Positions 1 through 64,000 of a DNA stretch of 64,000 nt are shown here, one piece after another. The DNA is taken from the NCBI RefSeq assembly GCF_008806375.1, contig NZ_WAAT01000022.1, forward strand, positions 62,001 to 126,000, given 5' to 3'. Every line of letters begins with the position of its first letter. Position 1 is the first letter of the stretch. The notes under the pieces were generated by a model that saw only the letters and a list, made by a program, of their open reading frames with translations, was not told where the DNA came from and made no database searches. Source of the DNA: Pseudotamlana haliotis (GTDB taxonomy: Bacteria; Bacteroidota; Bacteroidia; Flavobacteriales; Flavobacteriaceae). The translations under genes and the position numbers were made by a program.

Positions 1-1
1 G

Positions 2-3000
2 TCGGAACATATTGGTTTACAAACCCCACCAGCAGGTTTTGTTAATGCATCACCAGGTGCATTTCCAGATAATGAGAATAATGATTTTGATCCAACAAAT
101 ATTGGTGGTGCTGGCTCGCAACTTACCGATGCGGTTAGAGATATTGCTACAGTACAACAAGGCATATTAGTGCCTAACGTGAGTGAAGGTGCAGATTATG
201 CCAAATTAGAAAATGCTAGAAAATTAACAGAAGGCCAAGAATATACCTTAAACAGTGAGCTAGGTTACATTTCTTTAAATCAACGATTGAGTAACGATGA
301 AGTATTGGCCGTTGCCTTTCAGTATACCATTTCTGGGAAAGTCTATCAGGTAGGTGAATTTGCAAACGATGGTGTTGATGCTACCGAAGTAGATACCGAT
401 ACCAATGGGAATGTGACAAATGTGGTCAATTCAAGTTTAATCCTTAAAATGTTAAAGAGTAGTGTGACCGATGTTAATCAACCGGTTTGGGATTTGATGA
501 TGAAAAACATCTATGACACTGGAGCTTATAATTTAACAGAAGAAGACTTTAAGCTTAATATTTTCTACAATGAAGCTTCCCCCTTAAACTTTATTAGTCC
601 TACAGGTAGCGATTTCGCTAATGATATTAATGGAAACCCAGTAGGGCCAAATACTAACGAAAAAGATTTAATTCAGAACGCACCTTTATTAAGGGTTTTC
701 AATTTAGATAAGCTGAATTTTAACAATGATCCTCAAGCAAGGGGTGATGGCTTTTTTGATTTTGTTCCTGGGGTTACCGTTATTCCAACAAACGGAAAAA
801 TTGTGTTTACCAGTGCTGAGCCTTTTGGTGAATATTTATTTAATATTCTAGGGGGTGGAGATTATAGTGATGAACTCACCTATAACGATGATCAAAAAAA
901 ATACGTTTATGATGTGCTTTATAAAGATACAAAAACGCGAGCGCTTGAATCTGTAGAGAAAAACAAATTCAAATTAAAAGGACGCTATAAATCTTCTGGA
1001 GGCGACGGTATTCCTATCGGTTCCTTTAATGTGCCTAGAGGTTCGGTGCGTGTTACTGCAGGTGGCCGTGTGTTAGTTGAAGGTATTGATTATACTGTGA
1101 ATTATCAGTTGGGGCGTGTTCAAATTTTAGATGAAGCTCTAAAAGCCTCAAATACGCCTATTGAAGTTTCGACTGAAAACAATGCGGTTTTCGGACAACA
1201 AACCAGACGTTTTACTGGATTTAATGTGGAACATAAATTCAATGATAATTTTGTGTTGGGTGGTACCTTTTTAAATCTTAATGAGCGACCAGTAACACAA
1301 AAAGCAAATTATGGTACAGAATCTATTAACAACTCCATTTTTGGTTTAAACGGAAATTATGCCACAAAAGTGCCGTTTCTAACACGTTTAGTGAATAAAT
1401 TACCAAATATTGATACCGATGTGGAGTCTAATGTCTCGCTTAGAGGTGAATTTGCATACTTATCACCTGGAGCGCCAAAAGGCACCGACTTAAACGGAGA
1501 GGCCACGTCTTATATTGATGATTTTGAGGGTTCGCAAAATGGCATCGATTTAAAGTCGCAATTGTCATGGTTTTTATCTAGTAGACCTTTAGATTTAAAT
1601 GTGCCTAGTAACCCGAATGAAGATGACAATGGTATTCAAAATGGTTATCAAAGAGCCCTTTTAAACTGGTACTCTATTGACCCTGTTTTTTATAGTAGCC
1701 AACGTCCAGACGGTATTACCGATGACGATATTTCGGGCTTATATACCAGTAGGGTGTTTATAAACGAACTTTTTCCAGATCGTGATTTGGTGCAAGGGCA
1801 AAACACGGTGTTATTTACTTTGGATTTAGCTTATTACCCGACTGAGCGTGGACCGTTTAACTTTGATCCTAATACAGCAAATGGTGTCATTAGTAATCCG
1901 CAAGACAGTTGGGCTGGGATTACTAGGCAGATAACATCAACAGATTTTGAACAACAAAATGTGGAGTATATCGATTTTTGGGTTCAAGATCCGTTCCAAG
2001 AAAATCCTAATAACCCAGGTGGTAAATTAGTTTTTAACTTAGGAAATATTTCAGAAGATATCATTAAAGATGGTAAAAAGCTTTATGAAAACGGATTACC
2101 AAAAGATGGCGATGTTACCTTCTTACAGCCTACAACTTGGGGAACAGTTACGCCGCAAAATCAATCGTTAGTCTATGCCTTTGATAGCACAGGAGACGAA
2201 CGTACGAATCAAGATGTGGGTTATGATGGGTATAATGATGCTGAAGAAGCTAGTGCATTTGGAGCGCAGTTTGGTGATGATCCATCAAATGATAATTACA
2301 CGTATTTTTTAAATGCCGACGGAGATATTTTTGATCGTTACAAAAAGTATAATGGTGTTGAAGGTAATACACCAGATAGTTTTTCTAATACCGATCGTGG
2401 TGCTAATACGCAACCTGATGTTGAAGATATTAATCGTGATAATACCATGAATACGATTGATAGCTATTACGAATATGAATTAGATCTTAACCGCCAAAAC
2501 TTACCCACAACAGAAGCTGATTTTGAAAATTTACCAGATAGCAATCCGCTAAAACAATTTTTACGTGATTATAAGGAGCGTCCGCGTCAATTACCAAACG
2601 GACAAACAACTAATGTAAGGTGGTATCAGTTTAGAGTCCCTGTTGAAGGAGCACATGCCACACCTGTTGGGAATATATCAGATTTAAGGTCGGTACGTTT
2701 TTCTAGGATTTATTTAAAGGAGTTTACTGAGCCTACAGTTTTTCGTTTTGGAACCTTAGAATTAGTGCGTAGTGATTGGAGACGATATACTTTGCCATTA
2801 GATGAAAATGACCCTGATCCTACAGATCCAAATACTGATTTTTCTGTAGGTGTTATCGGTACTCTAGAGAATGAAGGTCGTTATGAGAGTCCGCCAGGGA
2901 TCGAACCAGAACAATTGTATAATAACAATACGGTAGTGCGTCAAAATGAACAATCGTTGGTTGTTGAAGTTTGTGGTTTAGAAGTTGAAGACTCTAGAGG

Positions 3001-6000
3001 GGTATATAAAAATATCGATTTGGATATGCGTCAGTATAAGCGTATGCGTATGTTTATTCATGCTGAAGATCAAGAGACCGCCGTTGGAACCTTAAAAGAT
3101 ACCGATTTAGTAGGGTATATTAGAATGGGAAATGACCTTACTGAAAATTACTATCAAATTGAAATTCCGCTACAAGTTTCTGGATCAGAGCTATGGCCGG
3201 ATGCCAATGAAATTAATCTTGCCATTGACATGCTCGGACAAATTAAAGCGGAAAGTATATCTAATGGGAATTCCGATTTAACTTTTTATGATGTTATTGG
3301 TGATGATGTGGTACTAGCAAATGACCCTTATTCGGGTTATGTCTTAGGGCAGCACCGTGTAGCTATAAAAGGAAATCCTAACTTTGGAGACATAAGAACA
3401 CTTATGGTAGGAGTTAAAAATGCTAGTGGTAATGATGTGTGTGGTGAAATATGGTTTAATGAGTTGAGATTGTCTGATTTGGATAATGAAGGTGGTTGGG
3501 CTGCTATTGTTAGTATGGACTCCAATATTGCAGATTTTGCCAATGTAAGTGCTACAGGTAGAAAAAGCACCTCTGGTTTTGGATCATTAGAACAAGGACC
3601 TAGTCAACGTAGTTTGGAAGATGTGCAACAGTATGATGTAGTTACTAATGTGAATGTTGGGCAGTTATTACCTAAAAAGTGGGGGGTTCAGTTGCCTTTT
3701 AATTATGGTCAAAGTGAAGCGCTTATCACACCTAAATACGATCAATTCTATAAAGATTTAACATTAGAATCTCGATTAGAGGCCGCTAGTACAGACGCCG
3801 AAAAAGAACAAATCAAACAACAATCTGAAGATTATACTAGCCGACAAAGCATCAACTTTATTGGGGTGCGCAAAATAAGAACTACAGACAAGAAACCACG
3901 TTTTTATGATGTGGAGAATTTCACACTGAACTACTCGTATAATAAAGTGGAACATCGTGATTTTGAAATAGAAAATTCAGTAAATAAAACACTTCGAATG
4001 GGCGCTAATTATGCGCATAATTTTGAGCCTTTAGTTATTGAACCTTTCCAAAAGAACGACTCCTTATTTACAGGGCAGTATTGGAAAATTTTAAAAGATT
4101 TTAACTTCAACCTGCTTCCGGCAAGTTTCACGGTAAATACAGATTTAAATCGTCAATACAATAGGCAAAAGTTTAGAGAAGTAGATCTCTCAGCTAGCGA
4201 TATCGCTATTGAAGAATTGTATAGAAGAAACTACATGTTCGATTTTCAGTATGTGGTTAATTATAATTTAACTAAATCGTTGCAGCTTAACTTTACGGCA
4301 ACTAATAATAATATTGTACGTAACTATTTTGTTGATGACGGTACTAATAACTTCGAACAAGATAATTCATTAGGCGTATGGGATGGTATTTTAGATTTTG
4401 GTGATCCTAATAGGCAAACCAACAATTTAGGAATTACCTACCAATTGCCTTTTAATAAAATACCAACCTTTAGTTTCTTAGATGTAACTTACCAATATAC
4501 GGGAAGTTTTCAATGGCAAAAGAGTTCCGATTTATATCAAGAAGTGGAGCTTAATGGTTCTGTCTACGATTTAGGTAATACCATTCAAAACTCTAATGTT
4601 CATAATATTAACTCATCTATGGATATGAACCGTTTGTATAAGTACATCGGTTTAACTAAAAAACCTGTAAGTACAGCTAGAAGACGTGGTGTGCCAGGGC
4701 CAGCCGAGGCACAAGTTCCTGGTCAAACTCAAAACCAAGCAAAACCTAAATCGAGTAAACAAACGGGAACAAAATTATTGAATGCTGGTATTGATTTATT
4801 AACCAGTGTGAAACGTATTCAAGTTAATTATTCTGAAAATAATGGTACATTTTTACCTGGTTACTTACAAACACCTGGTTTTATAGGAACGACAAAGCCT
4901 TCTTTAGGATTTATTTTTGGGGGTCAAAGCGATGTGAGAGATATGGCAGCAAGAAAGGGCTGGTTAACTGTTTTTCCAGAATTTAATCAGCAGTATACGA
5001 CTACAGAGACTAAGCAGTTAGATATATCGGCTAGTGTACAACCGGTACGAGATTTAAAAATTGACATCATTGGTTCTCGTGCTTATTATGAAAATTATGC
5101 TGAAAACTATAAAATTGAGAACGATGAATATTATTCATTAACACCAAATACCTTTGGTAATTTTAATATTTCAACCTTATTGATTAAAACAGCTTTTCAG
5201 GAAAGTAGCGAAAATGTTTCTCAGGCCTTTAGCGATTTTAGGTCAAATCGTTTAACCATAGCCGATAGGTTAGCCGAAGAATTTTACGGAACGAATAACT
5301 ATGCTAGAGACGCTGAAGGGTATCCTTTAGGGTTTGGTAAAAATAATCAACAGGTTTTACTGCCATCGTTTTTAGCGGCCTACCAAGGTAAAGATGCAGA
5401 AAGCATTACCACAGAAACTTTTAGAAGTGTACCAATTCCAAACTGGGATTTAAAGTATACTGGTTTTATGAAGTTTGCGTGGTTTAAGAAAAATTTTAAG
5501 CGCTTTTCATTGACACACGGTTATCGATCAACTTATACGATTAACCAATTTTCAACCAATTTAAATCTAAATTTAGATCCAGCTGCTAATGAGCGCCCAA
5601 TTCCAGGTGTGCCTTACGCAAATCAGCCTCAGGATGCTTTAGATCAATCTGGAAACTATAAAAATGAAACCTTATACAGCAATATCAACTTAGCTGAAAT
5701 GTTTAGTCCCCTTATGCGTATGGATTTGGAGATGAAGAATTCAGTCAAAATTTTAGCTGAAATTAAAAAGGATAGATTGTTGTCCTTAAGCTTTGACAAT
5801 AATTTAATGACCGAAGTTCACGGTAACGAATATATTTTAGGTTTAGGTTACCGTATTAAAGACTTACGTATACGCTCTAAATTGGCTGGGCCACAAAAAC
5901 GAATCATTAGTGATTTAAACATGAAAGCAGATGTTTCGGTAAGGGAGAATAAAACTATTGTGAGGTATTTGGATTTAGATAATAATCAAATTACCTCAGG

Positions 6001-6166
6001 ACAAACCATTTGGGGTGTGAAATATACGGCCGATTATGCGTTTAGTAAAAATCTTACTGGTATCTTTTATTTTGATTATACTTTTTCCGATTATGCTATT
6101 TCAACAGCCTTTCCACAAACAACCGTGCGATCAGGGGTTACAATTCGATATAATTTCGGGAATTAA
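2..6166 (+). CDS. sprA: SprA, type IX secretion/gliding outer-membrane translocon (5' partial)
   Basis: The reading frame is open from base 2, so the N-terminus lies outside the window and the GTG at 170 is only an internal codon. About 2,050 residues are visible; family members are roughly 2,400. SprA is the giant beta-barrel through which type IX secretion substrates cross the outer membrane, and it is also needed for gliding. The visible part has long stretches of alternating hydrophobic/polar strands, repeated Asn/Asp-rich loops and a C-terminus ending in a strand (VTIRYNFGN), as expected for a barrel. An internal Pro/Gln/Lys-rich stretch lies near 4,700-4,770. The neighbours gcvH, VanZ and TonB match the sprA neighbourhood I know from flavobacteria. 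Confidence 0.95.
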   Translation, partial: SEHIGLQTPPAGFVNASPGAFPDNENNDFDPTNIGGAGSQLTDAVRDIATVQQGILVPNVSEGADYAKLENARKLTEGQEYTLNSELGYISLNQRLSNDEVLAVAFQYTISGKVYQVGEFANDGVDATEVDTDTNGNVTNVVNSSLILKMLKSSVTDVNQPVWDLMMKNIYDTGAYNLTEEDFKLNIFYNEASPLNFISPTGSDFANDINGNPVGPNTNEKDLIQNAPLLRVFNLDKLNFNNDPQARGDGFFDFVPGVTVIPTNGKIVFTSAEPFGEYLFNILGGGDYSDELTYNDDQKKYVYDVLYKDTKTRALESVEKNKFKLKGRYKSSGGDGIPIGSFNVPRGSVRVTAGGRVLVEGIDYTVNYQLGRVQILDEALKASNTPIEVSTENNAVFGQQTRRFTGFNVEHKFNDNFVLGGTFLNLNERPVTQKANYGTESINNSIFGLNGNYATKVPFLTRLVNKLPNIDTDVESNVSLRGEFAYLSPGAPKGTDLNGEATSYIDDFEGSQNGIDLKSQLSWFLSSRPLDLNVPSNPNEDDNGIQNGYQRALLNWYSIDPVFYSSQRPDGITDDDISGLYTSRVFINELFPDRDLVQGQNTVLFTLDLAYYPTERGPFNFDPNTANGVISNPQDSWAGITRQITSTDFEQQNVEYIDFWVQDPFQENPNNPGGKLVFNLGNISEDIIKDGKKLYENGLPKDGDVTFLQPTTWGTVTPQNQSLVYAFDSTGDERTNQDVGYDGYNDAEEASAFGAQFGDDPSNDNYTYFLNADGDIFDRYKKYNGVEGNTPDSFSNTDRGANTQPDVEDINRDNTMNTIDSYYEYELDLNRQNLPTTEADFENLPDSNPLKQFLRDYKERPRQLPNGQTTNVRWYQFRVPVEGAHATPVGNISDLRSVRFSRIYLKEFTEPTVFRFGTLELVRSDWRRYTLPLDENDPDPTDPNTDFSVGVIGTLENEGRYESPPGIEPEQLYNNNTVVRQNEQSLVVEVCGLEVEDSRGVYKNIDLDMRQYKRMRMFIHAEDQETAVGTLKDTDLVGYIRMGNDLTENYYQIEIPLQVSGSELWPDANEINLAIDMLGQIKAESISNGNSDLTFYDVIGDDVVLANDPYSGYVLGQHRVAIKGNPNFGDIRTLMVGVKNASGNDVCGEIWFNELRLSDLDNEGGWAAIVSMDSNIADFANVSATGRKSTSGFGSLEQGPSQRSLEDVQQYDVVTNVNVGQLLPKKWGVQLPFNYGQSEALITPKYDQFYKDLTLESRLEAASTDAEKEQIKQQSEDYTSRQSINFIGVRKIRTTDKKPRFYDVENFTLNYSYNKVEHRDFEIENSVNKTLRMGANYAHNFEPLVIEPFQKNDSLFTGQYWKILKDFNFNLLPASFTVNTDLNRQYNRQKFREVDLSASDIAIEELYRRNYMFDFQYVVNYNLTKSLQLNFTATNNNIVRNYFVDDGTNNFEQDNSLGVWDGILDFGDPNRQTNNLGITYQLPFNKIPTFSFLDVTYQYTGSFQWQKSSDLYQEVELNGSVYDLGNTIQNSNVHNINSSMDMNRLYKYIGLTKKPVSTARRRGVPGPAEAQVPGQTQNQAKPKSSKQTGTKLLNAGIDLLTSVKRIQVNYSENNGTFLPGYLQTPGFIGTTKPSLGFIFGGQSDVRDMAARKGWLTVFPEFNQQYTTTETKQLDISASVQPVRDLKIDIIGSRAYYENYAENYKIENDEYYSLTPNTFGNFNISTLLIKTAFQESSENVSQAFSDFRSNRLTIADRLAEEFYGTNNYARDAEGYPLGFGKNNQQVLLPSFLAAYQGKDAESITTETFRSVPIPNWDLKYTGFMKFAWFKKNFKRFSLTHGYRSTYTINQFSTNLNLNLDPAANERPIPGVPYANQPQDALDQSGNYKNETLYSNINLAEMFSPLMRMDLEMKNSVKILAEIKKDRLLSLSFDNNLMTEVHGNEYILGLGYRIKDLRIRSKLAGPQKRIISDLNMKADVSVRENKTIVRYLDLDNNQITSGQTIWGVKYTADYAFSKNLTGIFYFDYTFSDYAISTAFPQTTVRSGVTIRYNFGN

Positions 6167-6238
6167 CATATATGCTATTTGAATTTAACATTTGAATAAA
6201 TACATTTGCTGCTTATTATTAACTAAAAATATTTAGAG

Positions 6239-6619
6239 ATGAACATTCCTTCAGAATTAAAGTACACTAAAGATCACGAATGGGTTAAATTAGATGGCGA
6301 CATTGCAACAATAGGCGTTACAGATTTTGCACAGAGTGAATTAGGAGATATTGTATATGTGGAGGTAGAAACTCTAGATGAAACTTTAGAGGCCGATGAG
6401 ATTTTTGGAACCGTAGAAGCGGTAAAAACGGTGTCTGATTTATTTTTACCATTATCTGGTGAAATCATTGAGTTTAATGAATCTTTAGAAGATGAGCCTG
6501 AAAATGTAAATTCTGATCCTTACGGTGCAGGATGGATGATTAAGGTAAAATGTTCAGAGGTGTCTCAGGCTGAAGGTTTGATGTCGGCTGATGAATATAA
6601 AGCCCTTATTGGTGCTTAA
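6239..6619 (+). CDS. gcvH: Glycine cleavage system H protein
   Basis: The product is 126 residues, the normal family length. It is the lipoyl carrier of the glycine cleavage complex and shuttles the aminomethyl group between the P and T proteins. The lipoylation site is the lysine at residue 63 in the motif GTVEAVKTVSDLF. The N-terminal KYTKDHEWV and the later PYGAGWM segment are also typical. It starts 72 bases after sprA; its 3' end overlaps the next gene by 29 bases. No P or T protein gene is in the window, so the carrier is separated from its partners. Confidence 0.97.
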   Translation: MNIPSELKYTKDHEWVKLDGDIATIGVTDFAQSELGDIVYVEVETLDETLEADEIFGTVEAVKTVSDLFLPLSGEIIEFNESLEDEPENVNSDPYGAGWMIKVKCSEVSQAEGLMSADEYKALIGA

Positions 6620-6980
6620 AATCATCGCTCCTATTGCTGCAATAGGATATACCGTATTTCTAGCAACAGTATGTCTTATCACCATAAATGATCTTCCTAA
6701 TGTTGGGGTGTCATTTGCTGATAAGATCTTTCATTTTTTAGCTTACGGATTATTAACCATTTTATGGTATGCCACCTTTTTGCTGAATTTTAACTTAAAG
6801 GAAAAACAGGCCATTTTATATGCGCTTATTTTTTCGGTGGTTTTTGGTATACTTATTGAGGTGTTACAAGATACTTTGACGGTTTCTAGAGCTTTAGATA
6901 TTTTTGATATGGTGGCAAACACAATTGGTGCCCTATTAGCAGCTTTAACTCTAATGATTAAAAATAAAATCTTGCGTTAA
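6591..6980 (+). CDS. VanZ-like family membrane protein
   Basis: This is a 129-residue, very hydrophobic protein with about four membrane segments and the conserved acidic/His pattern of the VanZ-like family (DKIFHFLAYGLL, then IEVLQ and DIFDMVANTIG). VanZ-like proteins are small inner-membrane proteins; apart from a link to teicoplanin resistance for VanZ itself, the function is unknown. The chosen ATG lies inside the end of gcvH (29-base overlap). A later start is possible, but this one gives a complete first membrane segment and suggests translational coupling to gcvH. Confidence 0.85.
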   Translation: MNIKPLLVLKIIAPIAAIGYTVFLATVCLITINDLPNVGVSFADKIFHFLAYGLLTILWYATFLLNFNLKEKQAILYALIFSVVFGILIEVLQDTLTVSRALDIFDMVANTIGALLAALTLMIKNKILR

Positions 6981-7052
6981 AAACTTTTGAAACGCTTGTT
7001 ATTTTGGTAAATAAATAGTTATTTTAGCAATCTTGATAAACGAAATTAAATT

Positions 7053-7772
7053 ATGGAACTTAAAAAAAATCCTAAAGCAGATGTTGGACGTAACAGTTCA
7101 CTATATTTATTGGTAGGTCTAGCGTTAATGCTATTTCTTACAAATTACGCAATAAACTATAAAACCTATGATAAGGAAGATATAGATATTGGAATGGTAA
7201 ATATGGATGAGGAATTAGAAGAAGATATTCCATTAACAGAGCAGATACAAACGCCACCGCCACCTCCGCCACCACCAGCGGCTCCAGAGGTTATTGAAAT
7301 CGTTGAAGATGAGGTTGAGGTTGAAGAAACAGTAATCGAATCTACAGAAGTTGATCAAGAAACTGAAATTGTAGAGGTTGAAGAAGTAGAGGTTGAAGAA
7401 GTAGAAGAAGATATTGATGTACCGTTTTCAGTTATTGAAAATGTACCAGTTTTCCCTGGTTGTGAAAAAGGTAGCAACAATGAAAAGAGAGCTTGTATGT
7501 CTAAAAAGATTTCTCAATTTGTAAATAAAAAGTTTAACACTGAGTTAGCTAGTGAGTTAGGTTTAACAGGAAGACAACGTATTAACGTTATTTTCAAAAT
7601 TGATAAAACGGGTTCTATTACAGGTGTAAGAGCTAGAGCGCCACACCCAGGATTAGAAAAAGAAGCTGCTCGTGTAATTAACTTATTACCTAAAATGAAA
7701 CCTGGAAAGCAACGTGGTAAGCCGGTAAACGTTCCATATTCTTTACCAATTATTTTCCAAGTTCAAGATTAA
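7053..7772 (+). CDS. Energy transducer TonB-family protein (polyproline type)
   Basis: A 239-residue protein in the standard TonB order: short cytoplasmic N-terminus, one membrane helix (about residues 15-35), a periplasmic spacer with eight consecutive prolines followed by an acidic Glu/Val-rich stretch (about residues 90-130), and a TonB C-terminal domain (about residues 140-239). It would pass proton-motive-force energy from ExbB/ExbD to outer-membrane receptors. The C-terminal domain carries the Bacteroidota motif PVFPGCE with a second Cys eleven residues later. ExbB/ExbD are not in the window. A strong terminator follows at 7823-7852. Confidence 0.9.
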   Translation: MELKKNPKADVGRNSSLYLLVGLALMLFLTNYAINYKTYDKEDIDIGMVNMDEELEEDIPLTEQIQTPPPPPPPPAAPEVIEIVEDEVEVEETVIESTEVDQETEIVEVEEVEVEEVEEDIDVPFSVIENVPVFPGCEKGSNNEKRACMSKKISQFVNKKFNTELASELGLTGRQRINVIFKIDKTGSITGVRARAPHPGLEKEAARVINLLPKMKPGKQRGKPVNVPYSLPIIFQVQD

Positions 7773-7822
7773 GCATGACATCTTAACTAAGTTTACTTAA
7801 AGTATACTTAGAATTAAATATA

Positions 7823-7852
7823 AAATCCCGTTACATTTCTGTAACGGGATTT
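7823..7852 (+). terminator. Intrinsic terminator after the first tonB gene
   Basis: A perfect 12-bp stem (AAATCCCGTTAC paired with GTAACGGGATTT) has a 6-base loop and runs directly into a T-run reaching 7858. It ends the gcvH-VanZ-tonB transcript and separates it from the second TonB-family gene. Confidence 0.9.
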
Positions 7853-7910
7853 TTTTTTGGTACGCTTATTGTGATTTTATCATAATATTAACATAAAATC
7901 AATACATATT

Positions 7911-8699
7911 ATGAGTAATCAAAAGAAAACTCACGAGCTCAATCGCCAAAATGAGCAAGTCGTGAAAAAATCACAAAAGCATGATGCAAATTTACAAAAA
8001 AACACCATGGTTTATTTTCAAGTGGGGTTAATCATGTGTTTAATTGCTGTGTTTGCCTTGTTAGAAATGAATTTTGAAACAACAATTCCTAAGCCTGAAA
8101 CCGGTTTGCCGCCAATTAAGGATGTCGCTTGGGTAGATGTGCCACTAATTAGAACAGAGGTTCCAGAGCTCATTGAGCCAGTAGCAAGTAAACCTAAGAA
8201 AGAACCCGTAACTTTTGAAGTGATTGATGATGATGATCCCGTAAAGCCCGTTACGGAAGAACTCAAAAAAAAGGAAGCTCCTGTTGTTTTAAACCCTGAT
8301 GCTTTGAAACCATTAGTTGATAAGCCAACTGATGAAGAACCGGTTAATTTTGTGGCTATTCAAGAAGCGCCTATTTATCCGGGTTGTGAAAAAACCAAGG
8401 GCAATGAAGCTCGAAAGAAATGTATGTCTGAAAAAATCACCAAGCTCATTCAGAAAAAATTTGACGGTGGTGGTATTGCTTCAAATTACAACTTATCAGG
8501 TCTACAGAGAATACATGTGCAATTTACGATTGATAAATCAGGACATGTTACTCATATTCAAACCCGAGCACCACATCCAGAACTTCAAAAGGAAGCTGAA
8601 CGGGTTATAAAAATCATTCCAGAAATGACCCCAGGTAGGCAACATGATAAAAATGTAGATGTTATTTATAATCTGCCCATTGTTTTTCAAGTACAATAG
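7911..8699 (+). CDS. Second TonB-family protein
   Basis: A 262-residue paralogue of the preceding protein. It has a basic, Gln/Lys-rich cytoplasmic N-terminus, one membrane helix (about residues 33-53), a Lys/Pro/Glu spacer without a polyproline run, and a TonB C-terminal domain (about residues 165-262). That domain is close to the first copy, with shared APHP, RVI and LPIVFQVQ segments. The motif PIYPGCE is followed by a second Cys twelve residues later. Its own terminator follows, so it is probably transcribed alone. It most likely transduces energy to a different set of receptors, or to the neighbouring RemB-like protein; that pairing is inference. Confidence 0.88.
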   Translation: MSNQKKTHELNRQNEQVVKKSQKHDANLQKNTMVYFQVGLIMCLIAVFALLEMNFETTIPKPETGLPPIKDVAWVDVPLIRTEVPELIEPVASKPKKEPVTFEVIDDDDPVKPVTEELKKKEAPVVLNPDALKPLVDKPTDEEPVNFVAIQEAPIYPGCEKTKGNEARKKCMSEKITKLIQKKFDGGGIASNYNLSGLQRIHVQFTIDKSGHVTHIQTRAPHPELQKEAERVIKIIPEMTPGRQHDKNVDVIYNLPIVFQVQ

Positions 8700-8709
8700 T
8701 AAATTTCAA

Positions 8710-8742
8710 AAACCGTTATTGTTTTAAGATGACGGTTTTTTT
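8710..8742 (+). terminator. Intrinsic terminator after the second tonB gene
   Basis: A 10-bp stem (AAACCGTTAT paired with ATGACGGTTT, one G-U pair) has a 9-base loop and is followed by a T-run. Confidence 0.8.
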
Positions 8743-8834
8743 ATGTTGTTAGTAGGTATAATGTTTTAACTTTAAATTCGGAATATAAAAAATATAGTAT
8801 CTTTCGCCACTAAAACAACTTGATACAAATAAAC

Positions 8835-10934
8835 ATGAAGCAATTCATTGTACTACTCCTACTTTTAGTTCAACTTAATGGCTTTGCTCAGCAAACGTAT
8901 TCTAAAGAGCGTCCACCAGTTTTCCCAGAATGTGAAGCGGTTTCTGCTGACGAACTCCAACAGTGTTTTGATCAAGGGGTCTTTAATCGCATTTATGATC
9001 ATTTTAAGGTTCCAGAACGTGTTTATAATGAAAATTATAAAGGTGAAGTTGTGGTCCTTTTTGAAGTAGATACCCTAGGGGCTTTCCGCGTGATTTATAT
9101 TGATGCTTATTATGAGGAGTTGAAAGCCGAAACTAAACGTGTGTTTTCAGAGTTTCCAACTGTTAAACCTGCGACCTATAACTCAAGAAATACTTTTAAA
9201 CAATATTCTTTTCCTATAAAAATACCATTAGTAGATCAGGCAGCAGCATCACAAGATTTATCAAAAGTGAATCAGTTAGCGGCTTTAGAAGAACAAGCTA
9301 AGCGCGAATTTGATAGTGTAACTGCACAAACACGCCGTTTTGATAAGCCCAATTATAAGAGTCAGTTAAACATTCCGTTTGTGCATGCTGAATATGCTAA
9401 GTTTGATCGAGAGATGAACCTTGTTGGCACCAATAGTCATACAGGAGCAAAACCATTCATCTATTCTGAAGTGTCAAAATATTATGATTTTGATGCTGAA
9501 AACCAAAAATTACTTCAAGATAGAAAAACTTGGGTAGGGCGTAAATTATGGAATGAACATTTTGTAGAATTACAAACCGATAATTATTGGTTTACTGTAG
9601 ATCCTGTTTTTGACCTTCAAGTTGGTAAAGACACTGATGCTGATTTCAATTATACCTATAATAATACTCGGGGCCTTGTGGTTCAAGGTGGTTTTGGTGA
9701 AAAATTTAATTTTTATACGTCATTCTTAGAAAGTCAAGGACGCTTTGCTGATTATTTTAATCGTTACGCAGAAAGCTTAAAAGGTTTTGGTCCTGACCCT
9801 GCTGTTATTCCTGGTAGAGGAATTGCTAAGCGTTACAAAACAGATGCCTATGATTACCCTGTGGCTGAAGCTTACTTGTCTTATACACCATCAAAATATT
9901 TTAATTTTCAATTTGGTCATGGTAAAAACTTCATAGGTGATGGTTACCGTTCTTTAGTACTTAGTGATGTTGCTAGTCCGCACCCCTTTTTCAAAATAAA
10001 TACAACGTTTTGGAAAATGAAATACACCAATACTTGGATGTGGTTAACCGATATACGTCCTGAAGTCGAGGAAGACAAGGCCTTCAAAAGAAAGTATATT
10101 GCAAATCATTTTTTAAGTTGGAACGTTTCAAAGCGTTTAAACTTAGGGTTTTTTGAATCTGTGGTTTGGGATAATGCCAACGACAGAGGTTTTGATGTGA
10201 ATTACCTAAACCCTGTGATTTTTTATAGAGCTGTGGAGTTTGAAACGGGTCAAGGGGCAGGAAATGCACTTATGGGGATGACTGCTAAGTATAAATGGAA
10301 TGACAACATCAACATATACGGTCAGTTTATTTTAGATGAATTTTCTCTTGGAGATATAACAGGCGGTGAGAAAAGCTGGAAAAACAAGTACGGTTATCAA
10401 TTAGGAATTAAATATTACGATGCTTTTAAGGTAGATAACCTATTGCTTCAGTTTGAGTATAATCGTGTGCGTCCGTATACGTATTCTCATAATACTATTG
10501 TACTTAACTATGCGCATAGTAATCAGTCGATGGCGCATTTATGGAACTCAAATTTCAGTGAAGCTATTGTAATTGGTCGTTACCACTATGATAGATGGTT
10601 TGCTAATGCCAAGCTTATTTTTGGAGTAAGAGGTTTTGACTTTAATGAGGGCGGTGATAACTATAGTTATGGCGGTGATATTTATAGAGATTATAATGAT
10701 CGTCCATATGATACCGGGGTAGAAGTAGGTCAAGGTATAAAAACCAATATTTTTAATGGAAACTTACAGGCGGGGTATTTATTAAATGTAGCTTCGAATA
10801 TGAAGATTTTTGCAGACGTCACATTTAGAGATTTCGATCCCAACGCTACAACCTCTACAACTTACCAAAACAACACGGTTTGGTTTACCTTTGGTATGCG
10901 CTCCGATTTGTTTAATTGGTATTTCGATTTTTAA
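8835..10934 (+). CDS. remB: RemB-like gliding motility outer-membrane protein with N-terminal TonB-C-like domain
   Basis: About 699 residues from the ATG at 8835, chosen because it begins a clean signal peptide (MKQFIVLLLLLVQLNGFAQ); an upstream TTG at 8820 is in frame. Residues 28-132 resemble the TonB C-terminal domains of the two preceding genes: PVFPECE, a second Cys eleven residues later, then a V-x-F-x-VD strand and a PTVKPA segment. The rest is rich in aromatic-flanked beta strands and ends with an aromatic-rich strand (RSDLFNWYFDF), as expected of an outer-membrane barrel. Position near sprA fits RemB of gliding flavobacteria, which affects surface motility. The RemB name rests on family and context memory, not an alignment. 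Confidence 0.7.
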   Translation: MKQFIVLLLLLVQLNGFAQQTYSKERPPVFPECEAVSADELQQCFDQGVFNRIYDHFKVPERVYNENYKGEVVVLFEVDTLGAFRVIYIDAYYEELKAETKRVFSEFPTVKPATYNSRNTFKQYSFPIKIPLVDQAAASQDLSKVNQLAALEEQAKREFDSVTAQTRRFDKPNYKSQLNIPFVHAEYAKFDREMNLVGTNSHTGAKPFIYSEVSKYYDFDAENQKLLQDRKTWVGRKLWNEHFVELQTDNYWFTVDPVFDLQVGKDTDADFNYTYNNTRGLVVQGGFGEKFNFYTSFLESQGRFADYFNRYAESLKGFGPDPAVIPGRGIAKRYKTDAYDYPVAEAYLSYTPSKYFNFQFGHGKNFIGDGYRSLVLSDVASPHPFFKINTTFWKMKYTNTWMWLTDIRPEVEEDKAFKRKYIANHFLSWNVSKRLNLGFFESVVWDNANDRGFDVNYLNPVIFYRAVEFETGQGAGNALMGMTAKYKWNDNINIYGQFILDEFSLGDITGGEKSWKNKYGYQLGIKYYDAFKVDNLLLQFEYNRVRPYTYSHNTIVLNYAHSNQSMAHLWNSNFSEAIVIGRYHYDRWFANAKLIFGVRGFDFNEGGDNYSYGGDIYRDYNDRPYDTGVEVGQGIKTNIFNGNLQAGYLLNVASNMKIFADVTFRDFDPNATTSTTYQNNTVWFTFGMRSDLFNWYFDF

Positions 10935-10978
10935 GAAAGCTTCAGTTTAAGGGTATAGCTATTTTAACTTTATTCGGC

Positions 10979-11008
10979 TTGCTAAAATGCTTTTATAGAG
11001 TATCTTTG
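10979..11008 (+). promoter_or_regulatory. Bacteroidota-type promoter for cyoE
   Basis: TTG at 10979-10981 is followed after 19 bases by TATCTTTG at 11001-11008. This matches the TTG / TAnnTTTG consensus of Bacteroidota primary promoters, 35 bases before the cyoE start. Confidence 0.65.
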
Positions 11009-11043
11009 CACTCGCATTATCAGAACCGTCAATAAAATTAACC

Positions 11044-11937
11044 TTGAGTAGCTCAAAATCAGCCTTAAAACAACCTACAGTGATTTCAGATTTTAAAGAA
11101 ATCACAAAAATGCGTCTGTCGCTTAGCGTGGTGTTCTCTTCACTGGCCGGATATTTATTGGGTGTAGATGTTATTGATTTAAAAGTACTGACTTTACTTG
11201 CTTTTGGCGGCTATTTTATGGTTGGCGCTTCCAATGCCTTTAATCAAATTATTGAAAAGGATTTAGATGCCTTAATGGATCGTACCAAAAACAGACCCAT
11301 TCCTGCGGGACGTATGTCTGTGAATACGGCTTTCGTTATTGCTTCTATTTTCACGTTATTAGGGATTATCATCTTATACACCATTAACAAGCAAACTGCG
11401 ATGTTTGGTGCGATTTCAATATTTCTTTATACCTGTGTTTATACGCCTTTAAAAACGAAAACACCTATATCAGTTTTTGTTGGTGCTATTCCAGGAGCTA
11501 TTCCTTTTATGTTAGGCTGGGTTGCCGCTACTGATAGTTTTGGTATTGAACCAGGAACCTTGTTTGCTTTACAGTTTTTTTGGCAGTTCCCACACTTTTG
11601 GGCCATAGGTTGGTTCTTGTTTGAAGACTATAAAAAAGGTGGTTTTTTTATGTTGCCAACAGGGAAACAGGATAAAGGTACTGCAGTACAGGTGATTATG
11701 TACACTATTTGGACCATTCTAATTTCTATTGTTCCGGTATTTGGTTTTACAGGACAGTTAAAATTGTCTGTTGTAGCTGCAATCATCGTGTTTTTATTAG
11801 GCTTATTCATGCTGCATTATGCGGTGCGATTGTTTAGAGAAATGACAGTAAAGGCCGCAAGACAATTAATGTTGGCTAGTGTGTCTTACATTACATTGAT
11901 TCAAATTGTTTATGTTTTAGATAAATTTATTAGATAA
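11044..11937 (+). CDS. cyoE: Haem o synthase (protohaem IX farnesyltransferase)
   Basis: 297 residues, the normal family length, with seven to nine membrane helices. It adds a farnesyl group to haem b to make haem o, the precursor of haem a for cytochrome oxidase. The prenyltransferase signature lies at about residues 64-80 (NAFNQ...EKDLDALMDRT), followed by NRPIPAGRMS; a second conserved segment FWQFPHFWAI lies near residue 180. The start is a TTG with a good promoter upstream. It leads the cytochrome oxidase cluster and ends 2 bases before the next gene. Confidence 0.96.
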   Translation: MSSSKSALKQPTVISDFKEITKMRLSLSVVFSSLAGYLLGVDVIDLKVLTLLAFGGYFMVGASNAFNQIIEKDLDALMDRTKNRPIPAGRMSVNTAFVIASIFTLLGIIILYTINKQTAMFGAISIFLYTCVYTPLKTKTPISVFVGAIPGAIPFMLGWVAATDSFGIEPGTLFALQFFWQFPHFWAIGWFLFEDYKKGGFFMLPTGKQDKGTAVQVIMYTIWTILISIVPVFGFTGQLKLSVVAAIIVFLLGLFMLHYAVRLFREMTVKAARQLMLASVSYITLIQIVYVLDKFIR

Positions 11938-11939
11938 CC

Positions 11940-12521
11940 ATGGATTTAACTCAAGGGACGAAAGAAGAAAAAATAGGCAGAGCAAAAAAGATGATGCTGT
12001 GGTTTGGTATCATTTCATTAGTGATGTCTTTTGCAGGTTGGACCAGTGCTTTTGTTGTGAGTAGTAGCCGACCAGATTGGTTAAAGGATTTTCAGTTGCC
12101 TAATGCTTTTTTGATAAGTACCGTTGTTATTGTAATAAGTAGTATCACCTTCATTTTAGCTAAAAAAGCACTTAAGTCGGGGTCTTCAAAAGCAACCATG
12201 CTGTGGTTGTTAGTTACACTAGTTTTAGGTGTTGTTTTTATTTATAATCAATTTGCGGGCTTTCAGCAAATTATAGATTTGGGCTATAATTTTACTGGAC
12301 CTACCAGTAATGTGACTATGTCCTATATTTATTTGATTGCTCTAGTGCATATTGTACATGTTCTTGTGGGCTTAATTTGCCTTCTCGTTGTAATTTTTAA
12401 TCAATTTAAACAGAAGTATAGTGACTCTAATATGCTAGGGTTTGAACTTGCCGCTATTTTTTGGCATTTCATTGATATTCTTTGGGTTTACCTCTTTTTA
12501 TTCCTCTATTTTGTGAGATAA
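11940..12521 (+). CDS. Cytochrome c oxidase subunit III-like protein (short form)
   Basis: 193 residues with five predicted membrane helices and the haem-copper oxidase subunit III signature near the end (ELAAIFWHFIDILWVYLFLFLYF). The start is 2 bases after cyoE, so the two are co-transcribed. A second, longer subunit III gene follows 137 bases downstream; paired subunit III genes are common in Bacteroidota oxidase clusters. This one lacks the soluble insert of the longer copy. Confidence 0.9.
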   Translation: MDLTQGTKEEKIGRAKKMMLWFGIISLVMSFAGWTSAFVVSSSRPDWLKDFQLPNAFLISTVVIVISSITFILAKKALKSGSSKATMLWLLVTLVLGVVFIYNQFAGFQQIIDLGYNFTGPTSNVTMSYIYLIALVHIVHVLVGLICLLVVIFNQFKQKYSDSNMLGFELAAIFWHFIDILWVYLFLFLYFVR

Positions 12522-12548
12522 TACCTTTTTTTAAAAATTTTAACAGCT

Positions 12549-12571
12549 AAACATCAGAAAAACTGATGTTT
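12549..12571 (+). terminator. Weak hairpin between the two subunit III genes
   Basis: A 9-bp perfect stem (AAACATCAG/CTGATGTTT) with an A5 loop lies in the 137-base gap. There is no clear T-run, so it may be an attenuator or a processing/stability hairpin rather than a full terminator. Confidence 0.4.
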
Positions 12572-12622
12572 GTCATAGTTTAAAATTTCAAGAAGTATAT
12601 TTCGTCAGATGAATAAAATGAT

Positions 12623-12630
12623 TATTTTTG
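12623..12630 (+). promoter_or_regulatory. Candidate -7 element before long subunit III
   Basis: TATTTTTG matches TAnnTTTG exactly and lies 28 bases before the start codon. No convincing TTG element is visible at the expected distance upstream, so this is weaker than the cyoE promoter. Confidence 0.4.
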
Positions 12631-12658
12631 TGCAACTTTTAAATAACAACCATTCTAT

Positions 12659-13642
12659 ATGAGTACTACAGTTGTAAACGCTGGGCCAGATAACCAAACT
12701 TGGACAGGGGGTAACGAGCCTTTAAAAGCAAGTTATGGAAAAATGATGATGTGGTTTTTCATCGTTTCAGATGCATTAACTTTTTCTGGGTTTTTAGCAG
12801 CCTATGGATTTTCTAGATTTAAATTTATTGATTCTTGGCCTATTGCCGATGAAGTTTTTACTCACTTCCCATTTTTACACGGTGTAGATGCACCAATGTA
12901 CTATGTGGCTTTTATGACATTTGTACTTATTATGTCGTCTGTAACTATGGTATTAGCCGTAGATGCGGGGCACCATTTAAATAAGAGCAAAGTGACTATT
13001 TATATGTTCTTAACCATTATTGGTGGTTTAGTCTTTGTAGGATCTCAAGCTTGGGAATGGAATACTTTTATTAAAGGAGAATATGGTGCTGTAAAAACAA
13101 AAGGTGGAAATATTCTACAATTTGTAGATACCGAAGGGCATCGTGTTGCCATTGGTGATTTTGCTATTGCAGATGGACATGCTGACCGTATTCAACACGA
13201 GCGTAAAGATGGTTTATGGTTCGTTTCTGAAGGGTCACTACCAAGTTTTTCTGTTGAAGAAGTTTTAAGCGGCTTACAAGCTAATGATAATATCTTAGTA
13301 AGAACGCAGCTATTAACAGAAGAAGGTGCTAAAACAGTACTATCTAGAGACGAGTCTATCAATCTTATCAAAACTTATGGTGTGAAGGTTGTTGAAGGTG
13401 CTAACCTTCAAGAGAATGAATATGGTTCACCATTATTCGCTGATTTCTTTTTCTTCATTACTGGATTTCACGGTTTTCACGTACTTTCAGGGGTGATTTT
13501 AAATATCATTGTTTTCTTTAACGTAGTGGTTGGAACTTACGAAAGACGTAGAAGCTACGAAATGGTTGAAAAAGTTGGTTTATACTGGCACTTTGTAGAT
13601 TTAGTTTGGGTATTCGTATTCACGTTCTTCTACTTAGTTTAA
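12659..13642 (+). CDS. Cytochrome c oxidase subunit III with soluble insert
   Basis: 327 residues. Membrane helices at about 28-50, 80-100, 112-132, 260-290 and 300-327 follow the subunit III pattern, ending in VGLYWHFVDLVWVFVFTFFYLV. Between helices, residues about 141-255 form a long polar segment absent from ordinary subunit III proteins (about 200 residues). It contains HRVAIGD and ADRIQHER stretches and is predicted to lie outside the membrane. I believe this long form recurs in Bacteroidota oxidases; its role is unknown. Confidence 0.92.
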   Translation: MSTTVVNAGPDNQTWTGGNEPLKASYGKMMMWFFIVSDALTFSGFLAAYGFSRFKFIDSWPIADEVFTHFPFLHGVDAPMYYVAFMTFVLIMSSVTMVLAVDAGHHLNKSKVTIYMFLTIIGGLVFVGSQAWEWNTFIKGEYGAVKTKGGNILQFVDTEGHRVAIGDFAIADGHADRIQHERKDGLWFVSEGSLPSFSVEEVLSGLQANDNILVRTQLLTEEGAKTVLSRDESINLIKTYGVKVVEGANLQENEYGSPLFADFFFFITGFHGFHVLSGVILNIIVFFNVVVGTYERRRSYEMVEKVGLYWHFVDLVWVFVFTFFYLV

Positions 13643-13731
13643 TAGGGATCTATTTATTTCCTTGAATAAGGAAATCTAATAATAATTTATTTTTCATTCC
13701 TTTTAAGTAAAGGAATCTAAAACACATAAAA

Positions 13732-14112
13732 ATGGCACACGAACATAAATTAGAAATTTTTAGAGGCGCATTAAAATTCAAATCCAATACACAAAAAATT
13801 TGGGGAGTTTTAATCTTTTTAGCAATTGTTACCATCATAGAGGTAGTCTTAGGTATTATTAAACCAGAGGTTTTAATGGGGCAAGTTTTAGGTATGAAAG
13901 CACTTAACTGGATTTTCATCATCTTAACTATAGTTAAAGCGTATTATATTACATGGGATTTCATGCACATGCGTGATGAAACACCTGGCTTAAGACGTGC
14001 TGTAGTGTGGACAGGTATTTTTCTAATTGCTTACCTGACGTTTATCTTATTAGAAGAAGGTGGTTATGTATTTGACGTTTATGATAACGGATACATCAAA
14101 AGAGATTTTTAA
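13732..14112 (+). CDS. Cytochrome c oxidase subunit IV family protein
   Basis: 126 residues with three membrane helices and a cytoplasmic N-terminus, the size and topology of the small prokaryotic subunit IV family. The segment AYYITWDFMHMRDE between helices 2 and 3 is typical. It lies 89 bases after subunit III and is followed by a strong terminator, so it ends the structural-subunit transcript. Likely role: stabilising the oxidase core. Confidence 0.9.
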   Translation: MAHEHKLEIFRGALKFKSNTQKIWGVLIFLAIVTIIEVVLGIIKPEVLMGQVLGMKALNWIFIILTIVKAYYITWDFMHMRDETPGLRRAVVWTGIFLIAYLTFILLEEGGYVFDVYDNGYIKRDF

Positions 14113-14166
14113 AGATTATTATTTGTGCCAATAAAGGGTACAGAGTAAGTGTTAAATATAGAAGTG

Positions 14167-14191
14167 AAGGTGGTTTTTTAACCACCTTTTT
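14167..14191 (+). terminator. Intrinsic terminator after subunit IV
   Basis: A 9-bp stem AAGGTGGTT/AACCACCTT with a TTTT loop and a following T-run. A TATTTTTG element at 14193-14200 immediately follows and may start the next transcript. Confidence 0.85.
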
Positions 14192-14236
14192 CTATTTTTG
14201 CGCCGCGGTAAAAGCGCATAAAATTACTATCATTCA

Positions 14237-14956
14237 ATGGATTATAAAAAGGTAAGTAGATACGTCGTTTTAGGAGTGTTATTCTTCCTTCCTGTAACAT
14301 TCTTGTTGTTTTTATATCCAGCAACACATAACTATCAACCACTTGATATTGTTAATGATTCTGTTGTTGATTTAACTAACATGCATGCAGATAGTGAAGA
14401 CACGATACGGCTTAAAGATCACATCACGGTGCTTGGCTTCTTAGGTGAAAATCCGATGAAACAAAGTATTGCCGCATCTAACCTAAAGGAGCTGGTCTAT
14501 GATAAGTTTAAAGGCTTTAAAGGCTTTCAAATCGTGATTGTTATTCCAGAAGGCACAGAGCAAGCCGTAAAAAATTTGAAGACTGAAATTAGCTCTTATG
14601 AAGATATACGCTTTTGGCATTTTGTGTTTGGAAAACCAAGTGATATTAAACGTGTGTTCTTTAGTCTAAAAAGTCAAGAAGATTTAAAAACCGATTTATC
14701 TACTGATTACGTTTTTATTGTAGATAAAGATCTTAATCAACGTGGAAGGTTAGACGATAGAACCGACGGAGAGCTTGAAAAGCAATCCGAGGTTTACGGC
14801 TTAAATGCTTACGATTGCATTGAAGTAGCCGAAATTAAAAATAAAATGAGCGACGATTTACGTATTGTTTTTACTGAATACCGACAAAAACGTAAAGGGG
14901 AGTTTAACTCTGATACCCGTCGTGCTAATGATTTAAATACTCAAGATGAAAAATAA
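14237..14956 (+). CDS. Membrane-anchored Sco/thioredoxin-like protein lacking the CxxxC motif
   Basis: 239 residues: an N-terminal membrane anchor (about residues 8-28) and a soluble domain whose strand pattern (ITVLGFLG, then FQIVIVIPEG, then DYVFIVDKDLNQRGRLDDR) resembles a thioredoxin/Sco fold. The position of the CxxxC pair in Sco proteins holds GENPMKQS instead, and the only cysteine is near the C-terminus (YDCIEV). It cannot do thiol redox chemistry or bind copper in the usual way. The stop overlaps the start of the true Sco gene by 11 bases, suggesting coupled translation and a joint role in oxidase assembly; that role is inference. Confidence 0.7.
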   Translation: MDYKKVSRYVVLGVLFFLPVTFLLFLYPATHNYQPLDIVNDSVVDLTNMHADSEDTIRLKDHITVLGFLGENPMKQSIAASNLKELVYDKFKGFKGFQIVIVIPEGTEQAVKNLKTEISSYEDIRFWHFVFGKPSDIKRVFFSLKSQEDLKTDLSTDYVFIVDKDLNQRGRLDDRTDGELEKQSEVYGLNAYDCIEVAEIKNKMSDDLRIVFTEYRQKRKGEFNSDTRRANDLNTQDEK

Positions 14957-15686
14957 TTATTCCTACATAGGCATAGGCTTCATTATTCTTGTTTTCGGAA
15001 TTCTGTTTGTTCCGAAAATTGTAGATCGCATTACTAATGATGATGTGATACGAAATGAAAGTCGAAGTGATTTCGCTTCAGATAAACCTGGTCAGCTTTC
15101 AGATTTAGCCTTTATTGAAATTGATGGTGAAGCTAAAAAAGTACCGCCTTTTTCATTTACAAATCAAGATGGTGAAACCATCACAAATGAAGATTATTCT
15201 GGGAAAGTTTATGTGATCGAATTCTTTTTCACCACCTGTCCAACCATTTGTCCACGTATGAATGCTAATCTCATTCAAATTCAAAATACTTTTGAAGGTT
15301 TTGATGATTTTGGTGTTGCTTCATTTACCATCAATCCTGATTACGACACGCCTGAAGTCCTTAAAGCTTACGCCAAAACTTATGGTGTTACAAACCCCAA
15401 TTGGCATTTAATGACTGGTGATAAAGACACTATTTATAGATTATCAAATGAAGGCTTTAACTTATACACCGGTGAAGATGAAAACGTTGAAGGTGGTTTT
15501 GAACACTCAGGGAATTTTGCGCTAATTGATAAAAATGGCTTTTTCCGTTCTAGAAAAGATGATTTCGGAAATCCAATCATTTATTACCGCGGTATTGTTT
15601 CAGAAGCAGAACAAGTAGATGAAGATGGTGTTAAAGAAGAGATAAGTGCTCTAAAAGCTGATATTAAAAAATTACTAAACGAGTAA
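14946..15686 (+). CDS. Sco family copper chaperone for cytochrome oxidase
   Basis: 246 residues: N-terminal membrane anchor (about 7-23), then a thioredoxin-fold domain with the copper-binding Cys98-x3-Cys102 (TTCPTICPRMN) and His187 (GFEHSGN), all three Sco ligands present. It delivers copper to, or reduces, the CuA site of cytochrome oxidase subunit II. It overlaps the preceding Sco-like gene by 11 bases and lies 23 bases before the DUF420 gene, in one assembly operon. Confidence 0.94.
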   Translation: MKNNYSYIGIGFIILVFGILFVPKIVDRITNDDVIRNESRSDFASDKPGQLSDLAFIEIDGEAKKVPPFSFTNQDGETITNEDYSGKVYVIEFFFTTCPTICPRMNANLIQIQNTFEGFDDFGVASFTINPDYDTPEVLKAYAKTYGVTNPNWHLMTGDKDTIYRLSNEGFNLYTGEDENVEGGFEHSGNFALIDKNGFFRSRKDDFGNPIIYYRGIVSEAEQVDEDGVKEEISALKADIKKLLNE

Positions 15687-15709
15687 ATCCTGTTAACCGT
15701 ACCTACATT

Positions 15710-16246
15710 ATGAGCCAAGCCCCTAAATTGCTAAACGAAAAAAAGTATAATAAATTAATAATAGTCTTATCGGTTGTAATTCCTATTGCAGTGGCCATTT
15801 TATTTGGTGTAAAAATTCCTAATGTAGAACCACTATCATTTTTGCCTCCTATTTATGCTTCTACAAATGCGCTTACAGCATTAGTTTTAATCTTAGCTTT
15901 CATCGCCGTTAAGAAAGGCAATATAAAACTGCATAAACAATTAGTGACTTTTGCATTGGTGTTGTCAGCACTCTTTTTACTGATGTATGTGGCTTACCAC
16001 ATGACCAGTGATTCTACTAAGTATGGTGGAGAAGGTTTAGTGATGTACTTCTATTATTTTATTTTAATTACACATATTGTACTGTCTATTGTCGTGATTC
16101 CTTTTGTTCTCATTACATTTGTAAGGGGGCTTACCAATCAAGTAGAACGACATAAAAGGATAGCCAAAATTACCTTTCCATTATGGTTGTATGTGGCGGT
16201 TACTGGTGTTGTTGTGTACATCATGATTTCGCCGTATTATGTATAA
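15710..16246 (+). CDS. DUF420 family membrane protein (CtaM-like)
   Basis: 178 residues with five predicted membrane helices. DUF420 proteins (YozB/CtaM in Bacillus/Staphylococcus) are oxidase biogenesis factors. Conserved histidines are seen in KLHKQLVTFAL, VAYHMTSDS, ILITHIVLSI and ERHKRIAKI, consistent with a haem or metal site. It sits directly behind Sco, and the next gene starts 10 bases later. Confidence 0.88.
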   Translation: MSQAPKLLNEKKYNKLIIVLSVVIPIAVAILFGVKIPNVEPLSFLPPIYASTNALTALVLILAFIAVKKGNIKLHKQLVTFALVLSALFLLMYVAYHMTSDSTKYGGEGLVMYFYYFILITHIVLSIVVIPFVLITFVRGLTNQVERHKRIAKITFPLWLYVAVTGVVVYIMISPYYV

Positions 16247-16256
16247 AAGATAACCT

Positions 16257-16475
16257 ATGAAAACTCGTATTGTTTTAATATTTGTTACGCTTTTTAGCTT
16301 TTTTCAATCACAAGCGCAGTGCGCCATGTGTCGCGCTGTTTTAGAGAGTGAAGAAGGGCAAACCACAGCTGAAGGCATTAATGATGGTATTATGTACCTC
16401 ATGGCTTTTCCTTACATTCTAGTGGCTGGAATGATATATTTTGTATACCGAAAATACAAGACGTTAAAGAACTAA
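16257..16475 (+). CDS. Small exported CxxC membrane protein in the oxidase assembly operon
   Basis: 72 residues. A signal peptide (MKTRIVLIFVTLFSFFQSQA) is followed immediately by QCAMCRAVLESEEG, then one membrane helix (about residues 46-64) and a basic tail. The mature protein would place a CxxC pair near its N-terminus in the periplasm, anchored by the C-terminal helix. I do not know a named family. Ten-base spacing from DUF420 points to a role in copper or thiol handling for cytochrome oxidase; this is inference from context and motif. Confidence 0.75.
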   Translation: MKTRIVLIFVTLFSFFQSQAQCAMCRAVLESEEGQTTAEGINDGIMYLMAFPYILVAGMIYFVYRKYKTLKN

Positions 16476-16561
16476 CAATTAATTTTTTTATTAGTTATTG
16501 TAACATTTCTTTGCGTTTTAAGTCTTATGATAAAGGCTTTAGCTAAAAAACCAACTAAGAA

Positions 16562-17263
16562 ATGTTGAAAATCAATCAAATTCACAAATCCTATAAAATA
16601 GGAGATTCCAGTTTGCATGTTCTAAAGGGTATTGATCTTTCTGTTGAAGAAGGTGAAATGGTCGCTATTATGGGGTCTTCTGGGTCTGGAAAATCAACAT
16701 TGCTTAATATAATTGGTATGCTCGATGAGGCTGATGAAGGCGAGTATATCTTAGACGGCCTAGCTATTAAAGATCTCACCGAAAAAAAAGCTGCCGTTTA
16801 TAGAAATAAGTTTCTTGGCTTTATTTTTCAATCCTTCAACTTGATAAATTATAAAAACGCCCTTGAAAATGTAGCACTACCTTTATATTATCAAGGTTTA
16901 AAGCGTAAGGAGCGTTTAGAAAAGGCGTCCTTTCATCTAGAGAAAGTGGGGCTTTCCGCTTGGGGGCATCATTTACCTAAAGAGCTTTCTGGCGGACAAA
17001 AACAACGTGTAGCCATAGCTAGAGCTTTAGCAGCAAACCCGAAATTACTTTTAGCCGATGAGCCTACCGGGGCGTTAGACACTAAAACTTCCCATGAAAT
17101 TATGGCTTTTATTCAGCATTTAAATGATGAAGGTAAAACCATTTTAATGGTTACCCATGAAGAAGATATTGCAAATATGTGTAAGCGTATCGTACGCCTT
17201 CGTGATGGTGTGATTATAGAAGATGCTAAAGTTAATCAAGTAAGAGCCGAGCAGTATGTTTGA
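16562..17263 (+). CDS. ABC transporter ATP-binding protein (MacB/LolD type)
   Basis: 233 residues with all ATPase motifs: Walker A GSSGSGKST (residues 38-46), signature LSGGQKQRVAIARAL, Walker B LLLADEPTGALD and the switch His in MVTHEED. Length and sequence fit the MacB/LolD/FtsE-like class that powers mechanotransmission rather than import. Its end overlaps the first permease gene by 8 bases. The two permeases, adaptor and TolC downstream show it energises a tripartite efflux or export system. Confidence 0.95.
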   Translation: MLKINQIHKSYKIGDSSLHVLKGIDLSVEEGEMVAIMGSSGSGKSTLLNIIGMLDEADEGEYILDGLAIKDLTEKKAAVYRNKFLGFIFQSFNLINYKNALENVALPLYYQGLKRKERLEKASFHLEKVGLSAWGHHLPKELSGGQKQRVAIARALAANPKLLLADEPTGALDTKTSHEIMAFIQHLNDEGKTILMVTHEEDIANMCKRIVRLRDGVIIEDAKVNQVRAEQYV

Positions 17264-18485
17264 TATCGATCTTTGGCGCGAAATTTTTCAAAGTATCAAT
17301 AAAAACCGAACACGAAGTTTAATGTCTGGTTTTACGGTAGCCTTTGCAATATTGCTTTTTGCCATTCTTTTTGGTATTGCCAATGGCCTAAAAAACACCT
17401 TTAAAGAAGCCTTTGGTACCGATGCTAATAACTCTATTGTAATTCGTTCTGGAAAAACCACTAAGGCCTATAAAGGAAACCAGGTTGGAAAAAGAATTCA
17501 GTTTAAAAATGAAGACCGCGATTTTATTTTAGACAAGTACGGTGATAAGGTACAGTATTTTACTTCTAAAGTAAATAAGAATGTCAACGCTTCCTTTAGA
17601 GGGGAGAAAAATAGTTATAGCGTGGTTGGGGTTTATCCCGAATATCAATTTATTGAAAATAACGAAATAAAAGACGGGCGTTATATCAATCAATTAGATA
17701 TTGAAAACCGCACAAAAGTAGTGGTTATTGGCCGTGTGGTAGAAGAAGAGTTGTTTTATAAAGTAAATCCAATAGGTAAATACATTAACCTTGGAGGAAT
17801 ACCATATAAAATAGTTGGTGTTTTTACCGATGATGAAGGCGATAGTGAAGAGAGTGTTATTTATATGCCAATTAGTACCACCCAATTCATATATGGAAAT
17901 AACGATTTTGTTGATATGATGCATTTAACCTACGATCCAGAGTTAAATGCCGATCAAGCTCTTACTTTTGGAAATGCCATCACTAGAAGTTTAAAAGAAA
18001 AGTTTGATGTGGCACGTAATGACCAACGCGCTATCAGAATTTTTAATATGGCCGAAGGTGCTAAAAAAGTAGATTTAATGACGACCAGTTTGACCGTGAT
18101 TATTTTGGTTATTGGTTTTGGAACGCTAATAGCGGGTGTTGTTGGTATTAGTAACATCATGATTTTTGTAGTAAAGGAACGTACTAAAGAAATAGGTATA
18201 CGAAAAGCTTTAGGAGCTACGCCACGTTCTATTATATCCATTATTTTAATTGAATCTATTATTATCACCACCATATCTGGCTACATAGGCCTTTTAATTG
18301 GTGTGGGGGTATTAGAACTTATCGGTCCGAGTCTAGAGGTGTATTTTATCAAAAATCCCGGCGTTAGTAATAGCTTGGTTTTTGGAGCAACCTTAACTTT
18401 AATAATAGCCGGTGGTATTGCGGGTTATGTGCCAGCAAAAAAAGCCTCAGAGATTAAACCCATTGTAGCCTTACGAAACGATTAA
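17256..18485 (+). CDS. ABC transporter permease, MacB/FtsX type (first)
   Basis: 409 residues: one N-terminal membrane helix (about 20-42), a large periplasmic domain (about 45-270) and three C-terminal helices, the MacB core plus FtsX layout. The segment KERTKEIGIRKALGATPRSI is the conserved cytoplasmic coupling loop of this family. It begins inside the ATPase gene (8-base overlap) and is followed 2 bases later by a second permease, so the transporter is probably a heterodimer of permeases sharing one ATPase. Confidence 0.93.
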   Translation: MFDIDLWREIFQSINKNRTRSLMSGFTVAFAILLFAILFGIANGLKNTFKEAFGTDANNSIVIRSGKTTKAYKGNQVGKRIQFKNEDRDFILDKYGDKVQYFTSKVNKNVNASFRGEKNSYSVVGVYPEYQFIENNEIKDGRYINQLDIENRTKVVVIGRVVEEELFYKVNPIGKYINLGGIPYKIVGVFTDDEGDSEESVIYMPISTTQFIYGNNDFVDMMHLTYDPELNADQALTFGNAITRSLKEKFDVARNDQRAIRIFNMAEGAKKVDLMTTSLTVIILVIGFGTLIAGVVGISNIMIFVVKERTKEIGIRKALGATPRSIISIILIESIIITTISGYIGLLIGVGVLELIGPSLEVYFIKNPGVSNSLVFGATLTLIIAGGIAGYVPAKKASEIKPIVALRND

Positions 18486-18487
18486 TT

Positions 18488-19732
18488 ATGCTTAGATTTT
18501 TATTTGATCAAGATACCTGGCAAGAAGTGTTTGATAGCTTAAGTAAAAATAAACTTAGGTCTATCCTGACTATGGTTGGTGTTTGGTGGGGTATTTTGTT
18601 GCTTATAGGATTACTGGGCTCAGCTAGAGGTTTAGAAAATTCTTTTAATCGATTATTCGGAAGTTTTGCCACCAATAGTGTTTTTGTTTGGGGCCAAAGT
18701 ACAGGAATACCTTTTAAGGGCTTTCAAGAGGGCCGACGTGTGAAATTATCACTTAGCGATGCCAAAAAAATTGAAGAAAATGTTGATGGTATTGAGTTTG
18801 TATTGCCTAGAAGTCAGCAGTCTACCGTAATCACAAGAAACTTTTTATCAGGTAGTTTTCAAATGGCAGGTGATTATCCGTTATTGGATAATTTACAGAA
18901 GAAAAACCTCATTCACGGGCGCTTTATTAACCAAAATGATATTAAAGACAGAAAGAAAATTGCAGTCATTTCAGAAGAAGCCTATAAACAACTCTTTGAA
19001 ATCGATGAAGATCCTATTGGAAAATATATTGATGTTAATGGTATTGTTTTTAAGGTGGTAGGTATGTTTGAAGTTGGTAATGTGAATATGGGGCCTTCTA
19101 CCGATGTACATATTCCTTTCACGACCTTTCAGCAAATATACAATCGTGGTGATGAAATAGGTTGGATGATGATTACCGGAAAACCCGAATATAACATTAA
19201 ACAAATAGAAGAAGATTCTAAACTCCTATTGAAAAATCTAAATCACATTCATCCAGACGATACCAGAGCCTTTGGGAGTTTTAATCTAGGGAAAGAATTT
19301 TCAAAGTTGACAGGCTTTTTAACAGGTATGCAGTTTTTAACCTGGTTCGTAGGTATCGCAACCCTAATAGCGGGTGTTTTCGCCATCGGAAACATTCTTT
19401 TGATTACTGTAAAAGAACGTACTAAAGAAATCGGACTAAGACGTGCCTTAGGTGCCACGCCTTTTGAAATAAAAAGACAAATAGTCGTAGAGGCTGTTTT
19501 TATCACTTTAGTAGCCGGATTATTCGGAATCATTTCTGGGGGGTGGATATTAATTGCCTTAGATCATTTTGTTGGTCAGGGCGAAGATGCTGCAATCGTT
19601 AATGCTTCAGTATCTATAGCCGTTGTTTTTGCAGCACTGCTAATCCTCGTTATTTTAGGAACATTAATAGGCCTTATTCCAGCAACTAAGGCCACAAGCA
19701 TAAAACCCATAGAAGCATTAAGAGAAGAATAA
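18488..19732 (+). CDS. ABC transporter permease, MacB/FtsX type (second)
   Basis: 414 residues with the same layout as the preceding permease: one N-terminal helix, a periplasmic MacB-like domain and three C-terminal helices, with coupling loop KERTKEIGLRRALGATPFEI. It is a diverged paralogue and presumably the partner half of the membrane complex. It is 12 bases from the adaptor gene. The substrate cannot be told from sequence; macrolides, peptides or lipids are all handled by relatives. Confidence 0.93.
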   Translation: MLRFLFDQDTWQEVFDSLSKNKLRSILTMVGVWWGILLLIGLLGSARGLENSFNRLFGSFATNSVFVWGQSTGIPFKGFQEGRRVKLSLSDAKKIEENVDGIEFVLPRSQQSTVITRNFLSGSFQMAGDYPLLDNLQKKNLIHGRFINQNDIKDRKKIAVISEEAYKQLFEIDEDPIGKYIDVNGIVFKVVGMFEVGNVNMGPSTDVHIPFTTFQQIYNRGDEIGWMMITGKPEYNIKQIEEDSKLLLKNLNHIHPDDTRAFGSFNLGKEFSKLTGFLTGMQFLTWFVGIATLIAGVFAIGNILLITVKERTKEIGLRRALGATPFEIKRQIVVEAVFITLVAGLFGIISGGWILIALDHFVGQGEDAAIVNASVSIAVVFAALLILVILGTLIGLIPATKATSIKPIEALREE

Positions 19733-19744
19733 ATAAGTAACACC

Positions 19745-20881
19745 ATGAATAAAACTGTAAAAATTATTTTAGCGATAGTAGTCATTGTACTGTTAGCTTT
19801 TGTATTAAAGTATTTTAAAGATGCCAACTCAAAAGATATTTCAGAGTACAAGGTGGAAACACCATTTTATACTTCTATAAACACCAAAGCAGTGGCTACA
19901 GGAAAGTTAAATCCTGAAGAAGAAATTGAATTAAAACCTCAAATTTCTGGAATTGTTGATGAAATTATGGTGGAAGAAGGTGATAAGGTGAAGAAAGGCG
20001 ATTTAATAGCTACCATTCGCGTAGTGCCTAATGAGCAAAACTTGGTGAGTGCAAAAAGTAGAATTACTACGGCAAAACTATCTTACGAAAATTCAAAAAT
20101 TCTTTATGACCGAAATAAAAGCTTATTTGATAAAGGTGTGATTTCAACACAAGATTTTGAAAATAGTGAGTTGTCTTTCATGCAAGCAAAAGAAACTTAC
20201 CATCAAGCACAAAATGATTACCAGATCATAAAGGAAGGATCTGTTTCTGGTGGAAATTCGGCAAATACCAGTATTGTTGCTCAAATCGCGGGGACTATTT
20301 TAGAAATTCCAGTACGTGAGGGGAACCAAGTTATTGAAAGTAATAATTTTAATGACGGAACCACTATTGCGACCATTGCCGATATGAGTAAAATGATTTT
20401 TGAAGGCAAAGTTGATGAAGCTGAAGTTGGAAAAATACAGGAGGGTAAAAAGATTAACGTTGTGTTAGGTGCCATTCAAGGGAAGGAATATCCAGCAGTT
20501 TTAACCTTTGTTGCGCCTAAGGGAATTGAAGAAAATGGAGCCGTACAGTTTACTATTAAGGCCGATGTGGAAATTGATTTGAATGCAAATATTCGTGCGG
20601 GTTATAGTGCAAATGCTGAAATTGATTTAGAAAATAAAGATGAAGTGCTAGCCATTCGTGAAGCTCTATTGCAGTATAATAGGATTACTGAAGAGCCATT
20701 TGTTGAAGTTTTGGATGGTGATAATAACTATAAAAAAGTAGATGTAGAATTGGGCTTATCAGACGGTATCAACGTTGAAATCAAAAAAGGCTTAAAAGAA
20801 GACGATCAAATTAAAGTTTGGAATAAGGCTTCAGAAGACAATGAAGACGAAGCCAAAGGTAAGAAAGGAGGAAGACACTAA
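19745..20881 (+). CDS. Periplasmic adaptor (MacA/HlyD-type membrane fusion protein)
   Basis: 378 residues: N-terminal membrane helix (about 5-22), a split lipoyl/barrel-sandwich domain (KPQISGIVDEIMVEEGDKVKKG near residue 60 and GTILEIPVREGNQV near residue 180), an intervening coiled-coil hairpin (about 95-165) and a beta-barrel domain. It would bridge the permease pair to the TolC channel encoded next. The C-terminus is short and highly charged (EDNEDEAKGKKGG). It ends 2 bases before the TolC gene. Confidence 0.93.
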   Translation: MNKTVKIILAIVVIVLLAFVLKYFKDANSKDISEYKVETPFYTSINTKAVATGKLNPEEEIELKPQISGIVDEIMVEEGDKVKKGDLIATIRVVPNEQNLVSAKSRITTAKLSYENSKILYDRNKSLFDKGVISTQDFENSELSFMQAKETYHQAQNDYQIIKEGSVSGGNSANTSIVAQIAGTILEIPVREGNQVIESNNFNDGTTIATIADMSKMIFEGKVDEAEVGKIQEGKKINVVLGAIQGKEYPAVLTFVAPKGIEENGAVQFTIKADVEIDLNANIRAGYSANAEIDLENKDEVLAIREALLQYNRITEEPFVEVLDGDNNYKKVDVELGLSDGINVEIKKGLKEDDQIKVWNKASEDNEDEAKGKKGGRH

Positions 20882-20883
20882 TT

Positions 20884-22212
20884 ATGAAAACACTTAAAAA
20901 TAAATTAATACTTGGTTTTCTTTTGGCGACTTCTGTGACTTTCGCCCAAGAAAAACTGTGGACCCTAGAGGAATGTGTTGATTATGCTCTTGAACACAAT
21001 ATCACGGTAAGACAAGGCGAAAATAGCTTATTGCAAAACGAGCAAGATGTCATTGCAGCTAAGGGCCAGTTTCTACCAAGCTTAAGCGGAAGCTTGGGAC
21101 ATAGTACAACCTTTGGTAATGAAGAAATTTTCTCTGGAGAATTTGTGAATCGAACGTCAAACAGTACCAATGTTGGGGTTGGTTTAAGTCAAACCATTTT
21201 TAACGGGTTTAGATTAACCAATTTGTACAGACAATCTAAGTTGAATTTAGAAAGTAATCAATTGGAGTTAGATCGTATTAAGGATGATATTTCATTAAAT
21301 GTGGTTAACGCCTATTTAAATGTACTTTTTAATAAGGAACGCTTAGAAATCGCCAAAGCACAGCAAAGTTTTAGTGCTAAGCAAGTCGCGCAAGTAAAAG
21401 ATTTGGTAGATGCCGGTGTGCAACCTAGAGCCAATATTTATGATGCTCAAGCAACTTTGAGCTCAGATGAGCAAGAAGTAACTGTAGCCGAGAATAATTA
21501 TAACTTAGCCTTATTAAGTTTGTCACAGCTCCTACAGGTGTCGTATAATGGTTTTGAAGTCGCTGTCATGAATGTAAATATGCCATCAAGTGCCTTGCTT
21601 TATAATGATGTGCAGCCGGTTTTAGATTATGCCTTAGAAAACAGAAATGAAATAAGAGTAGCTGAAAAAAATATTGAAATTGCACAATTGAATTCAGAGA
21701 TCTCTAAAAGTGGTTATTATCCAAGTGTAACTGGAGGTTATAACTTTAGTTCTAGCGCCTTCTTTTCTAATTTAACCGATACGGAAGATCCTTTTTTCGA
21801 TCAGTTAGATACTCAAAAATCAAACGGATTTAGAGTGAGTGTGAACATTCCAATATTTTCTAGATTTGAAAACAAAACCAATCTAGCTAAGTCTAAAATA
21901 GCTGAAGAAAACAGTTTGTTAACTTTAGATCAGGCCAAATTAGATTTAGAATCCAATATACAACGTGCCTTTACCGATGCTCAAGGTGCTTTTAAGTCTT
22001 ACCTCGCTTCACAAAAGGCTTCAGAAGCTCAAGAAATTGCTCTTGAGAATGCTAAAGAGCGTTTTAATGCGGGTATCGTCACCTCTTTTGACTTAGAGCA
22101 AGTACGTGTTCGATACGTAAATGCGCAGTCGTCTTTAATAAATGCCAAGTATGATTTTGTTTTTAAGACAAAAGTTTTAGACTTTTACATGGGAAAACCA
22201 ATAACAGATTAA
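20884..22212 (+). CDS. TolC-family outer-membrane efflux protein
   Basis: 442 residues with a signal peptide ending near FAQ, then two internally similar halves, each with long alpha-helical stretches (for example SLNVVNAYLNVLFNKERLEI and LESNIQRAFTDAQGAFKSYL) that form the periplasmic tunnel of TolC proteins. It completes the ATPase-permease-permease-adaptor-channel set. tsaB starts 2 bases after its stop, so translation may be coupled across two unrelated functions. Confidence 0.93.
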   Translation: MKTLKNKLILGFLLATSVTFAQEKLWTLEECVDYALEHNITVRQGENSLLQNEQDVIAAKGQFLPSLSGSLGHSTTFGNEEIFSGEFVNRTSNSTNVGVGLSQTIFNGFRLTNLYRQSKLNLESNQLELDRIKDDISLNVVNAYLNVLFNKERLEIAKAQQSFSAKQVAQVKDLVDAGVQPRANIYDAQATLSSDEQEVTVAENNYNLALLSLSQLLQVSYNGFEVAVMNVNMPSSALLYNDVQPVLDYALENRNEIRVAEKNIEIAQLNSEISKSGYYPSVTGGYNFSSSAFFSNLTDTEDPFFDQLDTQKSNGFRVSVNIPIFSRFENKTNLAKSKIAEENSLLTLDQAKLDLESNIQRAFTDAQGAFKSYLASQKASEAQEIALENAKERFNAGIVTSFDLEQVRVRYVNAQSSLINAKYDFVFKTKVLDFYMGKPITD

Positions 22213-22213
22213 T

Positions 22214-22894
22214 TTGAGCACTTATATACTTAACATAGAAACCGCAACAACAAACTGTTCGGTGTCGCTTTCAAAAAATGGAGAAACCATTGTTTTAAAA
22301 GAGGATAATGATAAAAATTACTCGCATGCCGAGCGCTTACACCTTTATATTGATGCCGTTTTAAAGGAAGGCCAAATTACTTCTAGTGATTTATCGGCAG
22401 TCGCAGTGAGCAAAGGTCCTGGTTCATATACAGGCTTGCGAATTGGTGTTTCGGCCGCCAAAGGCTTGTGTTTTGCCTTAAATAAGCCATTAATTGCTGT
22501 GCCTACCTTAGAAAGTTTAGCGCATCAAGTTACCGCAGAATCAGGTGTGATTGTGGCTATGTTAGACGCTAGGCGTATGGAAGTATATTCAGCTATTTAT
22601 GATATCGATTATAATGAAATACGTGAAACCCAAGCGGAAATTTTAGACGAATCATCTTTTGCAAATTATTTGGAAGAAGGCCTGGTTTATTTTGTGGGTA
22701 ATGGCGTAGCAAAGACTAAAACGCTTATTAGCCATCCTAATGCGAGGTTTATTGATGAAAAGTTGCCTTCAGCTAAAGAGATGGGGGTTATCGCAAAGAA
22801 CAAGTACAAAAAAAGCGACACCGAAGATGTCGCTTATTTTGAACCTTATTACTTAAAAGATTTTGTGGCTCTAAAGCCAAAACCAAAGTCTTAA
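22214..22894 (+). CDS. tsaB: tRNA threonylcarbamoyladenosine biosynthesis protein TsaB
   Basis: 226 residues, ASKHA fold. TsaB is the scaffold partner of TsaD in making t6A37 in ANN-decoding tRNAs. Recognisable segments are ILNIETATTNCSVSLS at the start, HAERLHLYID, and SKGPGSYTGLRIGVSAAKGL near residue 70. It uses a TTG start and sits 2 bases after the TolC gene. The 3' end converges with mscS and overlaps it by 4 bases. The codons for KKSDTEDVA also form a minus-strand terminator hairpin (22808-22835). Confidence 0.95.
   Translation: MSTYILNIETATTNCSVSLSKNGETIVLKEDNDKNYSHAERLHLYIDAVLKEGQITSSDLSAVAVSKGPGSYTGLRIGVSAAKGLCFALNKPLIAVPTLESLAHQVTAESGVIVAMLDARRMEVYSAIYDIDYNEIRETQAEILDESSFANYLEEGLVYFVGNGVAKTKTLISHPNARFIDEKLPSAKEMGVIAKNKYKKSDTEDVAYFEPYYLKDFVALKPKPKS
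22808..22835 (-). terminator. Terminator for mscS embedded in tsaB coding sequence
   Basis: Read on the minus strand, AAGCGACA and TGTCGCTT form a perfect 8-bp stem with a 7-base loop, followed by seven T residues. It lies 56-83 bases beyond the mscS stop, inside the converging tsaB gene. On the plus strand the hairpin is not followed by a good T-run, so it should act in one direction. Confidence 0.75.
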
Positions 22895-23706
22895 GCTTCT
22901 TTATGTATTTCAACTTGGTGTGGGTAAGGAATTTCAATTCCAGCCGCATCAAGGGCTTCTTTTGCATTTTCCATAATGTCAAAATATACGGTCCAGTAAT
23001 CAGCAGAATTACACCATGGTCTTACTGCAAAATTAATCGAGCTATCGGCTAATTCTAAAACTCTTACCGTTGGTTCAGGGTCTTTTAAGATTAAAGGATG
23101 ATCGGTTAATATCTTGGTTAAAACCTCTTTAGTTTGTTTGATGTCTGCGCCATAATCTACACCAAAAACTAAATCCACACGTCGTGTTCCAGCTACGGTA
23201 TAGTTAATAATATTTCCGTTAGATAGTGATCCATTAGGAATGATAATTTCCTTATTAGATAAACCTGTAAGCTTAGTTGTGAAAATTGCAATTTCTTTTA
23301 CACCACCAATTTCACCTTGAGCTTCAATTAAATCACCAACCTTAAAAGGCTTAAAAATCATAATTAAAACACCCCCAGCAAAATTTGATAAAGACCCCTG
23401 TAAAGCCATACCAATAGCTAAACCGGCTGCTGCTAGAATTGCCGCAAAAGAAGTGGTTTCTACACCTAGTGTGCCAAGCACAACAATAATTAATATGATT
23501 TTAAGTGCCCAACCAGCTAAGTTAGATAAAAAGCCTTGAAGACTTTCTTCGTAATTGCCTTTAGACATTACGGTTTTAATACCTTTTAATAATTTTGAAA
23601 TCACCCAAGAACCTATAACCCATATTGCTATAGCACCAAGAAGTTTAAGGCCGTATTCTAGTGATAGATCAAGCCATTTTTCAATGTCAATGTTTTCGAA
23701 ATCCAT
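22891..23706 (-). CDS. Small-conductance mechanosensitive channel, MscS family
   Basis: 271 residues with three N-terminal membrane helices and the pore-lining helix signature GLAIGMALQGSLSNFAGGVLI at about residues 90-112, then the MscS beta domain (FKVGDLIEA, IIIPNGSLSNGNIINYT). It is a homoheptameric inner-membrane channel that opens on osmotic downshock. The length is close to E. coli MscS (286). It is convergent with tsaB, overlapping by 4 bases. Confidence 0.95.
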   Translation of the reverse strand: MDFENIDIEKWLDLSLEYGLKLLGAIAIWVIGSWVISKLLKGIKTVMSKGNYEESLQGFLSNLAGWALKIILIIVVLGTLGVETTSFAAILAAAGLAIGMALQGSLSNFAGGVLIMIFKPFKVGDLIEAQGEIGGVKEIAIFTTKLTGLSNKEIIIPNGSLSNGNIINYTVAGTRRVDLVFGVDYGADIKQTKEVLTKILTDHPLILKDPEPTVRVLELADSSINFAVRPWCNSADYWTVYFDIMENAKEALDAAGIEIPYPHQVEIHKEA

Positions 23707-23794
23707 ATTGTTGTTTTTGATTAAGTTTCCTTCAAAAATATTAACAATTATGTAGAATTCATCTATTAAAGGTTGAAAAAATAGTTAAGTTTCA

Positions 23795-24151
23795 TCAAAA
23801 AAGGATAAAAAACACAAAAACAAGTATAGCCGGTACAGCTTGTACAAAAAGTATGACCTTATTTTTCGTTGAATAAAACCCGTAGAGCCCAGCTATTAAT
23901 ACACATAAAAGAAAAAATGACGCGAGTCTTAGATTGGCTTCATAAATGGAAAATAATAAGCCTGCTCCTAAGAAGCCATTGTATAAGCCTTGGTTAGCAG
24001 CCAAAACCTTAGTTTTTTCCGCAAAGTCTACTGATTCTAGCTTAAAAGCTTTAATGCCCTTTGGTTTTGTCCAAAAGAACATTTCTAGTATTAGAAAATA
24101 AAAATGCAGTAAGGCAATTAAAGCGATTGGAATGGCGGTTGTGATTGGCAT
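23795..24151 (-). CDS. DUF1304 family membrane protein
   Basis: 118 residues with four membrane helices. The motif LHFYFLILEMFFW near the start and the LAANQGLYNGFLGAGL segment are the DUF1304 hallmarks. It is a small inner-membrane protein of unknown function. It lies downstream of the dodecin gene but is separated from it by a terminator hairpin, so it is probably transcribed separately. Confidence 0.85.
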   Translation of the reverse strand: MPITTAIPIALIALLHFYFLILEMFFWTKPKGIKAFKLESVDFAEKTKVLAANQGLYNGFLGAGLLFSIYEANLRLASFFLLCVLIAGLYGFYSTKNKVILFVQAVPAILVFVFFILF

Positions 24152-24180
24152 GTTGTGTTTGATTTAAAAAAAGTGTATAA

Positions 24181-24213
24181 AAAAAGCGCTCCCGTAAAGG
24201 AACGCTTTTTTTT
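24181..24213 (-). terminator. Intrinsic terminator downstream of the dodecin gene
   Basis: AAAAAGCG (24181-24188) pairs with CGCTTTTT (24203-24210), with an inner TCC/GGA pairing. T-runs flank both sides, so it can work in both directions; on the minus strand it lies just beyond the dodecin stop. Confidence 0.8.
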
Positions 24214-24226
24214 ATAGTTTAAAGCA

Positions 24227-24427
24227 TTAACTCACTTCAAACGTGATTTTCACATTTACTCTAAAATCTGAAATTTCACCATCTTTTACGTTAGCACTAT
24301 GATCTTGAACATAGACTGAACGAATGTTTTTCACCGTTTTAGAGGCGTGTTTTACTGCTTGTTTTGTTGCATCTTCCTAACTCTTGTCAGAATTAGCTAA
24401 GACTTCAATTACTTTTAATACTGCCAT
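24227..24427 (-). pseudogene. Dodecin interrupted by an in-frame TAG
   Basis: A 66-codon frame translates as MAVLKVIEVLANSDKS, then TAG at codon 17, then EDATKQAVKHASKTVKNI and a normal C-terminus ending NVKITFEVS. Apart from the stop this is a complete dodecin, a small dodecameric flavin-storage protein. From family memory the position of the stop normally holds Trp (KSWEDA), so TGG to TAG is the simplest change. The rest of the frame shows no other damage, so the lesion is recent, a sequencing error, or suppressed. Start and terminator are intact. Confidence 0.85.
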
Positions 24428-24471
24428 GATTTTGTTTAATTTTAATCTTAAAGTTAAACAAAATAATTGGT

Positions 24472-25377
24472 TTATCCGTTAATTGCTTCAACCATAGCTA
24501 CTTTTCCTGGAAGCATTTCTTTTAACATGTTTTCAATTCCGCTTTTTAAGGTATAGGTTGACGATGGACAACCACTACAAGCCCCTTGAAGTAATACGCT
24601 AACATTTTTTGTATCGGCATCATAAGAAATAAATTGAATGTTTCCACCATCGCTAGCTACGGCTGGTTTTACATATTCTTCAAGTATATTTATAATCTCT
24701 TTTGAAGTGTCATCTAATTTATCAAAGTGACTATCTAATTGCTTAGTAGATTTCTCTAAGCTTTCAGCGGCATTTGCCGTAACGATTTCCTTTCCGTTTT
24801 CAATGTAGTTTTTAATAAACTCACGAACTTCTATAGTGATGTCTTGCCATTCGGCCATGTCGTATTTTGTTATCGACACATAATTTTCATCTAAAAATAC
24901 ACTTTTCACAAACGGAAAATGAAATAATTCGGTGGCTAAAGGTGATAATTTTGCTTCGTCAATAGAGGTGAATTCAAAAAGAGCATTAACTAATTTTTTG
25001 TTAGCCACAAACTTCATCACCGAAGGATTTGGTGTGCTTTCAGCGTAAACAGTAACCGGTACCTTTTTTGGAGCTGCAGTGTCTTCAACAACAATACCGC
25101 CGTCATTAAGGTAGGCTTCTATTTGTTGAGCAACTTCATCCTGTACGTCATGCCATTCTACAATATTATAACGTTCAACAGCAATAAAATTCCCAGAAAT
25201 ATAGACCTTCTTTACAAAAGGCAAGTAAAATAATTGCTGTGCTAGTGGTGATGAGGCTTTAGCTTCATCGATATTATTAAATTCAAAACTTTGATGCTGT
25301 GTAATAAAGTGATTAACTTCAAATTTTACAATGGCATTATTTGTTGTTTCTTGCACGGAAACCTTGAAAGTGTTCAT
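24472..25377 (-). CDS. NifU/Nfu-type iron-sulfur scaffold protein
   Basis: 301 residues from the ATG at 25377; a longer in-frame start at 25443 would add 22 residues and sit upstream of the likely promoter. There are two tandem Nfu N-terminal domains (each with a LFYLPFVKKV- or LFHFPFVKSV-type segment) and a C-terminal NifU domain with the cluster-binding CxxC (CSGCPSS, Cys267 and Cys270). Nfu proteins carry Fe-S clusters to target enzymes. The duplicated N-domain is typical of Bacteroidota. The mobile element begins 78 bases upstream of its start. Confidence 0.92.
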   Translation of the reverse strand: MNTFKVSVQETTNNAIVKFEVNHFITQHQSFEFNNIDEAKASSPLAQQLFYLPFVKKVYISGNFIAVERYNIVEWHDVQDEVAQQIEAYLNDGGIVVEDTAAPKKVPVTVYAESTPNPSVMKFVANKKLVNALFEFTSIDEAKLSPLATELFHFPFVKSVFLDENYVSITKYDMAEWQDITIEVREFIKNYIENGKEIVTANAAESLEKSTKQLDSHFDKLDDTSKEIINILEEYVKPAVASDGGNIQFISYDADTKNVSVLLQGACSGCPSSTYTLKSGIENMLKEMLPGKVAMVEAING

Positions 25378-25392
25378 TTTGTTTGTTTTCTG

Positions 25393-25400
25393 CAAAAATA
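25393..25400 (-). promoter_or_regulatory. Candidate -7 element of the NifU-domain gene
   Basis: The minus strand reads TATTTTTG, an exact TAnnTTTG match, 16 bases upstream of the chosen start. The mobile unit inserted some 45 bases further upstream, so this element is kept; any more distant activator sites may have been displaced. Confidence 0.5.
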
Positions 25401-25443
25401 CTAAATCTAAATTTGGAACCTTTATATAATTGATGTGTTTCAA

Positions 25444-25455
25444 GATTTACAAACA
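25444..25455 (+). repeat. Left copy of 12-bp direct repeat (target-site duplication)
   Basis: GATTTACAAACA immediately precedes the left miniature IS copy. The identical 12 bases follow the right copy at 29092-29103. Neither miniature IS copy has matching repeats on its inner side. Target duplications of about this length are known in the IS4 family. Confidence 0.85.
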
Positions 25456-25979
25456 TTGTTGTCCGATAAAAATCGGAATTAGCTGAAATCGCTTTATTGC
25501 TGCTTTATTTTATTGATATTGCCCTGCTTTTTGAAAATAGAATCTCACTATGGATCAAAAAGGCTTAATTGTCCAGTATTTTTAGTTGTGATTTCTTCCC
25601 ATTTAGCTTCTGGGTTTTTCAGGTTTTTTAAAAGGTCTATATAGGTCATTAAATGATATCGGATAACGGACATCATATTGGAACAGGCCCAATTTCTTCG
25701 GGCTTTTCTTTGAATCACAAGCATAATGAGATGGACTATCAAACTGACTTAGATTTGTATTTCGATAGCATTTTGATTGTCGCCTAGAAAATACTTTAAG
25801 GGAAAGTTCTGTTTAATCCGCTTGAACATCGTCTCGATCTGCCACCTGTTTTATTATAGGGTGTCCGCTAAAGTTTTACTTTTATTCATATCTCGAATCT
25901 GTGGTAACTTTAAGATATAAAATAAGCGGGAATTCCTATCTTGGAAATCCGCTTTTAAAATCTTTTATCGGACACTACT
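25456..25979 (-). mobile_element. Miniature IS4-family element, copy 1
   Basis: 524 bases with inverted ends sharing GTCCGATAAAA. On the minus strand it holds the first codons of a transposase joined by an internal deletion to its C-terminal end. That end keeps NRWQIE...LIKQ, the R-(3)-E-(6)-K part of the IS4 YREK signature, then KYFLGDNQNAIEIQI, a TAA stop and the remaining C-terminus to FDP (stop at 25548). About two thirds of a normal transposase is missing. It is about 97% identical by eye to copy 2 and in the same orientation. Confidence 0.85.
25548..25889 (-). pseudogene. Transposase remnant in IS copy 1
   Basis: It starts with ATG at 25889 and is frameshifted after a few codons by one missing base relative to copy 2. 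It then carries the C-terminal transposase part with a TAA after IQI, where IS4-type relatives usually have Trp. It cannot make an active transposase: the two upstream catalytic Asp regions are deleted. Confidence 0.8.
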
Positions 25980-25988
25980 TAATGTATT

Positions 25989-26555
25989 CTAAAACTTTAT
26001 ACCTAGACTTATTCCAAATCCTTTAAACAAAACACTAACAGGCGTTTCATTCCCAAAGATTAAAGGCTCTGCATCTTCAAGGTTTAAAGAATTTATATCT
26101 CCATAAACATTAAGATTTAAATTAAATTTGTCTGTTTTCAAAACTGGAAAACCTATCCCAAGTCTTGCATTATCGCCATTTTTAAACTTATCCTTATTAA
26201 AAGATAAGTTTCCAGCATAACGGACATAAGCAAAAACATTATCATCATCTACAAAATAATATTTCAAATTACCCCCAACACGAAAAATAACGAACCCTCC
26301 ACCAAATTGGTTTTGTATTCCTGCTAAAGCCCCCACACTTAATTTTTTAAAGACTAAGTAGTTTATAGAATATTGTCCACCTATAGATGGTTTAGAGTCT
26401 AAAGAAATAGTGGTACTTAAACCCTCAAATCGATAAAGATAGTCTATGTTATTTGGTACAGTAAAGTCAACCGAAGCACTTGAAAACCATTTTTCCTGCG
26501 AATAACTATTTATATAAAGCAAGGAAACTATTGTAATTAAAATTAGCTTTTTCAT
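25989..26555 (-). CDS. Small outer-membrane beta-barrel protein (mobile-unit cargo)
   Basis: 188 residues from the ATG at 26555, chosen because it starts a clear signal peptide (MKKLILITIVSLLYINSYSQ); a longer in-frame start exists at 26606. The mature part alternates short strands and turns (SIGGQYSINYLVFKKLSVGA, LKYYFVDDDNVFAYVRYAGN) and ends SLGIKF, the pattern of an 8-10 stranded barrel. No family name can be given. It lies 18 bases downstream of the decayed lipoprotein gene, so the two probably formed an operon. This cargo gene has no visible lesion. Confidence 0.7.
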   Translation of the reverse strand: MKKLILITIVSLLYINSYSQEKWFSSASVDFTVPNNIDYLYRFEGLSTTISLDSKPSIGGQYSINYLVFKKLSVGALAGIQNQFGGGFVIFRVGGNLKYYFVDDDNVFAYVRYAGNLSFNKDKFKNGDNARLGIGFPVLKTDKFNLNLNVYGDINSLNLEDAEPLIFGNETPVSVLFKGFGISLGIKF

Positions 26556-26572
26556 AATGATGAATTTATTTA

Positions 26573-28251
26573 TTAATCTTTTGCAATTACCCTGCTTCCT
26601 CTCCAAGTACTTCCTCGTCTAGCAAGAGCGTAAAAATCTAAATCAAAATAAGTATATTCCCTAAAATGTTGACTTACTGGACCTGCATAGTTGAATTTCC
26701 ATCCGCTTTTATCGCCCCACACAAAACCTATCTCAAAATTCGGACCACTATTGTAAAGTGTATTTTTAATGTAATTAGAGTTCCTCTTACGGCTAATTTT
26801 ACCGAAATAAACAACCTCTATTCGATTATAGTCATGTTGATAGATTACAGAAAATTCCTTTTCCTGCGCCCCACTATTTGTAACACTTGAGGATTCTAAA
26901 AAATCTATTCCCATTTTATACAAAGACTTTATAGTACTATTATTAACAATATCACCTGTAGTTACCGAAATTCCATTTTTTAAACCATCTATATTATTCA
27001 ATCGAGGAATATAAATATTTAAAATTTCCTTTTGTTCGAATTTAATAAACGGCAACCCCACATCTTTATAATTTAATTGTGCATCAACATAATGAGACCC
27101 ATTAATACTATTTTTTATTTTAAAACTACCATCCCACATATAAATAGGGCTTTGATATGAATTAGGAGGGAACAATTGTGGGTGAGAATAAGAAGTTATT
27201 TCAGGTTGAGGCATATTATATCGCAATAAAATTCGATTGATGCCTAACACTAATTCATCTGATTCAGAAGCCCACCATATACCTAATGTTTTTGTTTGAG
27301 TTTTAGCTTGTACACCAACAGACTCATAAAAGAAATAATCTTGACTCCAAAATTCCGTTTTAATTCTACGTCTACTATCAAAATAATCTACACATACGTA
27401 TGTTGTTCCTAAGATGTTTTGTGTCCAAGGCTGATAATGTTTACACGCAGTCAAATTATTAATTAAATTATAAAGTTTCTCATCTTCAGAAATTTGTGTT
27501 GTAGGAGTTGATGTTGGGATAATTGGCGAAAAACTGTTACTTAACTGACATGCATTAAGTTGAGCAGGGGCAACATATAAAAATGCATCATCTGCAATCA
27601 TTCTAGTACCACTATTTATAGTTCTTTCATCGCAATACCCTTGATATTCCAATGTAACTGGAGCTGCTTTTGAAAGGGAAGAATTTTATTATCCTTTTTC
27701 ATTATTTTATCATAGGCTTGAAATAATGAAGCAGAATCCTTTACATGAGAAAAAAATATTCCTTTTCTTTTCGAAAACTTATAAAGCGTGTCATTTACTA
27801 TAATTTCATCTTTTTGATTTAAAAAAGCCCCCACTAAAGGGTCTGATATAAAATCTTCTTCTTCTACTATACCATTGTTTTTTCCTTTACCTTTCTTGTA
27901 CAATGATGTAGTTTCTCCCATTTCAACCTTTTGAATAATCTCCTTTCAAAGTTGTTCTTTCAATAATTCATTTTTAGGACTAACAATAGGTTTATGAGAA
28001 CGAAACCCTTTTTCGTAATAACCCTCTAAATTGTTTCCAATTACTTCAACATTTTCCTGTTTTAATTGTTCCATAGTAGATTCAAAATCTTCTCTAGACG
28101 AGAAAACAAACCTCCCATTTTTAACATTTGCATCAATTTTTGATGAAGATGAATTACTGTTTTTATAGTCATATAAATCCACATCTTCCTTTTGACAAGA
28201 TGCTAAGATAATTACTAAAATTACTAAAATTTGATATTTGAAAATTTTCAT
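26573..28251 (-). pseudogene. Surface lipoprotein gene broken by an in-frame TGA and a frameshift (cargo)
   Basis: Three reading frames form one gene of about 560 codons. It begins with a lipoprotein signal (lipobox ILASC, Cys19) and a segment NGRFVFSSREDFESTM common in Bacteroidota lipoproteins of unknown function. At 27946-27948 a TGA splits ...LLKEQL from KEIIQKVEMGET in the same frame. Near 27670 a one-base loss after KILPF shifts the frame; restoring it gives KAAPVTLEYQGYCDERT and runs to the end at 26573. The C-terminal half is Tyr/Trp-rich. No function can be assigned. Confidence 0.75.
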
Positions 28252-28567
28252 ATGATTATTCTTTTTACGCTTTTATTTATATTAATTATTAAAATTCTCA
28301 TTAACAGCTAATGAGAATTTAGCTAGTTTTTTACCTGAATCTAACGCCACTATTTCAGGTGTATTTCCAAGGTTTCCGATTAACTACACTTTGTTTTTTA
28401 ATGAATTCGTAACGCAATAATTGATAGGTGAATTCTTACGTAAAGATAAGATTTTTACGTTAAACATGCAGCGTAAAAAACATAAAATTGTTTGAGGGTT
28501 TTTCTAAAAAGTATGGTTGCAGTTTTAAATTATCTATGATATAATACTTTCTTTTTATTATTTTCCA
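28252..28567. other. Gene-free stretch inside the mobile unit
   Basis: 316 bases, AT-rich, with no plausible gene. It holds a perfect 12-bp hairpin stem at 28292-28320 (core AATTCTCATTA / TAATGAGAATT) and a second short inverted repeat around 28436-28460 (ACGTAAA / TTTACGT). It would be the upstream region of the decayed lipoprotein gene; no confident promoter was identified. Confidence 0.5.
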
Positions 28568-29091
28568 TTGTTGTCCGATAAAAATCGGAATTAGCTGAAA
28601 TCGCTTTGTTCTGCTTTATTTTATTGATATTGCCATGCTTTTTGAAAATAGAATCTCACTATGGATCAAAAAGGCTTAATTGTCCAGTATTTTTAGTTGT
28701 GATTTCTTCCCATTTAGCTTCTGGGTTTTTCAGGATTTTGAAAAGGTCTATATAGGTCATTAAATGATATCGGATAACGGACATCATATTGGAATACGTC
28801 CAATTTCTTTGGGCTTTTCTTTGAATCACAAGCATAATGAGCTGGACTATCAAACTGACCTAGACTTGTATTTTGATGGCATTTTGATTGTCGCCTAGAA
28901 AATACTTTAAGGGAAAGTTCTGTTTAATCAGCTTGAACATCGTCTCGATCTGCCACCTGTTTTATTATAGGGTGTCCGCTAAAGTTTTTACTTTTATTCA
29001 TATCTCGAATCTGTGGTAACTTTAAGATATAAAATAAGCGGGAATTCCTATCTTGGAAATCCGCTTTTAAAATCTTTTATCGGACACTACT
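28568..29091 (-). mobile_element. Miniature IS4-family element, copy 2
   Basis: 524 bases, same orientation and same internal deletion junction as copy 1, with about fifteen substitutions and two compensating one-base indels by eye. The start of the transposase reads MNKSKNFSGHPIIKQ before it leaves frame. The C-terminal remnant has NRWQIETMFKLIKQ, then a TAG after IQV, and ends FDP (stop at 28659). The shared deletion shows the miniature form existed before the two copies came to flank this segment. Confidence 0.85.
28659..29001 (-). pseudogene. Transposase remnant in IS copy 2
   Basis: It begins at the ATG at 29001, runs 15 plausible transposase codons, then crosses the deletion junction into the C-terminal part in another frame. 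A TAG follows IQV. The Asp-containing catalytic regions are absent, so it is non-functional; any movement would need transposase supplied in trans. Confidence 0.8.
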
Positions 29092-29103
29092 GATTTACAA
29101 ACA
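29092..29103 (+). repeat. Right copy of 12-bp direct repeat (target-site duplication)
   Basis: GATTTACAAACA directly abuts the right end of copy 2 and is identical to 25444-25455. It marks the outer boundary of the mobile unit. Confidence 0.85.
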
Positions 29104-29390
29104 GGTATCGCATTTTGGTTGGTTTAATATTATTTGTGTGGCATATGCATGTTCTATTGTTTTCCTAGCTATGAATATTAAATCAAGGTTTCAAATTTCA
29201 TGAAATTGCTTAGTACAAGTTTTTTTTCTAAATGCTAATATTTTTAAATTGCTTGTTATTATTCCGATACGGGTGATTGGAGGTAGGCTTGATGTATACA
29301 AAAGTTGTTAAATTACTAACCGAACTAAACCTATATTACTCAAATGCTTATATTTGGAAATTGTGATAACTAACAACCTACCTTTTTACT
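29104..29390. other. Upstream region of the PorP/SprF gene
   Basis: 287 bases without a gene. A TATATTTG at 29349-29356 matches the -7 consensus and lies 35 bases before the PorP/SprF start, but no TTG element is seen at the right distance. Nothing else recognised. Confidence 0.4.
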
Positions 29391-30401
29391 ATGAAATTTA
29401 AAACCTTTATGATTACCCTCTTTGTGGTAATAAATTGTCAGGTCTTTTATTCACAGGAAGGCATGCCTATTTATGCAGATTATTTGAGTGATAACTACTA
29501 TCTCATACATCCTTCTATGGCTGGAGCAGCCAATTGTGCTAAAATAAGGGTTACTGCTAGACAGCAATGGTTTGGGCAAGAAGATGCTCCAAAATTGTTA
29601 ACTATGAGTGTGAATAGTAAAATTGGAGAAAGCAATTCTGCTATTGGAGGTATTGTATATGCCGATAACAATGGCTATCATTCTCAAAAAGGCGCCTATG
29701 CCACCTACGCACATCATCTTATGTTTTCCCGAAGTACTACAGATTTAAACATGCTATCTTTTGGTTTAAGTGCTGGGTTTTTACAGTATCAATTGGATGA
29801 AAGAGATTTTTTAAATGATGTACCTGTTCGTGATCCAATAATTGATGGTGTTGTACAAAGTGAGACTAATTTTAATCTAGATTTTGGTTTTTCATATCAT
29901 TATTTAGATTTTTATGCCCATGCTACGGTTAAAAACTTACTTAATAATTCTGGGGTTAATAACGATCTTCAAATTACAAGTAACTTAAGACGTTTCTTAT
30001 TTTCTACAGGATATGTTTATAACAAAATGGGGAGCTCCTGGGCTTTTGAACCTTCTGTGTTATACCAATATAAATCTGGAACTAAAGAAAGTATTATTGA
30101 TTTAAATGCTAAGGCCTATAAAACTATGGAATTCGGACAATTATGGGCTGGGTTATCTTATAGACAAAGCTTAGATGGTGCTGAATACCTTACAGATTCA
30201 GGATCTATCAGAAGTCAGAAACTCAATCAAATTACACCTATAGTTGGTGTTAACTACAATAAGTTTATGTTTGCTTATACTTATACCTACCAAACTAATG
30301 ATGTGGTGTTTACTAATGGTGGTTTTCATCAATTATCTTTAGGGTATAATTTTAATTGTGCGCCTAAACGTTACCAATGTCTTTGTCCCGCTGTAAATTA
30401 A
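29391..30401 (+). CDS. PorP/SprF-family type IX secretion membrane protein
   Basis: 336 residues with a signal peptide (cleavage near FYSQ) and the family hallmarks: an early NYYLIHPSMAGAANCAKIRVTARQQW-like segment (about residues 35-60, consensus N-P-A-x-A-G then R-x-Q-W) and a run of beta strands ending in LSLGYNFNC. SprF-type proteins are outer-membrane barrels that help export or anchor particular type IX substrates. They are usually encoded next to their adhesin partner; none is here, and the gene sits alone beside the mobile unit. The last residues (CAPKRYQCLCPAVN) are Cys-rich. Confidence 0.9.
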   Translation: MKFKTFMITLFVVINCQVFYSQEGMPIYADYLSDNYYLIHPSMAGAANCAKIRVTARQQWFGQEDAPKLLTMSVNSKIGESNSAIGGIVYADNNGYHSQKGAYATYAHHLMFSRSTTDLNMLSFGLSAGFLQYQLDERDFLNDVPVRDPIIDGVVQSETNFNLDFGFSYHYLDFYAHATVKNLLNNSGVNNDLQITSNLRRFLFSTGYVYNKMGSSWAFEPSVLYQYKSGTKESIIDLNAKAYKTMEFGQLWAGLSYRQSLDGAEYLTDSGSIRSQKLNQITPIVGVNYNKFMFAYTYTYQTNDVVFTNGGFHQLSLGYNFNCAPKRYQCLCPAVN

Positions 30402-30435
30402 TGGTTAACTTTAAGGCTTAAAAAATCCTATTCTT

Positions 30436-30948
30436 ATGCCTGTAATAATGCCCGTAAACGGAAAATCTCCACAAATACCAGAAGATTGTTTTATCGCAGA
30501 AAACGCCACCATTGTTGGTGATGTAACTATGGGTAATCAAGGTAGTATTTGGTTTAGTGCCGTAATACGTGGTGATGTGAACTATATTAAAATGGGCAAC
30601 AAGGTAAATGTTCAAGATGGTGCCGTTATTCACGCTACTTACTTGACGGCTCCTACTAATATTGGAAACAATGTTTCTATTGGTCACAATGCCTTGGTTC
30701 ACGGTTGTACTATACATGATAATGTCCTCATCGGGATGGGAAGTATTGTTATGGATGGCTGCGTGGTTGAAAGCAATAGTATAATTGCCGCAGGAGCTGT
30801 AGTGACTAAAAACACAAGAGTAGAGGCTGGTAGTATTTATGCCGGTGTGCCAGCTAAGAAAGTAAAAGATATTAGTAAAGAACTTATTTCTGGTGAAATA
30901 AATCGTATTGCCGATAATTATATCAAATACTCCAGTTGGTTTAAGTAG
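30436..30948 (+). CDS. Gamma-carbonic anhydrase-like hexapeptide-repeat protein
   Basis: 170 residues built from left-handed beta-helix hexapeptide repeats (for example NATIVGDVTMGNQGSIWFSA). The histidines expected to bind zinc in the gamma-carbonic anhydrase/PaaY/YrdA group are present in VIHAT and IGHNALVHGC. The usual RGD segment is present (VIRGDVN). It is probably a metal-binding trimer, but many relatives lack proven carbonic anhydrase activity, so the reaction is uncertain. Confidence 0.88.
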   Translation: MPVIMPVNGKSPQIPEDCFIAENATIVGDVTMGNQGSIWFSAVIRGDVNYIKMGNKVNVQDGAVIHATYLTAPTNIGNNVSIGHNALVHGCTIHDNVLIGMGSIVMDGCVVESNSIIAAGAVVTKNTRVEAGSIYAGVPAKKVKDISKELISGEINRIADNYIKYSSWFK

Positions 30949-30974
30949 TAAAATCTATACAATTATTTGTTTTT

Positions 30975-31125
30975 GGCGTTACCACAAGGGTCGCGTCTTC
31001 CGCTATATCTTTTTGTGCCTTTCTGTTTAATGAATCCCTGTAAATATCCTGTTACTGTATCTATACTTTATTTAGGTGATATTTAAGGTTTAGCACAAAA
31101 AGGATGCCGCTGCAACCGCTAACGC
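30975..31125. repeat. Imperfect palindromic REP-like element
   Basis: The left arm (30975-31019, GGCGTTA...CTTTTTGTGCC) and right arm (31093-31125, GCACAAAAAGGATG...TAACGC) are imperfect inverted copies around a 73-base centre. Similar GCGTTA / CTTTTTGTGC palindromes are, from memory, dispersed in other Flavobacteriaceae genomes. It sits between convergent genes (the carbonic anhydrase-like gene and murI), a typical REP location. Confidence 0.55.
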
Positions 31126-31153
31126 AGATTGAAACTTGATATGATGCGATTTA

Positions 31154-31933
31154 CTAAAAATCGAGATGCGATACCCTTTGAGAGTGACCCAGTAATGCTT
31201 TCATAACTTCAGGGTTGGTATTTGTGAAAAATTCCGTTTGACCAAACCGGTGTTGCGTATTAAGTAAATTATTTTCTACTAAAACATGTTTTGTTTGTTT
31301 GGCAACGGCTTCACCAGAATCAATTATTTTTATTTGTGCTGGGAGTAATTCTATTAAAATTGGGATGAGGTAAGGGTAGTGCGTACATCCTAGTACTAGA
31401 TAGTCTATATCAGCCTCCACCATAGGTTTTAAGTAAATGCTTAATAGCGCTTTCATCTCATCGCTGTATAACTTGCCACTTTCTATAAGTTCCACAATGC
31501 CATTACCATGCTGTTCAATAATGTTTGTGGTACTGGCAAACAGAAGTGAGGTTTTATGAAATAGCTTACTACTTAAGGTGCCTTTGGTAGCAAGAATACC
31601 TATTGTATGGGTTTTGCTATGTAATGCGGCTGGTTTTATGGCAGGCTCTATACCTATAAAGGGTAAGTTATAATTTAATCTGAGGTAATCAATAGCATTG
31701 GTTGTCGCCGTATTACAGGCCACAACAATAAGCTTACACCCTTGATTGATTAAATAGTCGGTATTCTTAATGCTAAGGTCTAAAATGGCTGCTTTACCTT
31801 TTGGACCATAAGGCGCATTTTTACTATCAGCAAGATAGATCATGTCTTCATTAGGAAGTAATTGCTGTACCTCTTTCCAAATGGAAGTGCCTCCTACACC
31901 AGAATCAAAAATGCCAATAGGTTGTTTGTTCAT
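31154..31933 (-). CDS. murI: Glutamate racemase
   Basis: 259 residues. It makes D-glutamate for peptidoglycan. Both catalytic cysteines are present: Cys73 in VVACNTATTNA and Cys183 in LVLGCTHYPYL. The N-terminal IFDSGVGG (Asp10-Ser11) is the substrate-binding motif. It is the last gene of the envelope run on this strand, after the second Skp-like gene and a hairpin at 31951-31977. Confidence 0.97.
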   Translation of the reverse strand: MNKQPIGIFDSGVGGTSIWKEVQQLLPNEDMIYLADSKNAPYGPKGKAAILDLSIKNTDYLINQGCKLIVVACNTATTNAIDYLRLNYNLPFIGIEPAIKPAALHSKTHTIGILATKGTLSSKLFHKTSLLFASTTNIIEQHGNGIVELIESGKLYSDEMKALLSIYLKPMVEADIDYLVLGCTHYPYLIPILIELLPAQIKIIDSGEAVAKQTKHVLVENNLLNTQHRFGQTEFFTNTNPEVMKALLGHSQRVSHLDF

Positions 31934-31950
31934 TGTATTTCAAAAATAAA

Positions 31951-31977
31951 AAAGCTGCCTATAACATAGACAGCTTT
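31951..31977 (-). terminator. Hairpin between the second OmpH gene and murI
   Basis: The minus strand reads AAAGCTG ... CAGCTTT with an inner CTA/TAG pairing, followed by a T-rich tail. It probably ends or attenuates the bamA-ompH transcript before murI; it sits 18 bases upstream of the murI start codon, so murI may depend on read-through or its own promoter. Confidence 0.65.
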
Positions 31978-32010
31978 AAATATAATTTATTTTTAAACTT
32001 TAAGATCTAA

Positions 32011-32511
32011 TTAGATGCCTAATTTTTTCTTTACGTCTGCTAAGATGTCTTTTCCATCAGCAACGATTAAAGTAGCTGCAGGAAGTACATAGTCGTAACC
32101 TTGTGCTTTTGCTACTTCCGCAATAGCTTTCATAGCTTTTTCTTGAATAGGCTTAAATAATTCAGCCTCTTTTTTGGCGATGTCTTGTTGAGCATCAGAT
32201 CTGAATTGTTGGATACGTTGTTGTTTTTCTTGTAACTCTAAACCTCTTTTTTGGTTTTCTTCATCTGTTTTAGTTGCCGCTTCAGCTTCGTATTGCTTTA
32301 CTGTGTTTTGGTATTCAGTAATTGAAGCTTGAATATCAGTTTGGTATGTTTTACCAAGTGTTTCAATCTCTGATTGTGCAGTTTTAGCTTCTGGCATGGC
32401 AGCGATTAATTCTTGAACATTTATATGTGCAATCTTGCTTTGTGCTTGTGTAAAACTAACTGATACAATACATAATGCAGTTGCTAATAATAAATTTTTT
32501 AATTGTTTCAT
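32011..32511 (-). CDS. OmpH/Skp-family periplasmic chaperone (short)
   Basis: 166 residues: signal peptide (MKQLKNLLLATALCIVSVSF, cleavage near TQAQ), then a long helical hairpin rich in Gln/Lys/Glu (about residues 45-125) and a short body ending in the family's YVLPAATLIVADG segment. Skp chaperones form trimers that hold unfolded outer-membrane proteins on the way to BamA. It lies downstream of bamA and a longer paralogue, which supports that role. Confidence 0.92.
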   Translation of the reverse strand: MKQLKNLLLATALCIVSVSFTQAQSKIAHINVQELIAAMPEAKTAQSEIETLGKTYQTDIQASITEYQNTVKQYEAEAATKTDEENQKRGLELQEKQQRIQQFRSDAQQDIAKKEAELFKPIQEKAMKAIAEVAKAQGYDYVLPAATLIVADGKDILADVKKKLGI

Positions 32512-32542
32512 TTTTAATAGTATTAAGTGTGTTATAAATTGA

Positions 32543-33637
32543 TTATTTGTTTTGGTTTATACTGTCGTTAGCGCGTTGGCGCTCTTCTAATATTTTTCGT
32601 TTTCGTTCTTCTAATTCGCGTTTTCTAGCTTCGCGATCGGCTAATTTTTTTTGCCTGTTTTCTTCTATAAGTTGCTCTCTTGTTTTTGTTTCTGGAGCGG
32701 CTTCTTTTTCTTCTTCACTTTTTAAAGTTTCGGTATTCGGAGCTTCTTCTCCTGGAGTCACACCATTTCTAGCATCTATTTTTGCCTGCTGAGCACGTTC
32801 TCTTTCTTCTATAATTTTCTGGCGTCTTTCAGCAGCCTCTTGTTTCTTTAATTCTCGTGCTGTTAAAGCTGCTTTCCGTCTTGCTTCAACAATACTATCA
32901 CGCTCAGATTTTTTAGCTTCTAACGCGGCTTCTCGAGCATCAAGCTCTTCATTGACTTCAGGAATCAATTCTTCTTCCTCTGCCGCTTTACGTTGTGCTC
33001 TGTTTTGAGCTTGAGTTCTTTTTGCCGATCTCGTAATACTTCTTAATATTTGCTCACTTAAATTATAGCGCTTTGCTGAAAATAGCATGGTGGCATCCGA
33101 TGATTTGTCAAATATAAAATCATACTTTTTACCTTCAGCAATGTCTTGAACCGCAGCAAAAATTTGATCTTGAATAGGTTGCATAAGCTGTCTTCTTTGT
33201 ATGAACAAATCGCCGTTAGGGCCAAATCGTTTTTGCTGATAATCTAAAATTTCACTTTCTTCAAAATCGATATCCTCTTCACGTTCTTTAATAAGTTCTT
33301 CAGTTAAAAGGACTTTTTCAGTGGTAAGGTCATTTCGCTTTTGTTCAACTGCTTTTAGTTTTTCATGGATTTCATTTTTCCACTTTTCAGCTTTTTGATC
33401 CAATTGATGTGAGGCTTCTTGATACTCAGGGACATTCTCTAAAATGTACTCGGTGTCAATATACCCAATTCTTACACCACGTTGTGCATGTGATGTAAAG
33501 CATATGCTTATTGTTAATATCAGTAAAAAAAGAACGTTATTATTAATATGTTTCAATAGGTTTCTATTCTGGTTAACTGGCAACGGGCTCATGTTTTTTT
33601 TATTAAGGTTTTCTTTTTTTAATAAGGCTCGTGTCAT
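32543..33637 (-). CDS. OmpH/Skp-family periplasmic chaperone with long charged C-terminal tail
   Basis: Up to 364 residues. The start is uncertain: the signal-like hydrophobic segment NVLFLLILTISICFTSHAQ begins about 34 residues in, so starts at 33592 or later are likely. Residues about 50-215 are the OmpH/Skp domain (RIGYIDTEYILENVPEYQEA, then a coiled coil, then YDFIFDKSSDATMLFSA). The remaining ~150 residues are an extremely charged Arg/Lys/Glu/Ala coiled coil (ERERAQQAKI, REARKRELEERKRK). The tail is unlike E. coli Skp, but such tails occur in Bacteroidota. Confidence 0.9.
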   Translation of the reverse strand: MTRALLKKENLNKKNMSPLPVNQNRNLLKHINNNVLFLLILTISICFTSHAQRGVRIGYIDTEYILENVPEYQEASHQLDQKAEKWKNEIHEKLKAVEQKRNDLTTEKVLLTEELIKEREEDIDFEESEILDYQQKRFGPNGDLFIQRRQLMQPIQDQIFAAVQDIAEGKKYDFIFDKSSDATMLFSAKRYNLSEQILRSITRSAKRTQAQNRAQRKAAEEEELIPEVNEELDAREAALEAKKSERDSIVEARRKAALTARELKKQEAAERRQKIIEERERAQQAKIDARNGVTPGEEAPNTETLKSEEEKEAAPETKTREQLIEENRQKKLADREARKRELEERKRKILEERQRANDSINQNK

Positions 33638-33804
33638 TTGGTTAATGTTTAGTATGTGGTCTGTTAAGCTCTAAAAAAGACTGTCAATTTATCGGTTTTA
33701 GAAAGCAATCTTCAAAATTAACGAAATATAATCTTAAAAATTTTAAATCCCATATAAAACATTGAAAGTGTTATTAGAAAATACCGTGCCAAATATTAAG
33801 TACA

Positions 33805-36393
33805 TTAAAATTGCTGACCAATAATAAAGTGAGTTTCCCAACCGTTAGGTGAATTGGTTCCTGGTCTAGCATCGAAACCATAGCCGAAATCAATACCTAA
33901 TAATCCAAAGGCAGGCATAAATATTCTAAGACCTGCACCAGCCGAACGATAAAGATCGAATGGGTTGTAATCTTTAAAATTATCATAAGACGCACCAGCT
34001 TCAGCAAAACCTAAAACAAATATCTTAGCTGATGCTTTTAAGGTAATTGGGTAACGTAATTCTAATGAGAACTTGTTGTAAATGGTACCACCATCAACAC
34101 CAGATAACGAGTTGTTTGGATAACCACGTAATTGTACGTTTTCTCTTCCGTCTAAACTATAGTTTCCTAAACCATCTCCTCCTACGAAGAAACGCTCAAA
34201 AGGAATCACCCCTCTATCATTATTATAAGCACCTAAGAAACCGAATTCAGTACTTGGTTTAAGTACTAAATCTTTCATGATTTGTGTATACCATTCTGCT
34301 TTGAACTTTACTTTATAGAATTCAAGCCATTTGTAGCGTTCTTGATCTATTTCTGCAATACGTTCGTTAGCAGCGAGAACTTCATCAGGGTTGCTGTTAG
34401 TATCATGACGAATCACATCATTTTCATCACGCTCATTTTTAAGGGCTTCATAATCCACATTATTAAGAAGTGAATATGGCAATGTTACTTTAGCGCTAGC
34501 CGAATAACTAGAACCTCCTGTTGGATAGATAGGGTCTACACTAGTGTTGTTTCTGCTAATCCCTATGGTGTAAGCTAAATTGTTTGAATAACCATCTCCA
34601 AACTCAAATAAGCCGGTGTTGTAATTGTTTAAATCGTAACGTTGGTAACCAATAGATTGTGATAAGGTGAAGAAATCATCTGGTACACTTAAACGTTTTG
34701 CTAAACCAAAGGTTATCCCTGTAATGTTAAAACTTCGACTTTTATCAACTGTGTAATCAGTGAAATCTTGCCCGAATTGCTTGGTATGCGATAAAGATGC
34801 CGAAAATTGTACTGGCTTTTTACCACCTAACCAAGGTTCAGAGAACGAGAAACTATAAGTTTGGTAAAACTGACTGGCTTGTAAACGCAGTGCTAATTTT
34901 TGACCATCACCCATAGGTATTGGTTTGTATGCGTCTTTTTTAAAGATGTCTTTAATTGAAAAGTTGTTAAATGATAGTCCTAGCGTTCCAATAAAGCCAC
35001 CACCACCGTAACCACCTTGTAATTCTATCTGGCTAGACCCGGTTTCTTTCACCGAATATTCCATGTCAATAGTTCCTTCAACAGGATTAGGGTTCAGGAA
35101 ATTTGGAGATAATTCTTGAGCATCAAAAAAGCCTAATTGACCAAGCTCTCTTACGGTACGTACCACATTGGCTTTACTGTAAAGTTCACCCGGACGTGTA
35201 CGTATTTCTCTGTAGATAACGTGATCGTTTGTTTTTTCGTTTCCTACTACAGAAACACTATTAAAGTAGGCGGGTTTACCTTCTGAAATTCTAATTTCGG
35301 TATCAATAACATGGTTTTCAACATTAACCTCAACCGAGTTTACACTGGAGAATAAATAACCGTTATTTTGGTATTGATTGGTAATATCAAAGGCGTCGGG
35401 TTTACTATTATCAGCAATACGTTCTTGTAGTAAAATACTATTATAGGTGTCTCCTTTATTGATACGAAGTAATCTTTTTAAGTACTCATCAGAATAAACC
35501 GAATTTCCAATAAAATTGATTTCTCCAAATTTATATTGCTCACCTTCAGTAACATTAATAGCAAGTGAAATGGTTTTGTCGTCATTAACAATTAAACTGT
35601 CTGATAAAATACGGGCATCTCTGTAACCATTCTTTTTATAGGTGTCAATAACATGACCTAAATCGGCTTGGTAAGCAGAGTCAATAAATTTTGAACGTTT
35701 CCAAACACGAAGAAAGTTTTTCTTCTTCGTACTTTTCATACTTGCGCGAAGTTTTTTGTCTTCTAAAACTTCATTGCCAAAAAAAGTGATGTCTTTGATT
35801 TTTACTTTTGCACCTTTGTCTATATTTAATACCATATTCACTCTAGAGGTTTTAAGAGAATCTTTAACTTCTACAGTGTTGATGTGTATTTTAGTGTTGT
35901 AAAAACCTTCTTTTTTGTACTTTTTTGTCAGGAAATTTTTTGTTGTTGTAATGAGGTTTTCTGTAACTTTAACACCTTTGTTTAGATTGTTTTCTTTAAT
36001 AATATCTTCTTGTTTACTCCTTTTAATTCCATTGATTTTTAGGTCATTAAGTTGGGGTAGGTCAGATAGTCTAATTTCTAGATTTGCTACATTGCCCTCT
36101 ATGTTAGTAACATAGATTTCGATGTTATTAAATAATTTAGAGCCCCAAAGTTTTTTAATGGCATTACTAATTTGTTCCCCAGGAATATAGATCTCTTTAC
36201 CTTTACTAAGGCCAGAGTAGGTGATAATGGTTTGCTCGTTAAAGGTGGTATTACCCGCTACAGTGATTTCTCCTACAGTGTACTTTGTGTTTGGGTTTTG
36301 GGCCTCAATATTAAAGCAGCCTATAAAAAGAATTATAGAAGTACAATATTTCAAAAATGTTAATATAGAAGGTCTATTAACTAAGTTGGTCAC
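33805..36393 (-). CDS. bamA: Outer-membrane protein assembly factor BamA
   Basis: About 862 residues from the GTG at 36393, which overlaps the end of uppS by 17 bases and is followed by a plausible signal segment (LKYCTSIILFIGCFNIEAQ). An ATG at 36444 or 36507 would extend it, but the added residues look like read-through of uppS in another frame. Five POTRA-like repeats fill about residues 30-420 and a 16-stranded barrel follows, ending ETHFIIGQQF with the terminal Phe of Omp85 proteins. It inserts outer-membrane barrels; two Skp-like chaperones follow it. Confidence 0.95.
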   Translation of the reverse strand: MTNLVNRPSILTFLKYCTSIILFIGCFNIEAQNPNTKYTVGEITVAGNTTFNEQTIITYSGLSKGKEIYIPGEQISNAIKKLWGSKLFNNIEIYVTNIEGNVANLEIRLSDLPQLNDLKINGIKRSKQEDIIKENNLNKGVKVTENLITTTKNFLTKKYKKEGFYNTKIHINTVEVKDSLKTSRVNMVLNIDKGAKVKIKDITFFGNEVLEDKKLRASMKSTKKKNFLRVWKRSKFIDSAYQADLGHVIDTYKKNGYRDARILSDSLIVNDDKTISLAINVTEGEQYKFGEINFIGNSVYSDEYLKRLLRINKGDTYNSILLQERIADNSKPDAFDITNQYQNNGYLFSSVNSVEVNVENHVIDTEIRISEGKPAYFNSVSVVGNEKTNDHVIYREIRTRPGELYSKANVVRTVRELGQLGFFDAQELSPNFLNPNPVEGTIDMEYSVKETGSSQIELQGGYGGGGFIGTLGLSFNNFSIKDIFKKDAYKPIPMGDGQKLALRLQASQFYQTYSFSFSEPWLGGKKPVQFSASLSHTKQFGQDFTDYTVDKSRSFNITGITFGLAKRLSVPDDFFTLSQSIGYQRYDLNNYNTGLFEFGDGYSNNLAYTIGISRNNTSVDPIYPTGGSSYSASAKVTLPYSLLNNVDYEALKNERDENDVIRHDTNSNPDEVLAANERIAEIDQERYKWLEFYKVKFKAEWYTQIMKDLVLKPSTEFGFLGAYNNDRGVIPFERFFVGGDGLGNYSLDGRENVQLRGYPNNSLSGVDGGTIYNKFSLELRYPITLKASAKIFVLGFAEAGASYDNFKDYNPFDLYRSAGAGLRIFMPAFGLLGIDFGYGFDARPGTNSPNGWETHFIIGQQF

Positions 36394-37117
36394 TAGTTTT
36401 CCCAAATCGTCGTTCTCTTTTTTGATATTCAATAATAGCTTCATACAAATGTTGTCTGGTAAAATCTGGCCATAGCACACTTGTAAAATGTAATTCGGCG
36501 TACGCAATTTGCCATAATAAGAAGTTACTTATACGTTGTTCTCCACTGGTTCTTATAAGTAAATCTACGTCTGGTAAATTTTGCGTGTAAAGATGCTCAT
36601 TAATAATTGATTCATCAATATTTTCGGGCGAAATTATATTATTTTTAACTTTAATACTAATTTCTTTAACCGCGTTGATGATTTCATCTCTAGAACCGTA
36701 GCTGAGTGCGAGAGTTAAGGTCATTCGCTTGTTTTCCTTAGTACACTCTATAACATCTGTTAATTCTTTATAAACTTGTTTTGGTAAGTCTTGTAGGTTG
36801 CCAATAGCACAAAGTTTAATACTGTTGTCTTGAAGTGTTTTTAATTCCTTAACTAAAGAAGATACTAATAACTTCATAAGTGCTTTTACCTCTAACTTAG
36901 GTCGCTTCCAGTTCTCGGTAGAAAAAGCGTAGAGGGTTAAGTTTTCAACACCAAGTTCAGCACAAGCTTCAACGGTTGTTCTAACCGATTTTGTGCCATT
37001 CTCATGACCAAAAGCACGTAGCATTCCTTGTTGTTTGGCCCAACGCCCATTTCCATCCATGATGATGGCAATGTGTTTTGGCAAAGCATTGGGTAGTATA
37101 TTGTTTTTTAAATCCAT
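36377..37117 (-). CDS. uppS: Isoprenyl transferase (undecaprenyl diphosphate synthase)
   Basis: 246 residues. It makes the C55 lipid carrier for peptidoglycan and surface polysaccharides by cis-condensation of isopentenyl diphosphate. The signature IIMDGNGRWAKQ holds catalytic Asp21; LYAFSTENWKRP and a late RTSGEQRISNFLLWQ segment are also diagnostic. It is directly followed by bamA (overlapping) and preceded 3 bases away by the DUF6089 gene. Confidence 0.97.
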   Translation of the reverse strand: MDLKNNILPNALPKHIAIIMDGNGRWAKQQGMLRAFGHENGTKSVRTTVEACAELGVENLTLYAFSTENWKRPKLEVKALMKLLVSSLVKELKTLQDNSIKLCAIGNLQDLPKQVYKELTDVIECTKENKRMTLTLALSYGSRDEIINAVKEISIKVKNNIISPENIDESIINEHLYTQNLPDVDLLIRTSGEQRISNFLLWQIAYAELHFTSVLWPDFTRQHLYEAIIEYQKRERRFGKTSDQLS

Positions 37118-37120
37118 TTT

Positions 37121-37810
37121 TTATTCTACACAATAACATGGGTTTTGCCCAAAGGTATAGGTGAGTGTGAGTCCCGTAAACATATACCAGTCATTATTGT
37201 TTATATTTCCAAATTGATATTGTTCTTTTATGGAATCTGAACTAGGCATGCTTCCGTCAATTTCATCAGTAAAGGTGTAGCGTGCGCCTACCTCAGCACC
37301 TACAACGAAGTTGCCAATAATTCTAGCTTTTACACCAATGGTCATTGGGATACCGAAAGCCCAGCTTGATTCGCCTTCAGAGGCTTGTCTACCATTTAAA
37401 AAGTAATAGTTGTCATAATGTACAGCGCTAATACCAGTATATAAAAACGGTGTCCAGATTTTTTTACCTGAGTGCAAATCAAAGTCTAAGAATGTAAATT
37501 CCATTCCCCCAGAGATTTCTAATAAATTAGAATCAAAGTCATAATCTCTTTGAATACGTCTTGGGTCTTCTGATTTTGAGTCGTAGGCTTTTAAATCAGA
37601 ATAGATAATTGTTGCTCTCCATGAATATCGGCTACTTCTATTCCAACGGTATAAAAGTCCGAGTGCTGGCGCATTGGGTGCGATGTATTCTGTAGAACCA
37701 ACATCACCAATTAAATTACTGCCTCCTGCAAAGCCTCCAATTTCATGAATCTGAGCTTGACTAAATTGGATGCTTAAAATACTTATTATCAATAGGGTTA
37801 AATGCCTCAT
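37121..37810 (-). CDS. DUF6089-type outer-membrane barrel protein
   Basis: 229 residues with a signal peptide (MRHLTLLIISILSIQFSQAQ) and about eight to ten beta strands, ending TFGQNPCYCVE. The segments IHEIGGFAGGSNLIGDVGS and RYTFTDEIDGS are family features. The function is unknown; its fixed place next to uppS and bamA in flavobacteria, as I remember it, suggests an envelope role. It ends 3 bases before uppS. Confidence 0.8.
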   Translation of the reverse strand: MRHLTLLIISILSIQFSQAQIHEIGGFAGGSNLIGDVGSTEYIAPNAPALGLLYRWNRSSRYSWRATIIYSDLKAYDSKSEDPRRIQRDYDFDSNLLEISGGMEFTFLDFDLHSGKKIWTPFLYTGISAVHYDNYYFLNGRQASEGESSWAFGIPMTIGVKARIIGNFVVGAEVGARYTFTDEIDGSMPSSDSIKEQYQFGNINNNDWYMFTGLTLTYTFGQNPCYCVE

Positions 37811-37933
37811 AAAAATTCAAAAGTTTGCAAATATAATAAATTAGATTAGTTTGTAGTACATTGTGGGAAAATGTCTTAATGTAAAACAGCATTTCTTTAT
37901 AATTATTGCTTTTAAAGGAATAGATTAGTTAGG

Positions 37934-38821
37934 TTAGTTGTTTCTTTTGTCTTCACCCCAAAGTAATTTTTTCCTTAAAGTAATGAGGAAGCTTTCATCG
38001 AGAAGGTCAATCATTTTTATCTTAAAATCGGCTTTTTTAATCTTGATTAAGGTGCCGTTATCAAGTGTCGCAATTCTTGAATCTAATGAAACCAAGTGGT
38101 TTTCTTCACGACCACTAACTTTTAGATGTACTTCAGTAGAGTCTGGTATAATTAAAGGGCGTGCACTTAAATTATGTGGTGCTATGGGGGTTAAAACAAA
38201 ACTGTTTGTACTTGGTGTAATTACGGGGCCGCCACAACTTAAGGAGTAGCCTGTTGACCCTGTTGGGGTAGAAAGAATAAGGCCGTCACTCCAATAAGAG
38301 GTTAAGTATTCGCCATCTAAATGGGTTTCAACAGTAATCATCGATGTGGTGTTTTTTCTGCTCACAGCCACTTCATTTAAGGCAAAACTTAAAGAAGCGA
38401 TGTCTTCGTTTTTTGGAGACGTTTCAACCGAAAGCAAACTGCGTTGTGAGATTTTATAATTCCCATCAATGATATTTTGCATGGCGCTTTCAATAACATC
38501 TACCTGAATAGTCGCTAAAAAACCTAAACGACCAGTATTAATACCTATAATAGGAATGTCTATATCTTTTACAAAAGTTATGGCTCTTAATATGGTACCG
38601 TCGCCACCAATACTTACCAAGAAATCAAAAGAAGTATCTAAAGATTCAAAGGTTTTAAAAGAACTGAAGTCATTAATTCTAGCAGATTCTTTTTTAATAA
38701 TCTTGAAAAATTCAGTTTCAATATAAGCATCAATGTTTTTTTTCAAGAGATAGCTAAACAATCTTTCTACTGAAACCGATGTGTTTTTATTGTAAAATCG
38801 TCCGAAAACGGCAACTTTCAT
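37934..38821 (-). CDS. nadK: NAD kinase
   Basis: 295 residues. It phosphorylates NAD to NADP. The catalytic GGDGT motif is at residues 72-76 (VSIGGDGTILRA), and the second conserved loop TGSTGYSLSCGGP lies near residue 190. It lies 3 bases downstream of the CBS-domain gene, so the two are co-transcribed. Confidence 0.97.
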   Translation of the reverse strand: MKVAVFGRFYNKNTSVSVERLFSYLLKKNIDAYIETEFFKIIKKESARINDFSSFKTFESLDTSFDFLVSIGGDGTILRAITFVKDIDIPIIGINTGRLGFLATIQVDVIESAMQNIIDGNYKISQRSLLSVETSPKNEDIASLSFALNEVAVSRKNTTSMITVETHLDGEYLTSYWSDGLILSTPTGSTGYSLSCGGPVITPSTNSFVLTPIAPHNLSARPLIIPDSTEVHLKVSGREENHLVSLDSRIATLDNGTLIKIKKADFKIKMIDLLDESFLITLRKKLLWGEDKRNN

Positions 38822-38824
38822 ATA

Positions 38825-39484
38825 TTAAATATTTAAGTATTTTTTTAAATAATCTGAACGTTCTTTTAGGCTTTCAATATAGCCATCCTCTTCATGTCCA
38901 GAAACGATATTGTAACTGTATCTTCTAAATGTTTGAATGATATCTGTTAATCCGGTTTGCCCAATTTTTAAGGTGATTTGTACTAAATCGGTATTCAGTT
39001 TAGATATAAAAGCGCCAAGTATCTTACCGCCGTTTGATTCTACAATCTGACTCACTTCACTAAAAGAATAGTCGTTCGTGCCTTTTTCTACAACCAAAAT
39101 ACCTCCGGCTTCAGTAAAAAACGGCGAATCACCAAATAAACTGATGATATCATTGAGTTCATAATAGCCTAAATATTGATTTTGCTCATTTAATACAGGC
39201 ATAATATTCGTTGAATTGGTGGCGAAAACCTCTAAAACATCTAACCACAGTGTGGTGTCGCGTACAAAAAAGTTTTCCAAAGAATAAGCGTACTTACTTA
39301 GAGGTTTGTCTTTTTCAAAACAGTAGGCGTCCGCTTCAGAAAAGCTGCCTAAAAAAACGTTGTTCTCGTCTTTAACAGGAATGTGTGAAAAGGTAAGCTG
39401 ATTAAATAGTAATTGCAAATCACGCACGTCATTGCTAATGTTTAGCGGTTTTATATCGTTTATGATGAATTCTAAAAGTTTCAT
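38825..39484 (-). CDS. CBS-domain protein
   Basis: 219 residues from the ATG at 39484 (MKLLEFIINDIKPLN); a start at 39517 would add 11 weak residues. Two tandem CBS motifs fill the first ~130 residues; the rest resembles a small regulatory (ACT-like) domain (GGKILGAFISKLNTDLVQIT). CBS pairs bind adenosyl ligands. Placement 3 bases before nadK hints at sensing nucleotide status, but that is inference. Confidence 0.82.
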   Translation of the reverse strand: MKLLEFIINDIKPLNISNDVRDLQLLFNQLTFSHIPVKDENNVFLGSFSEADAYCFEKDKPLSKYAYSLENFFVRDTTLWLDVLEVFATNSTNIMPVLNEQNQYLGYYELNDIISLFGDSPFFTEAGGILVVEKGTNDYSFSEVSQIVESNGGKILGAFISKLNTDLVQITLKIGQTGLTDIIQTFRRYSYNIVSGHEEDGYIESLKERSDYLKKYLNI

Positions 39485-39572
39485 GATCCCTGTTGAATTG
39501 GACTGCAAATTAATCAAAAAAAAAGTATGTTAGGCTGTTCTACTTTGTATTTTTGTTTTTTAAAATGTATTT

Positions 39573-40286
39573 ATGACAAAGTTAAGTGTTAATATCAATA
39601 AGATCGCAACCTTAAGAAATTCACGTGGTGGTGATGTGCCTAATGTGGTTCAATTTGCTAAAGATGCGCAGCGTTTTGGTGCCGAAGGAATCACGATACA
39701 CCCAAGACCCGATGAAAGACATATTCGTTATCAAGATGCTCGTGATTTAAAACCGGAAGTGTATACCGAATATAATATTGAAGGGAATCCAGTAGAGTCT
39801 TTCCTAAAACTGGTGATGGAAGTTAAACCAACTCAGGTGACATTAGTGCCAGATGCTGAAGATGCGATTACTAGTAACGCGGGTTGGGATACCATTAAGC
39901 ATAAAGATTTTTTAGTTGATGTAGTTAAGGAGTTTAAAAATAACGGTATTCGAACCTCTATTTTTGTTGATCCTGTGTTAGCACAAATTGAAGGTGCGAA
40001 ATTAACAGGTGCCGATCGTATTGAATTATACACCGAAGCTTTTGCGCATCAATATGGATTAGGAAACAAAGCGGCGATTCAATCTTATGTAGAAAGTGCA
40101 CAATTAGCCAGTGAATTGGGTTTAGGTCTAAATGCTGGGCACGATTTGTCATTAGAAAATATTAAGTTTTTTAAAGATGAAATTCCAGGCTTGTTGGAAG
40201 TTTCAATCGGTCACGCTTTAATTACTGAAAGTTTGTACTTAGGTGTTGAAAATGTGATTCAAATGTATTTGAACAAGCTAAAGTAA
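39573..40286 (+). CDS. pdxJ: Pyridoxine 5'-phosphate synthase
   Basis: 237 residues, TIM barrel. It condenses 1-deoxyxylulose 5-phosphate with 3-amino-2-oxopropyl phosphate in the DXP-dependent B6 pathway. Diagnostic segments: SVNINKIATLRNSRGG at the start, GITIHPRPDERHI near residue 40, and LGLNAGHDLSLEN near residue 190. It is divergent from the CBS-nadK operon; the 88-base gap should hold both promoters. Confidence 0.96.
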   Translation: MTKLSVNINKIATLRNSRGGDVPNVVQFAKDAQRFGAEGITIHPRPDERHIRYQDARDLKPEVYTEYNIEGNPVESFLKLVMEVKPTQVTLVPDAEDAITSNAGWDTIKHKDFLVDVVKEFKNNGIRTSIFVDPVLAQIEGAKLTGADRIELYTEAFAHQYGLGNKAAIQSYVESAQLASELGLGLNAGHDLSLENIKFFKDEIPGLLEVSIGHALITESLYLGVENVIQMYLNKLK

Positions 40287-40289
40287 GGT

Positions 40290-40400
40290 GTGCGTTTCGT
40301 CATGCCAAACTTGATTCTGCATCTCATTAGTTTTGACGGGATACAAATAAATTATATAACGAAATTGAAATTGTTTTTCGCTTTCGCGGAAATAAAGACA
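40290..40400 (+). repeat. Degenerate dispersed intergenic repeat (tentative)
   Basis: The stretch CGTCATGCCAAACTTGATTC, CATCTCATTA and TTTTCGCTTTCGCGGAA resembles fragments of dispersed intergenic repeats that I remember from Flavobacteriaceae genomes. No second copy is in this window, so the call rests on memory alone. Confidence 0.3.
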
Positions 40401-40406
40401 TAAAAA

Positions 40407-41168
40407 ATGATATTACATTCAACTATTTCAGGCGAAGGAAAGCCATTTGTGATTTTACACGGATTTTTAGGCATGAGCGACAACTGGAAAACCTTAGGGA
40501 TGCAGTTTAGCGAAGCCGGATATGAAGTGCATTTAGTAGATCAGCGTAATCACGGACGCAGTTTTCACGACGATGCTTTTAGTTACGAAGTGCTCGCTGA
40601 AGATTTAAAGGCCTATTGCTCACATCATAATTTGGAAGATATTGTGTTGCTTGGGCATTCTATGGGTGGAAAAACGGCTATGTTATTTTCAACCCTTTAT
40701 CCAGAATTGGTTTCTAAGCTGATAGTTGCTGATATTTCACCAAGATTTTACCCAGTGCATCACGATGCGATATTAAATGGTTTAAACGCTATTGATTTCG
40801 ATGAAGTTAAAAGCCGTGGTCAAGTGGATAAAATTTTAAGTGAATATGTATCAGATTTAGGTACGCGCCAGTTTTTGCTTAAAAACCTGTATTGGGTTGA
40901 AAAAGGACAACTTGGTTTACGTATTAATATTGAGGTGCTTCAAAATGAAGTAGCCGAAGTGGGAGAAGCATTGCCAAGTTATGCTACCTTTAATGGCGAC
41001 ACCTTATTTTTACGAGGCGACCGTTCAGAATATATAGGTGTTGGCGATGAAAGCATTATTAAAACACATTTTCCAGCCGCTCGTATAGAAACCATTTCTA
41101 ATGCAGGGCACTGGTTGCATGCCGAAAATCCAAAAGATTTTTACGCTGCTGTGATGGCTTTTGTGTAA
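40407..41168 (+). CDS. Alpha/beta-fold hydrolase (YbfF-like)
   Basis: 253 residues. Nucleophile elbow GHSMGG with Ser85, oxyanion segment LHGFLGMSDNW near residue 20, and the catalytic His in NAGHWLHAENP near the C-terminus. The overall order matches YbfF-type esterases. Substrate unknown. The gene lies between pdxJ and a small membrane protein, without a clear pathway link. Confidence 0.88.
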   Translation: MILHSTISGEGKPFVILHGFLGMSDNWKTLGMQFSEAGYEVHLVDQRNHGRSFHDDAFSYEVLAEDLKAYCSHHNLEDIVLLGHSMGGKTAMLFSTLYPELVSKLIVADISPRFYPVHHDAILNGLNAIDFDEVKSRGQVDKILSEYVSDLGTRQFLLKNLYWVEKGQLGLRINIEVLQNEVAEVGEALPSYATFNGDTLFLRGDRSEYIGVGDESIIKTHFPAARIETISNAGHWLHAENPKDFYAAVMAFV

Positions 41169-41194
41169 ATTACAGTCATAAAAATTTAAAAATT

Positions 41195-41536
41195 ATGAAA
41201 TTACTATTAAACTTACTTCTTACAGCGCTTGGCGTATTTGTTTTGGCTAATGTATTATCAGGTGTCCACGTAGATGGTTATATGACGGCACTTATTGTAG
41301 CCGTAATTTTAGGGCTGCTTAATATTTTTATCAAACCGATATTAGTGATATTTACGCTCCCTATAACCGTTTTAACTCTGGGTTTATTCTTGTTGGTTAT
41401 TAATGCTTTTATTATTTTAATTGCAGGTAATCTTATTAGTGGTTTTTCGGTAGATGGTATATGGACAGCCATTCTGTTTAGTATTCTATTGTCTATTCTA
41501 GAATCCATCCTGCATTCACTTCTTAAAGACGATTAA
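41195..41536 (+). CDS. Four-helix membrane protein of the 'phage holin' PF04020-type family
   Basis: 113 residues with four membrane helices and the family segments NVLSGVHVDGYMTA and LGLLNIFIKPILVIFTLPIT. Databases often call this family phage holin, but it is a widespread chromosomal membrane protein of unknown function. No phage genes lie nearby. Confidence 0.85.
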   Translation: MKLLLNLLLTALGVFVLANVLSGVHVDGYMTALIVAVILGLLNIFIKPILVIFTLPITVLTLGLFLLVINAFIILIAGNLISGFSVDGIWTAILFSILLSILESILHSLLKDD

Positions 41537-41566
41537 ATCGGCCTAAAAATCAAGCGATTAAAAACT

Positions 41567-41597
41567 TTGCATAGGATGTAAAAATGTATTATTTTTG
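41567..41597 (+). promoter_or_regulatory. Bacteroidota-type promoter for tig
   Basis: TTG at 41567-41569 is followed after 20 bases by TATTTTTG (41590-41597). The start codon is 146 bases downstream, so the transcript would have a long leader of about 135-140 bases. Confidence 0.6.
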
Positions 41598-41742
41598 CAT
41601 CCCAATTTTGGTGGCTCAAAAGGTAGTTTTTGGAGTAGCTGTTAAAATGGATTTCCCAATCAAGTAGGGATTTATATTTTTTAGGTTTGTGAAAAGAAAC
41701 CTTATTGTTAAATGCCTGATTTAAGGCTTTATATCATTTAAA

Positions 41743-43071
41743 ATGAATATTACAAGAGAAAACGTTGATGCATTAAATGCTGTTGTTAAAGTGGATATCG
41801 CTAAGGAAGATTATAGCGATAAAGTAGAGAAAATCTTAACAGATTACCGTAAAACAGCTAACATTCCTGGTTTTAGAAAAGGTCATGTACCAATGGGAAT
41901 GGTGAAAAAACAATACGGAAAAGCTGTTTTAGTTGATGAGGTAAACAAATTATTACAAGACGCTTTAAATAAATATTTAACTGAAGAGAAGTTAGATGTT
42001 CTTGGTCAACCATTACCTAAAGCTCAAGACGGTATTGATTGGGATGCAGATAGTTTTTCATTCGAATTTGAATTAGGTCTTGCGCCAGAATTTGATGTAG
42101 AGTTAAAAAGCAAAAAAGCCATCACGCAATATAATATCGTTGCTGATGATAAAATGATTGATGAGCAAATTGAGCGTATTCAAAAGCAATACGGGAAATT
42201 AGTACCTCAAGATGCTGTTGAAAAAGACAGTGAAATCACTGGTGCATTTACTAACGAAGAGAAAGAAATAGATAACACCGTAACTTTAACTTTAGATAAG
42301 TTTAAAGGAAAATCTACTGCAAAACAATTTGTAGGGGCTAAAGTTGGTGATGTGATTACTTTAAAGACAAAGGGACTTTATGATGATGATCACGAATTAA
42401 TGCATGCTTTAAAATTAAGTCATGATGATATTCACGGTTTAGATATTGAAGTAAACTTTACGATTACAGAAATTAACGAACGTGAGTTAGCCGATTTAGA
42501 TCAAGAGTTATTTGATAAACTTTTTGGTGAAGGTGAAGTGAAATCAGTTTCAGAATTAAAAGCTAAAATCAAAGAAGACGCTGAAAAACAATTTGTGCAA
42601 CAAGCAGATCAAAAATTGTTAAACGACGTTACTGAGTATTTAGTAGAAAACACAAAATTCGATTTACCAGCTGAGTTTTTAACAAAGTGGATGCAAACTG
42701 CAGGTGAAAAAGAAATTGATGCTGATCAAGCTAAAGAAGAATACGAGAAATCTGAAAAAGGTTTACGTTACCAATTAATTGAAGGGAAGTTGATTACAGA
42801 TAATGACGTTCAAGTAACTATGGACGATATTAAGAATCACGCTAAAGAAATGATCAAAGGGCAAATGGCTCAATTTGGTCAAATGAATCCTTCAGATAAA
42901 GAGTTAGATGATATCGCTGCTCGTGTTTTAGGAAACCAAGACGAAGCGCGTCGTATTTCAGAACAATTAGTAAGTCAAAAATTATTATCAGTTTATAAAG
43001 AAAAAGCAAACCTTAAGGTAAAAGAATTAACCTATGAAAAGTTTGTTAAAGAAGTATATGGTGATAAATAA
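41743..43071 (+). CDS. tig: Trigger factor
   Basis: 442 residues. It is a ribosome-bound chaperone; the ribosome-binding signature PGFRKGHVPMGMVKKQYG is at about residues 43-60. The middle peptidyl-prolyl isomerase domain (about 150-250) is diverged and the C-terminal helical arms follow. It precedes clpP and clpX, the common tig-clpP-clpX order, but has its own terminator. Confidence 0.95.
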   Translation: MNITRENVDALNAVVKVDIAKEDYSDKVEKILTDYRKTANIPGFRKGHVPMGMVKKQYGKAVLVDEVNKLLQDALNKYLTEEKLDVLGQPLPKAQDGIDWDADSFSFEFELGLAPEFDVELKSKKAITQYNIVADDKMIDEQIERIQKQYGKLVPQDAVEKDSEITGAFTNEEKEIDNTVTLTLDKFKGKSTAKQFVGAKVGDVITLKTKGLYDDDHELMHALKLSHDDIHGLDIEVNFTITEINERELADLDQELFDKLFGEGEVKSVSELKAKIKEDAEKQFVQQADQKLLNDVTEYLVENTKFDLPAEFLTKWMQTAGEKEIDADQAKEEYEKSEKGLRYQLIEGKLITDNDVQVTMDDIKNHAKEMIKGQMAQFGQMNPSDKELDDIAARVLGNQDEARRISEQLVSQKLLSVYKEKANLKVKELTYEKFVKEVYGDK

Positions 43072-43095
43072 TTAAAAAAATAAATGCTTATCTTT

Positions 43096-43129
43096 AATCG
43101 CTTAAACCGGAAGGTTTAAGCGATTTTGT
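43096..43129 (+). terminator. Intrinsic terminator after tig
   Basis: A perfect 13-bp stem (AATCGCTTAAACC/GGTTTAAGCGATT) with a GGAA tetraloop and a short T-run. It separates tig from clpPX. Confidence 0.85.
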
Positions 43130-43211
43130 ATTTATACAGAAGCATTTTTTAAAGACTCTCGATGTATAATTCTGTGAGTCAATGTGATATAAAATAATAA
43201 GAAGGAAAATT

Positions 43212-43886
43212 ATGGATTACGCAAAAGAATTTGAAAAATTCGCGATAAAAGATCAAGGGATTAGCAGTACATACTATAACAAAATCATGAGTAGTATGTA
43301 TCCTCAAGGCTTAACTCCTAATATTATTGAGGAACGCCAAATGAATATTGCTGTTTTTGATGTGTTCTCGCGTTTAATGATGGATAGAATTATCTTTTTA
43401 GGAACCGGGATTAACGATCAAGTGGCTAATATTGTACAAGCGCAATTGTTGTTTTTAGAAAGTACAGATGCTAATAAAGACATTCAAATATATATTAACT
43501 CACCAGGAGGAAGCGTATATGCTGGATTGGGTATTTACGATACCATGCAGTTTATCAAGCCTGATGTGGCGACGATTTGTACAGGTATGGCGGCTTCTAT
43601 GGGGGCTGTTTTATTATGTGCTGGTGCTGAAGGGAAGCGTAGTGGCTTAACACACTCTCGTGTGATGATTCATCAACCCTTAGGTGGTGCTCAAGGTCAA
43701 GCTAGTGATATTGAAATTACGGCTAGAGAGATCTTAACCTTAAAGGAAGAACTTTATAAAATTATTAGTAAGCATTCAGGGCAAGATTACGACAAAGTAT
43801 ACCAAGACAGTGATCGTGATTACTGGATGAAGGCTGATAAAGCCAAAGAATACGGGATGATTGACGAAATTTTGACCCGTAATTAA
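43212..43886 (+). CDS. clpP: ATP-dependent Clp protease proteolytic subunit
   Basis: 224 residues. Catalytic Ser129 in [11 protein letters not shown] and His154 in [27 protein letters not shown] precedes. Fourteen subunits form the chamber that degrades substrates unfolded by ClpX, encoded 73 bases downstream. The first ~35 residues form a longer N-terminal stretch than in E. coli after processing. Confidence 0.97.
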
Positions 43887-43959
43887 TAAAAATTATTGTA
43901 ATTTTAAAGAATTGTTATAGAGGGATTTATGATAATTTGTCTCTTAAAAAAGTAGATTA

Positions 43960-45192
43960 ATGGCGAAAGAAGAATTAGAATGCTCATTTTGTGGTAGAAA
44001 GAAGCCTGAAACAAATTTGTTGATAGCAGGACTTGATGCGCATATCTGTGATCGATGTATCGAGCAAGCTCATGGTATTGTTTTAGAAGAATCGAAACAA
44101 AGTGATAGTAGTGATTTATCTGAAGAATTAAAATTAAGAAAGCCACAACAAATCAAGGCTTTCTTAGATGAATATATTATTGGGCAGGATGTGACTAAAA
44201 AAGTCATGTCTGTAGCTGTTTACAATCATTATAAAAGGCTTTTACAGCCGGTTACTAAGGATGATATTGAAATCCAAAAAAGTAACATAATGATGGTAGG
44301 TCAAACCGGTACGGGTAAAACCTTAATGGCGAAGACCATTGCAAAAATGTTAAACGTGCCATTGGCTATTGTTGATGCCACGGTATTAACTGAAGCTGGT
44401 TATGTTGGTGAAGATGTTGAAAGTATCTTGACCCGCTTATTACAGGCTGCCGATTACAATTTAGAAAAGGCTGAAAAGGGTATCGTATTCATTGATGAAA
44501 TCGATAAAATTGCAAGAAAAAGTGATAACCCATCTATAACACGTGATGTTTCAGGTGAAGGGGTACAACAAGCGCTTTTAAAACTTTTAGAAGGTACTGT
44601 TGTTAATGTGCCACCAAAAGGCGGAAGAAAGCATCCTGATCAAAAGTTTATTGAAGTCAACACTGAAAATATTTTATTTATCGCTGGTGGTGCCTTTGAT
44701 GGTATTGATCGTGTGATTTCTAAGCGTTTAAATATGCAAGCTGTAGGTTATAGTGCCTCAATGTCTGATGATGTTGTTGATCAAGATCACTTATTGCAGT
44801 ATATTATTCCAAAGGATTTAAAAGACTTTGGTTTAATTCCAGAGATTATTGGGCGTTTACCTGTTTTAACGTACATGGATCCTCTAGATGCCGAAACATT
44901 ACGAGCGATTTTAACACAACCAAAAAATGCCATTATTAAACAATACAAGAAATTGTTTACTATGGATGAGATTGAGTTTTTAATCACGGATGGTGCTCTA
45001 GACTTTATCGTTGGTAAAGCCATAGAATATAAATTAGGCGCTCGTGGTTTACGTTCACTTTGTGAAGAGATCTTAACCGATGCCATGTTCGAGTTGCCTA
45101 GTAGCGATGAAAAAAAGTTAAATGTGACTAAGGCTTACGCCGAAGAGAAATTAACTAAAACAACTTTAAAGAAGCTTAAAGCGGTTTCTTAA
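43960..45192 (+). CDS. clpX: ClpX AAA+ unfoldase
   Basis: 410 residues. Zinc-binding domain with Cys8, Cys11, Cys30 and Cys33; Walker A GQTGTGKT (residues 114-121); Walker [10 protein letters not shown]; pore loop GYVGEDVE; C-terminal ALGARGLRS-type sensor 2 segment ([14 protein letters not shown]). It selects and unfolds substrates for ClpP. Followed by a strong bidirectional terminator. Confidence 0.98.
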
Positions 45193-45230
45193 GTTGCTTC
45201 AAATAGAGTAATACTATATAGTATTAACTA

Positions 45231-45260
45231 AAAAAACCACACAGTTTTGTGTGGTTTTTT
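45231..45260. terminator. Bidirectional terminator between clpX and the OmpA-family gene
   Basis: A 12-bp stem (AAAAAACCACAC/GTGTGGTTTTTT) with an AGTTTT loop. A and T runs on both sides let it stop the converging clpX and OmpA-family transcripts. Confidence 0.88.
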
Positions 45261-45300
45261 AGTTTTTATAAATGGGTTTTCAATTGCGCCAATATAATTG

Positions 45301-46884
45301 TTAATCTACAATTAAAAATTCAATTCGTCTGTTGGTGTGGTGCTCTTCTTCAGAGCAATTCGATTTACAGTCAATTAAAGGTTTTGTTTCACCAAAGCCT
45401 TCAGATTGTAGGCGCTCTGCCGTGATACCATGTTCCACTAGATATTTCATCGTAGATGCAGCACGTCGTTTAGATAAGGTTAAATTGTAGCTAGCACTAC
45501 CTCTATTATCGGTGTGTCCCTGAATGTCTAACTTCATATCTGGGTTGTTGTTTAAAATCGTAACCACCTTGTTTAAAGTCAAAAATGATTCTTCTTTAAT
45601 ATTCCATTTGTCGAAATCAAAGTATATGTTTTCTAGTACAATTTTTTGATCTACAATAACCGGTACGGTTGGCTGCAGTTCAATGTCTATTATATATTTA
45701 AACTTGTCTTCCGTATGATCAGCAGTAAAAGCTAATGAGTTCGTTATAAAGCCTTCTTTAGTTGTTGTTATGCTGTATTCTTCAAAAGGAGCTACGTTTA
45801 CAGGGAATTTAAAAGCGCCTAATTCGTTAGTTGTTGTTCTAGAAATTTCTTGACCATCATCATCAAACAGTATTAATTCAGCGTTTGGTAATTTGATTTT
45901 AGAATCTACATCGCTAACGGTTCCTCGTAATGATTGTAAGACAGGATGGTTAGTTACAATATATACATCATAGCTTCCTATGCCTCCTGGCTTATTAGAA
46001 GAGACATATCCTCTTCTTTTTGTCGCTAAAAAGAAGGCAATATCATCTTGTTTTGTGTTTATTGTGTTTCCTAAGTTTCTCGCTTGTTTTGTACCGCTAT
46101 TGGAAAGCTTGCTTCTAAACAAGTCGTAACCTCCTATATTGTTATGACCTTTAGATGCAAAAAACAAATATTTATCATCTAAAGAAAGTGCTGGGTATTT
46201 TTCGTCTTTAGTGGTGTTCACCATGCTTCCTAAGTTTTTTGGAGTGCCTAAAGTACCGTCAGAATTGATGTCAGAAACATAGATGTCAAATCCGCCTTGG
46301 CTGTTTGGGTAATTAGCTGAAAAATAAAGCTTGTTACCTGCATGATTTACAAATGGTGTTTCAACCGATACGTTGTCTTGATTTACACTTAAAAGTGTTT
46401 CGTTAATCCAGTTTCCGTTTGAACCTGCTTCTAAATCTGATTTATAAAGTTTAAACTCTAATGAGTTTTCATGTGAACTACGGGTATAGTAAACGGTAGT
46501 TTCGCTTTTTGAAAAAGTGATTTGATCTTCACTAAAATGTGTATTCAGGATTCTTGAATACGAGAGCGGTCTTGAGATGAATCCGTCTTCTGGATTGACA
46601 TCTAAACAGTACAAATCTTTAAAGGACTCACCAGTTTTAGGGTCAATTTTGGATAAACCGCCTACTTTTTTTGAAGAGACCATAATGAATTTTTCCTTAA
46701 AGAAGCCCGAGCCAATTTCGGAAAATTCGGTGTTTTCAAAAGTAGGAGCGATTTTAAAATTAAAGCCATTATTTCCAATAGCGTTGGAAGGTGTTTGGGT
46801 TTGAGTAGAATTATTCGTTGCGCCATCTTGACTAAAAGTTAAGTTGGCCATAAGAAAAATCAGAAAACAAAGTTTCGTTTTCAT
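45301..46884 (-). CDS. OmpA-family protein with propeller repeats (PorE-like)
   Basis: 527 residues from the ATG at 46884, which starts the signal peptide MKTKLCFLIFLMANLTFS; an ATG at 46899 adds five residues. Domain order: PD40/WD40-like propeller blades (about 60-300; KYPALSLDDKYLFFASKGHN and NKLYFSANYPNSQGGFDIYV are two), a carboxypeptidase-like regulatory domain (about 320-400), then an OmpA peptidoglycan-binding domain (GHTDNRGSASYNLTLSKRRA). This order, minus an N-terminal TPR, recalls PorE of the type IX system, which anchors the machinery to peptidoglycan. Confidence 0.85.
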   Translation of the reverse strand: MKTKLCFLIFLMANLTFSQDGATNNSTQTQTPSNAIGNNGFNFKIAPTFENTEFSEIGSGFFKEKFIMVSSKKVGGLSKIDPKTGESFKDLYCLDVNPEDGFISRPLSYSRILNTHFSEDQITFSKSETTVYYTRSSHENSLEFKLYKSDLEAGSNGNWINETLLSVNQDNVSVETPFVNHAGNKLYFSANYPNSQGGFDIYVSDINSDGTLGTPKNLGSMVNTTKDEKYPALSLDDKYLFFASKGHNNIGGYDLFRSKLSNSGTKQARNLGNTINTKQDDIAFFLATKRRGYVSSNKPGGIGSYDVYIVTNHPVLQSLRGTVSDVDSKIKLPNAELILFDDDGQEISRTTTNELGAFKFPVNVAPFEEYSITTTKEGFITNSLAFTADHTEDKFKYIIDIELQPTVPVIVDQKIVLENIYFDFDKWNIKEESFLTLNKVVTILNNNPDMKLDIQGHTDNRGSASYNLTLSKRRAASTMKYLVEHGITAERLQSEGFGETKPLIDCKSNCSEEEHHTNRRIEFLIVD

Positions 46885-47014
46885 ATTGAAAGGGGTCAAG
46901 TTAATCGTTGGTTTATTGTAAAGATAATGTAGTAAGCCGTGAAAATAATACGGCTTAGATTAAAGGTAAGATAATTCGTTATAAGTTGTTTTTTAGATGT
47001 ATTTGCTTACATTC

Positions 47015-48529
47015 TTAGGTATTTATAGTCAGTAATTCATCTATATATTCTCTTGTGTTAGAAAGTCTAGGGATTTTATGCTGTCCACCTAACTTATTAT
47101 TTTGTTTTAGCCAGTCGTAAAAGAGGTTTTTTCTTGCACAATGTATAGTAGGTTTGTTCAGCGTGATGTTGTTATAACGCTTGGCTTCATAATCGGTATT
47201 GAGCGCTTTTAGGGCGTTGTCAAAAAGCGTGTTAAAATTTTCCATGTCCTTAGGTGCCGTTTTAAATTCGATTAGCCATTCATGAGCGCCCTTTTCTTTG
47301 CCTTGCATGAAAATTGGGGCTGCTGTGTACTCAACAATTTCTGAGTTTGTTTGTTGGCAAACCGATTTTAAAGCGTTTTCTGCATTTTCAATAATGAGTT
47401 CTTCACCAAATACATTGATATGATGTTTGGTACGCCCAGAGACTCTAATACGGTACGGGTTAAAAGATGTAAACCGAACAGTGTCACCTATTTTATAACG
47501 CCATAAGCCGGCGTTTGTGGTTATAATAACTGCATAGTTTTGATGCAACTCAACTTCGCTTAGGGGAATGGCTTTTTCTTCTGAAGTGGCATAGATATTC
47601 ATGGGGATAAACTCATAGAATATACCGTAATCGAGCATGAGTAGGAGGTCATTGGAATCATTCTGATCTTGAATGGCAAAGAAACCTTCCGATGCATTAT
47701 AAATTTCGTAGTATTTAAAATTGTTTTTAGGCAGGATATTTTTGTATTGATCGGCATAAGGCGTAAAACTAACGCCACCATGAAAATAGACTTCTAAATT
47801 CGGCCAGACCTCATGTAAATCTTTTTTTCCAGTAGTTTCTAAAACATTATTTAAAAGCACCAGCATCCAAGAAGGGACTCCAGCTAGGCTGGTCACGTTT
47901 TCGTTTCTAGTTTCATCAACAATAGCTTGCATTTTATACTCCCAGTCGCTCATAAGCGAAACCTTGTTGCTAGGTGTACTGCTAAATTCGGCCCAAAAAG
48001 GCATGTTGTCAATAAGAATGGCCGATAAATCGCCGTAAGCAGTACCGTTTTCCTTATATAATTGTTTGCTTCCGCCTAAGCGCAAGCTCTTTCCTGTAAA
48101 TAATTGGGCGTTTTCATTGTTGTTTAAATACATGCACAACAAATCTTTACTGGCCGCATAATGACAATCTTCTAAAGATTCTTCACTCACTGGTATAAAT
48201 TTACTTCTGGCCCGTGTGGTGCCACTAGATTTAGCAAACCATTTAATTGGTGTTGGCCAAAAAATATTGCCTTCGCCTTGTCTGGAGCGTTCAATAACAT
48301 TCTGCCAGCCGTCATAATTTTTTATAGGAACGCGTTCGGTAAAAGTTTTGTAGTTTTTTATACTATCGAAATCGTGTTCTTTACCAAATTCGGTGTCTTT
48401 TGCAAATTGAATCAAGCTTAATAGCAATTCGTTTTGTACCTCATTGGGGTATTTTAAAAACAATTCAATTTGATGAAATCGCTTTTTTAAAAACCAAGAT
48501 GCAATGGAATTAACTATGGGTATTGACAT
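47015..48529 (-). CDS. GH3 auxin-responsive-promoter-family acyl-adenylating protein
   Basis: 504 residues, the family length. GH3 proteins adenylate an acid and join it to an amino acid; plant members act on auxin or jasmonate. Seen here: KSSGTTRARSKFIPVSEESL (phosphate-binding loop, about residues 104-123), YNASEGFFAIQDQ and YRIRVSGRTKHHINVFGEEL. Bacterial members have no established substrate. It is divergent from the DUF2797 gene. Not to be confused with glycoside hydrolase family 3. Confidence 0.9.
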   Translation of the reverse strand: MSIPIVNSIASWFLKKRFHQIELFLKYPNEVQNELLLSLIQFAKDTEFGKEHDFDSIKNYKTFTERVPIKNYDGWQNVIERSRQGEGNIFWPTPIKWFAKSSGTTRARSKFIPVSEESLEDCHYAASKDLLCMYLNNNENAQLFTGKSLRLGGSKQLYKENGTAYGDLSAILIDNMPFWAEFSSTPSNKVSLMSDWEYKMQAIVDETRNENVTSLAGVPSWMLVLLNNVLETTGKKDLHEVWPNLEVYFHGGVSFTPYADQYKNILPKNNFKYYEIYNASEGFFAIQDQNDSNDLLLMLDYGIFYEFIPMNIYATSEEKAIPLSEVELHQNYAVIITTNAGLWRYKIGDTVRFTSFNPYRIRVSGRTKHHINVFGEELIIENAENALKSVCQQTNSEIVEYTAAPIFMQGKEKGAHEWLIEFKTAPKDMENFNTLFDNALKALNTDYEAKRYNNITLNKPTIHCARKNLFYDWLKQNNKLGGQHKIPRLSNTREYIDELLTINT

Positions 48530-48572
48530 AATTTATTTTATCTTTAATTTTTTAAAAATAAGACTTTTTTTT

Positions 48573-49367
48573 ATGACCTACCAAGGTGTTTTGACAAAAA
48601 TGGAAACGGAATTTTCAAGTCCGATTCAATATTATTTGGTGTTTGAAAATGACTTTTTAAATATGAATCAATTGCTGGATAAAACCCTGATAATTCAATT
48701 TGTTAAATACCAATGTTTAAACTGTGGGATGGACAAACCTATTTACAGACAAGGGTTTTGCAAGTCTTGTTTTTTTGAGATACCACAGGCGGCTGATTGG
48801 ATCATGCATCCGGAATTAAGCACCGCACATTTAGGTCAGGAAGATCGCGATTTAGAATACGAAAAAGCGGTGCAACTGAAGCCGCATATTGTTTACCTGG
48901 CGAATTCCAGTAATGTCAAGGTAGGGGTGACTAGAAAAACTCAGGTGCCAACACGATGGATAGACCAGGGGGCACATGAAGCTATTGAAATCGTTGAGGT
49001 ACCTAATCGTTATTTGGCTGGAATTACCGAGGTGGCTTTAAAAGCGCATGTGGCCGATAAAACCAACTGGCGTAAGATGCTTAAAAATGATATTGACGAT
49101 GAAAATTTGGTAGAATGGCGTGAGCGTTTATCCGATTATATTCCTGCTGAAGCGAAAGATTATTTTATTCAGAATAACACAGAAACACATTTAGATTTTC
49201 CGGTGAATCAATACCCTGAAAAACCTAAGAGTTTAAATATTAAGAAAGATCTTGAGTATACGGGGAAACTCGTAGGCATTAAAGGCCAGTATCTCATTTT
49301 TGAAGACGACACCGTTTTTAATGTGCGAGCCAATGAAGGTTTGGTTGTGAATATTGCGATAGACTAA
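48573..49367 (+). CDS. DUF2797 family protein
   Basis: 264 residues from the ATG at 48573 (MTYQGVLTKMETEF); an ATG further upstream at 48504 would overlap the divergent GH3 gene. It has a treble-clef-like zinc site (CLNCGMDKPIYRQGFCKSC, about residues 49-67) and HIVYLANSSNVKVGVTRKTQ with GIY-YIG-like character (about residues 107-130). DUF2797 proteins are uncharacterised; the nuclease-like hint is inference. Confidence 0.85.
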   Translation: MTYQGVLTKMETEFSSPIQYYLVFENDFLNMNQLLDKTLIIQFVKYQCLNCGMDKPIYRQGFCKSCFFEIPQAADWIMHPELSTAHLGQEDRDLEYEKAVQLKPHIVYLANSSNVKVGVTRKTQVPTRWIDQGAHEAIEIVEVPNRYLAGITEVALKAHVADKTNWRKMLKNDIDDENLVEWRERLSDYIPAEAKDYFIQNNTETHLDFPVNQYPEKPKSLNIKKDLEYTGKLVGIKGQYLIFEDDTVFNVRANEGLVVNIAID

Positions 49368-49374
49368 TAATTAA

Positions 49375-49406
49375 AAAACCCATTTATGATAGCATAAATG
49401 GGTTTT
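49375..49406. terminator. Bidirectional terminator between DUF2797 and rpsU
   Basis: A perfect 14-bp stem (AAAACCCATTTATG/CATAAATGGGTTTT) with an ATAG loop lies between converging genes. Confidence 0.88.
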
Positions 49407-49428
49407 AATATAAATTTTAGAGTGAAGT

Positions 49429-49623
49429 CTATATTTCTTCTTGATCTCTTAAACCTTGAATATAAGCTGCTTTTTGAACTTGACGACGTCTTTTTACAGA
49501 TGGTTTTGTGAAAAACTGTCCGTCTCTTAAGTTTTGCATTACTTTAATATTTCTGTGTTTTCTTTTGTAGCGTTTTAAGGCACGCTCTATGTTTTCGCCG
49601 TCTTTTACAATGATTTTTAACAT
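49429..49623 (-). CDS. rpsU: 30S ribosomal protein S21
   Basis: 64 residues, basic, with KDGENIERALKRYKRKHR at the start and FFTKPSVKRRRQVQKAAY in the middle, both typical of bS21. It lies 39 bases downstream of rpoD. S21 binds near the anti-Shine-Dalgarno end of 16S rRNA, of interest in a phylum where that sequence is sequestered. Confidence 0.96.
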   Translation of the reverse strand: MLKIIVKDGENIERALKRYKRKHRNIKVMQNLRDGQFFTKPSVKRRRQVQKAAYIQGLRDQEEI

Positions 49624-49662
49624 GACTCGTATTTAATAAATTATAATTATAATATTTAGGTT

Positions 49663-50526
49663 TTACCCTAAATAAGTTCTTAGTACTCTACTTTTTGAGG
49701 CGTGACGTAATCTACGTATACCGCGCTCTTTTATTTGTCTTACGCGCTCTCTTGTAATTCCAAAAGCATCGCCAATTTCTTCGAGGCTCTTAGGTTGTTT
49801 TACACTAATACCATAATAGTGTCTAATCACTTGAGCTTCTTTGTCTGAAAGGGTTTCTAAAGCACGGTTAACTTCAGCGTTTAATGATTCTTTAATTAAA
49901 TCTGAATCTGGTGATTGGCCTTCATTAGATTTAACGACATCATATAAACTAAACGTTTCGCCTTCCTTCAACGGCGCATCCATAGATACGTGTCTTCCAG
50001 AAACTTTCATAGATTGCTTAACATCACTAATTGAAAGGTCTAATGTTGAAGCAATCTCTTGAGCGCTAGGCGCCCTTTCATGGGTTTGTTCTAAAAATGA
50101 ATAAGCTTTATTAATTTTATTTATAGAACCAATTTTGTTCAAAGGTAATCTAACTATTCGAGATTGTTGTGCTAAAGCTTGAAGAATTGCTTGACGAATC
50201 CACCAAACGGCATAAGAGATGAATTTAAAACCTCTAGTTTCGTCAAAGCGTTTCGCTGCTTTTACTAGGCCAGCGTTGCCTTCGTTGATTAAATCAGGCA
50301 AAGTTAAGCCTTGATTTTGATATTGTTTTGAGACTGAAACTACAAAACGCAAATTAGCCGTTGTGAGTGTATCTAGAGCTTTTTGGTCGCCATTTTTAAT
50401 CCTTTGTGCTAATTCAACCTCTTCTTCAGCGGTGATTAAGGGGATTTTACTAATGTCTTGAAGGTATTTGTCTAAAGATTTGGACTCGCGATTGGTAACT
50501 TGTTTTGTGATTTTTAACTGCCTCAT
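49663..50526 (-). CDS. rpoD: Primary sigma factor RpoD/SigA (short Bacteroidota form)
   Basis: 287 residues with regions 1.2 to 4.2 but no region 1.1 or non-conserved insert. Core recognition [25 protein letters not shown], -10 recognition helix [14 protein letters not shown], and region 4.2 [20 protein letters not shown]. Its form matches the sigma that reads TTG / TAnnTTTG promoters. rpsU follows on the same transcript; dnaG, often between them in other phyla, is absent. Confidence 0.95.
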
Positions 50527-50607
50527 GAAGATGTTTTAAGATTATGTCGAACCTTTAATATAGCGTTTTTGTAGCGAAAAACCTAATAAATCCGATTATC
50601 GTACTGA

Positions 50608-50660
50608 AAAACCCTTCAAAATGAATAAAAACGTCTATTTTATTCATTTTGAAGGGTTTT
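50608..50660. terminator. Very long perfect-stem terminator between rpoD and the AsmA-like gene
   Basis: A 23-bp uninterrupted stem (50608-50630 with 50638-50660) with a 7-base loop, core ACCCTTCAAAATGAATAAA. It lies 52 bases downstream of the AsmA-like gene on the minus strand and upstream of rpoD. It ends the AsmA transcript; T-runs are present on both sides. Confidence 0.85.
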
Positions 50661-50711
50661 TTATGTGATTTCAAGCTGTTTAAATAGCCTGCAATTTCAT
50701 TGTAAATAAGC

Positions 50712-53390
50712 TTACTCCTTTTTCTTTCCGCCTAAGAAACCATCTAGCACATTTTTAATCACCTTTTTAGAGTCGTTTGCTTTGTTTGAAGTGCTATCAT
50801 CTGTGGCTGTATTTTCTTTTGAACCCACAATGCCGTTTAAGACATCTTGAACATGATTGCTCTGGTCTTGTTTTAAGGAGTCTGATTTTGTTTTGTTTCC
50901 TCCAATAACATCGCCAATAAGGTTGTTAATTTCGTCTTTCCCTTGATTGAGTAATTTCTCTTTCTGAATTTCTAAAAGCTGATTGCTCAGGTCTTTTGCG
51001 GCACTGGTTAAATCGGTTTTTACACTAGGGCTCGTATAACTTCCTGTGATATTGGCTGTAACAGGAATCGACATGTTATCTACTTTTGGGTCGTCAATTT
51101 TTCCGATTAAGCGGTTAATGTCGCTGCCTAAATATTTTGCAGGCACGCTAAACACAGCGCTGTAATCAATGCTTTTATCAAAACCATGGGCGCCAGTCAC
51201 CGTAATATCAATGTCTTTATACTTTAAATCGAAAGGAGCAACACTCACTTTGCCATTAGTAAATTCTAATTTAGTTTTTAGATCATTGAGGTTGATGTCT
51301 TCAAAATTCATAAAGTCTACCGAGTTGTCAAGCTTGCTTATAATTCCGTTTTCGTCATTATTTATGCTTGTCGCTAATAATTCGGCCAAGGCTTCACCGG
51401 TAAGACTATTTAACTTAGGAGTAAAATCATTATTTAAATCTCCAGCCATGGCAATATTCGTATTCAGTTTTCCTTTAAATATTTGTGCAATAGGCGCTAA
51501 ACTTCGAAGTAATTCTAAATCTTTAAATGATTGCGCAATATCAAAATTATTCGCGTCAATGGCCATGTTAAAACTAGTTGTTTCTGATTTTGTCGATACA
51601 TTACCAGAAAGACCAAGCTTGCCATTAAAGATACTAGAACTTACATTTTGAAGGGTAACTTGTTCATCTTTTATGATTAAAGTACCGGTAACATCTTCTA
51701 AATTTAAATTGTCATAAACCACCATGTTGGCTTTGGCGTTTATGGTGCAATCTAAAAACGCCGGAATTTTTATAGCTTCAGTTGGAGTTGTAGTTTTAGT
51801 AGATGTTTCGGTGTCTTGTTCAGATTCAGACATAAAATCATTCACCTTAAAAAGGTAGGAATTCAAATCAAAATTACCTTTTAAGGTTTGATCGCTAAAT
51901 ACAAAACCTAATAGATTGTTTATTGTTCCGGTAGCGTTTAAATCGGTTTCACCTGTTTTAGCTTTAAGCGTATTTAGAGATACGGTTCCTGGATTAAAAG
52001 TTAAATTTGCTTGTGAAATCTGTATTGGTTTCACAAAATCTTCTGATGTCATTTCAAAACCAGATAAATTTACCGAACCACTACTTTTTATACGTTCGTA
52101 AGCATTAGATTCTATGGCTTCCATATCGAAAGCTGTATTAACCTTAGCTTTTAAAATACCACTCAGCTTCTGGTCTAACTCCACAGGGTACACTTGGCTG
52201 ATTTTGGCTAAGTTTAAAACCCCATCGATATCAGTATCCACGAGCATATTTCCGGTAAGATTTTTTAAGTGTGCTGAAGCTTTAAAAACATCTTGGTCAA
52301 TTTGAAAATCAAGGGTGTTGATGTCAACATAAGTATCATCTGCATTTCCAGTGGTGTTTTTAATAATGGTGTTAATGCTAATATGCTCCACCGCCTTTGG
52401 TAAATCTGGGTATTTAAATGACGCGTCATTAGAAGTGATGCTTACATTAAAAGTAGGAATAGTAGTTTCGGTAAGTTGCCCTTTAACCATGCCTTTTACT
52501 ATAAAATCACCTGTAGTTTCTACGTTTTCAATACTTTTAGAATAGGTTTCAGGAATAAGCGCTAAGAAATTTTTAAAATCAGATTCCGGATTTTCAAAGG
52601 TGATGTCAATATTTTGGCCTTCATCAATTAGCTGAACGAAACCATCAAAATGAATGGGTAGCTGATTAATTTGGGCTTTATTTTCCTTGAAACTGTATTT
52701 ATTGTTAATTAAATCTACTGCAATTAAGGCATCTAAGCTAATGGGGTTATTGTTTAGATAATTGATGTCTTCAATGTTTACACTAAGATTTAAGGCGGTT
52801 TCGGTATCTAATTCTGAAACTTCAGAAGTGAATGTGCCGTGGCCTTCATGATTAAATTCTGAAATATGAGCTGTAGTTTTTGATAGCTCGTCTATATAGG
52901 TGAAAGCACTGTTCTTGATTTGATAATCTTTAATACTGAAGGCGAAATTACTAGGGGTTTCTTCCGCGGAAGCGTTATCGTCTTCTGAAGTTTTAGCAAT
53001 ATCATAATTGTTGTTGCCAAACTTATCGGTTTACAGGGTAATCAATGCTTCGTCAACATAAATAGAGTTGATTTCCATGGCTTCATTAGCACTTTTGAAA
53101 ACCTCTTTAACCGACATGGTAAAGGAAATGGTTTTAGCAACGGCTAAGGTTTCATCTTTAAAAGGGGCGTGGTTTGTAATCACAAAATCACTAACGCTTA
53201 TGCCTGCTTGAGGGAAGTTTTTTATAAAACTAAGGTTCAGATCGCTAAACTCCACATGTGCGTTTAGATTTTTATTGATTGTTGCTTTTACAAGTTCTTT
53301 AATTCGGCCTTCAAAAATAAACGGAATGGCAATAAGAGCGCCAATGATTATGATTAGAATAATGCCTGCAATTTTTAAAAATTTCTTCAT
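50712..53390 (-). pseudogene. AsmA-family protein interrupted by an in-frame TAA
   Basis: One continuous frame of about 892 codons from the ATG at 53390 to 50712, broken once by TAA at 53031-53033. Before it: N-terminal membrane helix and AsmA start (MKKFLKIAGIILIIIIGALI ... INSIYVDEALITL). After it: TDKFGNNNYDIAKTSEDD and so on, without further stops. CAA or AAA to TAA would explain it. AsmA proteins are large periplasmic bridge-like proteins linked to lipid transport or outer-membrane assembly. The C-terminal ~590 codons have an internal ATG (52490) but no signal or anchor there, so a restart product would not be exported. Confidence 0.85.
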
Positions 53391-53497
53391 AAAGAAAGAT
53401 TTCATCTAGGGTTAGGTAGCGCAAAGTTAAGCGTTTTAGGAAAGGGAGTTAAGCTAATATAGTTTAAATATTAACTCATATCATATTGAAATACGGT

Positions 53498-54202
53498 TTA
53501 AAGTAAGTCAATTTCTTGGTTCACTTTTAAGCGGAAGCGTTTTCTGAATAGAAATACGCCAAGGTATAGAAATGGCGTATCGCAGGCTGCAATAATGACT
53601 TTAAAAAGAAAACCGCTAAGTACGAGTCCTTTAAAGTTTTCCCAAGCAATAATGTCAAATGAGCACAATAAAAATACAATGGTAAAGGTGTCTATAAATT
53701 GAGAAAACCAAGTGGAAAAGTTGTTACGCAGCCAGAGGTATTTACCAAAAGTTAGGCGTTTCCAGAAATGATAAATTTGAATATCGATAAACTGAGCAAA
53801 CAAATACGTTACCATACTGGCAAAAACGGCTACAGAAGTATTGCCAAAAACGGTGTTAAACATGTGGTCATCAACGTAAGACCATGGCGTGGCAGGAACT
53901 AAGCTTGAAACATGAATGATTAAAAGTGAAAAAAGTGAAGCAAAAATACCCACCACGACCACATCATTGGCGCGTTTTTTACCGTAGATTTCACTAATTA
54001 AATCGGTGATTAAAAAGGTGATGGGGTAAGGTAAAACACCCACTGAAATCTCAAAAAGTTTGGTGCTAAATATTTCGATTTCTAAGGGGTACCAGTAAAA
54101 AAACTTCTGAAAGATGAGGTTTGAAACCACCAATGAGGTTATAAACAGGGCACCCAAAAGCAAATAAATACGTTGTGCAGCAAGTTTATCTCTTAAAGTC
54201 AT
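53498..54202 (-). CDS. Queuosine precursor transporter (YhhQ family)
   Basis: 234 residues with six membrane helices. Segments FLITDLISEIYGKKRANDVV near residue 60 and FSTWFSQFIDTFTIVFLL near residue 158 are typical of the YhhQ/VUT1 family, which imports queuosine precursors such as preQ0/preQ1 for tRNA modification. No queuosine biosynthesis genes are nearby. Confidence 0.92.
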   Translation of the reverse strand: MTLRDKLAAQRIYLLLGALFITSLVVSNLIFQKFFYWYPLEIEIFSTKLFEISVGVLPYPITFLITDLISEIYGKKRANDVVVVGIFASLFSLLIIHVSSLVPATPWSYVDDHMFNTVFGNTSVAVFASMVTYLFAQFIDIQIYHFWKRLTFGKYLWLRNNFSTWFSQFIDTFTIVFLLCSFDIIAWENFKGLVLSGFLFKVIIAACDTPFLYLGVFLFRKRFRLKVNQEIDLL

Positions 54203-54272
54203 AGTGATTGTGGATAAATACGTGTTGTAAATATAAAGGATTAAAAATTGTTTTAGTTATTTTGCCGCTCTT

Positions 54273-55403
54273 ATGCAAAAAACGAGGACATATTATATCG
54301 CTTTAGGAAGCAATAAAGGCGAAAAGTTTAAAAATTTGCAACGTGCGGTTCAAGCCATGCATGAGCAAATTGGTCGAGTTTTGTGTATTTCAAAGGTGTA
54401 TCAATCGCCTGCTTTTGGTTTTGAGAGTGACGATTTTTTAAACTGCTGTTTGGCTTTAAAAAGTGTTTTAGAGCCCCAAGAAGTTTTAGAATTACTGCTG
54501 AAAATTGAAATTGATTTAGGGCGTGTAAGAACTCAAAAAAGTGGTTATGAAGCTCGTGTGATTGACTTAGACATTGTTTTAGCTGAAGCTGAAATTATAA
54601 ATACCCAAAGTTTGCAGTTGCCGCATCCTGAAATGGCCAAGCGAAAGTTTGTGCTCATGCCATTAAATGATATAGCCTCTCAAGAGGAACACCCTGTTTT
54701 GAAGAAGAAAATTGCTGAATTGTTGGAAACTTGCCCCGATAATTCTGCTCTGGAAGCTTTGGAGGTTCGCTTAGAGAAGCCAAGTCCTGGTGTTGAACTT
54801 TCAAAATACAATTATTTGGCTATTGAAGGGAATATTGGTTCGGGAAAAACCAGTTTGGCTACTAAAATTTCTGAAGATTTTAATGCTAAGCTCATTTTAG
54901 AACGTTTTGCTGATAATCCGTTTCTGCCTAAATTCTATGAAGATGCCCAGCGCTATGCATTTACATTAGAGATGTCGTTTTTGGCCGATCGCTACCAGCA
55001 GATTTCAGATGACTTGTCGCAATTAGATTTGTTTAAAGATTTTATAGTTAGTGATTACGATGTCTTTAAATCGCTTATTTTTTCAAAAATCACCTTGGCC
55101 GAAGATGAGTTTAACTTATACCGCAAGTTATTCTACTTAATGTATAAAGAGCTTCGAAAACCTGATTTATATGTGTATTTGTATCAAAACACGAAGCGTC
55201 TTCAAGAAAATATCAAAAAGCGAGGGCGTGACTACGAGCAAAACATTCAAGATGATTATTTAGAGAAAATCAATGCCGGATATTTGGAGTTTTTAAAAAC
55301 ACAAACCGATTTTAATGTTAAAATTATAGATGTATCACAGCGTGATTTTGTTGGAAGTCGTGCCGATTATTTGTGGATTTTAGAGCAAATTGCTTCGTCT
55401 TAA
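54273..55403 (+). CDS. folK: Fusion of HPPK (FolK) and deoxynucleoside kinase
   Basis: 376 residues in two domains. Residues 1-160: HPPK, with IALGSNKGEK at the start, SPAFGFESDDFLNCC and a VIDLDIVL metal-binding motif (Asp98, Asp100); it pyrophosphorylates hydroxymethyl-dihydropterin for folate. Residues 175-376: deoxynucleoside kinase with P-loop EGNIGSGKT (185-193), ERFADNPFL and the lid-region KKRGRDYEQ. The latter would phosphorylate deoxynucleosides for salvage. The fusion is known in flavobacteria and links folate and nucleotide supply. Confidence 0.93.
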   Translation: MQKTRTYYIALGSNKGEKFKNLQRAVQAMHEQIGRVLCISKVYQSPAFGFESDDFLNCCLALKSVLEPQEVLELLLKIEIDLGRVRTQKSGYEARVIDLDIVLAEAEIINTQSLQLPHPEMAKRKFVLMPLNDIASQEEHPVLKKKIAELLETCPDNSALEALEVRLEKPSPGVELSKYNYLAIEGNIGSGKTSLATKISEDFNAKLILERFADNPFLPKFYEDAQRYAFTLEMSFLADRYQQISDDLSQLDLFKDFIVSDYDVFKSLIFSKITLAEDEFNLYRKLFYLMYKELRKPDLYVYLYQNTKRLQENIKKRGRDYEQNIQDDYLEKINAGYLEFLKTQTDFNVKIIDVSQRDFVGSRADYLWILEQIASS

Positions 55404-55404
55404 A

Positions 55405-56061
55405 TCATAATTGGTATAATTTCGTTTCAATACGTCCTTTGTTATTCTCAGGAAAGTGTTTTGCTAATACTATTTCAGATTTAACTTTCAAAAAGAAAGG
55501 CGCTTCTAGCAGATTAACCCCGCTATTTTGTTTCAACCTTATGCCTTGTCCAGAAATGATATTTTTATTCGGAATGAAATCACCTTCTGGGATGTGTTCC
55601 GTTAGAATAACGTATTGGTGAACTTTTAGCTTTTCAAGTACTTGTTGTATTTCTTTATTTGATAAATGTTGCAAAACTTGGCGCAAAATAATACAATCTG
55701 CTTTTGGCCAGGGGTTCTTGGCAATATCTAAACAGTGAAATTCGAGCTTGTCAGATTTATAAAGGCTTTTGTTTCTGTCAATGAGTTTTTCAACAATATC
55801 AATAGCGAAATATTTTTTTGAAAAGGGTAGCAGTTCCTTGCCAATATTAAAATCACCACAGCCTAAATCGCAAATCGTGAGCGCATTATTTTTGGTTTTT
55901 AAGAATGCAGAAACAGCCTCTAAATACGGGTTGATAATTTCAGAGTTATGCGAACCGTCACCAGAATAAAAATCAAATTCTTGACCACCCCAAAGATGTT
56001 GGTCATAAATTTGGTCCATCACATCTTTAGTAGGCCAGGGCTGTTTTGCTTTTTTAGTCAC
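55405..56061 (-). CDS. Class I SAM-dependent methyltransferase
   Basis: 218 residues with motif I CDLGCGDFNIGKEL (about residues 61-74), an acidic motif II region (YFAIDIVEKLIDRN) and IILRQVLQHL, consistent with a Rossmann methyltransferase. Substrate unknown. It is convergent with folK, ending 2 bases from its stop, and starts 4 bases after the SpoU-type methyltransferase gene, so the two are one transcript. Confidence 0.88.
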   Translation of the reverse strand: MTKKAKQPWPTKDVMDQIYDQHLWGGQEFDFYSGDGSHNSEIINPYLEAVSAFLKTKNNALTICDLGCGDFNIGKELLPFSKKYFAIDIVEKLIDRNKSLYKSDKLEFHCLDIAKNPWPKADCIILRQVLQHLSNKEIQQVLEKLKVHQYVILTEHIPEGDFIPNKNIISGQGIRLKQNSGVNLLEAPFFLKVKSEIVLAKHFPENNKGRIETKLYQL

Positions 56062-56064
56062 CTA

Positions 56065-56610
56065 TCAAGATTTAGTGCTGAGCTTACTAAACAAATCCCA
56101 AACCACTACGCCACAACTCACAGAGATATTTAAAGAATGCTTGGTGCCATATTGCGGTATTTCAATAACCGTATCACTTGCTGAGACCACAGTTTGGGCA
56201 ACGCCTTTAACTTCGTTTCCAAAAACTAATGCATATTTGGTGTTTGGTGCCACCTCAAAATCATTGAGCATGGTAGCGTTTTCAGCTTGCTCAATAGCGC
56301 AGATTTGTACAGATTCAGCTTTAAGTTTTTCAACTAAATCCATTGTGTTTTCAACGTATTCCCAGGCTACAGTATCGGTGCTTCCTAGGGCTGTTTTGTG
56401 AATGTCTTTATGAGGAGGCGTAGCAGTAATGCCACAGAGGTAAATTTTTTCTATTAAAAAAGCATCACTTGTTCTAAAAACCGAACCGATATTATTTAAA
56501 CTTCTAATATTGTCTAGAACTATAATAATAGGTGTTTTTTCAGCATCTTTAAAGTCGTTTACAGTCAATCGGTCTAATTCGCTGTTTTTTAATTTACGCA
56601 TGGTTTTCAT
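56065..56610 (-). CDS. TrmH/SpoU-family RNA 2'-O-methyltransferase
   Basis: 181 residues, the minimal SPOUT catalytic domain. The three motifs are present: IRSLNNIGSVFRTSDAF, YALVFGNEVKGV, and the knot segment IPQYGTKHSLNISVSCGV. It probably methylates a ribose in tRNA or rRNA; the exact target cannot be told. Starts at 56610 or 56601 are both possible. Confidence 0.92.
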   Translation of the reverse strand: MKTMRKLKNSELDRLTVNDFKDAEKTPIIIVLDNIRSLNNIGSVFRTSDAFLIEKIYLCGITATPPHKDIHKTALGSTDTVAWEYVENTMDLVEKLKAESVQICAIEQAENATMLNDFEVAPNTKYALVFGNEVKGVAQTVVSASDTVIEIPQYGTKHSLNISVSCGVVVWDLFSKLSTKS

Positions 56611-56810
56611 TTTAATGAAAAGATAATAGGTTACTAGAGTTGTGCCTTTACCTTTGTTGAAATCTATTTTTAATTGTAAATAACTTGGACGTTCATGATT
56701 TTAAAAAAAATCAAAATAACGCTACATTAGCAATCTTGCAATTGCCGCAAAAATAAGACTTAAAAACAACATGACCTGAGCCCATTTTTCTCGGGCGAGA
56801 AAACAGCATT

Positions 56811-59423
56811 ATGACGAAAAAAGCCCAAAAGGAAACCCCGTTAATGAAACAGTACAATGCGATAAAAGTAAAGTATCCTGATGCTTTATTACTATTTCGT
56901 GTGGGTGATTTTTATGAAACTTTTGGTGAAGACGCTGTAAAAACTGCAGGAATTTTAGGGATTATTTTAACCAAACGTGGGGCAGGAAGCGAAAGTGAAA
57001 CCGAACTGGCAGGTTTTCCGCATCATTCTTTAAACACCTATTTACCTAAATTGGTGAAAGCGGGTGAGCGTGTGGCTATTTGTGACCAGTTGGAAGATCC
57101 TAAACAAACCAAAACCATTGTAAAACGTGGGGTTACTGAATTGGTGACACCAGGTGTAGCACTTAATGATGAGGTTTTGGTATCTAAATCGAACAACTTT
57201 TTATGTTCGGTTTATTTTGATAAAAAAAACATCGGAATTTCCTTTTTAGATATTTCTACGGGCGAGTTTTTAACCTCTCAAGGAAATGCCGAATACATTG
57301 ATAAATTATTACAGAATTTTAGTCCGAGTGAAGTTCTAGTTTCCAAACAAAAGCGTAGCCTCTTTAACGACACTTTTGGCAGTGATTTTCATACCTTTTA
57401 TTTAGAAGACTGGGTGTATCAAAGTGATTATGCTTATGAAACCTTAACCAAGCATTTTGATACCAAAACACTTAAAGGATTTGGTGTAGAAGAACTTTAT
57501 GAGGGGATTATTGCTTCGGGGTCTATTTTACATTACCTTGGCGAAACCCAGCATCATAAATTACAGCATATCACATCGGTTTCTCGAATTGCAGAAGATG
57601 ATTACGTGTGGATGGACCGCTTTACTATTCGTAATTTGGAGCTTTACAACTCCACCAATAACAATGCGGTGACCTTATTAAATGTGATTGATAAGACCAT
57701 TTCGCCTATGGGCGGAAGGCTATTAAAACGCTGGTTGGCCTTGCCCTTAAAGAATCTTGAAAAGATAAAACAACGCCATGAGGTGGTGAGTTTCTTAACT
57801 TCGGAAGGCGAGGTGCTTCAGAAGATTCAAAATCATATCAAGCAAATAGGCGATTTAGAACGTTTAATTTCAAAAATAGCTACCGGAAAGGTAAATCCGC
57901 GTGAGGTGATTCAGCTTAAAAATTCCTTGGAAGCCATTGTGCCTATAAAAGAATTGGCTTCAACATGTGAGAACGATTCTTTGAAAATTATTGGTGACAC
58001 CCTTCAAAGTTGTGAGGTGCTTCGTGATAAAATCAAGAAAACCCTTAATGAGGAAGCGCCGGTAAATGTTTTAAAAGGCAATAGTATTGCGGCGGGTTTT
58101 TCTGCAGAACTTGATGAACTGCGTGGTTTATCAAAATCAGGGAAGGATTACCTTGATAATATGCTAGAACGTGAAAGCGAGCGTACCGGTATTACCTCAC
58201 TTAAAATAGCTTCTAATAATGTGTTTGGATACTATATTGAAGTTAGGAATACGCATAAAGATAAAGTTCCTGACGAATGGATTAGAAAACAAACCTTGGT
58301 AAACGCCGAGCGTTATATTACTGAAGAACTTAAAGAATACGAAGCGAAAATTTTGGGTGCTGAAGACCGCATCTTAGCCATAGAACAGCAATTGTTTGCT
58401 GAGTTAGTGGCTTGGATGAATCAATACATTAAACCGGTTCAGCAAAATGCTTACCTCATAGGGCAATTGGATTGTTTATGCGGATTTTCACAATTGGCCA
58501 AAGACAACCATTATATTTACCCAACTATTGATGAGTCTCATGATTTAGATATTAAAGACGGGCGTCACCCGGTTATTGAAAAGCAATTACCACTTGGCGA
58601 AGCTTATATTGCTAATAGTGTGTTTTTAGACCGCGAGTCGCAACAAATTATCATGATTACTGGGCCTAACATGTCTGGTAAATCGGCGATATTAAGGCAA
58701 ACCGCTTTAATTGTATTGTTAGCGCAAATAGGTAGTTTTGTGCCAGCTAAAGAAGCAAAAATAGGCCTGGTGGATAAAATTTTCACGAGAGTTGGCGCTA
58801 GTGATAATATTTCTATGGGCGAATCTACTTTTATGGTTGAAATGAATGAAACGGCTTCGATTTTGAATAACATCTCTGACCATAGTTTAGTACTCCTTGA
58901 TGAAATTGGTCGTGGCACCAGTACTTATGATGGGATTTCTATTGCTTGGGCTATTAGTGAATATTTACATGAACATCCGGCGAAACCTAAAACCCTTTTC
59001 GCTACGCATTACCATGAGTTGAATGAAATGTGTGAAACCTTCGGTCGCATAAAAAACTTTAATGTATCGGTTAAGGAATTAAAAGATAATGTGCTTTTCC
59101 TAAGAAAACTTGTTGAAGGGGGCAGTGAGCATAGTTTCGGAATCCATGTGGCTAAAATGGCCGGTATGCCGCAACAGGTTTTACACCGTGCTAATAAAAT
59201 TTTAAAGAAATTAGAGAAGTCGCATTCTAGTGAAGAACTTACCGATAAAGTAAAATCTATTGAAGATGATATGCAGCTCAGTTTTTTCAATTTAGACGAC
59301 CCCTTATTAGAGAATATTAAGGAAGAAATTTTAGAGACTGATATTGATACACTTACACCGGTGGAAGCTTTGATGAAACTGAATGAAATCAAGCGTATGT
59401 TGGTTAAGAAAAAGCAAGCCTAA
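56811..59423 (+). CDS. mutS: DNA mismatch repair protein MutS
   Basis: 870 residues, full length. Mismatch-binding FYE motif at Phe34-x-Glu36 ([10 protein letters not shown]), Walker [14 protein letters not shown], the ABC-type [11 protein letters not shown] signature and Walker [17 protein letters not shown], then the helix-turn-helix [10 protein letters not shown] region. It detects mismatches and recruits MutL. No gene overlaps it; two tRNA genes follow. Confidence 0.98.
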
Positions 59424-59453
59424 AAATATTTTAAAAAATTTTTAAAAAAGGCT

Positions 59454-59482
59454 TTGGTATTTGCATAAAAGTATTAAATTTG
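59454..59482 (+). promoter_or_regulatory. Bacteroidota-type promoter for the tRNA pair
   Basis: TTG (59454-59456), an 18-base spacer and TAAATTTG (59475-59482) lie 39 bases upstream of tRNA-Gly, a good match to the TTG / TAnnTTTG consensus. Confidence 0.65.
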
Positions 59483-59521
59483 CACCCGCAATAGCAATGT
59501 TGCACGTTCATTAAAATGACT

Positions 59522-59593
59522 GCGAAAGTAGCTCAGGGGTAGAGCATCACCTTGCCAAGGTGGGGGTCGCGGGTTCAAATCCCGTCTTTCGCT
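59522..59593 (+). tRNA. tRNA-Gly (GCC)
   Basis: 72 bases. Acceptor GCGAAAG pairs with CTTTCGC. The anticodon stem CACCT/AGGTG holds loop TGCCA with anticodon GCC. The T arm GCGGGTTCAAATCCCGT is standard. CCA is not encoded. It is the first of two tRNAs on one likely transcript. Confidence 0.96.
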
Positions 59594-59618
59594 CTGAAAC
59601 TTTCTAAAATATACCAAT

Positions 59619-59702
59619 GCTGAAGTGGTGGAATTGGTAGACACGTTGGACTTAAAATCCAATGTCCATTAGGACGTACGGGTTCAAGTCCCGTCTTCAG
59701 TA
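59619..59702 (+). tRNA. tRNA-Leu (TAA)
   Basis: 84 bases with the long variable arm of class II tRNAs. Anticodon stem TTGGA/TCCAA, loop CTTAAAA, anticodon TAA. Acceptor GCTGAAG pairs with CTTCAGT (first pair G-U), discriminator A as leucyl-tRNA synthetase requires. CCA is not encoded. Confidence 0.94.
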
Positions 59703-59704
59703 CT

Positions 59705-59737
59705 AAAGCCTTATCTTTTATTAGATGAGGCTTTTTT
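59705..59737 (+). terminator. Intrinsic terminator after the tRNA pair
   Basis: A 12-bp stem AAAGCCTTATCT/AGATGAGGCTTT (one G-U pair) with a 6-base loop and a T-run. Confidence 0.85.
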
Positions 59738-59921
59738 TATGCTCTGAATTTTCCTTGTGGGTACTGGTTTATAACCCCGCGAAGTTATGATGTTGTACGA
59801 AGTTTTTTGTGTCTGATTCTGTGTTTTTCGTACATTTGAGACCGTATTTTCATCCTTGCTATTCGCCAAAATGTAATACAACAACCAACTAACAATCAAA
59901 ACCAACTAAATTATTTAACCC

Positions 59922-61148
59922 ATGAAAAAGAGTGTCCTACTCCTAGTGGCTTTATGCTTCAATTATTTATGTTTTTCACAAATTATTTTTGAAAAAGGTT
60001 ATTTTATTGATAATCAAAATCAAAAAACAGAGTGTTACATTAAAAACCAAGATTGGAAAAGCAACCCTTCAAAAATAGATTATAAATTAACTGAAGAAGG
60101 TGATCCTATGACCTTAACTGTTTCTGAAGTTACAGAGTTTACCATTTATAATTCTTCAAAATTTGTAAGCACTCAAGTTGAAATAGACCGCACATTAAAT
60201 GAGGTTAGCTTATTGACTACTAACAAAAACCCGGTGTTTAATGAAGAAACACTTTTTCTCAAGGTGCTTGTAGAAGGAGAAAAAAGTTTGTATGAATACA
60301 TTCAGGGTAACATAACACGATACTTTTATGGAACATCTGCCCAAGATGCTAAGCAATTGGTTTGGAAAAGCTATAAAGATGATCAAGATATTATTTATGA
60401 AAACAATACGTTTAGAAAACAGCTTTGGGATGATTTAAAATGCCCAAACTTTGAAATCGGTTCGTTTCTAAAATTGTCTTATGACAAAAAAGACCTCATA
60501 CCTTTGTTTGTTGAATATAACAAATGTAATAATCAAGAAGTCGCCTATATTGATAAACATAAAAATCGTGGGTTTTTTAACTTAAACCTTAAGCCAAGAT
60601 GGATGAGCTCCTCTTTAGAGATTGTTAGTTCTAATCAGGACAAAAATGTGAAGTTTGACAATGAATCTGATTTTGGATTTGGGTTAGAAGTTGAATATAT
60701 CTTAGGCTTAAATAAAAACAAGTGGGCCTTCTTTATTGAGGGTGTGTATGAACATTTTGATACTGAAAAAACAAGAAATGACACCAATGCATTTTTTGGA
60801 GCCGGAGGGCTTACTACAATAGTTTCTTATAAAAATATAAGTATACCGTTTGGAGTTAGGCATTATTTCTTTTTAAATGAGAAATCTAAAATATTTATTG
60901 ATGCAGCTTATGTCATGAATGCTAACTTTAGCTCTGAAGTTAAATACGAAACATCTAATAATAGTGACTTGAGCCCTATGGAAATTAAATCAGGAAGTAA
61001 TCTTGCGTTTGGTTTTGGGTATAAATTTGCTGATAAATATAGTGTTGGATTAAACTATCAAACTAGGAGGAATATATTGAGCAGTTATGCTGCTCATTAT
61101 ACTAATCTTAATTTTGTTTCAGTATCATTAGGCTATACCTTGTTTTAA
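59922..61148 (+). CDS. Outer-membrane beta-barrel protein of unknown function
   Basis: 408 residues with a signal peptide (MKKSVLLLVALCFNYLCFSQ). The first ~200 residues contain FEKGYFIDNQNQKTECYIKN and NITRYFYG, a soluble-looking domain that recurs in Bacteroidota proteins. The rest is a series of paired strands ending VSVSLGYTLF, an outer-membrane barrel end. Relatives are, from memory, sometimes mislabelled as tRNA modification GTPases; no GTPase motif is present. It lies alone behind the tRNA genes. Confidence 0.75.
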   Translation: MKKSVLLLVALCFNYLCFSQIIFEKGYFIDNQNQKTECYIKNQDWKSNPSKIDYKLTEEGDPMTLTVSEVTEFTIYNSSKFVSTQVEIDRTLNEVSLLTTNKNPVFNEETLFLKVLVEGEKSLYEYIQGNITRYFYGTSAQDAKQLVWKSYKDDQDIIYENNTFRKQLWDDLKCPNFEIGSFLKLSYDKKDLIPLFVEYNKCNNQEVAYIDKHKNRGFFNLNLKPRWMSSSLEIVSSNQDKNVKFDNESDFGFGLEVEYILGLNKNKWAFFIEGVYEHFDTEKTRNDTNAFFGAGGLTTIVSYKNISIPFGVRHYFFLNEKSKIFIDAAYVMNANFSSEVKYETSNNSDLSPMEIKSGSNLAFGFGYKFADKYSVGLNYQTRRNILSSYAAHYTNLNFVSVSLGYTLF

Positions 61149-61669
61149 GCTTAGGCTTTTCTCTACTTTTATTAAAAATCTACAAATCAAGATAGGGGTT
61201 TAATAAAAAAAATTAAGCTGCTATAGGTAACCACACCTGCAGCAGCTTAATCCTTAAAAACCAAACTAAACTAACTATATGAAAAAATGTAATCTGTTAT
61301 AATTACATTTCAAATTTACGTTGGGTTTTGAAGTTTTATGGCGACATGCCGTGTCCATGATTAATAAAATGCTCGTGAAAAAAAAATTAATCGAGTTCTA
61401 CTTTGTAAAAAAATGTTATTTGTGTCCTTTAAAGTAGCCATAATTCAATATGAATTTTTAGGCATGCAACAGATCTTCTACACATAATTGTTATTTCCCT
61501 ATAGCTAAAACGCTTTCCTTGTCTAGTAAAACAAGCATTTGCAACAAATGTTTTACTTGGTGCTGTATTTGTTTTAAATATGTCTTCTATTTCTAGATAG
61601 TTTTATTATCTCAAACCAACACCAAAAAAATGTTATCGGCATTTTGTCTATAAAACGCATTATTATTTT
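61149..61669. other. 521-base intergenic region upstream of the family 3 glycoside hydrolase
   Basis: AT-rich, no plausible gene. It holds a 10-bp hairpin at 61213-61250 (TTAAGCTGCT/AGCAGCTTAA) that may end the preceding transcript though it lacks a T-run, and a bulged hairpin near 61527-61556 (AGTAAAAC...GTTTTACT). A leader-like CCAAACTAAACTAACTAT ATGAAAAAATG at 61260-61290 opens only a seven-codon frame, and could be the remnant of a lost gene start. Confidence 0.5.
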
Positions 61670-63883
61670 ATGAAAAAGATACTTCCATTTCACTTGATTA
61701 TAGGAATTGTTTTAATACTTGTTTCGTGTCAAACGAAAAAGGAAAACGCAACAAGGTCTACAACCAATACAAACCAAAATATAGAAGCTAAAATCGATAG
61801 CATTTTGCCACGCTTAACTTTAGAGGAAAAAGTTGATTTATGCCATGCCCAATCTAAATTTAGTACTAAAGGCGTAGCCCGATTGGGTATACCAGAAATT
61901 TGGATGTCTGATGGGCCGCACGGCGTTCGTGCTGAAATTAGCTGGGATTCTTGGGATTATGCAGGGTGGACAAACGATTCTATTACGGCTTTTCCCGCCT
62001 TAACCTGTTTGGCGGCCACTTTTAATCCTGATTTGGCTGGTGATTATGGTTTTAATTTGGGTGAGGAAGCTCGATACCGTAAAAAAGATGTCTTATTAGG
62101 ACCAGGTGTCAATATTTACCGTACACCATTTAACGGAAGGAATTTTGAATACCTAGGCGAGGATCCGTTTTTAGCATCTACTTTGGTGGTGCCTTATATT
62201 AAAGGCGTACAAAAAAATGGTGTAGCTGCCTGTGTGAAGCACTTTGCTTTAAATAATCAAGAACATTGGCGCGATGTCGTGAATGTTGAGGTAAGCGATA
62301 GAGCCCTTCATGAAATCTATTTGCCTGCATTTAAAGCAGCTGTTCAAAAGGGGAATTCTTGGGCTATTATGGGGGCATACAATAAATTCAGGGGGCAATA
62401 TACCACGCACCATAAATTATTGACCAACAAAATATTAAAAAGTGAATGGGGGTTTGATGGAGTTGTGATTAGTGATTGGAGTTCGACACATAGCACGCTT
62501 GAAGCCGCAAATAATGGTTTAGATATTGAAATGGGAACCGGAACCGACGGTTTGGGCACCACAACAGAAAATCACTACCAACATTACTATTTGGCTAATC
62601 CATTTTTAGAGAAATTAAAAAGTGGTGAAATTTCAGAGGCTGTTTTGAATGATAAAGTCCGCCGTGTTTTAAGATTGCGATTTAGAACCAATATGAAGGC
62701 TAACCGCCCATTAGGAAGCTTAAATACACCAGAACATCATGAGGTGGCGAGAAAAGTAGCTACCGAAGGTATTGTGTTACTTAAAAATGACGATAATTTC
62801 TTTCCTATAGAAGATAAAGCAGGGCTTACTATAGCTGTGATTGGTGAAAATGCTACACGTTCAATGACTGCCGGAGGAGGGTCTTCAGAACTTAAACCAC
62901 AATTTGAAATATCTCCTTTAGAAGGCATTAAGGCACGTTTCAAAAATGCTAAAGTATTGCATACCATGGGCTACGAAACAGGAGTTTCTGAGTACGATGT
63001 GGTGCATCCACCAACATTAAATCAAGATTCGCTTAAGACGGAAGCTATTAAGTTAGCCAAATCGGCCGATGTGGTGTTATTTGTGGGCGGACTTAATAAA
63101 AGCCACTTACAGGATAGTGAAGGTGATGACCGACAACAATATGGCTTGCCTTTCGGACAAGAAGCACTGATCAATGACATTAGTAATGTGAATGAAAACC
63201 TTGGGTTTATCCTGCTAACCGGAAATGCCGTAGCCATGCCTTGGTTAGACCGAGTGAAAGGCCTAATGGAATCTTGGTATTTGGGCAGTATGGCCGGACA
63301 TGCCATTGCCGATGTTGTTAGTGGTGATGTTAATCCTTCAGGGAAACTACCTTTTTCTTTTCCGAAGGCACTCGAAGATAATGGGGCACATGCCTTTGGA
63401 GAAACATCTTATCCAGGCGTTGATATGACGCAACATTATAAAGAAGATATTTTAGTAGGGTACAGATGGCATGATACCAAAAACATTGCCCCGCTTTATG
63501 CCTTTGGTTTCGGATTGTCATACACTGCTTTTGAACTGGAAAATATTGCTTCCGATAAGGAAAACTATACTAAAAATGCTCATATTAAAATAAAATGTGA
63601 TGTTTCTAATACAGGGAATTTGGCTGGTGCCGAAGTGGTTCAGGTTTATGTTGGTAAAAAAGATTCGAAGGTAGATCGGGCTTTAAAAGAGTTAAAAGGG
63701 TTTACTAAAGTGACACTAGATAAAGGCGAACAGAAATCAGTAACGATAGAAGTTCCAGTGGAAGCGCTGGCTTTTTATAATGAAGAGAAATCGGATTGGG
63801 AAATAGAAACCGGCGATTATCAAATTTATGTTGGGAACGCTTCAAATAATATTTCAGAAACTTTAAAGATAACCGTTAAGTAA
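61670..63883 (+). CDS. bglX: Family 3 glycoside hydrolase lipoprotein (beta-glucosidase type)
   Basis: 737 residues with a lipoprotein signal (lipobox ILVSC, Cys20), so it is a membrane-anchored periplasmic or surface enzyme. Domain 1 is the family 3 TIM-like barrel with KHFALNNQE and the nucleophile Asp269 in VVISDWSSTHS. Domain 2 is the alpha/beta sandwich. The C-terminus is a fibronectin-III-like domain (GAEVVQVYVGKKDSKVDRAL). It releases terminal sugars, most often beta-glucose, from oligosaccharides. The next gene overlaps its stop by one base, so a glycan-use cluster probably continues past the window. Confidence 0.92.
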   Translation: MKKILPFHLIIGIVLILVSCQTKKENATRSTTNTNQNIEAKIDSILPRLTLEEKVDLCHAQSKFSTKGVARLGIPEIWMSDGPHGVRAEISWDSWDYAGWTNDSITAFPALTCLAATFNPDLAGDYGFNLGEEARYRKKDVLLGPGVNIYRTPFNGRNFEYLGEDPFLASTLVVPYIKGVQKNGVAACVKHFALNNQEHWRDVVNVEVSDRALHEIYLPAFKAAVQKGNSWAIMGAYNKFRGQYTTHHKLLTNKILKSEWGFDGVVISDWSSTHSTLEAANNGLDIEMGTGTDGLGTTTENHYQHYYLANPFLEKLKSGEISEAVLNDKVRRVLRLRFRTNMKANRPLGSLNTPEHHEVARKVATEGIVLLKNDDNFFPIEDKAGLTIAVIGENATRSMTAGGGSSELKPQFEISPLEGIKARFKNAKVLHTMGYETGVSEYDVVHPPTLNQDSLKTEAIKLAKSADVVLFVGGLNKSHLQDSEGDDRQQYGLPFGQEALINDISNVNENLGFILLTGNAVAMPWLDRVKGLMESWYLGSMAGHAIADVVSGDVNPSGKLPFSFPKALEDNGAHAFGETSYPGVDMTQHYKEDILVGYRWHDTKNIAPLYAFGFGLSYTAFELENIASDKENYTKNAHIKIKCDVSNTGNLAGAEVVQVYVGKKDSKVDRALKELKGFTKVTLDKGEQKSVTIEVPVEALAFYNEEKSDWEIETGDYQIYVGNASNNISETLKITVK

Positions 63884-64000
63884 TGCTGAAACCGATTGCA
63901 TTTTGTTTGGTTTGTATTTCTGTTTTGAGCTGTAAATCAGAAAAAGATAAGAGTTTAGATACAAACCTTAAGGCTGAATTGGTCTATGAAATCAATGCCC
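63883..64000 (+). CDS. Lipoprotein, 3' partial
   Basis: The ATG shares a base with the previous stop (TAATG), indicating translational coupling. The visible 39 residues are a lipoprotein signal (MLKPIAFCLVCISVLSCKS, lipobox VLSC, Cys17) and the start of a polar mature chain (KAELVYEINA). Coupling to a glycoside hydrolase suggests another glycan-processing protein, but nothing in the visible part identifies it. Confidence 0.75.
   Translation, partial: MLKPIAFCLVCISVLSCKSEKDKSLDTNLKAELVYEINA

What the first reader, a model, noticed from the sequence alone, without database searches (positions are those of the whole stretch)
25444..29103. Composite-like mobile unit bounded by two miniature IS4 derivatives, with a 12-bp target duplication only on the outer edges
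GATTTACAAACA occurs directly outside the left end of copy 1 and directly outside the right end of copy 2. The inner junctions show no repeats. Both copies are 524-bp deletion derivatives in the same orientation, so the outer boundary carries a proper inverted-end pair. This means either the whole 3.6 kb moved as one unit using transposase in trans, or a circle carrying the cargo plus one copy recombined into a resident copy. A miniature element mobilising envelope-protein cargo would be unusual. The 12-bp duplication length fits the IS4 family.
Basis: partly seen in the sequence, partly recalled or inferred. Interest (0 to 1): 0.75.

Follow-up and report, generated by a model that had tools for sequence, protein, structure and literature searches.

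The report
Cargo moved by two dead transposons
Two shortened, transposase-less copies of a jumping gene bracket a pair of envelope genes, and the matching short repeats at the outer edges suggest the whole 3.6 kb block jumped as one piece with a borrowed enzyme, an arrangement already described in other bacteria.

Summary
In detail: two 527-bp IS derivatives (25454-25980, 28566-29092; same orientation, 17 differences) bracket a 2.6-kb cargo, and GATTTACAAACA lies only at the outer edges. As a duplication it is 9 bp (ATTTACAAA), not 12: a related full-length IS in a congener (G003) places G and CA inside the element, and 28 of 39 distinct intact G003 copies have perfect 9-bp repeats. Both window copies share one deletion junction and one nonsense codon, so the element was dead before it was copied; no full-length relative was found in this draft genome. 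In the five other held congeners nifU and porP are neighbours with no room for the unit. Best reading: a miniature-element composite transposon (IS4 family), moved in trans by a transposase now absent. Recombination of a cargo circle with a resident copy is not excluded, and no exact empty site could be read. The kind is known (TIME-COMP, MITE-flanked integrons); my searches listed no IS4-family case from Flavobacteriaceae. The cargo, a lipoprotein gene (here a pseudogene) plus a small secreted protein, is patchy: 9 of 397 family genomes.

The parts
25445..25453 (.). left 9-bp target duplication ATTTACAAA
   Evidence: register from IS ends
25454..25980 (-). miniature IS copy 1 (transposase remnant reads on minus); inner last base 25980 is T where copy 2 and G003 copies have G
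25749..25751 (-). stop (TAA) in copy 1 at a Trp codon of the transposase
25845..25858 (.). deletion junction in copy 1 (approximate; short imperfect repeat)
25981..28565 (-). cargo segment; 25986-28288 is 78% identical to G003 L056:6608-8908
25989..26555 (-). 188-aa secreted protein, second cargo gene; barrel-like by inference only
26573..28251 (-). lipoprotein gene, pseudogene: split into three ORFs by a stop and a 1-nt deletion
28566..29092 (-). miniature IS copy 2
28860..28862 (-). stop (TAG) in copy 2 at the same Trp codon
28956..28969 (.). same deletion junction in copy 2 (approximate)
29093..29101 (.). right 9-bp target duplication ATTTACAAA
24472..25377 (-). NifU-like gene, left neighbour
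29391..30401 (+). PorP/SprF gene, right neighbour

Best explanation
A non-autonomous composite transposon. An IS4-family element of about 1.39 kb lost the middle of its transposase gene by deletion between short repeats and took a nonsense mutation. The dead 527-bp derivative was then copied, so that two copies in the same orientation flanked a lipoprotein/small secreted protein gene pair. A transposase supplied by a full-length relative recognised the left end of copy 1 and the right end of copy 2 and inserted the 3.6-kb unit between nifU and porP, duplicating the 9-bp target ATTTACAAA. Shown: the anatomy, the 9-bp outer repeat, the shared lesions, absence of the cargo at this site in congeners. 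Inferred: supply in trans, one-step movement of the whole unit, later loss (or absence from the assembly) of the full-length IS.
For: Perfect 9-bp repeat at the outer edges only, in the register that the ends of a related IS dictate (perfect 9-bp repeat in 28, and 8 of 9 in 4 more, of 39 distinct intact G003 copies). The two outer ends keep CA...TG termini, while the inner end of copy 1 has a changed terminal base. Both copies carry the same deletion junction and the same Trp-to-stop codon, so the element could not move itself when it was copied. Only these two copies, and no other transposase remnant of this kind, in the own genome. nifU and porP are neighbours in G001-G005 with spacers too short for a 527-bp copy or the cargo. 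The cargo lies at another place in G003, the nearest IS copy about 3.5 kb away. Inner flanks do not form a convincing repeat.
Against: No second strain was available, and the spacer is too diverged to read an exact empty site. No transposase source and no solo derivative in this genome now, so activity in trans is inferred. The target matrix from G003 sites does not favour the 9-bp register over its neighbour. A cargo circle released from another composite and recombined into a resident copy would look the same.
Confidence: 0.62

Rival explanations
1. A solo 527-bp derivative inserted between nifU and porP with its own 9-bp duplication; later a circle (or incoming DNA) carrying the cargo plus one derivative recombined with it, leaving a copy on each side.
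For: Gives the same outer-only repeat. In G003 the cargo sits beside a duplicated recA 3' end (94% identical), so this gene pair has elsewhere entered a genome by a route that looks like recombination.
Against: A circle whose copy had arrived by simple transposition should show a 9-bp repeat at the inner flanks; they match at 6 of 9. A circle released from another composite escapes this test but needs extra events. No solo derivative elsewhere in this genome.
Confidence: 0.22
2. An ordinary composite transposon with two full-length IS copies inserted here; the copies were later reduced to the same deletion form by deletion of one and gene conversion of the other.
For: Full-length relatives of the IS exist in the genus (G003: 35 intact elements in 38 fetched loci; 47 exact left ends). 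The 17 differences are unevenly spread (9 within 84 columns), which could reflect past conversion.
Against: Needs deletion, nonsense and conversion after insertion, then 3% divergence; both lesions are shared.
Confidence: 0.1
3. Coincidence or assembly artefact: two unrelated derivative insertions, or a false join, with a chance repeat outside.
For: AT-rich flanks raise chance matches (2.0% of random 9-mer pairs match at 6 or more); draft genome in 76 contigs.
Against: A perfect 9-bp match in the register of the IS ends; the 12-mer occurs only at these two places in 64 kb; the locus is internal to a 268-kb contig.
Confidence: 0.06

Closest known systems
TIME-COMP elements (Tn3-derived miniature composites, PMC4133298; passages seen)
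   Same: two transposase-less miniature copies, in TIME-COMP2 in the same orientation, flank cargo without transposition genes; target repeat at the outer edges
   Different: Tn3 family, 262-bp TIMEs, 5-bp repeats, movement shown with a trap plasmid; here IS4 family, 527 bp, 9-bp repeat, sequence evidence only
439-bp MITE-flanked class 1 integrons of Acinetobacter (PMC3934969; passages seen)
   Same: two MITEs in the same direction around cargo, direct target repeats; the author leaves transposition or homologous recombination open
   Different: 5-bp repeat, ends match no known IS, identical MITE copies, resistance cargo on plasmids
IS4 family, subgroup IS4Sa (PMC2266710; passages with Table 1 seen)
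   Same: ends CA------T, 1150-1750 bp, 8-10 bp repeats, YREK motif
   Different: window copies are internally deleted; subgroup not tested by a tree
MIC231 mobile insertion cassette of Bacillus cereus (seen only as a reference title in PMC6542083; the rest recalled)
   Same: IS4-family (IS231) ends carrying passenger genes without transposase
   Different: one pair of ends bounding the passengers, not two complete miniature copies

Membership tests
IS4 family (parent IS) | DDE transposase of the IS4 type | tested here: met
   G003 full-length IS transposase: NF033592 215 bits (cut-off 115), PF01609 93.1 bits (cut-off 23); window remnants 87% identical to its C-terminal part
IS4 family (parent IS) | Y(2)R(3)E(6)K motif | tested here: met
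   YKNRWQIETMFKRLK at residue 327 of the G003 transposase
IS4 family (parent IS) | target repeat of about one helix turn | tested here: met
   9 bp, perfect in 28 of 39 distinct intact G003 copies; 9 bp in the window
IS4 family (parent IS) | spacing of the catalytic Asp and Glu residues | not tested
   no alignment to reference transposases was made
IS4Sa subgroup | ends CA------T, 8-10 bp repeat, 1150-1750 bp | tested here: met
   window ends CATTGTTGT and CAGTAGTGT; the G003 IS is 1386 bp, but one of its ends begins TA; table in PMC2266710
IS4Sa subgroup | transposase falls in the subgroup on a tree | not tested
   no reference transposase set was aligned
MITE / miniature IS | short internally deleted derivative with both IS ends and no functional transposase | tested here: met
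   527 bp against 1386 bp, middle of the gene deleted, shared stop
MITE / miniature IS | has moved as a solo element | tested here: inconclusive
   no solo copy in the own genome; G003 short derivatives are of another deletion type with flanks matching at 5 and 6 of 9
MITE-bounded composite transposon | two copies flank cargo, target repeat only outside | tested here: met
MITE-bounded composite transposon | moves as a unit in trans | not testable with these tools
   needs a transposition assay

The most novel reading that the evidence does not exclude
The lipoprotein/small secreted protein pair is a travelling two-gene module that spreads by unrelated routes: here inside a composite of dead IS4-family derivatives moved in trans, in a congener beside a duplicated recA 3' end with no IS at its edges, and patchily in the family (9 of 397 sampled genomes).
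Probability: 0.35. Interest if true: 0.45.

Novelty: new member of a known kind. Interest (0 to 1): 0.3.

Why it matters
If right, it adds an IS4-family example from Flavobacteriaceae to the composites bounded by miniature elements, carrying envelope genes and not resistance genes. It also shows how AT-rich flanks can make a 9-bp duplication look longer: 9 of 26 perfect single copies in the congener show an apparent repeat of 12 bp or more.

Tried and rejected
A 12-bp duplication was rejected from the ends of the related IS. A target-preference matrix from the 28 perfect G003 sites did not settle the register: ATTTACAAA scored 0.58, TTTACAAAC 1.39, and 7.4% of window 9-mers score at least as high as ATTTACAAA. 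The two short derivatives in G003 were first taken for the same derivative; the alignment shows a different deletion junction, so they arose independently, and their flanks match at only 5 and 6 of 9. Cross-matching flanks between G003 copies gave no clear composite there. A scan of 397 sampled family genomes with copy 2 (two candidates scored per genome in the rows shown) matched 24, most of them partly, and besides the own genome none with one match across the deletion junction; G284 matched both halves about 0.85 kb apart, as a full-length element would. The 277 bp upstream of the cargo gave only short weak matches elsewhere. Structure prediction of the 188-aa protein failed (mean pLDDT 31.2); no fold search was run. 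Pfam, NCBIfam and PDB sequence searches gave no family above cut-off for the cargo proteins submitted. The 9-mer random draws did not exclude identical positions, so their rates are upper bounds.

Full report
Observation. The window holds two direct copies of a 527-bp sequence at 25454-25980 and 28566-29092, differing at 17 of 528 aligned columns. GATTTACAAACA stands at 25444-25455 and 29092-29103 and nowhere else in the window on either strand. The inner flanks share 6 of 9 bases; random 9-mer pairs in the area reach 6 or more in 2.0% of draws.

What the copies are. The own genome (3.35 Mb, 76 contigs) gives only these two places with the DNA of copy 1, and with the related transposase only remnants inside them (4 matches). 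A congener, G003, has many copies: one search lists 40 matches (the number scored), 38 of the full-length type and 2 short derivatives; one search finds 47 exact left ends. The other four congeners give none (G001, G002, G004) or one 100-bp match of 74% (G005). I fetched 38 G003 loci; 35 hold an element of exactly 1386 bp with both ends, 3 do not. A transposase from one G003 copy matches IS4-family models (NF033592, 215 bits; PF01609 and PF14294) and has the YREK motif. Of the 35, 26 have a perfect 9-bp target duplication, 2 match at 8 of 9 and 7 at 6 or fewer. With nine more loci, of which four gave further elements under the same exact-end criterion, the count is 28 perfect and 4 at 8 of 9, of 39 with distinct flanks.

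Register of the duplication. With ends sought by their inner bases only, 35 of 35 paired G003 elements read CATTAG and TATTGT outside the shared TGTCC. Placed on the window, copy 1 begins CATTGTTGTCC and copy 2 ends ACACTACTG. CA is also present at the inner end of copy 2, so it belongs to the element; so does the final G. The duplicated target is ATTTACAAA, 9 bp. The other three bases match because the left flank has G before the target and the right flank has CA after it. Among the 26 perfect single copies in G003, 8 have the G, 12 have two or more matching bases after the target and 6 have both; 9 of 26 show an apparent repeat of 12 bp or more (in one of them, L070, because another IS copy follows directly). 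A target-preference matrix does not separate this register from the next.

History of the copies. Against a full-length G003 element both window copies lack the same stretch (roughly IS positions 131-987), joined at a short imperfect repeat, and both have a stop at the same Trp codon (TAG in copy 2, TAA in copy 1). The derivative was thus dead before it was duplicated. Since then 10 changes fall on copy 1 and 6 on copy 2, one unclear, polarised against that single G003 copy. One copy 1 change is the terminal base of its inner end. The two short derivatives in G003 have a different junction, so such deletions have happened at least twice.

The site. nifU was found in 59 of 60 relatives, of which 30 loci were returned. 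Of the 29 non-own loci, 15 show PorP DNA within the 1.5-kb flank by nucleotide BLAST (misses may be divergence). In the eight I aligned (the five other congeners and three more genomes) the spacer from nifU to porP is too short for the unit. It is also too diverged to show one clean ATTTACAAA. The cargo protein was found in 3 of 60 relatives: the own genome, G003 and G028, the latter two at other places.

The cargo. Window 25986-28288 is 78% identical to G003 L056:6608-8908; the nearest IS copy there starts at 12413, about 3.5 kb off. It is a lipoprotein gene followed by a gene for a ~190-aa secreted protein that I read as a small barrel (inference from sequence; only a sub-threshold DUF481 match in the G003 homologue; structure prediction failed). 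An intact pair lies in G404 (541 and 193 aa). In 11 loci with lipoprotein matches (several from one genome), relatives of the second gene lie near in 4 (L153, L154, L155, L157; the last at E 0.002), and no stretch of this IS was found in any (flanks of about 1.5 kb). The lipoprotein was found in 9 of 397 sampled family genomes, the own genome included, some matches weak and partial; G003 is not among those listed. In the window it is a pseudogene with a stop and a 1-nt deletion; G003 too has it in two ORFs. In G003 the cargo lies between recA and a second recA 3' end (94% identical); the downstream copy is nearer to G001 (96.3% against 93.9%) and is followed by the DNA that follows recA in relatives, although against G002, G005 and the own genome the first copy is slightly nearer. 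This looks like entry by recombination, not by this IS.

Mechanism. The simplest account is a composite of two miniature IS4-family copies moved once, in trans, by a transposase no longer found. Recombination of a cargo circle with a resident copy gives the same product; the lack of an inner repeat argues only against its simplest form.

Known kinds. Composites of two miniature elements are in print: TIME-COMP (PMC4133298, passages) and MITE-flanked integrons (PMC3934969, passages), both with same-orientation pairs; PMC6382973 (passages) mentions further MITE pairs in Acinetobacter. PMC10969869 (passages) added nothing on IS4. The IS features fit the IS4Sa line of Table 1 in PMC2266710 (passages); no tree was made. 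My paper searches listed no IS4-family composite of this type in Flavobacteriaceae; only the top rows of each were seen (both rows), and the library lacks most subscription journals.

Noticed in passing
L056 (G003) 5294-9871: The cargo gene pair sits between full recA and a second recA 3' end (94% identical); the DNA after the second copy is what follows recA in relatives.
   Followed up: partly
L070 and L143 (G003:C1:3916759 onward): Tandem pair of the 1386-bp IS: 9-mer, IS, same 9-mer, IS, near-same 9-mer (8 of 9).
   Followed up: partly
L059 and L060 (G003): Two other short derivatives of the same IS with a different deletion junction; one lies about 500 bp from a full-length copy in the same orientation.
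   Followed up: partly
window 26573-28251: Lipoprotein family whose tested members have no Pfam, NCBIfam or PDB match above cut-off; patchy in the family (9 of 397 genomes).
   Followed up: partly
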